IMG/VR virus record: IMGVR_UViG_3300030104_005397
Span: 1-36,891 of that record
DNA: 36,891 bases
Strand: one strand, 5' to 3'
Source of the DNA: a virus
Of this stretch, positions 1 to 36,891 are shown one piece after another. Every line of letters starts with the position of its first letter. The first letter of the stretch is position 1. The position numbers were made by a program, and so were the translations under genes. The notes under the pieces were generated by a model that did no database searches, was not told the origin of the DNA, and saw nothing but the letters and a program-made list of their open reading frames with translations.

Positions 1-225
1 TTCTGTGTAGTGAACTGCTTGTTCTCTTACGCATTGCCAATACTTACTAGCATTCGTAGGAAATGAAGCATCATTTAGTACACTAAACCTAGCCTCAGTT
101 GGTGTTCTCCAATACTGTCGCTTTACTAAACCTTCATCTAGTTCAGGTTGTAGTTTTGCTAATTGTTTTTGCAGATCTGATTTTACTAAAGGGTGTACGT
201 TTTTTAATTTTGCTATCTCGTTCAT
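1..225 (-). CDS. Conserved phage protein, C-terminus cut off by window edge
   Basis: An open frame starts at the ATG at 225 and runs off the left edge after 75 codons without a stop. The start overlaps the stop of the upstream 84-aa gene (ATGA), which supports it. The visible part is mostly helical-looking, with the motif WRTPTEARFS followed by a segment containing KYWQCVREQ. I recall this type of sequence from marine phage genomes, near the tail-fibre genes and the small basic proteins, but know no function. It belongs to the late operon, downstream of the fibres. The missing part cannot be judged. Confidence 0.75.
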   Translation of the reverse strand, partial: MNEIAKLKNVHPLVKSDLQKQLAKLQPELDEGLVKRQYWRTPTEARFSVLNDASFPTNASKYWQCVREQAVHYTE

Positions 226-476
226 GATGGTAATGTTTCCTTACTAGGTTTTATTCTTTCGTCATCTTCCCAACTTGCTAGTAGATTATCCATAAAATTA
301 TCATAGATTGTTTGAGCTGCACTCTGTGTAATAGAAGTCAAACTGTTTCTTGTAAGCCATGCTGCACCTGCAGAAGTATCCTCTACTACTACAATGTTTT
401 GAAATTGTACAGGGTTTACACCATTAGATCTATCTGTTGCAGTTATTTCATCAATCTTTCCTTCTGCGTATAACAT
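222..476 (-). CDS. Small hypothetical protein (84 aa), late operon
   Basis: An 84-residue protein between the kelch-type fibre gene and the truncated last gene. It overlaps the latter by 4 bases (ATGA), so the two are probably translationally coupled. The sequence starts MLYAEGKIDEITATDRSNG and has an acidic segment DDERIKPSKE near the end. No domain is recognised. Its position behind the fibre genes suggests a tail-associated accessory or chaperone role, which is inference from context only. Confidence 0.7.
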   Translation of the reverse strand: MLYAEGKIDEITATDRSNGVNPVQFQNIVVVEDTSAGAAWLTRNSLTSITQSAAQTIYDNFMDNLLASWEDDERIKPSKETLPS

Positions 477-484
477 AATAACTC

Positions 485-1504
485 CTATGATGCTCTTTGG
501 TATGTTTGTATTAATGCTTGTCCTGTGCCATCAGTAGCATCTCTTTCTAACCCACCTACAACAAAACCTGTTCTTGCAGAACCAACGTGACAACCATGAC
601 TTTGTAATCCTACATTTGTATTTAAATTTGTGTCTGATGCCCAATTAGTTCCATCAAAAGTTTCTGTAGTATTCAAAGTAATATAACTACTACCATGGGC
701 GCTTGTACCACCTTGTGTCCACGCTCTTGTAGATGTGCCAAATCCTGAGTTGTATCTTCTTGCAGTACCCATGTTGTTACCAGCTTCCCATGTAGTACCA
801 TTCCATTTTTGTGTGCCATTAGTATGTGCTGGACCACTTACGTTACCACCAAAAATTAACCCTGCTGCTGAAGTACCAGCACCACCAGCATTACCCTCAA
901 TACCTATATCTAAATCATTTGTAGCAGTATGAGCTGTCCACGCACTACCATTAAACTCCTCTGAATTTGTAATAAAGGTTGCTGCATCTCCACCAAATTT
1001 CTTGCCACCACACCACATAGCTGCTGATTGTGTACCAAATACTGTAGGACCATAAGAACCTACTTTCATATTGTTACTTGTTGCTGTTGTCCAAGTGTTT
1101 GCGCTACCACCAGTACCCTGATACAACTCTGTTGTTTGTGATTCATCTCCACTTATAAATCCACCACAATCTAATGCCAATGCAAAAGTACCACATCCAC
1201 CTGAAGAATCTCTAGCACCACTCATACTTGCTTTGGCTGCCCAACTATTGCCATCATGGTATTTTGTTGTTGCTACTTGTGAACTACCATTATATCCACC
1301 CATTACAAAGGCAGCTCCTGCTGTTCCTGCAGATGTAGATTGTTGTCTTGCTTCTCCAAAATCATCATCATTAGTCCAGGTCAATGCAGAGTAACCAGCA
1401 AACTCTAAAGCATTAATTTTTTCTATGTTTGCATCTGTCAAAGTATTTACTTTTTCAATACTTGTTATTGCTATACTACTTAGTTTGTCTATCTGATTAG
1501 CCAT
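485..1504 (-). CDS. Kelch-repeat tail fibre / receptor-binding protein
   Basis: The protein has 339 residues. The first 40 or so form a short heptad-like leader (IDKLSSIAITSIEKVNTLTDANIEKI in part), which may be a trimeric coiled coil attaching to the tail. The rest holds about six degenerate repeats of roughly 45 residues. Each carries a hydrophobic-GG step (VMGG, DCGG, WCGG, IFGG, TQGG, VVGG) followed by a segment ending in W, as in kelch/galactose-oxidase beta-propeller blades. Such propellers usually bind surface glycans or proteins. The start codon shares a base with the stop of the upstream fibre gene (TAATG), so the two fibre genes are probably coupled and assemble together. The receptor-binding role is inferred. 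Confidence 0.75.
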   Translation of the reverse strand: MANQIDKLSSIAITSIEKVNTLTDANIEKINALEFAGYSALTWTNDDDFGEARQQSTSAGTAGAAFVMGGYNGSSQVATTKYHDGNSWAAKASMSGARDSSGGCGTFALALDCGGFISGDESQTTELYQGTGGSANTWTTATSNNMKVGSYGPTVFGTQSAAMWCGGKKFGGDAATFITNSEEFNGSAWTAHTATNDLDIGIEGNAGGAGTSAAGLIFGGNVSGPAHTNGTQKWNGTTWEAGNNMGTARRYNSGFGTSTRAWTQGGTSAHGSSYITLNTTETFDGTNWASDTNLNTNVGLQSHGCHVGSARTGFVVGGLERDATDGTGQALIQTYQRAS

Positions 1505-3264
1505 TATGCTCGTTCTATTACTGTTAAGTCAGGGTTAATAAATGCACTTCTTTGTCCTATAGCAACTCCCATAAGTTGCACAAAGTCTCCATCATCACTC
1601 GGTGCAGTTGTTGTTAAAGTGCCTGGAGTTTCAGAAACAAATAAATCATCTCCAATAGTCATATTACCACCAAAACCACCATCATCTCTGTAAACACCAT
1701 GTGTCAAAACTCTAACAGAACTACCTGCACTACCTTGTGCTTCGATTGCTATACCTATTGCAGGTAATTTAGCATTATCATTTGCATCTGCTCTACCGAC
1801 TCTACCAGTTGTAGTGCTTACATATACTGCATCAAACTGGGTAATTGCTTCTGCTGCTAAAAATTCTATAACTATTCCTTGGACAGTATTATCTGTACCT
1901 GGAGTACCAGCACTTGATGCAAACTCCATATGTTTACTATCAGATAAAACAACACCACCTGCAGTAATTATTCCTGTAGTAGTATCGTCTGCATCATTTT
2001 TTAAAAATGCGTCATCAACATTCAAAGTGTTTGTGGATAAACTAATGTTTGTTCCTGCTACAAGTGCAGTTTTAGAAATTGCAATAGCAGCACTAGCGTT
2101 TACATCTGCATCAACTATAACTCCAGATCCTATAGCAACAGTTCCATCATTAGCCATAGTAGCATCACCTGATAAACTAGCTGCAGTAAATCCAGTTCCA
2201 TCACCTATAAGAATTTGTGTGTCAGCAACTGCTTTTGCTGAAAGAACACCAGAACTATTTGCATCTCTAACAATAACAGTATTAGCTGCAGCATTGGCTA
2301 TCTTTGCAAGAGTTACATTAGCATCAGTAATATTATCAGTAACAACAGCATTGTCTGCTAATTTTGCACTTGTAACTGCATCTGCTGCTAACTCTGCTGT
2401 TACGATACCACCATCTTTAATTGTTATAGTACCACTAGATGCAGCAAAGTTATCAGAACTAAATTGAGCAATACCCTTAGCAGACGTACTTGCATCACTT
2501 CCTGTTATAGTTATTGTAGTGCCTGAACCTGAAGTATCAATTCCTGTTCCACCTGTAAGTGTAAACCCAGCAGTTCCAGATGCAACACTTAATGCTCCAC
2601 CACTATCTCCTGTTAAAGATACTGCTGTTATGTCTCCTACAGAGGCTGCAACATATGTGCTTATATCTGAGGCAGGGATTGTTTTCATTGTCCCTCCATC
2701 ATTAACAACAAAGCCATCACTATCTGCTATTGTGATTGATCCACCTACAGATGTACCACCATCCAACAAGTTTAGTTCTGATGCTGTAGCAGTAACTCCA
2801 TCAAGAATATTTAGTTCTGCTGCTGTAGATGAAACAGCTGTACTGCCTAGAACTAACTGCCCATCAGGGACAACTATTCTAGCTGCACCATTAAGGATAA
2901 GGTCATCTGCTGACGCATCCCATGTCATGTTAGCAGAAGCAGTTTCCCCATAAAAAATTACATCAAATCCTACGTCATCTTCACCAACAGTTAAAGTATC
3001 TGTTAGTGTTAGTTTAGATACGTTTATACTATCTGCTGCTTTCAACCAACGTACACTATCACCAAATGTAATTTTTACATCCATTGGTATGTGTGCTGCA
3101 TTTGAAGTAGTTATTTCCCATTTACCATTTGGATCTGTTTGTACAGCAGCTCCTGCTGTAGTACCACTTGACTGGTCATCTGCACTTACATAACCTTGTA
3201 CAGTTGCTCCTGATATTGGACCACCTGCAGCATTAAATACAAACCCTGTTAACGTCATTGCCAT
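1504..3264 (-). CDS. Long tail fibre with N-terminal Ig-like domain
   Basis: The protein has 586 residues and is rich in Ala, Thr, Ser, Gly and Asp. Residues 1-60 look like a carboxypeptidase-regulatory/Ig-like beta sandwich (LTGFVFNAAGGPISGATVQGY, then a DPNGKW turn). The middle has short repeats of the type TAAELNILDG / TASELNLLDG and runs of ADA-TSAKLA, the pattern of trimeric phage fibre shafts. The last 140 residues form a globular beta-rich tip or cap. It lies between the nuclease-like gene and the kelch fibre and shares TAATG with the latter. It probably forms the shaft that carries the receptor-binding domain. Family type is clear, exact role inferred. Confidence 0.8.
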   Translation of the reverse strand: MAMTLTGFVFNAAGGPISGATVQGYVSADDQSSGTTAGAAVQTDPNGKWEITTSNAAHIPMDVKITFGDSVRWLKAADSINVSKLTLTDTLTVGEDDVGFDVIFYGETASANMTWDASADDLILNGAARIVVPDGQLVLGSTAVSSTAAELNILDGVTATASELNLLDGGTSVGGSITIADSDGFVVNDGGTMKTIPASDISTYVAASVGDITAVSLTGDSGGALSVASGTAGFTLTGGTGIDTSGSGTTITITGSDASTSAKGIAQFSSDNFAASSGTITIKDGGIVTAELAADAVTSAKLADNAVVTDNITDANVTLAKIANAAANTVIVRDANSSGVLSAKAVADTQILIGDGTGFTAASLSGDATMANDGTVAIGSGVIVDADVNASAAIAISKTALVAGTNISLSTNTLNVDDAFLKNDADDTTTGIITAGGVVLSDSKHMEFASSAGTPGTDNTVQGIVIEFLAAEAITQFDAVYVSTTTGRVGRADANDNAKLPAIGIAIEAQGSAGSSVRVLTHGVYRDDGGFGGNMTIGDDLFVSETPGTLTTTAPSDDGDFVQLMGVAIGQRSAFINPDLTVIERA

Positions 3265-3267
3265 AAT

Positions 3268-3663
3268 TTATCTTCCAGCTCTTGATCTATCTATACCAGC
3301 TAGAGCATCACCTACTATTCTTCTTGCATCATCTATCAAATCATCTTCATCAATGAATATAAGATTGATGCCTTCTGCTGCCAGAAATGCTCTTGTCAAT
3401 ATGTCAGACTGTCTTACAGCTGCTCCTTTCTCGTAGTGATAATACACTCCTTGAACATTTATTGCTATATTTGGTGGATTAAAGATCAAAAAATCTATAA
3501 CCCTACCACCTTTATCTAATCTGCCTCCTGCTAGCTGAGACTGATATTGAAAATCTATATCAGGCTTCAACCCTAATTTTAGCAGAGCCTGCCAACAAAG
3601 ATACTCTGGTCCACTTCCTACCCACCATTCAGGTGTTGGTATTTCTACTATCCTCTCTGCCAT
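3268..3663 (-). CDS. PD-(D/E)XK nuclease-like protein with altered active site
   Basis: The protein has 131 residues. The pattern SGPE (E20), then IDFLI (D57), then INVQGVYYHY (69-78), then RQSDILTRAFLAAEG and an LIFIDEDDL strand, follows the order of Vsr/DUF559-like PD-(D/E)XK nucleases. In active enzymes the second strand usually reads E-x-K/D/Q. Here the first position is Asn69, with Gln71 two residues on, so the metal-binding Glu appears to be missing. It sits between two tail genes, one base from the large tail protein (TAATG) and 3 bases from the fibre, so a structural or virion role is likely. Alternatively it may be a degenerate nuclease that acts on entering DNA. Confidence 0.6.
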   Translation of the reverse strand: MAERIVEIPTPEWWVGSGPEYLCWQALLKLGLKPDIDFQYQSQLAGGRLDKGGRVIDFLIFNPPNIAINVQGVYYHYEKGAAVRQSDILTRAFLAAEGINLIFIDEDDLIDDARRIVGDALAGIDRSRAGR

Positions 3664-5585
3664 TATAACTCAACTAACTGTAATTGCATCTGTCCCCTTT
3701 CATCTAAACCAGTATACTCAAAGCCAGATGCTGCTATTAAGTCTACATTATAAGTCCTACTTGAATCATTGTCTTTATAAGTAAATGGTACTAACGTGTT
3801 AGTATTTATAACAGTTGTTATGTTATCTATTTGTTCTTTTACAGATTTCCCAGCAAATGTTTTAGATGCGTCTATATTGACACTAAAACCAAACTTTGGG
3901 GGAATTTTTTCCCTAAATCTTAGTTCTATCAAGTTTAAATCAGGACTGCTTGCTATGTTGTTACTAGACATAGTAACCCTAAACTTTATTGAAGAAAAGT
4001 CTACACCTGCACCAGATCCAAAGCTGTAAGTTGTAACTCCATTTGTTGTAATAGTTCCCATACTTGTATACGATACATTAAAATCTGTAGCATATTCTAT
4101 TTGAATGTTAACATTGGTAGAACAGTTACTTGTGATAGCTCGTAATGATATAGCAGTCTTGTTATTTGCAGCATCTCCTCCATCAAAGAATGGTGTTTCC
4201 ATAGTTCCCCCACCAGTATCGTATTCAAAATCTTCTATTTGATCTGGGTTTATAATATCTGTTTGCAGTTTTATCCAGTACACAACACTACCAAAACCAA
4301 ACCACAATCTGTATTTGCTATATGCAGAACCTACATGCCCTGATGTAAGTGGCAAAGTGTCCTCCCCTGCCCATATTACTTCCCATGCAGTTTCATTCCA
4401 TCCTAATACTGCTGCTTTACCTCTTCCAGAAACAACTGGTGATGTTCCACCAATACCTGATGACTGCCTACCAGTTGCATGACCAGAATATTCTTGTGTA
4501 ACAGCTCCATTTAAAAATACAAGTAAATCATTATGAGTACCTATAAGTTTTGTTATTTCCCCAGAATATCCTGATGGCAATCCATGGTCTCTATCAAAGC
4601 CAACCAAACTCACAACTGCTGTATTTGAGCCTGTTTGGTATCTATACAAAGCATTACCTGCTGGGAAATATATTGAGTCTCTCCAAACTATAGCACCCTT
4701 ACCACCTGCTTGATGGAAAGGTACACGAAGTTCTGTTTCTTCCCATCTATTATTTGTTTCATCATATGCCCATAATCCCAACTTAGTTGTTGCATATATG
4801 ATAGGACTACCAGCTGCATCTCGATATACCAATAAACCAGTTACTGAATCCTCTGGTAATGGTAGTCGTGCTTTTGGAGTAGCAAGTTGAGTTGGTCCTA
4901 ATGCCCATTGTAATAATGTTCCATCTTTCTTTATACCCCACAATTGTCCATGCCATATTGTAAAGAATGCCACTTTATTTTTTACATCATCTGAAGCGTT
5001 TGCATGAGAAAATGTACTACCATTTGTTGTATATGAATATCCTGAATCTCCCCTAGCAAATATTAAATAAGAAGCAGTAGCATCTGTAAAAACAATGGCT
5101 TCTTCAGTAGGGTTAGTAAGTGCAGCACCACCATTCAATGCTCCAGATCCCCAGTTATCACTTGCATTATTGTACATATAAACTTTGTTATCACCAAAGA
5201 TTGCATATATTTCTTCACTAGAAGCACCAGAACTTTGAAAGCCAATAATAGATATTATAGATCCTGATATTGTAGTACCACTTGATAAAGCAGAAGTTGC
5301 TGCATTTAGTTTTCTTGGTAGTAACAAATGACCTTTGTATCTAGTCTGACAAGTAGACCACCATACTCTGTCTATCGTGCCAGGATCTAATCCTCTTTCC
5401 CAACCTATACCACCTCTAAAATCATTCTGTGTAAGTATAGATGCTCTTGGATCTGCACCTCTTTGTGTGTCACCAATAGTAAACCTGGGTGCAGCAATAC
5501 TGACCAACGTCTTACGAACTGGTCCTGATATACGATACCTTTGACTATTTAGTAATATTTCATTCTTGCTAATTACTGATGCCAT
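3663..5585 (-). CDS. Large tail protein (tail hub/nozzle-like)
   Basis: The protein has 640 residues and is beta-rich throughout, with few charged helices. Repeated short motifs in residues 90-380 (SSEEIYAIFGDNKVYMYN, AIVFTDATASYLIFARG, LGLWAYDETNNRWEE, DSIYFPAGNALYRY) look like the blades of a beta-propeller. The C-terminal third has Ig-like beta-sandwich character (SIKFRVTMSSN, LNLIELRFRE). It is coupled through TAATG to both neighbours. I recall proteins of this general type from marine podovirus-like genomes. By size and position after the neck gene it may be the tail nozzle or hub. The exact role is inferred and no enzyme motif is visible. Confidence 0.6.
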   Translation of the reverse strand: MASVISKNEILLNSQRYRISGPVRKTLVSIAAPRFTIGDTQRGADPRASILTQNDFRGGIGWERGLDPGTIDRVWWSTCQTRYKGHLLLPRKLNAATSALSSGTTISGSIISIIGFQSSGASSEEIYAIFGDNKVYMYNNASDNWGSGALNGGAALTNPTEEAIVFTDATASYLIFARGDSGYSYTTNGSTFSHANASDDVKNKVAFFTIWHGQLWGIKKDGTLLQWALGPTQLATPKARLPLPEDSVTGLLVYRDAAGSPIIYATTKLGLWAYDETNNRWEETELRVPFHQAGGKGAIVWRDSIYFPAGNALYRYQTGSNTAVVSLVGFDRDHGLPSGYSGEITKLIGTHNDLLVFLNGAVTQEYSGHATGRQSSGIGGTSPVVSGRGKAAVLGWNETAWEVIWAGEDTLPLTSGHVGSAYSKYRLWFGFGSVVYWIKLQTDIINPDQIEDFEYDTGGGTMETPFFDGGDAANNKTAISLRAITSNCSTNVNIQIEYATDFNVSYTSMGTITTNGVTTYSFGSGAGVDFSSIKFRVTMSSNNIASSPDLNLIELRFREKIPPKFGFSVNIDASKTFAGKSVKEQIDNITTVINTNTLVPFTYKDNDSSRTYNVDLIAASGFEYTGLDERGQMQLQLVEL

Positions 5586-6859
5586 TAGTCCACCATCTTA
5601 GTACCAGGTTTTAACATTGGTAGTGATCGCTCAGATTGAGCTGCTACTCCTTCAAAATACGCAGCACGTCTATCGTTATCATCAGGATCAGTTACACTTC
5701 CCCTGGCTAAACTAAACAGCGCTTTACTTGTTGCTCTTGCACTTACAAGTGATGGATCTATCTCACAAGCAGTAGCATCTGTGCTAAGTAATGTTGGAAG
5801 TTTATATCCAACCATTCTTATTAAACTATAACCTACTTCTTTTCTTGCTTGTTCTGTAAGATAAATTTCTCTTGCTTCTCTATCTATCCTGTAAGAACCT
5901 GACCACAACCTGTTAAATAAAGCAGACTCTGTGTTGACTGCTTTGATGTCATTGATATGTATGTATCTTGCTTGAGGCGTACCTTCTGCAGTTTTAATAC
6001 CAACAGAAAGGATTGCACCATCTAATTCTGGGTTTGCTAAACTAACTCTGCAATATGTCCAAGTCCTAGCAGATACAGCAGGAATACTTAGTGTTTCCAT
6101 AATAGTAGGAGAACTTGCCAAGGTTGACGCATTACCTAAACATAAAGTGTAAGTACCAGCACTTATCGCAGTTGTTGATTTGAAGAAAAACTCTACTGCA
6201 TTCATACCTCGTAAGTCTGTACTGCTTATAGCCTGTGATGCTAGTACATCACCATCACTCAAAGAAGTAGTTGTTTCTATTCTTAACGCACCACTATGTG
6301 CTTTAAAATCTTCTGTATCAAGAGTAAGTGTTACATCAGCATCTTTGGTACCCCATACTACATTTGCATCTTGTATCTGTTCAGAATCGTAACGATACCT
6401 ATAATCTATTGCAGATACTGCAATCATATCTGATGGAATACTATACCTACTGTCACGTATGTGACCATGATTACTTATATCCTCGTCATGCACTAAACCT
6501 CTAGGTGTTCTTTGTATGATAGATTCGTTTATTAATTCATGTATTCTTGTAGGAGGAAACTCTGATCTCCAAAATTCATACGTGTCATTAGTCGCTGTGC
6601 TTGCAGAGGCAGCAGGAGTAAACGTAAAGGTACCTGTACTACTTGCGTAGTCTGTGACACGCCTTATAAGTCCATCATTTGTCCCTGAAGTAAATACTAA
6701 CCATCCACCATTGTACTCGTCATCTCCACCAATCAAAGTTGTGTCTAGCAATGTAGTCGTACTACCATTGCCAGTTGCAGAACTTGATGGTAACTGATCT
6801 AAGTTAGCAGCAACAGCTCTTCTTATTTGTTCTCTAGTTCTACTTTGTATAGCAGCCAC
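5585..6859 (-). CDS. Head-tail connector / tail-associated structural protein
   Basis: The protein has 424 residues. The N-terminus (TREQIRRAVAANLDQLPSS) is helical. It is followed by beta-rich parts with DDEYNGGWLVF and GLIRRVTDY, and by a middle beta-sandwich that looks like a carbohydrate-binding-module jelly roll (LTLDTEDFKAHSGALRIET, then VEFFFKS and TWTYCRVSLANPELDG). The C-terminal part is helical (YLTEQARKEVGYSLIRMVGY, later ALFSLARG). It precedes the large tail protein (TAATG) and follows a 113-residue gene. Position between head and tail genes suggests an adaptor or upper-tail protein. Not assigned to a named family. Confidence 0.55.
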   Translation of the reverse strand: MAAIQSRTREQIRRAVAANLDQLPSSSATGNGSTTTLLDTTLIGGDDEYNGGWLVFTSGTNDGLIRRVTDYASSTGTFTFTPAASASTATNDTYEFWRSEFPPTRIHELINESIIQRTPRGLVHDEDISNHGHIRDSRYSIPSDMIAVSAIDYRYRYDSEQIQDANVVWGTKDADVTLTLDTEDFKAHSGALRIETTTSLSDGDVLASQAISSTDLRGMNAVEFFFKSTTAISAGTYTLCLGNASTLASSPTIMETLSIPAVSARTWTYCRVSLANPELDGAILSVGIKTAEGTPQARYIHINDIKAVNTESALFNRLWSGSYRIDREAREIYLTEQARKEVGYSLIRMVGYKLPTLLSTDATACEIDPSLVSARATSKALFSLARGSVTDPDDNDRRAAYFEGVAAQSERSLPMLKPGTKMVD

Positions 6860-6865
6860 AATTAC

Positions 6866-7207
6866 CTACCTTGTGTTTCTTTTTTGTCTACGCCATTCGG
6901 CTATAGATTTCATTGCGCCTTTTAAATCATCTAGTTGTGCTTTAGAAACTTGTTTCGGTTGATTCTTTGCTTGTTGCTTTGCTTCTTTTTCTGCTATCTC
7001 TGTTTGTTTATGTAACAGTTCTTGAAGTTGACCACCAGTCAATCTACTTGCACCTGGTATATACACAGGTTTATTTTGTGGTCCAACATGAAAAGTCTCT
7101 TCTTCAGCAGATCCTAAAATCCTAGATACATCTTTAGAAGAACCAACCTGTTTCAAACCACGCCTTATACCTTCTGATACTGGTAAATATATTTGTCTCT
7201 TAGCCAT
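6866..7207 (-). CDS. Small basic virion-operon protein (113 aa)
   Basis: A 113-residue, Lys/Gln-rich protein. The N-terminal half has mixed character (QIYLPVSEGIRRGLKQV). The C-terminal half is a long polar helix, probably coiled coil (LQELLHKQTEIAEKEAKQQA, later LDDLKGAMKSIAEWRRQK). It starts 65 bases after the 248-residue decoration-like gene, with a C-run/G-run hairpin in the gap, and ends 6 bases before the connector gene. It could be a head-completion or internal protein. No family recognised. Confidence 0.6.
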   Translation of the reverse strand: MAKRQIYLPVSEGIRRGLKQVGSSKDVSRILGSAEEETFHVGPQNKPVYIPGASRLTGGQLQELLHKQTEIAEKEAKQQAKNQPKQVSKAQLDDLKGAMKSIAEWRRQKRNTR

Positions 7208-7227
7208 TTTAATTCCTCTATGTTGTA

Positions 7228-7260
7228 ACTAACACCCCCCCCTTAAAGGGGGGTGTTAGT
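7228..7260. repeat. CTAACA-C6 / G6-TGTTAG hairpin (copy of palindrome family)
   Basis: A 13-bp perfect inverted repeat, ACTAACACCCCCC against GGGGGGTGTTAGT, with a 7-nt loop CCTTAAA. It fills most of the gap between two virion genes. No U-tract follows it on the transcribed (minus) strand, so it is not a textbook terminator. It could be an attenuator, mRNA-stabilising structure or protein site. Relatives lie at 22,343-22,372 and 33,760-33,795. Confidence 0.85.
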
Positions 7261-7272
7261 AAGTTAAGTCTA

Positions 7273-8019
7273 TTAGTCTATGTTCAAGAAAGCTAAACAG
7301 TAATCTGTGTCGACAGCGTTAATACCCTGGCAAACACCGATTTCTTGTTCATTTTCATCTGTACCATCTCTGTCAAGTTTAATGAACGCTCCTGGTTGAC
7401 CACTATTACCTTCAAGTCTTAGTGGCTCACCTGAAACAGCTGCACCACCCATTAGAATTGATGCAAGTCCATTAGTTTGAACATAACCATATTCACTAGC
7501 TGCAAGACTTGTGGTTGTTACACCAACTGTTCTTGAAACAACTGTTGTTGGACTAACTACAACTTCGTTGTATGGGTTTTCTATCAAACCTGATAAAGTT
7601 GTGCTATCTAAAGCGTCAACTAACTTATCATTTTCATCTAGTGTCAATGTAAGTGTTGCACTAGCATCTGCAGCAGGGTGGCTCTTTATACGATAAATCT
7701 GACCTTCACCAGTTCCATCATTTGTGTAAAGATAACCATCTGAATACTGATTTGCAGTAGCAGCTGTGCCACCTAAAGTAACTGTTACTTCAGATGCTCC
7801 AGCAGCAGCAGCAGCAGTTACCAAGTCCATGTCATGGTTTGCAACCATTTGTTTAGAAGCTACTCCTTTACCTGCAGTAATTGCACCACTACCATTTTTG
7901 ACGTACTTAAACTTTCGACCATCTGGCAACTCTAGCACAGTTCCTAAAGCTCTTCGCTTGGCTGTGCTGGTTTCTTTTTCGTCACCAAACTTACCGAATA
8001 TTGTATGTGGAAAAGACAT
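7273..8019 (-). CDS. Capsid decoration / head-fibre-like protein
   Basis: The protein has 248 residues. It opens with SFPHTIFGKFGDEKE, followed by a strand pair LGTVLELPDGRKFKYVKNG. A beta-rich body has Ala/Thr-rich stretches and a motif DGYLYTNDGTGEGQIYRIKS. The C-terminal part (GYVQTNGLASILMGG, later GEPLRLEGN and QEIGVCQG) resembles the small barrel of phage decoration proteins, and the last 140 residues of the long fibre have a similar flavour. It lies between the capsid genes and the connector genes. Decoration or head-fibre function is inferred from position and composition. Confidence 0.55.
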   Translation of the reverse strand: MSFPHTIFGKFGDEKETSTAKRRALGTVLELPDGRKFKYVKNGSGAITAGKGVASKQMVANHDMDLVTAAAAAGASEVTVTLGGTAATANQYSDGYLYTNDGTGEGQIYRIKSHPAADASATLTLTLDENDKLVDALDSTTLSGLIENPYNEVVVSPTTVVSRTVGVTTTSLAASEYGYVQTNGLASILMGGAAVSGEPLRLEGNSGQPGAFIKLDRDGTDENEQEIGVCQGINAVDTDYCLAFLNID

Positions 8020-8046
8020 TTGAATACCTCTTTCTGTTTTTCCTAG

Positions 8047-8097
8047 TTAGCAGGCTATTAAGTCCTGCGATCGGTCGAAATTAAAGGCTCGTCCGAT
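8047..8097. other. Two small hairpins in an intergenic gap
   Basis: The gap between two head genes holds GCAGG...CCTGC (8,050-8,068 region) and GATCGG...CCGATC (8,070-8,096 region), 5 and 6 bp perfect stems. Neither is followed by a U-tract on the minus strand. They may be processing or attenuation structures, or incidental. Confidence 0.4.
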
Positions 8098-8099
8098 CA

Positions 8100-8354
8100 T
8101 TACACCTTATCGTCCAAAACAGCTTTGGCTTTATCAAGGGCAGCATTACTTGTTTTAGCAACAGGTTTACTCTCCTCTTTAACTTCAACTGTTTCTTCAG
8201 GAGGACTTTTGACAAATCCACGTTTCAAGTATACATCAACAAATGTTGCTGGCAAGTTTGGACACTCTACCCATTTCCCTGATGATGATTTTTTCCATAG
8301 GGATATTTTTTTCACTCCCCCTACTGACATACTCATTGTTGCGTCTCTAGCCAT
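8100..8354 (-). CDS. Small head-operon protein (84 aa)
   Basis: An 84-residue protein just downstream of the major capsid gene. The N-terminal half looks like a small beta fold (MSVGGVKKISLWKKSSSGKW, then ECPNLPATFVDVYLKRG). The C-terminal half is charged and disordered, ending in a helix rich in Lys and Ala. Capsid-neighbour genes of this size are often decoration or head-completion proteins, which is inference. No family recognised. Confidence 0.65.
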   Translation of the reverse strand: MARDATMSMSVGGVKKISLWKKSSSGKWVECPNLPATFVDVYLKRGFVKSPPEETVEVKEESKPVAKTSNAALDKAKAVLDDKV

Positions 8355-8384
8355 AAAAGCCTCCTGAATTATTTTTATTTTTTA

Positions 8385-9263
8385 TTATGATGCGTTAGTT
8401 ACTGGGTTACCAATTTCATACTGTATACCAGCACCTTTAGTATCGTCTACTTCAAAAACTGCATAATCTTCTGTTACTACTACTTCAAAAGCTCGCAAAG
8501 AAATATCTCTATCTCTTTCCTCTCTTCTTTCTCGTGCAGCAAGATGTCCTAGTGCAGTTCTGTCAGCAATAACTCCAACACCTGAAGCACCTTCATGTAC
8601 TGGAATGTTACCATCTTCAAAGAAAGGTACTCCAGCAATCTTAACACCAGTATAGTAATCGCTTACTGCTGGGTTATTAAATGCGTCAGGTAGTGGGTAT
8701 GTTGCTAACGTGTTACCAATGCTAGATGCAAGTTTCCAAATAGCATTTGGGTGATGTACTACATAAATATCATTGCCAAATTTATCTGCTTTTGCATTTG
8801 CAATTATAGCAGAAGCATTTGTCAAATTAAGATCTTTGTTATCTTCACCTAAAAGTGTTCCACCATTTAAAGTTGGAAAAAGTGCAATAATATCTGAATC
8901 TTTCTTTCGAGCCATTGCGTCACCCATTTGGCGACCAATGATTCTAAATACATCTTCGTTGTTTTGTTGTACCAAAGTATCAGTTATGATTACTTTTAGA
9001 CCTACTTCAGCTGTTGTGGCTGTAACTGTGGAGACATCAATGTCCTCACTATCAACCATATCAACACCTTCTACTAAGTCCTCAGCATCCATCTGCCCTA
9101 CTTTTGGAATTGTTAATTGGAACTCACCTTTGCCTAAGTTAAATTTCTCAATCAAACCTACCATAGGTGCGTTATGCTCTTCTGTGTATCGTGCAGCAGC
9201 GAGCATTATTCTCGACATATTCTGTAAATTGCCAGTAGTCGAAGTTTGTGTACTGTTTGCCAT
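8385..9263 (-). CDS. Major capsid protein (HK97-fold type)
   Basis: The protein has 292 residues, at the short end for HK97-fold capsid proteins. After a Thr/Ser/Asn-rich N-terminus there is a helix (MSRIMLAAARYTEEHN), an extended-loop-like segment (GEFQLTIPKVGQMDAEDLVEG), alternating beta strands (TATTAEVGLKVIITDTL), a spine-helix segment (NEDVFRIIGRQMGDAMARKK) and an A-domain with YVVHHPNAIW and a late strand VVVTEDYAVFEVDD. It lies directly downstream of the coiled-coil scaffold gene, the classic scaffold-capsid order. A good RBS (GAGGT) precedes the ATG. No propeptide or protease gene is evident unless the megaprotein supplies one. Confidence 0.88.
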   Translation of the reverse strand: MANSTQTSTTGNLQNMSRIMLAAARYTEEHNAPMVGLIEKFNLGKGEFQLTIPKVGQMDAEDLVEGVDMVDSEDIDVSTVTATTAEVGLKVIITDTLVQQNNEDVFRIIGRQMGDAMARKKDSDIIALFPTLNGGTLLGEDNKDLNLTNASAIIANAKADKFGNDIYVVHHPNAIWKLASSIGNTLATYPLPDAFNNPAVSDYYTGVKIAGVPFFEDGNIPVHEGASGVGVIADRTALGHLAARERREERDRDISLRAFEVVVTEDYAVFEVDDTKGAGIQYEIGNPVTNAS

Positions 9264-9281
9264 TTTAATTTACCTCATTAA

Positions 9282-10136
9282 TTAGCCAAATATAGACAGT
9301 CCTAGCTTTTTAGCAGCTGTTCTTGCCATATCTGTTGTTACGTTTGGATCGCCAGAATTGTATCTGTCGATTACATCTTCTGCATCTGTAGGCGCAACAT
9401 CAGGTGAGGGAGAAGCATTAGTCATAGTTTGTGCTGGAGTATTCTTAGCCAATTGTTCTTCTAGTTTTTTAGTTCTAAATAAATTCTTAGCCATTTTTTC
9501 CATAACTGCAGGATTATCAATATCTTGCAGTTCTTGATAAGGAACTTGGTATTGTGCAGCCAGCTCATAAGCCTTTGCAAGTTGAGTGCGTTGATTCATT
9601 TCTTGGTTTTTTCCCTGAATCTCTCTGGCAATTTTAGCATTTTCCATTTTAGCTACATAAGCTTCTTTAGCCATAATAGCATTGTCATTTGCTAACTGCC
9701 TTGCCATTTGCTCATCTAACCCTTGAGTCATATACTTTTGAGTTAGTTGTTGTTCGTAACTTGCAACTTGCTCATCTAATTTATTTAGATTAGCTTGTTC
9801 TTCAGCTTTAATACGCTGTTGTTCTGCTTTTTGCAACTGAGTTTCTAACTCAGCCATCCTCTTATCTGTACTAGACTGATACTTTCTAAACGCTTCACTT
9901 GATTGTAGTTCTGCATTTGCATCAGATGGTTGTTCGGTTTGAGATCTCGACTCTGGTTCATTAACCTGGATAGAGTTATCACTATTTTCTATAGACTCAT
10001 TTGACTCCTCAACAACTGGCGTTGGTTCTTCAACTGGAGTTGAAGCATCAGTCGTAGAAGAAGCATTTGTATCTACAGGTATATCAGTAATTTCTACCTG
10101 TGATTCTTTCCCTGCATCATTTTGCTCTGTTACCAT
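9282..10136 (-). CDS. Capsid scaffolding protein
   Basis: The protein has 284 residues from the ATG at 10,136, chosen because GGGAG lies about 10 bases upstream. An in-frame GTG at 10,163 has no comparable RBS. Residues 1-90 are acidic and low-complexity (Glu, Ser, Thr, Pro). Residues 90-230 are strongly predicted coiled coil with many Gln, Glu, Lys and Ala (MAELETQLQKAEQQRIKAEE). The C-terminus is a short basic helix (MARTAAKKLGLSIFG). Acidic N-terminus, long coiled coil and basic capsid-binding tail directly before the capsid gene are typical of scaffolds, which guide procapsid assembly and then leave. Confidence 0.85.
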   Translation of the reverse strand: MVTEQNDAGKESQVEITDIPVDTNASSTTDASTPVEEPTPVVEESNESIENSDNSIQVNEPESRSQTEQPSDANAELQSSEAFRKYQSSTDKRMAELETQLQKAEQQRIKAEEQANLNKLDEQVASYEQQLTQKYMTQGLDEQMARQLANDNAIMAKEAYVAKMENAKIAREIQGKNQEMNQRTQLAKAYELAAQYQVPYQELQDIDNPAVMEKMAKNLFRTKKLEEQLAKNTPAQTMTNASPSPDVAPTDAEDVIDRYNSGDPNVTTDMARTAAKKLGLSIFG

Positions 10137-10156
10137 TATATTTTTTCTCCCATAAC

Positions 10157-10170
10157 CTAACACCTGTTAG
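10157..10170. repeat. CTAAC-ACCT-GTTAG palindrome
   Basis: A 5-bp inverted repeat with a 4-nt loop, just upstream of the scaffold RBS on the minus strand. It is nested in a wider inverted repeat, AACCTA...TAGGTT (10,155-10,180 region). The same CTAAC-N4-GTTAG form occurs at 22,771, 23,535 and 24,125. Confidence 0.7.
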
Positions 10171-10219
10171 ATGGTAGGTTACAATTGTTTAGGTTTCTAT
10201 ATAAATCATAATTGAATAT

Positions 10220-13200
10220 TTATCTATTTGCAACTGTTTGTTGATATGTTGTTCCCCCTACTTCTCTTTGCAACTCTCTAACTTCATCAAACCTGGAAGG
10301 ATCTGTAGGTGATATATTACCCATGTGTAGTTTAGTAATTTTTTGCTGTATTCTAAACGACATTGCTACCTCTCTTGTAAAGTTTGTATTTAGTTGAAAA
10401 AATTGCAAAGGGAAAGGAGTAGTATATTTGTTTGCTAAAATAAATTCTCTTTCTTCAGGAGTCAATCTATTCAAATATCTTGCCAAAAGATTTTCAGCTC
10501 TATCATAGTCTCCATCAAAAGTAGCTTTATCATAAATACTTTGTTGGTAATCATAATAACCTTTTGATGCTAACTTGAAGTCTCTCAAAGGATCAGTTTC
10601 AGATATTGTAAATTCATCCCTAGATGGCACACCAAATGTAGCTAAATTAATTCCTCTTTTTATAGTTTTCATTCTTGAGTGTGCATTTCTAATTTCCCTA
10701 GATTTTTCACTTCTGTTTAATTTAGGGTTGGCTAAAATTATCATCATTGTATCTTGGAAATCTGAATGAAGTGATGCAACCTGTTCTGTGTATTCATTAG
10801 GAGAAAATCTACTTGCATTGTAATAAAGAATATCTGTGTAATCTTGTTCAAACTCCCACAACTCATTATATTGCCTTCTAAATTCTGATTGAGCTACAGT
10901 ATTTTTATTAGGATATACAGACATATTCATACCCATAAAAGCAGGCAATGCAAGTCCAAGTGCTGCATTTTGACCTTCTAATCTAGCAAGTTCTGTAATT
11001 TCTTGTATAAACAAAGGTGCAAACTCTTGTATACTTTCAACATCTGTTGGAATAAACGCATCTGCAGCGTTAGTAATTTCATCTCCATAAAAATCCTGCC
11101 CTGTTGTAAGGCTAACAATACTTCTTGCACCTGGACTAAGTTTAGTTCCTAAAAAGTTTACAATAATTTCAGTAGTCTCAGTTTGATAAGGTTGCCCTGT
11201 TTGAGATAACAATTCACCATTAGGAGCTGTATTATGAACAACTCTATTGATAAGTCTTAAGACAGGTCCCATACCTGCAGTTAAATCTATATTTATATTA
11301 TCTTTTTTTAGTTTTAAGAAATTACTTTTACGTGAATCCATTTCTACATTGAAACCATTCAAAACTAAAAGGCTACCTATACCTGTAACAACTGACGCAA
11401 AACCTATCATGTCTTTTGCCATTTTTCTTGCAATAGATGTATCTGATCTTGAATTTCTTATTACTTCATTGAAAAATAAAACAGGAACTTGAAATCGTGA
11501 AGCTACCCATCTTGGTGCTAACGCTACAGCATTTAGTTCTCCTGCATATTTTTGCAACTTACCCAAGTCTCCTCTACCAGTTCCAGCATTTACAAAACGA
11601 ACATATTTTTTCATTTTGTCATTAATTATGTCTTTTGAATCTCCACTATTTTTCAAAACATTATAATAATCTTTAGTCAATCTATATCTAAGTGTATTCA
11701 AAAATGAAGTATGAAATCTTTCACCTGCTTTTATTAAATTACCTATACCAGGAACTTTCTTAATCCAGCTAGATATAAAAGCTTCTTCCCTCAAAGATAA
11801 AGGACTATCTGGATCTGCAATATACAAACCATAACCTGCACCTTCATCTACATTAGTTATAGGATTTACAGCTCTGTAGTCACTAGGTGTAGTAAACCTA
11901 GAAAAATCAGGATCTTTATATATGTTAGCCATTGCTCGATTATAATTTGTAGTGCTATAAAAAGTTTTCATTGATTTAGCTATATCATTTAGATACTTTA
12001 CAGGATTTCCACTAAACACCAAACCTTGATTAAATACTGCTCCTAAGTCTCCACCTAAAACTAACATTCTAGGAATATTTAAAATTTCCACTAAAGCAGT
12101 AACTAGTTTTTGTTTAAGGCTCATATTGGTAAATTTATCTAACTGTCTTTGTCTTTTTACTGCAGCTATAGCAGCATCATCTAACCCAAAAACTCTAGCC
12201 AAAGCATTAGCTTCTGTTCTAGTAAGCGCTTCTCCTGCAATATCTAAAGTTTCTTCAAGTTTATTTTTTGTAGTTATATCATTGATTTTTATACCTGTTA
12301 TTTTTTGCAATGCTGAAACAATATTTAAATAATCAAAAGATCTTATATTACCTGTTTTTGTTATAGTGAATCTATTAACATACGCAAGTAAACCCTTAAA
12401 CTCTTCGTAAGACATATCTAAAGGTTGAAATCCTAATTTTGCAAACTGACCACGTGCGCCACTAAAAGCATTTTGAGTCTGTTCTATAGGATCTTCTGAA
12501 GATTTAAGACCTTTACCAATTTTTTTAGCCTTAGCTTTTCTAAACTCAGTCAAATCTTTTTCATTTCTTTTTATAAGTACAGCTGCTTGATCAATTAATG
12601 CTGGTAATCTTTTTACAACTTCAGAACCTATAACAAAAAAACCTTCAGGAGTTATTTCTCCATTATTAAATAATTTACTATCTCCAGACTCCCTAACTTG
12701 TTTAACTGTTCTAGGAACAACACCTTGCAATATTGCAGGAATTTCTTTATTGGCGCTATGATAAGTTAAAGTTTCATTAATGTAAGCATCTTCACCATCA
12801 AAACCTTTAAAAATACCTGTAAATCTTCTTATAAGGTTTATAATTGTTTGTCCTAATGGCGTAACAGTTTGTTCTATATTTTTATCATCTATAAGTTTCT
12901 TACTTGTATTTTTTCCTTTAGCACCCTTCTTAAGGTTTCTTAATATTTTTCTTCCATCTTCAGTTTCAAAAGATTTTCTAGTATTACTACTTCTTGAAAA
13001 AGATAACTCATTTTTTCTATTAGGATTTTCAGTTCGCCTTACAAAATTTTTATTAATATTAGCATCATCACCAACTAATATTATTTGTCTATGTATTCCA
13101 TTTGTATTTTGCTGTCCAGCTAGCCATGTTATGGCATCTACACCTGAATCTTGATAAAGTTTATTCAAGCCATCTAACTTTTTATTTCCTTTAGAAAATT

Positions 13201-16200
13201 TTACTCTGTTATTTTTGTAACTTTGTACTATATCTTCTATGAAATAACTATTTTTCTTTAGCAATAAAGATTGACTTATAAATTGTTCATTAGTATTTGC
13301 TGTCCTTGCAACAATAGGATCTACAACTAAATTAAGATCTAAAGACCTATCAATACGTTCACTAAATACTTTTGCAATAAACCATTCTGCTGCTTTAGCA
13401 ACTTCAAGAGCAGCAATATTTTCTTCCCTAAATTTTTTACTAATTTTTGCTGGGAGAGTAAATGATTTTTTCGTAGCATCTTTCTCTCTAATAAACCTAA
13501 CCCCTAGAAAACCTTCAACAAAGTATTTTGTAAATCCTGTTAGATAGGTATGATGTAATCTAAAATCGTTATCCTGAAACAAAACATTGCCATATGCTGT
13601 TCTTACATAATTATCAGTAAAATGATTATCATAATAAGTTAGTTCATCTTTATTCAAAAAACTTTTAAATATTCTTCTACCAGAAAATTTATTTTGAAAT
13701 AATTCATCAATTATTATTAAATCTTTTATTATTTTATTATCTTTAGGATCAAAAAATCTCATAGGAACTGCAGTAGAATCACTAAGTAATTCTATAACTG
13801 TTCTTACAGTAGCATGAGTGCTTATGTTTTTTGCTAAAAGATTAACATCTAAATTATTATCTATTGCATAAATTTCTTTTTGTTTTAATATCAATTCTTT
13901 ATAATTTGAATAACCATATTCTCTAGCAATCAAATCAACATTATTGTTATAATCTTGTATAATTTTATTTGTTGGCGCACCTATATATTCATCAAAGTTT
14001 AATTCTTTATCAGCATACCTATTTGCAAGTTGAGTATTATAAAATTTATCCATCAAAGACTCTGCTGCTAAATCTCTATAATTAGGATCAAGATTGTCAT
14101 AAACTCCAAAATTATCTGCACGCAACACCCTAGACTCTGGTATTGCAATATTAAATGCTTCAATAGACTGGTTAAATTCATTTAAGCCTGAAGCCTTAGT
14201 AAAAGGTTTAGTAGCAAACATATCGCCAGAAAGGTGCATACCAGGTGACAAATAACTGTCAAATATTGGTGTATTAGAATGAATAAAAGAATCGCTTACA
14301 GGAAATCCAGTATGAAAAACTAATGCAGGTGTACCATCTTCATACTTAAATGCACTACCCCTAACAGCAACTTGTTCAGCAGGAGTAAGGTCATTTAATA
14401 TTTTTCCATTATCTCTATTTTCAATTATCATATCTAAACTTTTTCTAGCTTCGATACTTTGTGTTTGCAAAGTATTGTAAATAATTATTGGAGAATCATT
14501 ATCTATTTGAGCAGCTTGTCTAACTATTTCATCTGTACCTGATGTATTTTCCAATTGCAAGAGACGATTTATAACACTTTTATTATTTGGGTTTTCTAAA
14601 ATTTGTTCAGCAAAAGGTTTAGAAATACTAGACAATAATTTAGTTTCCATATTAGATATTTTTGCACTTTCAATTTCTATTGTTTTTTGTACATCTATAT
14701 TTTCAAAATTTCTCATACCTGCAAAATTATCTGCATTGATAGCATCTTTATTAAAGTAATTCAAAGCATACTCAAACAAATCATTTGCTTTTGTTCTTAA
14801 CACTTGTGTTGGTAAATCAGCATTTAAGTCAGCATTGATAAGTGTAGAAATAATTGTTGCAGGTTGCTGTGTAATAATTTCCCTAGAAGATCCAAATAAT
14901 TGAGGCATTATATTTCCTTCAACTATATTATCCAAAACTATTTTAAAATCATCATACGCAGATTCTAAAACTTCATCTGTAACACCTGACAAATCTACTG
15001 CAATATTTTCTTTTCTAAAAACTTTATCAAATAAAGCTTTTAGTGTTTTTGCTAATTGAATAAATATATTATCGTATTTACTTATAAAGTTTGGATCAGT
15101 TACTTTTTGTAATCCCCAATAAGAAAACAAATCTGCAAATGCTTCATGAACATCAGTAACAAAGTTTACATTTGGTTTAGAAGCATACTTGAATGTGTAT
15201 ATATTGTCCCAGTTTCTAAAATTAATCAAATCTAATTTATCTAAATCACCTTTATTAGTTATTGGATCTTCTAACAATTTTCTTTTTTGAATTATTTGAT
15301 TTTTTATTGCTATAGATAAATCATCAAACTCTTGTTGAGGCAATGCTCTAAATACATCTGGGAGTGTTGCATGAGCAAATTCATGTATCAAGGTTGCAAG
15401 GTCATCTACTTCATCTATACCTTTTTGAAACAATTGTATTGTAGATGTAAACCTTGGCATTGGATCTGCATATCTTAATATATTTCCATCAATTACCTGA
15501 GATAAACTTCCTACTGGATGTGTAACCGTTCTTCCCATCCCATAAGGTGAATTTAAATCTACATTCTTTGGATCAACTTGGTCAGAAATACCTCTAATTG
15601 CAAACTTGATATATTCTTGTTCACCTAAACCTAAAGAACTTGCTAAAAATTTTAGTAGAGGACTAAAAACTTCTTTGGTTGTTTGCCTGGAAGCCTGACT
15701 AATATTCAAAACCTCACCCACACCATCTATGTAGTCATCAATATTTTCAACTTTTTTGGTAATTTCTTTACCACGAATTTTAGCATTAATTGTATTTTCT
15801 GATGGATTAAACCTAGCAAGAGATGGTTCAGTCTGACCTATTCTATTTATTCCTCTTTGTTCTTTGAAATCTCTTATAGATTCTAACGAACGCCTTACAT
15901 TATCTGCTCTTTGCAAATTGAAATCACTAGGAGATCTTCTCAAAATACCTTCTTGCAAAATCAATCTAGGTTCATCAATTACTGTAAATAAATCTCCTGG
16001 TAATCCTAAGTCAGATGGGGGAATATTTATATCTCCATAAGTAATTGCTCCAGACTCTCCAGCTTGCTGTAATTCTTGAGACGTTCTTCTAACTGGATTA
16101 GCTAAAGGCTGATCAGATAATGCTCCTAACGTAAAATCAAAAGCAGCAGCATTTTGTTGTTCAGGAGTTACTGCATTTCTAGCAAAAGATATTTCTTCTA

Positions 16201-16921
16201 ACGATAGTTGGTTAGAACCAGGAACATCTTTAGGATTATTATCTACCTGTTCTAATTGCTCTGCGTTTCTAAGAACCTTGTTACCATATGACCTGTTATA
16301 TTTATTTATACCTTTGAATACTACACCACCACCTAACAAACCACCAACTAAAGCTGCTCCTACTTGAAATGGTACTGGTAATCCTGCTTCAACTGCAGCA
16401 TTAGCAACTCCTTTTGCAACTGGAACTGCACCAAGTCCTATGGCTGCTTCACCTGCAAACCTTTTACTAAATCCAGATACTCCAGTTGCATTAGTCTTTA
16501 CAACTGGTTCTATAATAGCTGCTGCTGGTCTAGTAAGTAATTTAGCTTTATTACTTGCTCTTAGCGCAGCTGAAACTCTGTTACCAACACCTGCTGTTCC
16601 AGCCAATAAAGCTATTTCAAAAGGAGAAGTTAGTTCAGTTATTTCATTTATAACACCTTCAAATGTTACTTCATCTGGAACTAAAGGATCTATTATTTCT
16701 GCTGCTCTTTTAAAAGTTGGAACTTCTTTTAATCTTTCTAAACCTTGATCAATCAAACCTAGTCCAGGAACTAAGTTTTGTCTATATGCTCCTCTCAAAG
16801 GAGTAGGCAATGCTTCACCTATTCTTTGTGCTGTACCTCTAGGAATTATAGGTTCAAATAAATTAGAAACAAAACTAGTAAAATCTGGAACTCTAGGACT
16901 AGGAAACTGCTGTTGTACCAT
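10220..16921 (-). CDS. Giant polyvalent virion protein with zinc-metalloprotease motif
   Basis: The protein has 2,233 residues, about 18% of the window. The N-terminus is Pro-rich, with a Gly/Ala hydrophobic segment near 185-205 that could touch a membrane. HEFAH at 513-517, preceded by DDLATLI, is a gluzincin-type zinc-protease motif (MPTase of polyvalent proteins). Residues near 867-905 (LVFHTGF, later SPGMHLSGDMFAT) resemble the NAD-binding start of ART-type ADP-ribosyltransferase domains, a weaker match. About 1735-1960 resembles the C-terminal module of large phage polyvalent proteins (LNTLRYRLTKDYYN, GTGRGDLG, a DSRKSNFLKLKK strand). Such proteins are thought to be packaged and ejected with the DNA. 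It lies between portal-side genes and the scaffold, as an internal virion protein would. RBS GGAG precedes the ATG. Confidence 0.8.
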   Translation of the reverse strand: MVQQQFPSPRVPDFTSFVSNLFEPIIPRGTAQRIGEALPTPLRGAYRQNLVPGLGLIDQGLERLKEVPTFKRAAEIIDPLVPDEVTFEGVINEITELTSPFEIALLAGTAGVGNRVSAALRASNKAKLLTRPAAAIIEPVVKTNATGVSGFSKRFAGEAAIGLGAVPVAKGVANAAVEAGLPVPFQVGAALVGGLLGGGVVFKGINKYNRSYGNKVLRNAEQLEQVDNNPKDVPGSNQLSLEEISFARNAVTPEQQNAAAFDFTLGALSDQPLANPVRRTSQELQQAGESGAITYGDINIPPSDLGLPGDLFTVIDEPRLILQEGILRRSPSDFNLQRADNVRRSLESIRDFKEQRGINRIGQTEPSLARFNPSENTINAKIRGKEITKKVENIDDYIDGVGEVLNISQASRQTTKEVFSPLLKFLASSLGLGEQEYIKFAIRGISDQVDPKNVDLNSPYGMGRTVTHPVGSLSQVIDGNILRYADPMPRFTSTIQLFQKGIDEVDDLATLIHEFAHATLPDVFRALPQQEFDDLSIAIKNQIIQKRKLLEDPITNKGDLDKLDLINFRNWDNIYTFKYASKPNVNFVTDVHEAFADLFSYWGLQKVTDPNFISKYDNIFIQLAKTLKALFDKVFRKENIAVDLSGVTDEVLESAYDDFKIVLDNIVEGNIMPQLFGSSREIITQQPATIISTLINADLNADLPTQVLRTKANDLFEYALNYFNKDAINADNFAGMRNFENIDVQKTIEIESAKISNMETKLLSSISKPFAEQILENPNNKSVINRLLQLENTSGTDEIVRQAAQIDNDSPIIIYNTLQTQSIEARKSLDMIIENRDNGKILNDLTPAEQVAVRGSAFKYEDGTPALVFHTGFPVSDSFIHSNTPIFDSYLSPGMHLSGDMFATKPFTKASGLNEFNQSIEAFNIAIPESRVLRADNFGVYDNLDPNYRDLAAESLMDKFYNTQLANRYADKELNFDEYIGAPTNKIIQDYNNNVDLIAREYGYSNYKELILKQKEIYAIDNNLDVNLLAKNISTHATVRTVIELLSDSTAVPMRFFDPKDNKIIKDLIIIDELFQNKFSGRRIFKSFLNKDELTYYDNHFTDNYVRTAYGNVLFQDNDFRLHHTYLTGFTKYFVEGFLGVRFIREKDATKKSFTLPAKISKKFREENIAALEVAKAAEWFIAKVFSERIDRSLDLNLVVDPIVARTANTNEQFISQSLLLKKNSYFIEDIVQSYKNNRVKFSKGNKKLDGLNKLYQDSGVDAITWLAGQQNTNGIHRQIILVGDDANINKNFVRRTENPNRKNELSFSRSSNTRKSFETEDGRKILRNLKKGAKGKNTSKKLIDDKNIEQTVTPLGQTIINLIRRFTGIFKGFDGEDAYINETLTYHSANKEIPAILQGVVPRTVKQVRESGDSKLFNNGEITPEGFFVIGSEVVKRLPALIDQAAVLIKRNEKDLTEFRKAKAKKIGKGLKSSEDPIEQTQNAFSGARGQFAKLGFQPLDMSYEEFKGLLAYVNRFTITKTGNIRSFDYLNIVSALQKITGIKINDITTKNKLEETLDIAGEALTRTEANALARVFGLDDAAIAAVKRQRQLDKFTNMSLKQKLVTALVEILNIPRMLVLGGDLGAVFNQGLVFSGNPVKYLNDIAKSMKTFYSTTNYNRAMANIYKDPDFSRFTTPSDYRAVNPITNVDEGAGYGLYIADPDSPLSLREEAFISSWIKKVPGIGNLIKAGERFHTSFLNTLRYRLTKDYYNVLKNSGDSKDIINDKMKKYVRFVNAGTGRGDLGKLQKYAGELNAVALAPRWVASRFQVPVLFFNEVIRNSRSDTSIARKMAKDMIGFASVVTGIGSLLVLNGFNVEMDSRKSNFLKLKKDNINIDLTAGMGPVLRLINRVVHNTAPNGELLSQTGQPYQTETTEIIVNFLGTKLSPGARSIVSLTTGQDFYGDEITNAADAFIPTDVESIQEFAPLFIQEITELARLEGQNAALGLALPAFMGMNMSVYPNKNTVAQSEFRRQYNELWEFEQDYTDILYYNASRFSPNEYTEQVASLHSDFQDTMMIILANPKLNRSEKSREIRNAHSRMKTIKRGINLATFGVPSRDEFTISETDPLRDFKLASKGYYDYQQSIYDKATFDGDYDRAENLLARYLNRLTPEEREFILANKYTTPFPLQFFQLNTNFTREVAMSFRIQQKITKLHMGNISPTDPSRFDEVRELQREVGGTTYQQTVANR

Positions 16922-16930
16922 GTTGTACTC

Positions 16931-17251
16931 CTAGTAATATAAAAATCTTGTTCTTGGTCTATATCTACTCAACTGATTATATTGCCTACCCATTTGTGCA
17001 AATCGTTCTGTAAATGGAAATTCTTGCAAGAAATCTGTAAATGTTAAATCGCCAGAGGTGTCTCCACTTAATATGTTTTCACCTAGTTGACCATAAAAAT
17101 CAGATAAAGCAGACTGATATATATCCTGTGCTTGTCGTCTTTGAGCAGGAGTATCTCTAAAACCTTCTTGTTTTCTTAGTGTTCCAAAAAACGCTGCCCT
17201 TGGTTCATCTTCTAAAAAATTCTGAAATACATCATCTAAACCATTTGCCAT
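16931..17251 (-). CDS. Small virion-operon protein (106 aa)
   Basis: A 106-residue, probably helical protein rich in Phe, Gln and Arg (GLDDVFQNFLEDEPRAAFFG, RRQAQDIYQSALSDFYGQLG), ending in an aromatic basic tail RYRPRTRFLYY. The start shares a base with the stop of the 535-residue gene (TAATG). The next gene, the megaprotein, starts 10 bases later. Its sequence resembles short segments of its upstream neighbour in composition (F, G, Q, R). It could be a head or internal-core component. No family recognised. Confidence 0.6.
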   Translation of the reverse strand: MANGLDDVFQNFLEDEPRAAFFGTLRKQEGFRDTPAQRRQAQDIYQSALSDFYGQLGENILSGDTSGDLTFTDFLQEFPFTERFAQMGRQYNQLSRYRPRTRFLYY

Positions 17252-18858
17252 TATAAACCTGCCCTTTGTGCTGCAAATTCTAAGAATGTAGGACTATCTG
17301 TTCCACTAAATGTTGGAGCAAATGCTCCTTGTCCTGCTCTACCTAACTGAAAATCTGCAAAAAGTTCTTCAGCGCTTGGTCGCCTTAGGCTTCTATAAAC
17401 AGGGGATCTAAATCTATTTTGTAATGCCTGGTCAATTAATTGAGTAGCAAAAAGCGCACCTTCACCTGACCTAGTACCTAATGGATCGTAAATATTAGCT
17501 GTAGCTCCAAATGCTTCATTTGATGGAGTAAATCCTCTTAATGCTGAAAAAGCATCTGCAAATTGTTGTCTGCCAATATTACCTATTCCAGTATTTTGTC
17601 CTGCTGCTAAACCACCTAGTCTTGATAAATATTCTCCAAAACTTTCTGCACCACCACCTAGTTGCGCACTTTCTTGCAAACCCCCTGGTAAACCTAACTG
17701 GTTTAATTGAGCGAGTGTATTAAATGTAGTTTGCAAAGGATTAAATAAACCTTGTATTTGCCCTCTAAAAGGACCTCTTCTAAAAGCATCTCCATATAAA
17801 GGAGCAACTTGTTGTACAAAAGAAGTAAAAGGATCGTCAACAAAATCAGTATCTATTGGTAAAGTTTCTCCAGGTGCTAATGCACCACCTCCATTAGTAC
17901 GTCCAGCATTTGGATCGTATGGATCAGGATCTGCACCAAAAACATTATCTTTATTATCATCTTTACTAGGAGGACGATAGTAAATACTGTCTGGATCTAA
18001 ATCAGCAGGATCAATCAACCCTGCTGCAATAGCCTCGGCTATACCACCTCCACCCATTCCTCCAATACCTTCACTTTCAGCACCACTTTCAGCACCACCA
18101 AAAACACCCATATTACCTGCTGTTTGTCCAAAAGCTCCTGGTTGTTCAAATATATCAGCTGCAAAACCAACATCAGGAGTAAACTGAACATTAGCATATG
18201 GGTTTCCTCCTCTTCCTCCTGATATTCTAGTAGCAGCTCTAGGAGTTGCATTTATTAAACTAGCCACTCCATCAGGGAAACCTCTTAAGCTTTCAAGTGT
18301 CCTAAAATAATCATTTATGACACCAATTTGAGTTTGAATTTCTGAATCAGAAACACCCTTGTCTCTTAATTCATCTTCAAAAATACTTATAACAGTATTC
18401 AACCTGTCTTGATTAAAAACAGATTCACTTCTTATACCTCTATTTATAACATCTATAATACCTTCAGGAGTATTTATATCTTTTGACCTTAGTCTGGGAT
18501 CTCTATTACCAGCACTTCCTTTAACACGTGAGTTCCAGTTATCAACATTGCTAATAGCATTTTGAATAAATTCAGCAACATCTACTCTAACATTAATATT
18601 TGGGTTACGAATACCTGATACTCCAATTGTTGCTGGATCTACAGATGCTCCTTGTTGTAAATCTGGATTGTAAATCGGTATGCTAGTTAAAGGTGCAGCA
18701 CCAATATTTGTAGCTACTATTTCAGCGTTACCTATTGTGCCTGCAGGATACAAATTCCTAGCTTGATTTCTTGCTTGTGCTTGTGAATCAGCATCTACTA
18801 AAACTTCTTCTCGATTCCCATCTGGTTCAACAATTGTAAAACGATATCGATTAGCCAT
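17251..18858 (-). CDS. Gly-rich virion protein after portal (535 aa)
   Basis: The protein has 535 residues. The first 60 look like a small alpha/beta domain (YRFTIVEPDGNREEVLVDAD, then AQARNQARNLYP). The rest is low-complexity, with many Gly, Phe, Asn and Gln, including the segment GIGGMGGGGIAEAIAAGLID and Pro/Asp-rich DPDPYDPNAGRTNGGG. It is coupled by TAATG to the portal gene upstream and to the 106-residue gene downstream. Such flexible proteins next to portal are often internal core or ejection proteins. That role is inferred. No enzyme motif is visible. Confidence 0.55.
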   Translation of the reverse strand: MANRYRFTIVEPDGNREEVLVDADSQAQARNQARNLYPAGTIGNAEIVATNIGAAPLTSIPIYNPDLQQGASVDPATIGVSGIRNPNINVRVDVAEFIQNAISNVDNWNSRVKGSAGNRDPRLRSKDINTPEGIIDVINRGIRSESVFNQDRLNTVISIFEDELRDKGVSDSEIQTQIGVINDYFRTLESLRGFPDGVASLINATPRAATRISGGRGGNPYANVQFTPDVGFAADIFEQPGAFGQTAGNMGVFGGAESGAESEGIGGMGGGGIAEAIAAGLIDPADLDPDSIYYRPPSKDDNKDNVFGADPDPYDPNAGRTNGGGALAPGETLPIDTDFVDDPFTSFVQQVAPLYGDAFRRGPFRGQIQGLFNPLQTTFNTLAQLNQLGLPGGLQESAQLGGGAESFGEYLSRLGGLAAGQNTGIGNIGRQQFADAFSALRGFTPSNEAFGATANIYDPLGTRSGEGALFATQLIDQALQNRFRSPVYRSLRRPSAEELFADFQLGRAGQGAFAPTFSGTDSPTFLEFAAQRAGL

Positions 18859-20711
18859 TATCTATTCTCCATTGGATTAACTCTTGGTCCAGGTCCCCCT
18901 GGTGTTCCTGGAGGAGCTTGCCTAGGATCGCCTACTCTAGTAAACCCCTGCATTTGTGATGATATCACACTTCCATTAACATTTGGAGGTCCTTGTCTAC
19001 CTTGTTGGGGTGGTTGTTGAGCCTGTTGAGCCTGTTGAGCTTGCATTCCAGCAGCAGCAATCAACTGTTGAAATTGTAAGTCCTGAGCAGTTTCTTGTTG
19101 TTTATCTTGCTTCAATGTTTTTCTCAACATATCAATGTAAATCAACGCTTTATCTTCTTCTCCAGTCTGCATCAAACCTTCAATCAATGTTATCAACAAT
19201 GCTTTAGGATCTGTAGTGTGAGCCTGTTGCGCAGATATAGCATTCTTGAATTGATCTACATCATTTATCTGCATAATATTTTCCCATATCCATTCGTCTG
19301 GTGCTAGAGGTGATGGTCCATCTCTCATCATTTGTGCCATAGTCACAAGTTGTGGTTCATCTTGTGGCATACGTACACCAAACTTAATGTCGATAGCACC
19401 TGCTCCTTCAATATCACTTGGTTTTATTTGTTCATTGAAATAACTTGCAACATCATTATGCCTACCTCTAACTTCTACTGCATTGAAACCACCCATTTCA
19501 TATTGCATTGTTACAATTTCAGTTATTTGTTTATAACAAGCAGTAATACTTTTTACTCTTGGTTCTATCTGGTGAGCAGAACCTTCTTGTAAAACTCTTG
19601 CTGCAAATCCTGAAATAGCAAACGGCAGTTCACCATAACTTACATTACTTAAACCACCACGTTGAAGTTCTCCTGATACCAAAGCAACAAAGTTGTTAGT
19701 ATCTATTGGCATTGTAACTTCATCCATTAGTTTTATATCAGTACCAGCAGGTAGTGGAACTTCACTTCCATCTTGCCATGGATCAGCATCTAGTGTAGTC
19801 GTTCCATCTGGTGAAACAATTTTGTAAGGTCTGCGAACTGCTCTTCTAACAAGTGTTTTGTATGCACTCATAGCAAAGTTTAGATCATCATATATTTCTC
19901 TGTTTGATGCAAATATAGATTCACCATAATCTCTAGCAGTATCATCTCCAGATATTTCGTCTTGTATCCATGGTGCTGGTCCTGTTGCTCCTAAAAATAC
20001 TGGCGCACAAGGCTCTCCATTTGAATCTTTTACATTGTGTTTAGTTAATTTTTTCCCAACATGACTTTGGTCATCACCATCAACTATAATTACACCATTT
20101 TCTTCTCGTGAATAATAGTCCCAAACAGTTATCCCAGCAGATGTTTCCCCTTCAACTGCAGGCTCTACATCTACGTTATACGTAGACTTGATAGCAGAAG
20201 GTGATCGTTTTGTTTTGTGTGCTAACCAAATAATACCTTTTTCGTCCATTTCGTAACAAATATGTAGTGGATCAAAAGGTGTAATATCTACAAAAGTAGA
20301 ACCATCTTCATGTTTATTCAACATGGCTCTACCTGCATACCAACCTCGAAGTGTAATATAAAATGCTATTTGTTCTCTAATTGATGGCTGTCCATATCGT
20401 TGCATTCTTTCATCTGCAAGATTCAATGCACCAATTACAAACTTTTCTTTTTTATTACCAGCACTTCTGTCATCTACCTTTGCTGTCATTGGAACTTTGA
20501 TAGACATTTGTGCGTTAGTTAAGTATGAAATAATTTTATCTGCTAGTATTCGTGGAGCATTAGATGTGTAACTTTGATAACCAGTACCTGCATCATAAGC
20601 ATTCATACGATACAGACCGTAGTCTTGCTCCATCCTAGTTCGTCTAGTACGAAATCCAGGTGACTCCCAAATTGTTTCAATCTTGTTTAGAATGTCGTCT
20701 ATTTTAGCCAT
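18858..20711 (-). CDS. Portal protein
   Basis: The protein has 617 residues, a podovirus-like size. The N-terminus has the clip/stem-type helical beginning (ILNKIETIWESPGFRTRR), then the segment APRILADKIISYLTNAQMSI, and a middle domain with PFDPLHICYEMDEKGI and ITVWDYYSREENG, as in portal wing and stem regions. Residues 350-380 hold the LQRGGLSNVSYGELPFAISG stretch before the long crown helix. The C-terminus is a Gln-rich helix and Pro/Gly tail that could be the crown or barrel. It starts one base after terL ends (TAG then ATG region), the usual terminase-portal order. It forms the dodecameric DNA gate. Confidence 0.85.
   Translation of the reverse strand: MAKIDDILNKIETIWESPGFRTRRTRMEQDYGLYRMNAYDAGTGYQSYTSNAPRILADKIISYLTNAQMSIKVPMTAKVDDRSAGNKKEKFVIGALNLADERMQRYGQPSIREQIAFYITLRGWYAGRAMLNKHEDGSTFVDITPFDPLHICYEMDEKGIIWLAHKTKRSPSAIKSTYNVDVEPAVEGETSAGITVWDYYSREENGVIIVDGDDQSHVGKKLTKHNVKDSNGEPCAPVFLGATGPAPWIQDEISGDDTARDYGESIFASNREIYDDLNFAMSAYKTLVRRAVRRPYKIVSPDGTTTLDADPWQDGSEVPLPAGTDIKLMDEVTMPIDTNNFVALVSGELQRGGLSNVSYGELPFAISGFAARVLQEGSAHQIEPRVKSITACYKQITEIVTMQYEMGGFNAVEVRGRHNDVASYFNEQIKPSDIEGAGAIDIKFGVRMPQDEPQLVTMAQMMRDGPSPLAPDEWIWENIMQINDVDQFKNAISAQQAHTTDPKALLITLIEGLMQTGEEDKALIYIDMLRKTLKQDKQQETAQDLQFQQLIAAAGMQAQQAQQAQQPPQQGRQGPPNVNGSVISSQMQGFTRVGDPRQAPPGTPGGPGPRVNPMENR
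19018..19048. repeat. 9-base tandem repeat inside the portal gene
   Basis: Three copies of GAGCCTGTT follow one another, encoding a QAQ repeat in the C-terminal Gln-rich crown region of portal. Short in-frame repeats of this type vary by slippage. Probably a flexible linker. Confidence 0.7.
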
Positions 20712-22088
20712 TTACCACCTGTTTACTGTTATTAATTTTGTTGCACCTGCAGCTCTTGCATATCCAAAGTTTACCACAAGTCCATATGTTATTGCTTTAA
20801 TTCCATGATTGAAAGCATCTCTTGGTTCTCTACCAACAACATTTCCTTCTCTGTCAGTTCTCCATGTATAAACATGAATCTGATCGTCAAATGGATTACT
20901 ACATCCACCCAATTCTGATATAACACCTTTACATTTTGGACTGATAATCAAGTTAGGTTGCTTAGTTACTGGGTTTTCTTTTAGAAAAGTATTAAACCTT
21001 TCTACCCCATCTAGTATACCAACTCTTTCAGACTGCATATAAAGTCCAGCTTTCTCCAACCAAGTATCAACTGGTCTTGATTCACCAAAATTATGAGCTG
21101 CAATATCAATTACTCCATGTTCCACGTCTTTCCACCATGGTCTCATTGTACAGATCTCTATAATTTCTTCTGTAATCTTCTCCCTTTCAAACACTTCATC
21201 AATTATTCTAACCTGTTCACCTATGATTTGTACAGCCATCACAGCATATGCTGACTTTGTTACCTGAGAATAACCTGGATCAATCCATAAATGTACAGGT
21301 TCATCCATAATATACTCTGCTTTATCTGAAACGTGTTTTGTTGAGTCAAACATATTATGTACAAGACCTTTTGGAGGTGCTGGTTTTCCAGCAACACGTT
21401 CATTAAACCAATCTTCAGAATGCAATCTTTGTAACGACAATATTTCTTCATCTTCTTTACCACCTGGATATACTTCTTGGTTAGTCCACGAAGGTAATGA
21501 GAAAGATATTGCGTCATCTTCTTTGTTATAGAACTGCCAAGACTCCCATTGTGATGGATACCACCCTAACGACATTTCAAACGTCCCTTCAAGAAACAAA
21601 TATCCACGTTTTTCTGCAATACGACCACGTAATCTTAAAAAACTCTCTTGATCTATCTGTGATGCCTCACACGCAACTATCATTCTAGGTGCCTCCATAG
21701 CCAAACTTCTGTAGTCTTGCGCAGACTTGGTTTTTATCTGGAAAGTACCTGGATCTGTTGCTGTTCCACACACCACAGTCATTTCACCTGGATCTATTCT
21801 TTTAGTTTGTTTTACCAAAAAACCTAGTTTCGACAATATATCAGTCAAATAGTTCCACTCTGCTCTGGTTCGCTCGTAATCTCTGGCTACTAACCAGACA
21901 ATATCACCATTCTGGAACTCATCTAGTGTGTTGATAATGGATAATGCACCAAGAAAGCTTTTTCCTGCTCGTTCTCCACCAGCCACTAACTTGATTCTGG
22001 CTTTGTAATCAAGGATCTGGTCTTGTTCCTTCCAAGTCCTAAAGCCAACAGCTTCTAATAACGCTTTTCTATCTTCTTTTAAAAACAT
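20712..22088 (-). CDS. terL: Terminase large subunit
   Basis: The protein has 458 residues and packages DNA into the procapsid. Residues 37-44 read GGERAGKS, a Walker A P-loop. Residues 136-141 (MIVACE) occupy the Walker B position, with Glu141 as catalytic base but Cys in place of the usual Asp. The C-terminal RNase H-like nuclease has the three acidic positions expected, D270 (LWIDPG), D328 (GVIDIA) and D424 (RDAFNHG). The ATG follows a strong RBS (TAGGAGG) and a structured leader. It is the first gene of the leftward operon, directly before portal. No small terminase subunit is recognisable. Confidence 0.93.
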   Translation of the reverse strand: MFLKEDRKALLEAVGFRTWKEQDQILDYKARIKLVAGGERAGKSFLGALSIINTLDEFQNGDIVWLVARDYERTRAEWNYLTDILSKLGFLVKQTKRIDPGEMTVVCGTATDPGTFQIKTKSAQDYRSLAMEAPRMIVACEASQIDQESFLRLRGRIAEKRGYLFLEGTFEMSLGWYPSQWESWQFYNKEDDAISFSLPSWTNQEVYPGGKEDEEILSLQRLHSEDWFNERVAGKPAPPKGLVHNMFDSTKHVSDKAEYIMDEPVHLWIDPGYSQVTKSAYAVMAVQIIGEQVRIIDEVFEREKITEEIIEICTMRPWWKDVEHGVIDIAAHNFGESRPVDTWLEKAGLYMQSERVGILDGVERFNTFLKENPVTKQPNLIISPKCKGVISELGGCSNPFDDQIHVYTWRTDREGNVVGREPRDAFNHGIKAITYGLVVNFGYARAAGATKLITVNRW

Positions 22089-22092
22089 TGTA

Positions 22093-22155
22093 CCTCCTAT
22101 ATTAGCATAAACCCCAAAATGTAGGAGGCGAAGCTTACACCAGGGGCTTATGCTA
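22093..22155 (-). promoter_or_regulatory. terL leader hairpin with competing anti-RBS pairing
   Basis: In the minus-strand RNA, UAGCAUAAGCCCC (from 22,155) pairs with GGGGUUUAUGCUA (to 22,103), giving 13 bp with one G-U pair. The loop contains CCTCCTA (RNA from 22,128 to 22,122), a perfect complement of the terL ribosome-binding site TAGGAGG (22,099-22,093). The two pairings can compete or form a pseudoknot, which would gate terL translation. The G-U pair exists only in minus-strand RNA, which supports that strand. Regulation is inferred. Confidence 0.6.
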
Positions 22156-22166
22156 TTAGCTAAAAA

Positions 22167-22190
22167 TGTTAGTTACGTACCATACTAACA
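22167..22190. repeat. TGTTAGT...ACTAACA inverted repeat
   Basis: A 7-bp perfect inverted repeat with a 10-nt spacer that includes TACGTA, in the terL leader. The arms are the same sequences as in the C-run/G-run hairpins, but in inverted order. Confidence 0.6.
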
Positions 22191-22342
22191 GATGTAACCC
22201 TAAAGAGGTCCATTCGGAAGAAAGTACCCCTGATACGACATCCAGCTAATACCATTATTCTACAGTCTACTAACAACTGTTGGCAACCCAAAAGAGAAAA
22301 GAGAGGGGGGAACCTTTAAGGAGGGGGGTGAGATATGAGTTA

Positions 22343-22372
22343 ACTAACAACCCCTTTAAAAGGGTTGTTAGT
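22343..22372. repeat. ACTAACAACCC / GGGTTGTTAGT hairpin
   Basis: An 11-bp perfect stem with loop CTTTAAAA, in the leader region between the probable late promoter and terL. It is closely related to the hairpins at 7,228-7,260 and 33,760-33,795. There is no U-tract on either strand. Confidence 0.85.
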
Positions 22373-22405
22373 AACAACAAGGGGTAAAAATATACAGGAT
22401 CAAAA

Positions 22406-22433
22406 AATATACAAGGGACTCCTATGGCAACAA
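22406..22433 (-). promoter_or_regulatory. Candidate leftward late promoter
   Basis: On the minus strand TTGTTG (22,433-22,428) is followed after 16 bases by TATATT (22,411-22,406), close to a sigma-70-type promoter. It would start a transcript about 310 bases upstream of terL, running through the two hairpins of the leader. The spacing is acceptable and the match moderate. No equally good rightward promoter was seen. Confidence 0.35.
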
Positions 22434-22760
22434 CAAGCTGTCAAGATGGTACCTACTACCACATACATACACATTACAACAGCATACCCCCACCTATCAC
22501 CATTACCACCACCACCATCCGTTCTATAAGATTGGTCTATTTGCTTAGGGACGAGATGTTTGGGGGAGTTTGAGATTCCCAAATTAGCGAACGTCTGCCC
22601 CTCTTACGCACATACTTCACGCACGAAGAGAGGTGGAATTCTGAGGAACTCTCACGTACATTTCAGCGCCCAGGCGTACGCATCTGCGCACGTATTTGAA
22701 CGCTGATTTTTTCCCAGTCTCCTCACCCTTTGGGTGTTTTGTCGTTTGAGATTGAGATTT

Positions 22761-22794
22761 TTCCCCTCGTCTAACGGTAGTTAGACTAGGGGAA
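22761..22794. other. Long hairpin upstream of the early operon
   Basis: TTCCCCT (22,761-22,767) pairs with AGGGGAA (22,788-22,794), and inside it GTCTAAC pairs with GTTAGAC around the loop GGTA. The only interruption is a single C/T mismatch. That makes 14 bp, followed by TTTAACC. The inner part is a CTAAC-N4-GTTAG palindrome. The 3' arm (CTAGGGGAATT) is repeated in the hammerhead ribozyme at 23,491. Confidence 0.75.
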
Positions 22795-22889
22795 TTTAAC
22801 CTGCTACCATTGAAATATCAGTCGATTTCGGCTGAGTGAACCAAGTCAAAGGGGTTCGATGGAACACCTATGGCACATGAGAAAGAGAG

Positions 22890-23375
22890 TTAGACTATGT
22901 CTAAGAACGCAACCAAAGTGTCCCCAAAGGGGACAAAATCAGCCAACAAAACCCAATTGCTAAAGCAATTGGAGGGCGAGACACTAGGGACGAAGTCCCT
23001 ACAAGCACTCCAGTATGGAGTGAAGTGGAGCCAGTCAAAGACTGGGACGCAACCTCAAGGGTACCTTGAGAAGAAAACCATCCTCAAAGAACTACGTTCT
23101 TTGGGCAAGAAAATCGGCTTCAAGGCTCAAGCCCTAAAGGGCTTGTCCAAGAGGGAACTACGTTCCCTAATTTCTCCAAACGTAGTTTGGAGTGAGGTGC
23201 AAGAGTCCAAGAAATCTTCACCGAAGGTGAAGGTCACAGGTGGCAAGGTCGACCTCGCACTCGTACCTGCAGACGACACACCTGCGAAGTCCCCGAAGGG
23301 GACGAAAGCCAAGAAAACCAAGCCGACCATTGACGAAGTCAATGCGAAGTTGGAAAAACTCATCAACGTAGTTGA
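22890..23375. repeat. Array of about fifteen tight mini-hairpins
   Basis: Stem-loop-stem units (loop in brackets): 22,890 (TAT), 22,919 (AAA), 22,953 (TAAA), 22,985 (GAA), 23,006 (GTA), 23,031 (AAA), 23,054 (GTA), 23,083 (TAC), 23,128 (TAAA), 23,152 (TAC), 23,174 (GTA), 23,216 (GAA), 23,289 (GAA), 23,328 (GAA), 23,363 (GTA). Stems are 5-8 bp and perfect, or 10 bp with one wobble at 23,083. Units are spaced about 20-45 bases apart and are not in a fixed codon phase. They are not direct repeats of one another, so this is neither CRISPR nor a simple tandem repeat. Confidence 0.9.
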
Positions 23376-23400
23376 GAAGTTGGCTTTGGCTCAAGCGTAG
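22897..23400 (+). CDS. Lys-rich early protein encoded by a hairpin-packed gene
   Basis: The protein has 167 residues, is very basic (about one fifth Lys) and has no family I recognise. The middle (LEKKTILKELRSLGKKIGFK) could be a small helical DNA-binding domain. Two SPKGTK motifs occur near residues 9-14 and 133-138. The C-terminus (DEVNAKLEKLINVVEKLALA) looks like a short coiled coil. It is the first rightward gene, so probably expressed early. Its DNA is extraordinary: about fifteen mini-hairpins with 5-10 bp stems and 3-4 nt loops cover about half the gene, one overlapping the start codon (TTAGAC-TAT-GTCTAA, 22,890-22,904). Coding is supported by length and synonymous differences between the two SPKGT repeats, but the locus may also act as RNA or DNA structure. 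Confidence 0.7.
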   Translation: MSKNATKVSPKGTKSANKTQLLKQLEGETLGTKSLQALQYGVKWSQSKTGTQPQGYLEKKTILKELRSLGKKIGFKAQALKGLSKRELRSLISPNVVWSEVQESKKSSPKVKVTGGKVDLALVPADDTPAKSPKGTKAKKTKPTIDEVNAKLEKLINVVEKLALAQA

Positions 23401-23410
23401 TTCACACACA

Positions 23411-23441
23411 GGCGTAGGCTCGGCATAGGTCGAGCCACGCC
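23411..23441 (+). other. Hairpin after the early gene
   Basis: GGCGT and GGCTCG pair with CGAGCC and ACGCC, giving 11 bp with one bulged A around the loop GCATAGGT. It starts 11 bases after the stop of the hairpin-rich gene and ends 20 bases before the hammerhead. It is not followed by a U-tract, so it is more likely a stabilising or ribozyme-accessory structure than a terminator. Confidence 0.7.
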
Positions 23442-23460
23442 AAAAAGCCAACCGAGAACA

Positions 23461-23524
23461 GGCGAAACTCGTACACGTATACGTACGAGTCTAGGGGAAT
23501 TGGACGCTCCCCTACTGATGAGCC
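23461..23524 (+). ncRNA. Type II hammerhead ribozyme
   Basis: All core positions of a hammerhead are present in the circularly permuted (stem II open) order. GGC (23,461-23,463, stem II) is followed by GAAA. Stem III is ACTCGTAC / GTACGAGT (23,467-23,490). C23,491 is the cleavage base, giving GTC. Stem I is TAGGGGA / TCCCCTA (23,492-23,514) with loop ATTGGACGC. CTGATGA (23,515-23,521) then leads into GCC (23,522-23,524), which closes stem II. The A15.1-U16.1 and G10.1-C11.1 pairs are both present. Cleavage would occur after 23,491, separating the hairpin-rich mRNA from the downstream genes. Stem II is only 3 bp, so activity may depend on loop contacts. Confidence 0.87.
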
Positions 23525-23530
23525 AAGTCC

Positions 23531-23552
23531 CACGCTAACGAGTGTTAGTGTG
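23531..23552 (+). repeat. CACGCTAAC-GAGT-GTTAGTGTG hairpin
   Basis: A 9-bp stem with one G-T wobble around the loop GAGT, just 3' of the hammerhead and 29 bases before the next ATG. The core CGCTAACRAGTGTTAG is repeated at 24,123-24,138, and in both places CATAARC follows. Probably a shared regulatory or mRNA element. Confidence 0.75.
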
Positions 23553-23580
23553 TGCATAAACTTGTAAAAAGGAGCAAATT

Positions 23581-23934
23581 ATGAACGCCTTAAAAACACG
23601 TGCAACACATGGCAAATATTGGATAAACGGGAACGAGCGAACACGTACGAGAAATTGGACTGTGCGCTATGGGGAGTACGAGGATATATACACTCGTGCA
23701 GGTGAAATCTTGGAAAAGATTTCCAAGAGTCAAAAATTTTGGGTAGGCTACGAGCCGACCGAACGAGAGGACGACTGTTCATGTGAGCAGATATGTTCGT
23801 ACTGCAAGGCTCAAATGACCAAGCGAGTCAACGAGAGATTGAGCGAGGGAGCCGAGATTGGCTACCAACATGATGGGACGCCTATCATGTACGAGCGAGT
23901 GAGCAAAACCAAAGTATTCTTATACTACGTATAA
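23581..23934 (+). CDS. Early protein with Cys cluster (117 aa)
   Basis: A 117-residue protein with the RBS AGGAGCA 8 bases before the ATG. The N-terminal half is basic (HGKYWINGNERTRTRNWTVR). The middle carries CSCEQICSYC, a tight Cys cluster that probably binds zinc. The C-terminus is YERVSKTKVFLYYV. It is the first gene after the hammerhead cleavage site, and its DNA is GC-richer than later genes. No family is recognised. A small DNA- or protein-binding host-takeover factor is a guess. Confidence 0.7.
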   Translation: MNALKTRATHGKYWINGNERTRTRNWTVRYGEYEDIYTRAGEILEKISKSQKFWVGYEPTEREDDCSCEQICSYCKAQMTKRVNERLSEGAEIGYQHDGTPIMYERVSKTKVFLYYV

Positions 23935-23949
23935 GCAAAGGAGAAAATT

Positions 23950-24117
23950 ATGAACGAGTGTACAACGTGTATTTACGACCGAGTAGGCGAGATAATCGCC
24001 TACTGTATCCCTCATCTACGAGCGAGTGAGGGTGGGTGTGTGAAATGTGGACAAAAGGTCTACGATTTTGAGGGTGGCGTGTGTGTTGCGTGTGATGTTG
24101 TGGAGGTGAAAAACTAA
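23950..24117 (+). CDS. Mini zinc-finger protein (55 aa)
   Basis: A 55-residue frame with the RBS AAAGGAG upstream of the ATG. It has three CxxC pairs: CTTC near the start, CVKC in the middle and CVAC near the end. This suggests a zinc ribbon built around the last two pairs. It follows the 117-aa gene by 15 bases. Too short to classify further. Compact zinc ribbons in phages often bind RNA polymerase or nucleic acid. Confidence 0.7.
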   Translation: MNECTTCIYDRVGEIIAYCIPHLRASEGGCVKCGQKVYDFEGGVCVACDVVEVKN

Positions 24118-24122
24118 CAGAA

Positions 24123-24179
24123 CGCTAACAAGTGTTAGAGCATAAGCACGTGGGATAGAGCATAAACTTTGTCCCACGT
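24123..24179 (+). repeat. Two hairpins before the 48-aa gene
   Basis: The first is CTAAC-AAGT-GTTAG (24,125-24,138), a copy of the element at 23,533-23,548. The second, ACGTGGGA...TCCCACGT (24,148-24,155 with 24,172-24,179), is an 8-bp perfect stem with a 16-nt loop. An RBS AGGAG follows at 24,183. This is a likely leader element for the next gene cluster. Confidence 0.7.
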
Positions 24180-24194
24180 AATAGGAGCATAAGC

Positions 24195-24341
24195 ATGAAA
24201 AATAAATGGGAACGTAGGGACGCAAAAGAACGTAGCAAGGGGAGATTTGTGTCAGACAATCGCAGGTCGGTTCAAGTATCCTCTCGCATGTGGTACGAGT
24301 TAGATAAACCAAAACAAACTGCGAGGAAAAAATACAGATAG
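24195..24341 (+). CDS. Small basic protein (48 aa)
   Basis: A 48-residue frame with RBS AGGAG 8 bases upstream. It is very basic, opening MKNKWERRDAKERSKG and ending KPKQTARKKYR. Probably nucleic-acid binding. It is followed after 7 bases by the next ATG, sharing the same RBS-like string (AGGAGCA). No family recognised. Confidence 0.65.
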   Translation: MKNKWERRDAKERSKGRFVSDNRRSVQVSSRMWYELDKPKQTARKKYR

Positions 24342-24348
24342 GAGCAAC

Positions 24349-24474
24349 ATGGATTACGAAACATACAAGCACTTAATCGAGTTGGATTGCGTAGTGTGTG
24401 TGATAGATGATAAAGGCTACTTGCACGAGTGCATAGATTGTGTAGAAAATAAGATAGGAGTTGAGCATGAATAG
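24349..24474 (+). CDS. Mini zinc-ribbon-like protein (41 aa)
   Basis: A 41-residue frame with RBS GGAGCA. CVVC and CIDC, 12 residues apart, form a plausible four-Cys zinc site. The rest is acidic. The next gene starts inside its last codons (ATG at 24,467), so the pair is likely coupled. Function unknown. Confidence 0.65.
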   Translation: MDYETYKHLIELDCVVCVIDDKGYLHECIDCVENKIGVEHE

Positions 24475-24628
24475 AAAAGAATTGTATTCAGTATGGGTAG
24501 GTGGAGTTGAAGTTAACGACCACCTAATAGATTACGAAAGTGCGTTTGCATTAGCATACAGGTACCAAGTTTTGGGATATGATGACGTGCATGTCGCATT
24601 GGCTTCATTGGAGGAAACTAATGGCTAA
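24467..24628 (+). CDS. Small protein, paralogue of the next gene (53 aa)
   Basis: A 53-residue frame from the ATG at 24,467 with RBS AGGAG upstream. Residues 6-15 read LYSVWVGGVEV. The next protein begins with a parallel RYRVWVEDVEV, which suggests tandem duplication. The remainder is helical and acidic (VHVALASLEE). The stop overlaps the next start. Function unknown. Confidence 0.65.
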   Translation: MNRKELYSVWVGGVEVNDHLIDYESAFALAYRYQVLGYDDVHVALASLEETNG

Positions 24629-24770
24629 AGATAGGTATCGAGTATGGGTAGAAGATGTTGAGGTTGCGTATGATGTAACACTCAAAGAGGCAAGAATAAC
24701 TGCAAGTGAGTTTGCGTGTGCATACTATACAGGCATAGACATAGAAAAATTGGAGAAAGAAATTGAATAG
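24621..24770 (+). CDS. Small protein, paralogue of the previous gene (49 aa)
   Basis: A 49-residue frame. The ATG at 24,621 is preferred over an upstream in-frame start because GGAGG lies 7-9 bases before it. RVWVEDVEV matches the motif of the preceding protein, followed by a Thr/Ala helix and an acidic tail (KLEKEIE). Together the two look like a duplicated small beta-alpha domain. Function unknown. Confidence 0.65.
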   Translation: MAKDRYRVWVEDVEVAYDVTLKEARITASEFACAYYTGIDIEKLEKEIE

Positions 24771-24783
24771 AAAAGCAAAATTA

Positions 24784-24850
24784 TTTACTTACTTTCTTAT
24801 ATTTATTTCTTTTAATTTATTGAAAGAAATAAATAAAGAAAGAAAGTAAA
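24784..24850 (+). other. Long AT-only hairpin between genes
   Basis: The left arm (24,784-24,812) pairs with the right arm (24,823-24,850), giving 27 base pairs interrupted by one bulged A and one A-A mismatch. The inner 12 bp are perfect (ATTTATTTCTTT with its complement) around a 10-nt loop. No U-tract follows it. As double-stranded RNA it would be a good RNase III processing site. As DNA it could be a protein or unwinding element. No coding seen. Confidence 0.75.
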
Positions 24851-24886
24851 GATAAAAAGAAAACTGGAAAAGTTTGGAGAAAAATT

Positions 24887-25048
24887 ATGGACAACAAAAA
24901 AACAATTAGCATACATAACTACTCAATGGGAAAGCAGTATTTCATACATGTTGTTCCTAAAGAGGGCGAGGAACTGGAGGAAACAATTGAGAGATATGGA
25001 GAGAATACGAGCAACATAGAATACATGGAAATACTAAACATATATTAG
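24887..25048 (+). CDS. Small hypothetical protein (53 aa)
   Basis: A 53-residue frame after the AT hairpin, with RBS GGAGA. It has an early motif ISIHNYSMGKQYFIHVVP, probably a small beta sheet, then an acidic helical tail (EGEELEETIERYGEN). The next gene follows 11 bases after the stop with a strong RBS. No family recognised. Confidence 0.6.
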   Translation: MDNKKTISIHNYSMGKQYFIHVVPKEGEELEETIERYGENTSNIEYMEILNIY

Positions 25049-25058
25049 GAGGAAAAAT

Positions 25059-25403
25059 ATGAGCCACGCATATCCATTTTGGAACGACAGTAGGACTGCA
25101 ACTAGAGAGGAATTGCTTTCGGATATACGATATGCAATGTGTTGTTACTTTGATGAGGACGACCTAAAGCACGACATTATGAAAGCATTGGTAGATTACA
25201 GGGTGTATGGACATAACACGATACTAAATTGGTGGACTGAGATGGACGAGAGAGCGTTTCAATTGGCAGATGAGAGAAAGATTGCTATACCTAAATTATT
25301 GAGGGGTAACATGACTAGTTTTACAGACTGCGACACCAAGTATATTAGGTTGATGCACGAGGTATTGGTAACAGAATTTGATAGCACAGGAGTAAGTAAA
25401 TGA
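25059..25403 (+). CDS. Hypothetical early protein (114 aa)
   Basis: A 114-residue protein with a strong RBS (AGGAGG). Mostly helical, with acidic and aromatic residues (ELLSDIRYAMCCYFDEDDL, ILNWWTEMDERAFQLADERK). It ends over the start of the next gene (ATGA). No family recognised. It belongs to the block of acidic early genes that probably act against or redirect host functions. Confidence 0.65.
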   Translation: MSHAYPFWNDSRTATREELLSDIRYAMCCYFDEDDLKHDIMKALVDYRVYGHNTILNWWTEMDERAFQLADERKIAIPKLLRGNMTSFTDCDTKYIRLMHEVLVTEFDSTGVSK

Positions 25404-25606
25404 ACGAGAACGAATTTGTGATTGAGGTGGTTGAGACGATTGAGGTATACAAAAAACTCATAGTAGAAAAAGATGAGGATGTTGATGGAAAGAATTTAGG
25501 CTACTTAGATGGCGAGGATTTGAATACTGATGTCGAGGGGTACAATGCAAAACTTGTACGAGTCTTGCATCAAGAAAGTGACGTAATAGACAGGAGAATA
25601 GTATGA
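25400..25606 (+). CDS. Small acidic protein (68 aa)
   Basis: A 68-residue acidic protein (VEKDEDVDGKNLGYLDGEDL) coupled by ATGA to both the previous and the next gene. No family recognised. Strongly acidic small early proteins in phages are often DNA mimics or inhibitors. That is possible here but not shown. Confidence 0.6.
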   Translation: MNENEFVIEVVETIEVYKKLIVEKDEDVDGKNLGYLDGEDLNTDVEGYNAKLVRVLHQESDVIDRRIV

Positions 25607-25824
25607 GTTTAGATAGAGTAGTTTTCACACTAGAGGAGTATATGTTCTTTGGACAAAATGGTGGCAAACAACACAGTTTTCCTGAACACGCAGAGGGAAC
25701 TATAGAAAGGTTTAAGAAACAAGTGAAAGCAACAGGTAACGAAATAGTGGGAACACACAGAGAACAAGATACTCAGAGATGGTATCTTGATGATGATGAC
25801 ATGACTATGAAAGGTTGGAAATAA
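25603..25824 (+). CDS. Small hypothetical protein (73 aa)
   Basis: A 73-residue protein, start overlapping the previous stop (ATGA), stop overlapping the next start (TAATG). It has an N-terminal strand region (SLDRVVFTLEEYMFFGQNGG) and a C-terminal tract DTQRWYLDDDDMTMKGW. No family recognised. Confidence 0.6.
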   Translation: MSLDRVVFTLEEYMFFGQNGGKQHSFPEHAEGTIERFKKQVKATGNEIVGTHREQDTQRWYLDDDDMTMKGWK

Positions 25825-26174
25825 TGATACAAACAGTAACCGAACATGACTTTGTAAGTGCGTTTTTAAATCACACTTATAACACTTTTAGTTATGAGGG
25901 ATTGAAGTCTTTGTTTGAACACTTTGAGGATGTGATTGAGGACACAGGAGAACAAATAGAATTGGACGTGGTGGCTATGTGTGGAGAGTATGAGGAGTTT
26001 GAAAACCTAGATGGCTTTCATGCAAGGTATGGTAAAACGTTTTTTAGTCGTAATGATGATAATGTTCTGCAACCTTTAGACATTACCCATATAAGGACAA
26101 TTGATGAATTACAACAAGTTACGACAGTTATACCAGTACGAAATACAGACAGAATAATAGTTTGGTGTATCTAA
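25824..26174 (+). CDS. Hypothetical acidic protein (116 aa)
   Basis: A 116-residue protein. ATG at 25,824 is chosen over an upstream TTG because it overlaps the previous stop as TAATG and follows AAAGG. Composition is acidic with helices (LKSLFEHFEDVIEDTGEQIE) and a C-terminal strand (VTTVIPVRNTDRIIVW). No family recognised. Confidence 0.65.
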   Translation: MIQTVTEHDFVSAFLNHTYNTFSYEGLKSLFEHFEDVIEDTGEQIELDVVAMCGEYEEFENLDGFHARYGKTFFSRNDDNVLQPLDITHIRTIDELQQVTTVIPVRNTDRIIVWCI

Positions 26175-26192
26175 ACAGAAAGGAGTACGTAA

Positions 26193-26561
26193 ATGATTAT
26201 TGACGAAATAGATATAGGTAACGAGTGTGTGGATTGCTTCCAAGACACAAGTCAAGGAAGTGGCAGGTTTATCAACAGAATACCTGCTCGTGTAGACCGA
26301 CAGGCAGGAGATGTTGATAACAGGTGGCTTGACAAATGTTTTGGCGAGTCAGTTGTTACTGATGACTTTTGGCTTGGGTTAGAGGGTTATCAATGTGCCG
26401 AGTGTAGAGAGATGGAGTGTGAGGGAAAAGATTGTGACTACATGGTGCTAGATGATTACACAATAATTGATGGCAGTATATTGTGTGATAGTTGTGTAGC
26501 GAAAATACCTGCTGACGAAAAAATAAGATTACAAAAGGAGCAATTAGCATGGTTCAGTTAA
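26193..26561 (+). CDS. Cys-rich zinc-binding protein (122 aa)
   Basis: A 122-residue protein with RBS AAAGGAG. It has many Cys in CxxC pairs: CVDC near residue 11, CAEC near 68, then CEGKDC, and CDSC near the end. This suggests one or two zinc ribbons, with an Arg-rich linker (RFINRIPARVDRQAGD). The next gene begins 13 bases before its stop, with an RBS inside it (GGAGC). Likely a nucleic-acid or RNA-polymerase binding factor. Family unknown. Confidence 0.7.
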   Translation: MIIDEIDIGNECVDCFQDTSQGSGRFINRIPARVDRQAGDVDNRWLDKCFGESVVTDDFWLGLEGYQCAECREMECEGKDCDYMVLDDYTIIDGSILCDSCVAKIPADEKIRLQKEQLAWFS

Positions 26562-26800
26562 ACGAGACCGAGAAGTTAGAAATAGCAACAGAGAAAGCAT
26601 TGGAAAGAATACAGGATATTCTGTTTGATGAAACTTGTTCTGATGCAGACAAAGTTGTGATGGTGGGCATCAATGCTTTGAGGTTTATGTACAGAACAGA
26701 GTACGCAACTGCAGGGTGGACTAATATATGGGGTTGGTTAGGTGGATTGATATCAAGTTTTACAGAGGAGGCTATGAGAGATGCAAGAGAACGAGACTAG
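26549..26800 (+). CDS. Small hypothetical protein (83 aa)
   Basis: An 83-residue mostly helical protein overlapping both neighbours. It has AGGAGC as RBS. It contains ATEKALERIQDILFDETCSD, then an aromatic segment TAGWTNIWGWLGGLISSF that could touch a membrane, then an acidic end. No family recognised. Confidence 0.6.
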   Translation: MVQLNETEKLEIATEKALERIQDILFDETCSDADKVVMVGINALRFMYRTEYATAGWTNIWGWLGGLISSFTEEAMRDARERD

Positions 26801-27050
26801 ATACATAGACGACATAATAGACGACATTATGGAGTATCGAGAGAAATACAATACCGAAACCTTTGACGAGGATGATGGGTTCTTGTTGAGGAAAACAAAA
26901 GATGGTAGGTACGAGTGGCTCGCTACCAACTGTGGTTTCTTGGAGAACTCAACTCCCGATTGTGATGGGTGTGACACAGTAGAGGACTGGGTAAAAGGAG
27001 ATGATGTCGTACTAAAAATTTCACTAGCAGAAAGAGTAACAGACTACTAG
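26781..27050 (+). CDS. Small acidic protein (89 aa)
   Basis: An 89-residue very acidic protein (YIDDIIDDIMEYREKYN, EDDGFLLRKTKDGRYEW), starting within the previous gene behind a GAGGAGG RBS. Two close Cys lie near residues 52 and 62. No family recognised. Confidence 0.6.
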   Translation: MQENETRYIDDIIDDIMEYREKYNTETFDEDDGFLLRKTKDGRYEWLATNCGFLENSTPDCDGCDTVEDWVKGDDVVLKISLAERVTDY

Positions 27051-27063
27051 AAAGGAGGTAAAA

Positions 27064-27297
27064 ATGGCTACAAAAAAAGAGATAGAACAAGCGATAGTAT
27101 CTATGTGTGAAAAGTATTCAAACATTGTTAATGCGCTAGACTACTTCAAAACTGAAGCAGACAACTACATCTATGAAGCACAATGTGCGATAGAAAACTT
27201 AGATGGTTTGTCATACGATATAGATGATATATCTAGTCAAGCAAACGACATCATTGCATTGCTACAAGAGAAAGGAATACTCAAAGATGGCGATTAA
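27064..27297 (+). CDS. Small coiled-coil protein (77 aa)
   Basis: A 77-residue helical protein with a very strong RBS (AAAGGAGG). Heptad-like pattern (SNIVNALDYFKTEADNYIYE, then AIENLDGLSYDIDDISSQAN). The next gene starts within its last codons. No family recognised. Confidence 0.65.
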   Translation: MATKKEIEQAIVSMCEKYSNIVNALDYFKTEADNYIYEAQCAIENLDGLSYDIDDISSQANDIIALLQEKGILKDGD

Positions 27298-27430
27298 GTA
27301 CAGGTACTCGACAACGCATTGGAAACTTTGGTTTTACTTTGCGTTTTCTACTGCATTGTTTGTCACGATCGTGATGTGTGCAATGTGGTATCAACTATAC
27401 AAACTAACAATAGAATGCAAAGGAGCATGA
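27287..27430 (+). CDS. Single-pass membrane protein (47 aa)
   Basis: A 47-residue protein. The ATG at 27,287 (AAAGG about 10 bases upstream) is preferred to an earlier in-frame start. A basic N-terminus is followed by one strong membrane segment at about 13-37 (WKLWFYFAFSTALFVTIVM) and a short tail. Size fits a small holin-like or membrane-acting early protein, but with one segment and early position no function can be fixed. Confidence 0.6.
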   Translation: MAIKYRYSTTHWKLWFYFAFSTALFVTIVMCAMWYQLYKLTIECKGA

Positions 27431-27431
27431 T

Positions 27432-27665
27432 ATGGATTACATGAAAAAGTATTCAGAAACAATTGATATTGTGATGCAACTGTCGGATGTCATTTCCGAT
27501 ATAAGAAAGCATTGCGAACAAGTGATAGAAAGCAATGAGCAATGGGCAAAAGACAATAACGTGGATGTAGAAATGGATGATGTAAGAACTGGTGAGAATG
27601 CTATGGCTAAAGACATTTTGTCATTTATAGAAACAAAAGAGGAATGGGAGAAAAAATATGGGTAA
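27432..27665 (+). CDS. Small helical protein (77 aa)
   Basis: A 77-residue acidic helical protein with RBS AAAGGAGC. It has a leucine/valine-rich early helix (SETIDIVMQLSDVISDIRKH) and an acidic middle (NNVDVEMDDVRTGEN). The next gene starts 8 bases before its end. No family recognised. Confidence 0.6.
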   Translation: MDYMKKYSETIDIVMQLSDVISDIRKHCEQVIESNEQWAKDNNVDVEMDDVRTGENAMAKDILSFIETKEEWEKKYG

Positions 27666-28047
27666 CAGGGCAGTAATTACAAACAAAGAGTGGGACGACA
27701 TAGGTATCTACTTGCATTGGAACGGTGGTAGAAACTCAGTTGAACAGTTCCTTGCGTATGCTAAGCATTACGACATTAGAGATGATGACTATGGCTTGGC
27801 AAGGTTGGTTCAAATTATCGGTAACTTTATGGGTGGAACTTTGTCTGTAGGTGTTGGCAGATTAGGTAGACAAGACTGCAACAACTATGACAATGGTACT
27901 TACTGGATAAAAGATTGGGAGATAGTTGATAGAGAGTTCCATGAGTACGAGGATGGTACTCCTAAGCCCGAGCAAGAAGGTAATGAGAGAGAACTTTACA
28001 AATCAGTATGCGAGGTAAATCAATATGCTTTCGAAGTACAGTATTAA
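27658..28047 (+). CDS. Conserved phage/plasmid protein of the MGNRAVI type
   Basis: A 129-residue protein starting MGNRAVITNKEWDDIGIYLH followed by WNGGRNSVEQFL. I recall this signature from a widespread family of unknown function in phages and mobile elements of many bacteria. It continues with a Gly-rich strand (IIGNFMGGTLSVGVGRLG) and a Cys/Asn turn DCNNYDNGTYWI. The RBS is GGGAGA. It overlaps the previous gene by 8 bases and the next by 23. Function unknown even where the family is conserved. Confidence 0.75.
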   Translation: MGNRAVITNKEWDDIGIYLHWNGGRNSVEQFLAYAKHYDIRDDDYGLARLVQIIGNFMGGTLSVGVGRLGRQDCNNYDNGTYWIKDWEIVDREFHEYEDGTPKPEQEGNERELYKSVCEVNQYAFEVQY

Positions 28048-28408
28048 AAACAAGTGTGGTAGGTGTCTGACTGGAGCAATGTTAGATTACTATGGTGATG
28101 CACGTTGTGTTAATTGTGGTTGGCGAAACGAACCGAAAGCCAAAACTTCACATTTATTCACAATAAAACACAGACAAACTGAAAGTGTATTGGACTTACA
28201 AATTATTGCAGACAGACGTAAAGCTGAGAGATATTTATCTCGTTGTGCAGGATCTAAGCGCAGGGGTAAGTTGACTTCAGAAATGATAGCGAATTGTCCA
28301 GTTTGCAATGGAGATATACCAATCGACTTTGATGGGTATCTCGTCAATCACAGACCAACAGAATGGTTTGCAGAAAAATTAAAACAAGCATTGGAGGAAA
28401 CCAAATGA
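28025..28408 (+). CDS. Zinc-ribbon protein (127 aa)
   Basis: A 127-residue protein with one likely zinc ribbon at the start (CGRC at about 11-14 and CVNC at about 28-31). A second CxxC pair lies later (CPVC at about 91-94), with a lone Cys at about 74. The middle is basic (DLQIIADRRKAERYLSR). Probably nucleic-acid binding. It starts within the previous gene behind GAGGT. Family not recognised. Confidence 0.7.
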   Translation: MLSKYSIKNKCGRCLTGAMLDYYGDARCVNCGWRNEPKAKTSHLFTIKHRQTESVLDLQIIADRRKAERYLSRCAGSKRRGKLTSEMIANCPVCNGDIPIDFDGYLVNHRPTEWFAEKLKQALEETK

Positions 28409-28803
28409 ACACAGTAACAAATTTTAATAGTCTAACACTAGACTATACAAGGCAGGAGATGAACAAAAAATTAGAGGAACTTGGCAAGGAGATAGGTCTT
28501 GACTTTGAACTAGGTAACTTTACCTACGAGGCAAATAGATTTCGTACTACCTTGAAAGTAAAACTCAAAAGTGCATTGACAGAGGAACAATTCAACGTAG
28601 GTGTGCTTTCTCCTTACGACCTAAACGACATTATCAAAGTTGATGGTAATCGTTACAAGGTTGTAGGATGGAGAAAAAAGGCAAGAAAAAGAGCGTTGAT
28701 AGTTGAAACAGAAACTGGCAAAGTAGGTCACATGATGGCAAGAAACCCAAGAACCAATGAACTATGGGACATAGTAGAGAGTGGGAATAAAACAGATGAG
28801 TAA
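28405..28803 (+). CDS. Hypothetical protein (132 aa)
   Basis: A 132-residue protein. ATG at 28,405 is chosen because GGAGGAAA lies just upstream and the start overlaps the previous stop (ATGA). An N-terminal helix (QEMNKKLEELGKEIGLDFEL) is followed by a beta-rich, basic C-terminal half (DGNRYKVVGWRKKARKRALI) resembling a small SH3/OB-like fold. No family recognised. Confidence 0.65.
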   Translation: MNTVTNFNSLTLDYTRQEMNKKLEELGKEIGLDFELGNFTYEANRFRTTLKVKLKSALTEEQFNVGVLSPYDLNDIIKVDGNRYKVVGWRKKARKRALIVETETGKVGHMMARNPRTNELWDIVESGNKTDE

Positions 28804-29068
28804 ACTAAATCAATCAAATAAATTCATGGTAAAAGACTTGACGCAAATGCTGAAAGGTCGGAAGGTCGAGGAGATTAGGTGGTTCAGTAACAAAGAATGC
28901 TTAGATGCAATGTGGAATCACAGACCAGTAGAAATCATCTTAGAGGGTGGTATATCTTTGGTGCCAATGGCAGATGATGAGGGCAACAATGGTGGAGCAA
29001 TCTCTACCAACATCAGAAACTTTGAAACAATCTACGTTGCAGAAGTAGACAATGGAGAGGAGGTATAA
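28796..29068 (+). CDS. Hypothetical protein (90 aa)
   Basis: A 90-residue protein. ATG at 28,796 overlaps the previous gene's end. An in-frame GTG at 28,781 is an alternative. It has an N-terminal basic helix (NKFMVKDLTQMLKGRKVEEI) and a later strand VEIILEGGISLVPM. No family recognised. The next gene follows behind GGAGAGGAGG. Confidence 0.6.
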   Translation: MSKLNQSNKFMVKDLTQMLKGRKVEEIRWFSNKECLDAMWNHRPVEIILEGGISLVPMADDEGNNGGAISTNIRNFETIYVAEVDNGEEV

Positions 29069-29070
29069 AA

Positions 29071-29316
29071 ATGAAAGTAGTAAAGACACAAAAAATGCCT
29101 GCTGTTTTACAGGAAAAAGGTCTCAAGGCATACCCCAAGGGTGCAGAAGTAACCAATCCATATAGTGGAAATAGCATACAACTAAATGGATTAGAACTAA
29201 GTATCTACGACTTATTGATAGGTTGTGAGAGATACCAAATGTGGGATGAGTTTTACGTATGCAGAGACTGGTTTATGAAAAACAACATAGACGCATACAT
29301 GGCATTGATAGATTAA
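29071..29316 (+). CDS. Hypothetical protein (81 aa)
   Basis: An 81-residue protein with strong RBS (GGAGAGGAGG). It begins with a Lys-rich strand and turn (KVVKTQKMPAVLQEKG, then YPKGAEVTNPYSGN). The rest is helical with aromatic residues (ELSIYDLLIGCERYQMW). No family recognised. Confidence 0.6.
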   Translation: MKVVKTQKMPAVLQEKGLKAYPKGAEVTNPYSGNSIQLNGLELSIYDLLIGCERYQMWDEFYVCRDWFMKNNIDAYMALID

Positions 29317-29332
29317 CAGAAAGGGGTTACGA

Positions 29333-29449
29333 ATGAAATGTCCCGAAGGACACACAGACACGTATCAGTATGACGATTCTCATTTTGGATATGGATTACT
29401 GTTGATGTGCAATATCTGTGAGGATTTTTACAAACTAGAAAAGGAATAA
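29333..29449 (+). CDS. Mini zinc-binding protein (38 aa)
   Basis: A 38-residue frame preceded by AAAGG. It has a Cys and a His in CPEGH at the start and CNIC near the end, giving a possible C-H-C-C zinc site. The next ATG follows 5 bases after its stop. Function unknown. Confidence 0.6.
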   Translation: MKCPEGHTDTYQYDDSHFGYGLLLMCNICEDFYKLEKE

Positions 29450-29454
29450 ATACA

Positions 29455-29871
29455 ATGAACGTATCAGTATCAAGGCGACAACAGTCTGTGAACTATGTCG
29501 AAAAAATAATTCACAATGAGTTCAAACAACTACAGGAAAGAATACATGATGAAACACCCAAAGGTGTAGCGATCAAAGAATCTGACCAAGAGTTATTAGA
29601 CTTTACTGGAAAAGTATTAAAGTATAATTTAAATCTCTTGGTATCTGAAATTATGACAACACAAAATGACTTATACTTATCAGAACTGTTGATATTTGTA
29701 TCTGACGTAGAGTTGCATACATTGGACTTAGAGTCTCACCCTAAGTTTGACAGGTCAATAAGAGAATCAATAAGAGAACTTCCTCCAAGACCTACAATCT
29801 TGTTGGATAAAAAACTTCCTAGACATATACTTAGGGATAGTATAACATCATACAACCGATACATTAACTAG
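29455..29871 (+). CDS. Hypothetical protein (138 aa)
   Basis: A 138-residue mostly helical protein (QQSVNYVEKIIHNEFKQLQE, later LSELLIFVSDVELHTLDLE), with a basic C-terminus (ILLDKKLPRHILRDSITSYN). No family recognised. It sits just before the 180-residue gene in the block leading to the replication genes. Confidence 0.65.
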   Translation: MNVSVSRRQQSVNYVEKIIHNEFKQLQERIHDETPKGVAIKESDQELLDFTGKVLKYNLNLLVSEIMTTQNDLYLSELLIFVSDVELHTLDLESHPKFDRSIRESIRELPPRPTILLDKKLPRHILRDSITSYNRYIN

Positions 29872-29884
29872 CAAAGAGGTAAGC

Positions 29885-30427
29885 ATGAACGAGGATATTC
29901 CTTACTTTAAACACAAAATGAAACAAGCAATCAAAGACATGGGCGAGGACTATGTCAAAGAAATGCTTAAGCAACAAGAAGTAGATTTTTCTGTAGAGAA
30001 TATAGATAGGGCAAGTAAACTTATGACTAAGTTTGAATGCGTGTCTATCAACCTGCAGTACAGTAGCAAACTAATGGGTGGCAAAGACATGATAAAAGAC
30101 AAAAGCGAAGGTGCCTCACTAGCACGTGCTTTCTTTTCAGAACTAGGTGCCACACTTGCAATGCGACTACAAGCTGCGTTTGAAGTTAACACAGAACACC
30201 TAACATTTGATAATCGTAACAAAGTGCAAGACGTAATTGCACGATTTATAGATTTTGCAATGTTGATTGGTGGAGTGGGTTCACTTGTAAACAAAAACGT
30301 AGACTTTGAATCAGACTTTCTTGTTTTTGAGGAGCAAATAGAATATATACACATAGGGGTAGTAAAGGCAGATGCTTGTCGTTGCAAGCAATGTGGATGT
30401 GGGGGTGTTTGTAGTTGTGATAAATAG
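29885..30427 (+). CDS. Helical protein with Cys-rich tail (180 aa)
   Basis: A 180-residue protein with RBS AGAGG. The body is helical (YFKHKMKQAIKDMGEDYVKE), with a middle segment DMIKDKSEGASLARAFFSEL. The last 17 residues carry six Cys (CRCKQCGCGGVCSC), a metal-binding tail. Tail and body look like separate units. Function unknown. It precedes the replication block, so a replication or recombination accessory role is possible. Confidence 0.6.
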   Translation: MNEDIPYFKHKMKQAIKDMGEDYVKEMLKQQEVDFSVENIDRASKLMTKFECVSINLQYSSKLMGGKDMIKDKSEGASLARAFFSELGATLAMRLQAAFEVNTEHLTFDNRNKVQDVIARFIDFAMLIGGVGSLVNKNVDFESDFLVFEEQIEYIHIGVVKADACRCKQCGCGGVCSCDK

Positions 30428-30448
30428 TTACAGAAAGGAGGTTAAAAA

Positions 30449-30859
30449 ATGGTAGACCAACAAGAATTACGTGAGAAATGTATCATGTATTCTCAAATCA
30501 AAAAGCGAAAAGCAGATGTTGATAGAGCATACAGAGAACTTGGTGAGGAAATTATCAGGGACTTAGATAACATGGAAGCACTAAAGGCAGACTTCATTGG
30601 TGAGCATGGGGAGATTATGAACGTAGTAATCAAGAACAATTATGATTACGACATCATGACACTACGCAAACTACATGAGGTAGAGTCACAATTAGTTTCT
30701 CCAAAAGACTTGAACAAGTTGATATACGAGAGTACAGAGGAGAAAGTAAACAAGAGATTAGCAACAGAGTTAATCAAGAGGGGTGGTGTCGTTGCCGACA
30801 TAATCAAAGAGGCACGAGCAATCAAAAGTAGAAAATACATAACAATAAGAGAGGCATAA
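30449..30859 (+). CDS. Coiled-coil accessory protein (136 aa)
   Basis: A 136-residue highly charged helical protein with a strong RBS (AAAGGAGG). The N-terminal half is heptad-like (CIMYSQIKKRKADVDRAYRE). The C-terminal half is basic (KRLATELIKRGGVVADIIKE). Genes of this type upstream of replication genes may be nuclease-inhibitor-like or helicase partners. No family recognised. Confidence 0.6.
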   Translation: MVDQQELREKCIMYSQIKKRKADVDRAYRELGEEIIRDLDNMEALKADFIGEHGEIMNVVIKNNYDYDIMTLRKLHEVESQLVSPKDLNKLIYESTEEKVNKRLATELIKRGGVVADIIKEARAIKSRKYITIREA

Positions 30860-30860
30860 A

Positions 30861-31733
30861 ATGGCTACAATTAAATCAGAACAATTTCCATTTGAAGCGA
30901 TTGACATGAGTCAGAACAAGAGTGGTGGTCTTACAACTACCTACATAGAACAGTTCTTGACTATTGACAGAACATTCGACAAATTTGGATATGGTGTTTC
31001 ATTTGTACAAGATCCTGCGTCTCCAAAACAAATATGGAATTTGCAAGGAGAATGGAACGAAACACTAAACAATGGTAGGGGTGGTAGAGATGACTACAAG
31101 GGTGATAAATATCAAGCAGGGCAACAAGTATCTGTGATGTTACAACGCAGAACTTACACAAAAAGAGATGGGACTGAGGGTAATTCAGCAGAAGTCTTAC
31201 ATGGTAAGATATTTCTGATAGATGATGATACTACTCAAATCGTCAAGCAGTCTGAGGAAGTTGGCACAGTTGCGCAATCTTCTTCAACGCAAGATACCCA
31301 TCAACAATCAATTGGCAAAGGTCAATTGCTCAACCTACTTACTCATTCATTCCCACAGGACTTCGGTATATTTGATGGGGACAAAGACAAAATGCAAGAG
31401 TGTATCAAGTACGAGTTGACGAACTTAGCACAAGGTCTACCACTAGACTTTGCTTACATCAATACAGTAACTGTCAATGAGACAGAGGACATGAGCATTG
31501 AGGACGCAGGTAGACTATTGGAGCAAATAGAAAAACAAGAGCCACTTATGGAGGAAACAGTAGGTGATTGGACTAGCAAGTGTGTCACAATATGGAAAGA
31601 AAGATATGGTGATGATGAGTCTAGTCAATTGCAGTTTACTCAATGGCGCACAGACAACGTAGGTTCCAGGTCGCAATACGAGAACGAAATGGATTATTGG
31701 AAAGCGATACACAAGAAGTTAACTGGGGAATAA
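30861..31733 (+). CDS. Possible ssDNA-binding / replication accessory protein
   Basis: The protein has 290 residues. The first 130 are beta-rich, with basic and aromatic surface positions (QQVSVMLQRRTYTKRDG, then VLHGKIFLID). This would fit an OB-like fold, as in single-strand binding proteins. A Gln/Ser/Thr-rich linker follows at about 135-155, then a helical acidic C-terminal domain (LLEQIEKQEPLMEETVGDW). It lies directly upstream of the primase-helicase with 5 bases between. The SSB idea rests on composition and position only. Confidence 0.4.
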   Translation: MATIKSEQFPFEAIDMSQNKSGGLTTTYIEQFLTIDRTFDKFGYGVSFVQDPASPKQIWNLQGEWNETLNNGRGGRDDYKGDKYQAGQQVSVMLQRRTYTKRDGTEGNSAEVLHGKIFLIDDDTTQIVKQSEEVGTVAQSSSTQDTHQQSIGKGQLLNLLTHSFPQDFGIFDGDKDKMQECIKYELTNLAQGLPLDFAYINTVTVNETEDMSIEDAGRLLEQIEKQEPLMEETVGDWTSKCVTIWKERYGDDESSQLQFTQWRTDNVGSRSQYENEMDYWKAIHKKLTGE

Positions 31734-31738
31734 GATAA

Positions 31739-33751
31739 ATGACAAAACTATTGGACGCTGCGTTGGATTACGCACAACAAGGTATGAGTGTTATCCCATT
31801 AGTTCCTAAAGATAAAAAGCCTTTGCTTTATTCGTGGAAAGAATTTCAGAATAAACGTATGGGTATTGGGGACATGAGGGGATTTTGGAAAGACTCTCCT
31901 GAATCAAACATAGGTATTGTAACTGGTGCTATATCAGGGATTACTGTGATTGATGTTGATGGAGAGGAGGGACTTGCGTCTTTGAAAGGCGCAGGTATCA
32001 AACTTCCTGACACTCATATAGTAAAGACGCCAAAAGGTTGGCACTTTTACTACAAGTATAATAACTTGTTCAAGACTGGTGCAGGGTTTCTGAAGAACGT
32101 AGATGTCAGAAATGACGCAGGATATGTGGTTGCTCCACCATCCAAAGCATCAGATAAAGACTACGCAGTTCTTGAGGATAATGGTGGTGTGTTTTCTGAG
32201 TTTGGGGTAGTGCCTGAACAGTTCTTAGGTAGACAACCAAAGGCAGTTGAACCTAACGACAGAGAGAGTGTTGAGCCATGGGTTACAGAGGCACTAGAAA
32301 ATGGTGCGCCTGAAGGACAAAGAGATGTTACTGCTACTAGAGTGGCAGGATACTTTTGGGCGAGAGGTATACAAGAGGACATCTTGCAAAGCATACTAGT
32401 TGGATTTGGGGAGAAATGTACTCCACCAATGAACGAGAATGACATTGCAAGGATAGTCAAGTCTGTAACTAGGTATCAACAAACTAAGATTAGAAACTTC
32501 ACAGAGGGCAAGATACCTGATCCTATGTGTAAAGTTGAGGACAATGAATCAGTTGTAGTCAACTGGGCAGAGAATGGAGTCATGATTACATTTTCTCCTA
32601 CAGGTGGTAGGAATATGTGTGACCTGACTGTTGAAACCTTTCAGAGTGGTGTACTTCTCGGTCCTGTGAACTTCGACTTGGTATCATTGAGCAGACGTAG
32701 AGATGCAGTATCTGTCTTGAGAAACAGACAGAAAGGTGATGACTGGGACGCAATACTAGACGTAGCTTGTAGAGTTGCGAAAAATGCTAGAGAGGATGAC
32801 GCAGACTTCATTGATACATCTGTCACCAAGATACAAGTAAACCCTAACAGGTGGCTGATTGATGGGTTACTGCCATTGAAAAAGCCAACTATCTTGTTCG
32901 CTACTGGTGGTACAGGCAAGTCATTCTTTGGGACTGCTATATCTATGGCAGTATCAAGTATGATAGAAGTGATTGAGGGGTTTGAACCTTTGGACACAGG
33001 TCAAGTGTTATACCTTGACTGGGAGACAGACGAGGAGGAGTTTACTTGGAGAAAACAAGCACTCATCAATTGTTTGAACAATAGAGGGGTGTCAGGAGGC
33101 GACCTAGAGGAATCGGACTTCCCTGTCTCTTACAGGCGCTGTACAGACAGTCTCGTGGCATTACAGCCACGTTTAAGGAAGTGGTTAGATAGCAATTCAT
33201 GTCCTTTGATTGTTATTGACTCGCTTATTCCTGCACTAGACGCAGACGCAAACGACTCTGAAACTGCTAGGCGATTCATGAATATTGTCAGGTCTTTTGA
33301 CACGACAGTATTGGTGTTGAGTCACACAAGTAAAGAGGGCAAACTATTCGGTTCTACTTTTTGGTGGAACTTGGCTCGTAATGTTTGGTCTGTTAGCAAG
33401 GAGCAGGACATGGGTGAGAGTTACACCGACATTGCTTTCACCCATGAAAAGTCTAACAACTCTAGGTTGTATCCACCAATTGGGTTACGTTTCTCCCACG
33501 AGAACAACATAGCCTCATTTGAGAGGATTGAAACATCACAGTTGAGTAACAACATTGCTAAGTCTATACCAATCAAGGTTAGAATTAGAGAGTTGCTAAA
33601 GACAGGTAGGTTGATGTCCTCTAAGGAGATAGCAGAGGAGTTAGACGCAACAGTAGAGGCAGTAGGGATGGCTCTAAACAGAGGGAAGTCAACATCATTC
33701 TCCGAGATACATGATCCTGTAGGCAACAGGAAGTGGAGAATAATTAACTAA
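31739..33751 (+). CDS. Primase-polymerase / helicase fusion
   Basis: The protein has 670 residues. The N-terminus is a bifunctional Prim-Pol domain: ALDYAQQGMSVIPLVPKDKKPL at 8-29, catalytic DxD in IDVDG (D72, D74), KGWHFYYKY with H102, VDVRNDAGYVVAPPS at 121-135. The middle has a primase C-terminal helical linker. Residues 370-600 hold a RecA-like AAA_25 helicase with Walker A GGTGKS (390-395) and Walker B LIVIDS (D494), then LVLSHTSKEG and a Trp-rich segment near GSTFWW. The last 60 residues look like a winged helix (LMSSKEIAEELDATVEAVG). It likely primes and unwinds phage DNA. No separate DNA polymerase is present. Confidence 0.9.
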   Translation: MTKLLDAALDYAQQGMSVIPLVPKDKKPLLYSWKEFQNKRMGIGDMRGFWKDSPESNIGIVTGAISGITVIDVDGEEGLASLKGAGIKLPDTHIVKTPKGWHFYYKYNNLFKTGAGFLKNVDVRNDAGYVVAPPSKASDKDYAVLEDNGGVFSEFGVVPEQFLGRQPKAVEPNDRESVEPWVTEALENGAPEGQRDVTATRVAGYFWARGIQEDILQSILVGFGEKCTPPMNENDIARIVKSVTRYQQTKIRNFTEGKIPDPMCKVEDNESVVVNWAENGVMITFSPTGGRNMCDLTVETFQSGVLLGPVNFDLVSLSRRRDAVSVLRNRQKGDDWDAILDVACRVAKNAREDDADFIDTSVTKIQVNPNRWLIDGLLPLKKPTILFATGGTGKSFFGTAISMAVSSMIEVIEGFEPLDTGQVLYLDWETDEEEFTWRKQALINCLNNRGVSGGDLEESDFPVSYRRCTDSLVALQPRLRKWLDSNSCPLIVIDSLIPALDADANDSETARRFMNIVRSFDTTVLVLSHTSKEGKLFGSTFWWNLARNVWSVSKEQDMGESYTDIAFTHEKSNNSRLYPPIGLRFSHENNIASFERIETSQLSNNIAKSIPIKVRIRELLKTGRLMSSKEIAEELDATVEAVGMALNRGKSTSFSEIHDPVGNRKWRIIN

Positions 33752-33759
33752 CTAACAAT

Positions 33760-33795
33760 ACTAACAACCCCCCTTTAAGGGGGGGAGTTGTTAGT
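33760..33795. repeat. ACTAACAAC-C/G-run-GTTGTTAGT hairpin
   Basis: A 9-bp perfect outer stem, then a run of Cs facing a run of Gs with one bulged A, and loop bases around TTTAA. It fills the gap between the helicase and nuclease genes. It is the third member of the C-run/G-run type. No U-tract follows on the plus strand. Confidence 0.85.
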
Positions 33796-33813
33796 TATAA
33801 AGGAGAGATTAAG

Positions 33814-34134
33814 ATGACTGCAAGAGGTACTTGGAAAGCATCTGAAAGACGAATTGCTGAGAAACTAGGGGGTAAAAGAGTCCCAGTTACTGGCAGAGAA
33901 AGAGGTTCTGCACCTGATGTAGAACACAAACTATACGCAATAGAACACAAATATGGTAAAGTTTTATCATCCAGGTTGCAGACTGCAATTGAACAAGCAT
34001 ACGCAGCTGCTGAAGGAACAGATAAAGTACCAATCGTTACGTTTGAACACGCAAGAAAAGGTAACATAGGTAATATAACAGGTGTACTGTTGTTAGTAGA
34101 TGATTTTATTAAAATATCGGAACAAAAGGTTTAA
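33814..34134 (+). CDS. PD-(D/E)XK nuclease, Holliday-junction-resolvase-like
   Basis: The protein has 106 residues. The pattern E11 (WKASERRIAEKLGG), then APDVEHKLYAIEHKYGK with D35, E44 and K46, fits the catalytic E...PD...ExK arrangement of small RecB-like/VRR-NUC or Hjc-like nucleases. A later FEHARKGNIGNITGVLLLV strand follows. Its position directly after the Prim-Pol helicase suits a recombination or packaging junction resolvase. RBS AAAGGAG precedes the ATG, right after the hairpin. Substrate is inferred. Confidence 0.7.
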   Translation: MTARGTWKASERRIAEKLGGKRVPVTGRERGSAPDVEHKLYAIEHKYGKVLSSRLQTAIEQAYAAAEGTDKVPIVTFEHARKGNIGNITGVLLLVDDFIKISEQKV

Positions 34135-34153
34135 AGAACTAGGAAAGAGTTCT

Positions 34154-34210
34154 CCTGTGAATACCTGCTTGGGAAAGCAAGTGAGGTTGCTTACTTCTCT
34201 TTCTCACAGG
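34154..34210 (+). ncRNA. Structured RNA candidate, three-way-junction-like
   Basis: CCTGTGA (34,154-34,160) pairs perfectly with TCACAGG (34,204-34,210). Inside are TGCTT-GGGA-AAGCA (34,066+100 region; 34,166-34,179), a GNRA-type loop, and AGTGAG-GTTG-CTTACT (34,180-34,195) with one wobble. An alternative pairing AAGCAA / TTGCTT (34,175-34,180 with 34,187-34,192) competes with both. It lies 19 bases after the nuclease gene. It may be an end-of-transcript element or leader. No known family matched. Confidence 0.5.
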
Positions 34211-34217
34211 GAAACCA

Positions 34218-34292
34218 ATGGATGTAAAAGCAACACGTTACGTTCATAGAAACAGAGTTGTAAACTATATCTACAATTCTGAGCGTCCATAA
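34218..34292 (+). CDS. Possible micro-ORF (24 aa)
   Basis: ATG at 34,218 with AGGG 8-10 bases upstream, directly after the structured element. It encodes 24 residues, basic and aromatic (MDVKATRYVHRNRVVNYIYN). Nothing similar is known to me. It may be a leader peptide or chance. Confidence 0.3.
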   Translation: MDVKATRYVHRNRVVNYIYNSERP

Positions 34293-34333
34293 AGATAGTG
34301 AAAGTCTGTCTTGCTTGTTCCGATTCCCTTCTC

Positions 34334-34372
34334 AAAAAAAAGACTCCCAAGCGATTAAATTTCTTGGGAGTC
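34334..34372 (-). terminator. Intrinsic terminator of the rightmost leftward operon
   Basis: On the minus strand GACTCCCAAG pairs perfectly with CTTGGGAGTC (10 bp) around an 11-nt loop and is followed by eight Ts (the As at 34,334-34,341). This is a textbook Rho-independent terminator. It lies about 175 bases downstream of the last minus gene. The stem may also stop rightward transcription, without a U-tract. Confidence 0.9.
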
Positions 34373-34547
34373 ATGTTGAACAAAGAATGTTGGATTACGA
34401 TTGAATGTTCGTATACGATTGTATAAGTTATTTACGATCTTGTCTATTCCATATTTTTAAACGCAAAGACATCATCTTGTCTATGAAAAAAGTCAAAACA
34501 AAAATCATTGTTTTGAAAAAATAATAAATCAAAACTTAAGGGATTGT

Positions 34548-34700
34548 TTATTCTGACTCTAGGACTTTCATACCTAGAGCAATGATGCCACCAATAGCAC
34601 CACTAGCAATCTCGTTATGCCCTTTATACAGACCAACCACAGATAAAACTGCGAGGACTATTATCGCTAGAAATATCTGTGGTCTTAGTTTACCCATCAT
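34548..34700 (-). CDS. Small two-segment membrane protein, holin-like (50 aa)
   Basis: A 50-residue frame. Two ATGs in a row (34,700 and 34,697) start it. A short basic N-terminus (MMGKLRPQ) is followed by a strong membrane segment (IFLAIIVLAVLSVVGL) and a second, Gly/Ile-rich one (ASGAIGGIIALGM), then an acidic end. Size and layout fit small holins. It is the last gene of its operon, before the terminator. Lysis function is inferred, and no endolysin is visible nearby. Confidence 0.6.
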   Translation of the reverse strand: MMGKLRPQIFLAIIVLAVLSVVGLYKGHNEIASGAIGGIIALGMKVLESE

Positions 34701-34707
34701 GATAAAA

Positions 34708-35586
34708 CTACTTTACGCTAATCGGCACTTCAGCATTGTTGGTCAATGTAGACTGTGCAATTTTTGTATCGCTTTGGATTATAAAATCTGCCGAGTCTAT
34801 TCCATCACCATCTCCAATTGAAGAATTTTGAATTGTTAACTTACCAACCTTCAAATTGTTTAGCACAATACCTTCGTCATACGCCTTCAAGTTTTTGATG
34901 TGTAACTTGCCTATCTGTGCATCAGCACCACTCGTGTTGATGACTATTCGGTCATAATCTGAACCTGTAACTGCAGGCAGGTCGATTGCACCACGAGTAG
35001 AAGCAAGTGTTATATCTGCTATCCCATTAGTCAAAGTTGGACTAAACGAATTACCATCAGCCTTGTTGTCTTTTACGACCAACTCATAAATCTCACTATT
35101 ACCTAGCACGAAGTCAGGTGCAGTAAGATTATCTATTAGCAATTCATCTACCATTATCCAATGAGAACCTGTTGCAAATATCTTTAGCGAGTCAGTAATA
35201 GTTGTGCTACCTACGTTGATGTCATCAATAATAATTGACTCTATCCTAGCACCACCTATATTCAACGCTAAGGTCTGTGTTAGTTCCGATCCCTCGTTAC
35301 CTACTGGGACGTTAGTTGTTGTATCGTTCATATCGTATGTCGCAGATTGTGGAAATACTGGTGCTTGGTTCACTCCTGCAATAGCAAAGTAAACTGAGCC
35401 AATAATTATTAATCCTGCCATAGACAACGATATGCCCATAATTTTTCTGAAGTTATCTCCTAATCCTAACTTCGTCCGAATGCGTGGCACAGCCATTTCA
35501 AGTATTGGTAGACTGAGCTTCGCCTTAATTTTCGGTATATAAATTTTAGGAAACCGAAATGTTTTTGACTTGAATGTTATCTTCAT
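34708..35586 (-). CDS. Membrane-anchored protein with beta-rich outer domain
   Basis: The protein has 292 residues. A basic, amphipathic N-terminus (Lys/Pro-Ile repeats, residues 1-48) precedes one membrane segment at about 50-71. The following 220 residues are made of short repeated strands (IESIIIDDINVGS, IGKLHIKNLKAYD, VGKLTIQNSSIGDG), like a parallel beta-solenoid. The topology suggests the solenoid faces outside the inner membrane. It starts at the stop of the 95-residue gene (TGATG/TAATG-type join) and is followed by the holin-like gene. No family recognised. Spanin-like or envelope-remodelling roles are speculative. Confidence 0.6.
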   Translation of the reverse strand: MKITFKSKTFRFPKIYIPKIKAKLSLPILEMAVPRIRTKLGLGDNFRKIMGISLSMAGLIIIGSVYFAIAGVNQAPVFPQSATYDMNDTTTNVPVGNEGSELTQTLALNIGGARIESIIIDDINVGSTTITDSLKIFATGSHWIMVDELLIDNLTAPDFVLGNSEIYELVVKDNKADGNSFSPTLTNGIADITLASTRGAIDLPAVTGSDYDRIVINTSGADAQIGKLHIKNLKAYDEGIVLNNLKVGKLTIQNSSIGDGDGIDSADFIIQSDTKIAQSTLTNNAEVPISVK

Positions 35587-35873
35587 CAGTCATCTCCTTT
35601 TTTCTTGTCTGTTACCTCAGCAGCATACGCCCTGAGTATTTCTGAAAGCCCACCTGCGACTGGCAAAGACAAAACTGCCAGCGCTGTCAACAATCCTTCT
35701 ATTGAATCTAGGGTTTCAGGATTACTTGATGCGCTCCATACGATTCGAGCAGCGAGGAACAACCACACTACTACAATTGGAAAGAATATAAGGAATGTTA
35801 TCAACTGCGTTCCAGTTAAATTTACATTTCCATCTTTCTCTTTAATATCTTTTTTAGGTTTTTCTGCCATCAT
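35586..35873 (-). CDS. Membrane protein, two segments (95 aa)
   Basis: A 95-residue protein with a Lys-rich cytoplasmic-looking start, a strong membrane segment at about 24-46 (LITFLIFFPIVVVWLFLAAR), a second hydrophobic region at 60-77 (LLTALAVLSLPVAGGL) and a charged tail. The layout resembles class II holins. It overlaps the previous gene's end by 4 bases. Together with the holin-like gene it may form a lysis module. Function is inferred. Confidence 0.6.
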   Translation of the reverse strand: MMAEKPKKDIKEKDGNVNLTGTQLITFLIFFPIVVVWLFLAARIVWSASSNPETLDSIEGLLTALAVLSLPVAGGLSEILRAYAAEVTDKKKGDD

Positions 35874-36190
35874 TTCTTTTTCTTTTTATTCCTAGCACTA
35901 ATTGCACGAGCCTTTTTTCTAGCATCAGCCGAAGAACTTGCACCCCACGCACGTAAAGACAATAATTTTCGTGTAGGTTTACCTTTGGAATCGTAATCAG
36001 GTCCCTTAGATCCACCCATTCTAGCCAAAAAAGATGCTCTACGTGGGTTATCTCCTGATTTTACTGGTGCTTTCAATGTTCCACCAGTCTGGCGTTTATA
36101 AGATGCTCGACCTTTTTTGTTCAAACCACCTTTAGGATTTTGTCCTGCTTTTCTAGTCCATGCAGGAGATTTATAAGATTTTCTTGCCAT
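35870..36190 (-). CDS. Small basic phage protein, DUF6321-like
   Basis: A 106-residue, very Lys/Arg-rich protein with SYKSPAWTRKAGQNPKGGLN near the start and DNPRRASFLARMGG in the middle. I recall this pattern from a widespread marine phage family (DUF6321 by memory). Its function is not known to me. A role as DNA-associated internal virion protein would fit the charge. It is joined to its neighbours by one-base or four-base overlaps. Confidence 0.7.
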   Translation of the reverse strand: MARKSYKSPAWTRKAGQNPKGGLNKKGRASYKRQTGGTLKAPVKSGDNPRRASFLARMGGSKGPDYDSKGKPTRKLLSLRAWGASSSADARKKARAISARNKKKKK

Positions 36191-36432
36191 TATGCTCTCC
36201 TCACGCCTTTTGCTATTTTTCTTGAATACTTTGCCCTACTACCTACGCCACCTGCTTTTCTTTTCTTCCTGTTGGTTGCAGCCTTTTGTCCAGGCGTAAG
36301 ACTGGCACGAACACTAGCAGGTAAATACCTACCACGTTTACCTTTAGGTTTTTTCTTATCACTAGGCGAAACGTAATCCCATTTTTGCCTAGTCCAATTA
36401 GATAAAGATTTTTGGCGTTTAGTTTTAGCCAT
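36190..36432 (-). CDS. Small basic phage protein, DUF5872-like
   Basis: An 80-residue, extremely basic protein. The segment KPKGKRGRYLPASVRASLTP followed by KAATNRKKRKAGG resembles a DUF5872-type domain by memory, found in phage and viral proteins. Shares one base with both neighbours (TAATG). Probably binds nucleic acid. Function unknown. Confidence 0.65.
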   Translation of the reverse strand: MAKTKRQKSLSNWTRQKWDYVSPSDKKKPKGKRGRYLPASVRASLTPGQKAATNRKKRKAGGVGSRAKYSRKIAKGVRRA

Positions 36433-36623
36433 TAGTTCCTGTAGCCTCCACCTTTAGCCTTGTATTGTTTAGCCAACATCTGTGCTTTACGAGCAGACCA
36501 TTGCCCTGCAGCGCCACCCTTAGTACCTGCTTTTATTCTCTGAAATAATCGTTTCCTCATAGTAGGTTTAGTATAGTTACCTGCTTGATTGACTGTTGAT
36601 TTCTTTTTCTTTTTAGTAGCCAT
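36432..36623 (-). CDS. Small basic phage protein (63 aa)
   Basis: A 63-residue, Lys/Arg-rich protein (MATKKKKKSTVNQAGNYTKP, later QWSARKAQMLAKQYKAKGGG). I recall this type from many marine phage genomes. Its function is unknown to me. Its start overlaps the stop of a 25-codon frame upstream (TAATG), and the RBS AGGAG lies inside that frame. Confidence 0.75.
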   Translation of the reverse strand: MATKKKKKSTVNQAGNYTKPTMRKRLFQRIKAGTKGGAAGQWSARKAQMLAKQYKAKGGGYRN

Positions 36624-36700
36624 TACATTTCTCCTATAAATAATAAAGTGATTAGCATTGCTATAAACAATATAAAACTAAACACTCTATCACCTATCAC
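36623..36700 (-). CDS. Possible 25-residue membrane microprotein
   Basis: A 25-codon frame starts at a GTG (36,700) that overlaps the stop of the 57-aa gene (GTGA) and ends at a TAA that overlaps the next start (TAATG). It encodes a single hydrophobic helix (FSFILFIAMLITLLFIG). Double coupling and the operon's TAATG pattern favour translation. It could still be only a spacer carrying the next RBS. Confidence 0.4.
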   Translation of the reverse strand: MIGDRVFSFILFIAMLITLLFIGEM

Positions 36701-36870
36701 TTTCCCACTTTTCTCATTGCAGATTTATGGGACTGCGTAAAAGTTCTACCTCTATTCATAGACTTTACCATCTCTCTAATATGCTTAGACGTATGGTGCT
36801 TGCCATGTCTTTTCATAGAAGCCTGTTGTCTTTTGTTCAAAGAATCTATATTTACATTTTTAACTTTCAT
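36697..36870 (-). CDS. Small basic His-rich phage protein (57 aa)
   Basis: A 57-residue protein with MKRHGKHHTSKHIREMVKSM, then RGRTFTQSHKSAMRKVGK. I recall this as a common short marine phage gene product near the tail-fibre end of the late operon. Function unknown. The His/Lys/Arg content suggests nucleic-acid contact. Its upstream sequence is cut by the right edge 21 bases beyond the ATG, and the ATG lies in frame with the left-edge gene if the ends are joined. Confidence 0.7.
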   Translation of the reverse strand: MKVKNVNIDSLNKRQQASMKRHGKHHTSKHIREMVKSMNRGRTFTQSHKSAMRKVGK

Positions 36871-36891
36871 GTTAGTACCTGTAAGTTTTTT

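Follow-up and report, generated by a model that had tools for sequence, protein, structure and literature searches.

Why should half of a short viral gene be written in sequence that folds back on itself, and is it the gene that keeps these folds? The window, that is, the whole stretch of DNA analysed, is a 36,891-base IMG/VR virus record, and a sequence-only reading of it had described its 504-base ORF at 22,897-23,400 as half made of about fifteen mini-hairpins. When perfect, non-overlapping hairpins with a stem of at least 5 bp and a loop of 3-6 nt were counted, the ORF held 14, with a 15th spanning the start codon (Table 1), which agrees with that description. The 14 cover 47% of the ORF with a stem total of 97 bp, and in 13 the stem is 6-8 bp long. 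Their loops are GAA and GTA (four each) and AAA, TAAA and TAC (two each), with TAT at the start codon. The two SPKGTK copies at 22,919 and 23,289 are as the earlier description has them, and they form the single near-identical pair; all other stems in the ORF differ. Hairpins also occur outside the ORF, in the 5' non-coding region (22,724 and 22,769) and slightly downstream.

The frequency of these hairpins is far above what codon choice gives by chance, as had been claimed. Synonymous-codon shuffles of the ORF contained 1.86 +- 1.24 hairpins (maximum 6 in 1,000 shuffles) against the 14 observed, and codon-order shuffles had a mean of 1.43 and a maximum of 5. The folding-energy check proposed with that claim gave the same answer. 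Compared with 150 codon-preserving shuffles, the minimum free energy (MFE) of the ORF had z = -7.4 on the plus strand and -7.0 on the minus strand when folded as RNA, and -7.7 and -7.9 when folded as DNA, an excess that is equal on both strands. No other 500-nt segment of the window approaches the hairpin density of the ORF stretch. As background we used about 1.0 Mb of DNA, the yield of an unrelated leader motif scan (GGGGACTATAGGGG) that consists mostly of random matches; with a stem of at least 6 bp and a loop of 3-5 nt, its maximum outside the phage group was 8 hairpins per 500 nt, against 12-17 in most array-bearing members of the group.

Table 1. Positions of the hairpins and of the neighbouring features in the window.
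Feature	Position	Strand	Remarks
Terminase large subunit	20712..22088	-	Reference for array position and tree
Divergent control region, terminase vs rightward operon	22089..22896		GC-skew sign change nearby; candidate origin or promoter region, as inferred
Long inverted repeat ACTAACAACCCCTTTAAAAGGGTTGTTAGT	22343..22372		Same or similar, at the same place, in L015, L037, L039, L040, L048, L057, L059, L063
G-poor, C-rich unstructured tract	22450..22529	+	2 G in 80 nt
Non-coding hairpin CACCC-ttt-GGGTG	22724..22736		Other stems at the same place in L002, L003
Non-coding hairpin GTCTAAC-ggta-GTTAGAC	22769..22786		Inside a longer CCCCT...AGGGG fold; other stems in L002, L003
Start-codon hairpin TTAGAC-tat-GTCTAA	22890..22904		L003 version, both arms changed: TTTGGC-tat-GCCAAA
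ORF, 167 aa	22897..23400	+	First gene of rightward operon; basic N-terminal half
Predicted helices of the ORF protein	residues 59-73, 85-95, 145-166		145-166 is the C-terminal helix
Hairpin TGTCCCC-aaa-GGGGACA	22919..22935		SPKGT copy 1
Hairpin CCAATTGC-taaa-GCAATTGG	22953..22972		
Hairpin TAGGGAC-gaa-GTCCCTA	22985..23001		
Hairpin CACTCCA-gta-TGGAGTG	23006..23022		
Hairpin CCAGTC-aaa-GACTGG	23031..23045		
Hairpin CTCAAGG-gta-CCTTGAG	23054..23070		
Hairpin CAAAGAAC-tac-GTTCTTTG	23085..23103		
Hairpin CAAGCCC-taaa-GGGCTTG	23128..23145		
Hairpin AGGGAAC-tac-GTTCCCT	23152..23168		
Hairpin CTCCAAAC-gta-GTTTGGAG	23174..23192		
Hairpin CTTCACC-gaa-GGTGAAG	23216..23232		
Hairpin GTCCCC-gaa-GGGGAC	23289..23303		SPKGT copy 2
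Hairpin CATTGAC-gaa-GTCAATG	23328..23344		
Hairpin TCAAC-gta-GTTGA	23363..23375		
Inverted repeats directly 3' of the ORF	23417..23490		GGCTCGGCATAGGTCGAGCC at 23417; ACTCGTACACGTATACGTACGAGT at 23467
Small nuclease, Holliday junction resolvase-like (phrog_2002)	33814..34134	+	End of rightward operon; PDVE...EHK

Relatives of the window were IMG/VR records found with terminase and portal searches; a host search with the terminase against genome_contigs was unsuccessful. In the array-bearing relatives the hairpins occupy a zone that lies about 0.4-1.85 kb away from the start of the terminase gene (for the window, about 0.6-1.3 kb), one site per genome, with arms of 6-10 bp, centres mostly 20-35 nt apart and totals of about 15-38 hairpins within the 3.5 kb examined. 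The zone keeps its genome position whether it falls in non-coding DNA or in unrelated ORFs. The array of L253 extends across unrelated small ORFs and spacers, at distances of about 650 to 1,850 nt from the start of the terminase gene, while its homologue of the family protein lies farther downstream with four hairpins only. That of L264 sits in an unrelated lysine-rich ORF, whose homologue in L266 has five hairpins only, and the family-protein homologues of L137, L251 and L267 have few or none. Outside ORFs altogether are 129 of the 280 unique hairpins, and in L039, L048, L057 and L059 the non-coding leader also holds a tandem hairpin array with a spacing of about 22 nt. The array is thus a feature of the site, independent of the protein, and the picture of a gene built from hairpins has to be given up. 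Homologues that keep the protein and lose the stems, which the sequence-only reading had named as evidence against itself, do exist; they arise because it is the site, rather than the protein, to which the array belongs.

Mapped onto the terminase tree, the array requires at least five forced changes of state on supported branches (L063, L236 and L239, whose upstream sequence is cut short, were scored as weak), and it is absent from close relatives whose replication or structural proteins are 85-87% identical. Being gained and lost so frequently, it is not essential to the phage group. L236 and L239, which are different contigs, both end exactly 1,200 nt upstream of the terminase, within the array, perhaps through an assembly break due to the hairpins.

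Close relatives also reveal how the stems change. The terminase proteins of L002 and L003 are each 99% identical to that of the window, and the terminase-proximal leaders are 95% (L002 and window) and 96% (L002 and L003) identical. Their hairpin ORFs have a protein identity of only about 50%, with the hairpin zones rebuilt from other stems. The earlier suggestion that homologues be aligned and their stems examined for covariation is borne out, as paired changes keep the stems. Between L002 and L003, 91 base pairs are unchanged, 16 have become a different Watson-Crick pair through changes on both sides, and 7 no longer pair; the corresponding counts are 68, 4 and 0 for L236 and L239, and 162, 6 and 8 for L240 and L248. 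Double changes are richer in transitions than spacer changes in one clade (19:6 vs 287:319, P = 0.007), a difference that is not significant over all pairs (P = 0.09). The loops of homologous hairpins were the same in 117 cases, another loop in 45 and the reverse complement in 0, summed over pairs that are not independent. Stems evolve more slowly than spacers in a comparison that is biased by the choice of hairpins perfect in one sequence, and we do not use it as evidence. Synonymous divergence (dS) between relatives is 0.24-1.2 in the hairpin gene vs 0.10-0.54 in the terminase gene, about 1.5-7 times higher (1.23 vs 0.17 between the window and L002), and the locus is therefore unusually fast-changing or swapped by recombination. 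Within any one array-bearing genome almost all stems differ, and among 255 unique hairpins only the loop type and the closing pair recur. That about 1 kb is packed with ever-changing hairpins whatever gene resides there suggests that DNA folding, and not a protein, is kept.

Does the array act as DNA or as RNA? Selection on the fold of a transcript would be expected to favour G.U pairs. One-mismatch hairpins had 10 G.T and 8 A.C mismatches, and pairs changed between relatives had 16 and 22, so that the pooled counts are 26 and 30, a G.T share of 0.46 (95% CI 0.33-0.60). After maximal pairing, loops of 2, 3 and 4 nt were found in 69, 95 and 54 cases vs about 1 expected for each, and loops longer than 5 nt fall back near chance frequency. 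Tetraloops with complementary ends, which amount to two-base loops, occurred 67 times vs 29.7 expected (P = 7e-13). The pointer in the sequence-only reading to stable DNA triloops of the GAA type was a good one: GNA triloops, which are unusually stable in DNA, number 29 vs 8.1 expected on the plus strand and 18 vs 6.8 on the minus strand. C-G closes the loop in 58% of cases, while its share elsewhere in the stems is 25%. Because G.T is not favoured, loops are almost all of 2-4 nt, the GNA and C-G biases are those named and folding is strand-symmetric, the data favour an array that acts as DNA rather than RNA. GAA and TAAA loops are in excess on the plus strand; this excess of A-rich loops follows, at least in part, the A-rich coding strand, and it could also mean that one strand matters. 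The free energy of the loops set against that of random loops was an uninformative comparison.

What the data show directly is that the hairpins exist, that pairing survives the change of stems, that the array does not depend on the protein, that it is confined to this site and that it lacks a G.U signature. The reading that we favour, tentatively, is a position-bound array of DNA mini-hairpins that fold when the DNA is single-stranded or supercoiled and are recognised by shape. The array, perfect fold-backs with 6-10 bp stems and 2-4 nt loops for which any foldable sequence would suffice, takes up a zone in the divergent control region and in the gene that opens the rightward operon. The stretch would become single-stranded or supercoiled as replication or recombination begins; the hairpins or cruciforms that then form would be read through shape rather than sequence. 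The reader may be the phage Prim-Pol/helicase system, with a Prim-Pol/AAA protein encoded in the rightward operon and the Prim-Pol at 31,739-33,751, or it may be the PD-(D/E)XK-like junction resolvase; more generally a junction resolvase, a primase or a helicase loader may be envisaged. The first gene would have been moulded around the array, with its protein presumably still translated and under purifying selection. The fuller proposal, in which a sequence-free signal beside an origin or early control region is read by a structure-specific enzyme, is imposed on the resident gene and is incompatible with RusA-type resolvases, seems to us somewhat unlikely as a whole. Some hairpins decay, and this counts against the array model: one-mismatch hairpins of all types number 42 vs about 9 expected, beside 108 perfect hairpins of at least 8 bp.

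A pattern at the level of DNA, symmetric between the strands and bound to one position, would equally follow from mutation alone. Polymerase template switching at the site, triggered for instance by Prim-Pol initiation, R-loops or strand displacement, would turn chance quasi-palindromes into perfect hairpins and keep correcting them, and the array would be a functionless by-product, a mutational scar spreading through the zone with no reader. This is possible, if doubtful, and it has published precedent in the perfect coding palindromes of Nematomorpha mitochondrial DNA (PMC6649704) and in the report that template switching creates and maintains hairpins (PMC8794818). It explains the strict pairing, the strand symmetry, the tight 2-4 nt loops, the frequent gain and loss and the raised dS of the gene. 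It would require, however, a process that is limited to about 1.2 kb and absent from the close relatives named above, and the transition-rich double changes of the one clade are those that stepwise compensation predicts, with the reservation that they are not significant over all pairs. Loop inversion, a signature of one kind of template switch (PMC8604942), is seen in none of the homologous hairpins, and the loops are strongly non-random in their GNA sequences and closing C-G pairs. We rank the DNA shape signal somewhat above the template-switch by-product.

Highly folded mRNA or structural RNA, among the roles first suggested for the hairpins, is disfavoured by the lack of a preference for G.T over A.C and by features that are largely strand-symmetric. 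Single-stranded DNA hairpins with a part in replication, another of those roles, stay a candidate. A function in RNA, by which a structured 5' part of the early transcript would resist RNase or Rho, tune translation or act as a protein sponge, is unlikely. The array does lie at the start of the rightward operon, downstream of a C-rich, G-poor tract that resembles a Rho-loading site, its RNA folds far above shuffles, and the start-codon hairpin covaries. Yet decayed and diverged stems show no excess of G.T, the antisense strand folds no less well than the sense strand, two-base loops are favoured, and there is no fixed RNA architecture, since stem sequences and hairpin positions drift. Rfam 15 at the gathering threshold gives no match in the window.

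The surroundings of the array bear on where a signal would act. The leftward operon starts at the terminase gene and the rightward operon at 22,897. In the leftward arm GC skew lies between about -0.14 and -0.21, in the rightward arm between +0.20 and +0.29; over 22.1-23.4 kb it moves from about -0.17, through zero in the array, up to about +0.24. GC skew also tracks the direction of transcription. GTTAC is repeated in iteron-like fashion in the terminase-proximal leaders of L004, L010, L013, L025, L047 and L059 (7-14 copies vs 1.9 expected) and is barely enriched in the window (3 vs 1.4). On the skew flip and the GTTAC repeats of relatives, a replication origin at or near the array is plausible. 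A packaging signal is possible because the terminase gene is adjacent; contig end points in these metagenomic assemblies give no support for virion ends at the array, as the window runs through it and five relatives end elsewhere. The array zone begins just beyond the G-poor tract. Array-bearing relatives have such a tract at the matching position, and array-less ones have a C-rich tract there; the G-poor tract may have a rut-like, origin-unwinding or packaging role. Tracts of at least 80 nt with 0-2 G and 33-49 C were seen at this place in the window, L015, L039, L040, L048, L057, L059 and L240. A motif close to GGGGGGACTATAGGGGGG, followed by the long inverted repeat with its spacer of about 8 nt, is present in the terminase leaders of the eight relatives named for that repeat in Table 1; the window keeps the repeat and lacks the motif. 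An ORF (MPENPLVKDFTDARTRARVKGL...) upstream of the terminase gene is conserved in the array-less L022, L023, L024 and L047 and may be spurious.

Some array-less relatives have repeats that resemble binding sites at or near the place of the array, namely short operator-like palindromes with constant half-sites in L013 and L047 (TTGTGAAnnnnTTCACAA) and in L010 (AGAACnnnnGTTCT), and iteron-like GTTACA repeats in L025. The array palindromes themselves might by analogy be operators or iterons bound by a dimeric regulator or packaging protein, which the constant half-sites would favour. We consider this very unlikely, as the stems are nearly all different in each genome, the unique hairpins share their loop type and closing pair only, and a dimer that reads sequence could not recognise such stems.

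Hardly credible at all, finally, and largely refuted, is the notion that a repetitive lysine-rich protein merely happens to have codons that fold: the ORF is conserved under purifying selection and similar peptides do recur (SPKGT, KELRSL, RELRSL), but synonymous shuffles destroy the hairpins, nearly half of the unique hairpins are non-coding, and L253 and L264 carry theirs in other ORFs while homologues elsewhere have none. The proteins of the hairpin ORFs form one diverged family (A1) and, with dN/dS of 0.29-0.60 between relatives, are probably real and under purifying selection. The ORF protein had no match in Pfam and only a weak one in PHROG (head scaffolding, E 0.065). Its AlphaFold model is partly confident (mean pLDDT 64, with residues ~61-100 at 79-89) and gave no convincing Foldseek match; our impression is of a helix-extended-helix segment that may be SAP/Rho_N-like. 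Used alone as a query, the protein found no relatives in viral_contigs or phages, and single diverged family members found only contigs already known.

How does the array compare with known systems? The promoters of the N4 virion RNA polymerase are short hairpins, with stems of about 5-7 bp and loops of 3 nt, that are extruded from phage DNA near early genes. They are few and conserved in sequence, whereas the array has about 15-38 hairpins per 3.5 kb, no conserved stem and a location inside genes; the stems of its 255 unique hairpins are unrelated, unlike the conserved hairpin sequence that recurs at each N4-type promoter. No N4-type virion RNA polymerase was recognised in the window, where remote forms could escape notice, for instance in a 2,233-aa late protein for which neither Pfam nor PHROG gave a match at the thresholds used. 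That protein (10220-16921) has a HEFAH metallopeptidase-like motif and is possibly a polyvalent ejected protein. At single-strand initiation sites and hairpin origins, such as G4-type priming sites and mitochondrial OriL, a fold of single-stranded DNA near the origin directs priming; these have one or few hairpins of defined sequence, whereas the phage array is long and free in sequence, and its role is a candidate one. GNA mini-hairpins are known as isolated stable motifs or as parts of aptamers. The d(GCGNAGC) mini-hairpins, cited as extraordinarily stable (PMC4686876), share the closing C-G pair and the GAA and GTA triloops with the array; that source does not describe dense arrays in genes.

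Among systems with palindromes inside genes, the Rickettsia RPE are palindromic insertions in genes, each a copy from a mobile repeat family, that decay over time (PMC6649704). As in the array, palindromic DNA is tolerated inside ORFs, but the array stems are unrelated to one another and kept paired. Copies of a mobile palindromic repeat (REP/BIME or RPE) should share sequence, and in the ORF only the SPKGTK pair is near-identical; this candidate was rejected. Nematomorpha mitochondrial genes carry many perfect inverted repeats in translated genes, for which template switching has been proposed (PMC6649704), and which, like the array, are kept perfect, are gained and lost and have no known function. 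Their arms can be as long as 142 bp and their positions are spread over many mitochondrial genes (PMC6649704), whereas the phage array has short arms and loops, fairly regular spacing and a single site, and reaches into non-coding DNA. Palindromes of that type, under repeat conversion, should also lack surplus imperfect copies, and the count to set beside this is the 42 one-mismatch hairpins of the array group. Hairpins maintained by template switching have perfect stems with multi-base compensatory changes (PMC8794818), as the array has; template switching is a general process that explains single stems and, alone, not a site-bound saturated array. The literature searched describes no element of such form, as the sequence-only reading had supposed. 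Since each of the nearest described systems is unlike the array in its arm length, its layout, its sequence conservation or the molecule concerned, we regard the array as categorically new as an element, while the underlying process may prove to be a known one. If functional, it would be a nucleic-acid signal defined by folding alone, so dense that it dictates the amino-acid sequence of the overlapped gene, and kept while its letters change quickly, and a natural test case for cruciform and hairpin extrusion in vivo, for replication and recombination enzymes that read shape, and for overlapping codes. If it is a template-switching scar, it would be a very strong local viral example of that mutational process, directly measurable by experiment.

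The distribution of resolvase genes touches on the shape signal that we favour. The residues PDVE...EHK of the resolvase-like protein at the end of the rightward operon may, in our reading, represent PD-(D/E)XK. This protein is 79-81% identical in the array-bearing G001, G002 and G004, although primase identity in these genomes is only 47-57%, and it is 53% identical in G010, which has a smaller array; the L253 contig ends inside its copy, of which 31 residues are present, with 55% identity. A resolvase that is about 50% identical occurs without an array in G011 and G018, and carriers from unrelated phages (L295/G027 and others) have no arrays either. RusA (PF05866) occurs in the array-less G008, G009, G021 and G025 and in none of the seven array-bearing records. 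In G025, whose primase is 85% identical, RusA lies downstream of the primase gene. RusA cuts four-way junctions, and its exclusion fits the view that cutters of such junctions are ill-suited to DNA that extrudes cruciforms. With few related genomes and lineages, the association of resolvase type with the array is a lead and not proof. RusA is encoded at 15242-15595 of the G025 record, and resolvase type swaps between close relatives. A 136-aa protein family (30449-30859 in the window) is present in the window, G001-G004, G010 and G013 and, weakly, in G020 and G018, and its gene adjoins that of a 290-aa protein with relatives in most of the records.

Follow-up and report, generated by a model that had tools for sequence, protein, structure and literature searches.

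The closest described counterparts of the element reported here are the type II hammerhead ribozymes of Perreault et al. 2011 (PMC3088659; Rfam family RF02276), which are active, use a pseudoknot between loop I and the 3′ tail, and have been proposed to process prophage transcripts. In the haloviruses HF1 and HF2, which are lytic DNA viruses, a hammerhead termed HHphage lies in an early-gene leader, 13 nt before the early gene; it has unusual salt needs, and a transcript 5′ end was mapped within three nucleotides of its cut (PMC3088659). In prophages, clustered hammerheads on the same strand flank single genes such as ardA (PMC3088659). The role of prokaryotic and phage hammerheads is considered an open question (PMC6155905), and in the literature we searched, we found no later study on type II hammerheads in phage operons.

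Our window is the entire IMG/VR record IMGVR_UViG_3300030104_005397 (36,891 bases). At 23461–23524 on the + strand, we found a complete type II hammerhead with all core bases present, both by direct reading and with a strict descriptor, which it matches in the order GGC-GAAA-stem III-U-C-stem I-CUGAUGA-GCC. From 5′ to 3′, its letters fall into the segments GGC, GAAA, CTCGTAC, acgtatac, GTACGAG, T, C, TAGGGGA, attggacgc, TCCCCTA, CTGATGA, and GCC. The 3′ strand of stem II (GGC, 23461–23463) pairs with GCC at 23522–23524 to give an open stem of 3 bp that includes the G10.1-C11.1 pair (G23522-C23463). The core GAAA (23464–23467; G12, A13, A14, and A15.1) runs into the stem III hairpin (23467–23490), whose 8 bp include A15.1-U16.1 (A23467-U23490). 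H17 is C23491, not G, and is followed by the stem I hairpin (23492–23514; 7 bp, UAGGGGA/UCCCCUA) and by the core CUGAUGA (23515–23521; C3, U4, G5, A6, N7, G8, and A9). Loops I and III measure 9 and 8 nt; for the segment in isolation, both the MFE and the centroid structure have loops closing helices I and III and leave helix II open. Under the hammerhead rule, cleavage is predicted 3′ of GUC, between C17 (23491) and U (23492). A sequence-only reading of this DNA had called a type II hammerhead with every invariant position in place, stem II open, 8 bp in stem III, 7 bp in stem I, and a cut after 23,491, and had noted that hammerheads are known in phages; we agree on each of these counts, the last from PMC3088659 and from our own survey of phage type II hammerheads. 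The window motif shares its core, stem order, open stem II of 2 to 3 bp, GUC cut site, loop I/tail pseudoknot, and intergenic phage location with RF02276 and the published type II examples, and differs from them in its A+U-richer stems, longer loop III, and an Rfam score under the cut-off. Like HHphage, it lies in the leader of a gene, apparently an early one, but its core is standard and it sits between two cistrons, whereas the HHphage core is a variant with insertions that resembles a high-magnesium saltern variant.

The descriptor found no second match on either strand of the 36,891-nt window, and a descriptor scan for hammerheads of types I and III found neither in the window. An excised circle, in which two ribozymes flank the RNA, was considered and rejected for the window, where the ribozyme is single copy. 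Two hundred dinucleotide shuffles of the genome yielded 15 weaker matches, the best with 13 total stem pairs against 18 in the real motif. When the window was scanned with Rfam at gathering level, there was no match at the hammerhead and no other Rfam element in the window; over 401 nt, the type III model alone responded, in the wrong register and at 22.5 bits. On a 106-nt stretch, RF02276 (Hammerhead_II) aligned in register to 23460–23528 with 32.2 bits (E 2.2e-5), below the curated gathering cut-off of 37 bits, which is a curator's reporting threshold and no structural feature of the ribozyme. Over the whole genome, the same model gave no match, although it matches this site on the 106-nt stretch; short input is probably prefiltered less strictly, which would account for the miss in wider scans.

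Because the RF02276 consensus is G+C-rich, we built a new covariance model (R1). A pattern scan of viral contigs (GCGAAAC..GTC..CTGATGAGC) returned at least 119 stretches; among the matches listed were 109 strict hammerheads in 67 loci, the window copy included. R1 was made from 51 diverse, unrelated phage type II hammerheads among the matches listed, with the window excluded. In the alignment of these 51 among the matches listed, 99.2% of stem cells are paired, and covariation is 0.88 compared with 0.17 after shuffling and 0.10 to 0.14 with slid partners. R1 placed the window motif at 23461–23533 with 47.6 bits (E 4.5e-11), its sole match in 36.9 kb. The covariance-score check proposed in the sequence-only reading thus came out divided: RF02276 nominally speaks against the motif (32.2 versus 37 bits), and both E values, 2.2e-5 and 4.5e-11, speak for it. 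A chance arrangement of hammerhead-like letters would be consistent with an Rfam score below the curated cut-off, but the R1 E value, a real motif that exceeds anything in the shuffles, the compensatory changes in a relative, and the hammerheads carried by other family members at the corresponding place leave that explanation with almost no probability. We conclude that the window motif is a genuine type II hammerhead, a class already known from phages.

The hammerhead also continues 3′ of 23524 through a pseudoknot tail, an extension that had been overlooked. GGAC in loop I (23502–23505) is complementary to GUCC in the 3′ tail (23527–23530), giving a predicted pseudoknot of just 4 bp in the window. 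Among the matches listed, 77 phage type II hammerheads have a loop I of 4 nt or more, and in 39 of these loop I and tail match over at least four Watson-Crick pairs; in 500 tail-swapped sets, the mean was 16 and the maximum was 26.

The ribozyme lies where the sequence-only reading had placed it, after a hairpin-packed ORF (22897–23400, +) and before the next gene, ORF 23581–23934 (+). Its strand is that of the replication-type genes, which diverge from the terminase and capsid genes. The former, the first rightward ORF, encodes 167 aa and ends 60 nt upstream of the ribozyme; the latter encodes 117 aa, has no assigned function, starts 56 nt downstream of the ribozyme, and is preceded by a ribosome-binding-site-like AGGAG at 23570–23574 (+). 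The structural genes to the left of the ribozyme, among them those for terminase and capsid and a 2233-aa ORF (10220–16921, -) with no Pfam match, occupy the - strand, while the rightward + genes comprise a run of small ORFs followed by a Prim-Pol/AAA primase and a resolvase-like ORF. From this layout, the rightward transcript is probably early. A consensus scan for promoters around the locus gave nothing convincing, so a single common transcript spanning the ribozyme is an assumption. We found no similar DNA among annotated phages, and the best match of the window terminase, in actinobacteriophages, reaches only about 24% identity; the phage therefore has no close cultured relative. Six CTAAC-N(2-8)-GTTAG palindromes occur in the window (3791, 10157, 16198, 22771, 23535, and 24125; 0.35 expected from shuffling), three of which surround the start of the rightward genes. 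These palindromes might serve as an operator, or as a hairpin element in RNA.

A relative, L002/L122 (IMGVR_UViG_3300025132_000208), provides a natural mutant of the locus. Its DNA is about 94 to 95% identical to the window on either side of the hairpin-packed ORF. Stem I reads UAGCGAG/CUCGCUA in L002 and UAGGGGA/UCCCCUA in the window, a difference of three double compensatory changes, and the core, the loop I pseudoknot positions, and the tail are identical. Stem I divergence that is compensatory only, next to an identical core, loop I, and tail, indicates continuing selection. Two flanking hairpins likewise stay paired despite changes between the two genomes. One, at 23411–23441 (+), follows the upstream stop codon and precedes the ribozyme, and it has GGCGU/ACGCC in the window and GACGU/ACGUC in L002; the other, a 9-bp hairpin at 23531–23552 (+) within the next gene's leader (CACGCTAAC-GAGT-GTTAGTGTG), has a G-U pair in the window and an A-U pair in L002. 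Further upstream, a leader hairpin before the first rightward ORF (22765–22795) is matched in L002 by a hairpin of quite different sequence at the corresponding place, which suggests that hairpins are maintained in the leader as well.

These comparisons bear on whether the motif might be an inactive relic, a former ribozyme now unable to cut. L002 has lost one pair of stem III to an A.A mismatch, and the type III-like core of another relative, L159, contains an extra A after A6 (CUGAACGA), an insertion of a kind reported with low activity (PMC3088659). Set against this are the perfect core of the window and a stem I that departs from L002 by compensatory changes only, and we regard a relic as very improbable. 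Somewhat less improbable, though still unlikely, is a regulated ribozyme, whose cleavage would respond to ribosomes, salt, temperature, or a ligand and would control ORF 23581: the motif sits in the leader of that ORF, where another conserved hairpin precedes the ribosome-binding site, and the halovirus hammerhead just before an early gene has its unusual salt needs (PMC3088659), but the window motif has no large loop or extra domain, its loops being those of 9 and 8 nt given above, and no other Rfam element accompanies it.

To place the locus among other phages, we surveyed where type II hammerheads lie, with ORFs in the 96-case survey called by a simple rule, so that the distances are approximate. 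Among the matches listed, the next start led by a Shine-Dalgarno (SD) sequence lies a median of 27 nt after the motif, compared with 272 nt for random points, and 66% of phage type II hammerheads have such a start within 40 nt compared with 9% of random points. In 96 unrelated phage cases among the matches listed, the upstream stop codon lies a median of 13.5 nt before the hammerhead (0 to 5 nt in 31 of the 96), the next SD-led start lies a median of 29 nt after it, and just three of the 96 fall inside an ORF of at least 100 aa. Phage type II hammerheads are intercistronic punctuation, typically filling the gap between a stop codon and a ribosome-binding site, and this placement supports intercistronic cutting, either for separation of cistrons or for leader processing. 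Several unrelated phage contigs (L069, L107, L082, L023, and L033) carry many type II hammerheads on the same strand, L069 with as many as 11 pattern matches, and are good candidates for gene-by-gene transcript cutting. The idea that phage hammerheads in general have hairpin-rich surroundings was rejected, as hairpin density beside the hammerheads of other phages is at background.

The compensatory change in L002, the conserved pseudoknot, and the phage-wide stop-to-RBS position together make cleavage, early timing, and operon processing likely. We give a probability of roughly 80% to the reading that this is a pseudoknot-stabilised type II hammerhead that cuts the rightward mRNA between the hairpin-packed cistron and ORF 23581. 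The rightward, probably early, transcript would fold, with the hammerhead held in parallel by the loop I/3′-tail pseudoknot, and would cut itself between 23491 and 23492, separating the hairpin-packed first cistron from ORF 23581 and later genes. Both stems flanking a type II cut are closed, so the upstream RNA would end in stem III and the downstream RNA would start with stem I. Folded hairpins are predicted at or near both new ends not only in the window but also in L002, in the clade of L164, and in the type III-like cases described below, where a strong hairpin lies 6 nt upstream of the cut and stem I begins the downstream RNA. The gain would likely be independent stability and translation of two hairpin-ended pieces. 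In T7-like phages, cuts by RNase III give RNA pieces separate stability and translation. The early-gene sites of T7 are likewise places where polycistronic RNA is cut between cistrons into hairpin-ended products, but there a host protein cuts the stem, whereas the window RNA is predicted to cut itself. We infer cutting in the cell, early timing, and an effect on end protection, stability, or translation as likely steps of this process.

The family of the window phage was represented by 51 loci from a terminase search; repeating the search from a distant member brought in hardly any more. L122 carries a type II hammerhead, and so does the group of L135, L136, L164, and L165, where a second copy follows about 620 nt further on. 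In this second hammerhead (2156–2220 in L136; also in L164), an additional U separates A9 from the stem II pairs; it has a 6-bp GUGACC/GGUCAC pseudoknot and scores 39.7 bits with RF02276, above the cut-off of 37. These phages recall the clustered prophage ribozymes, in which, as here, same-strand hammerheads flank single genes, although the window holds one copy and the related L164 clade two. At the corresponding place in L160 and L168, we read by hand a candidate hammerhead that is type III-like, with a stem II that is very short and a GGUA/UACC match between its loops; L159 has at this place, about 1.5 kb past the terminase start, a hand-read candidate of the same build apart from its extra A. 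L168 has an additional type III hammerhead, which scores 36.1 bits with RF00008 against a cut-off of 48.5. No hammerhead was found at the corresponding place in the remaining members of the 51 loci, which are most of the family, and it is thus dispensable at the family level. As a separate observation, stretches of roughly 80 nt in some relatives match the tmRNA family with more than its gathering score (L145 1002–1081, L136 696–775, L151 1150–1229, and L147 328–406), and L147 also has a tRNA; these short tmRNA-like pieces are perhaps tRNA-like genes or attachment remnants.

In hammerhead carriers, the first rightward ORF is hairpin-packed and encodes a homologous protein. Of the 27 genomes that extend 2.3 kb or more past the terminase, 9 carry a hammerhead, and the hairpin-packed ORF is present in exactly these 9. 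Homologues of window ORF 22897–23400 were found only in hammerhead-carrying relatives and in L123, a contig that ends before the ribozyme site; single-protein searches with the hairpin ORF gave no further homologues. The 504 nt of the window ORF contain 13 perfect hairpins of at least 6 bp, short and with loops of 2 to 3 nt, compared with 0.69 after synonymous-codon shuffling, and its folding energy is -190 kcal/mol compared with -142 (SD 6) for shuffled versions. The other five hairpin ORFs (L122, L164, L159, L160, and L168) hold 7 to 14 hairpins each, compared with 1.2 to 1.8 after the same shuffling, and are similarly packed with unlike stems. RNA or DNA hairpins of the first rightward ORF seem to be under strong selection.

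This pairing raises the possibility, which we hold only tentatively, that ribozyme and hairpin-packed gene form a cassette, with the ribozyme releasing a hairpin-array RNA as a unit with a defined, hairpin-protected 3′ end. The exact coincidence in 9 of 27 genomes, the hairpin excess per ORF (7 to 14 against 0.7 to 1.8), and the occupation of the place by type II hammerheads in two lineages and by a type III-like one in a third all fit a cassette; within that explanation, the last point would mean that selection maintains the cut over any one permutation. However, two state changes on the terminase tree suffice for the distribution, and early regions differ broadly across the family and have been widely replaced in relatives that lack the pair, so joint loss of the whole region is enough to produce the pattern, and it supplies little independent evidence for a functional link. 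In addition, the ribozyme of the L164 clade is separated from the hairpin ORF by a small zinc-ribbon-like ORF, and the background hairpin density beside other phages' hammerheads also counts against a cassette. More doubtful still is a selected cassette, kept for its cut and not its permutation, in which the ribozyme makes the 3′ end of a discrete hairpin-array RNA that itself functions early in infection.

The locus is a defined place for testing what hammerheads do in prokaryotes and phages, with a perfect core and a clear predicted cut site between cistrons; the compensatory mutations of L002 make it a natural control, and some related phages keep the ribozyme while others lack it. The strict pairing of the hammerhead with a hairpin-packed gene in related phages, for which we found no earlier report in the literature we searched, is unusual and testable and merits its own study. 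The survey adds distance figures for phage type II hammerheads, which favour cistron separation or leader processing and generalise both the processing idea and the halovirus example of PMC3088659.
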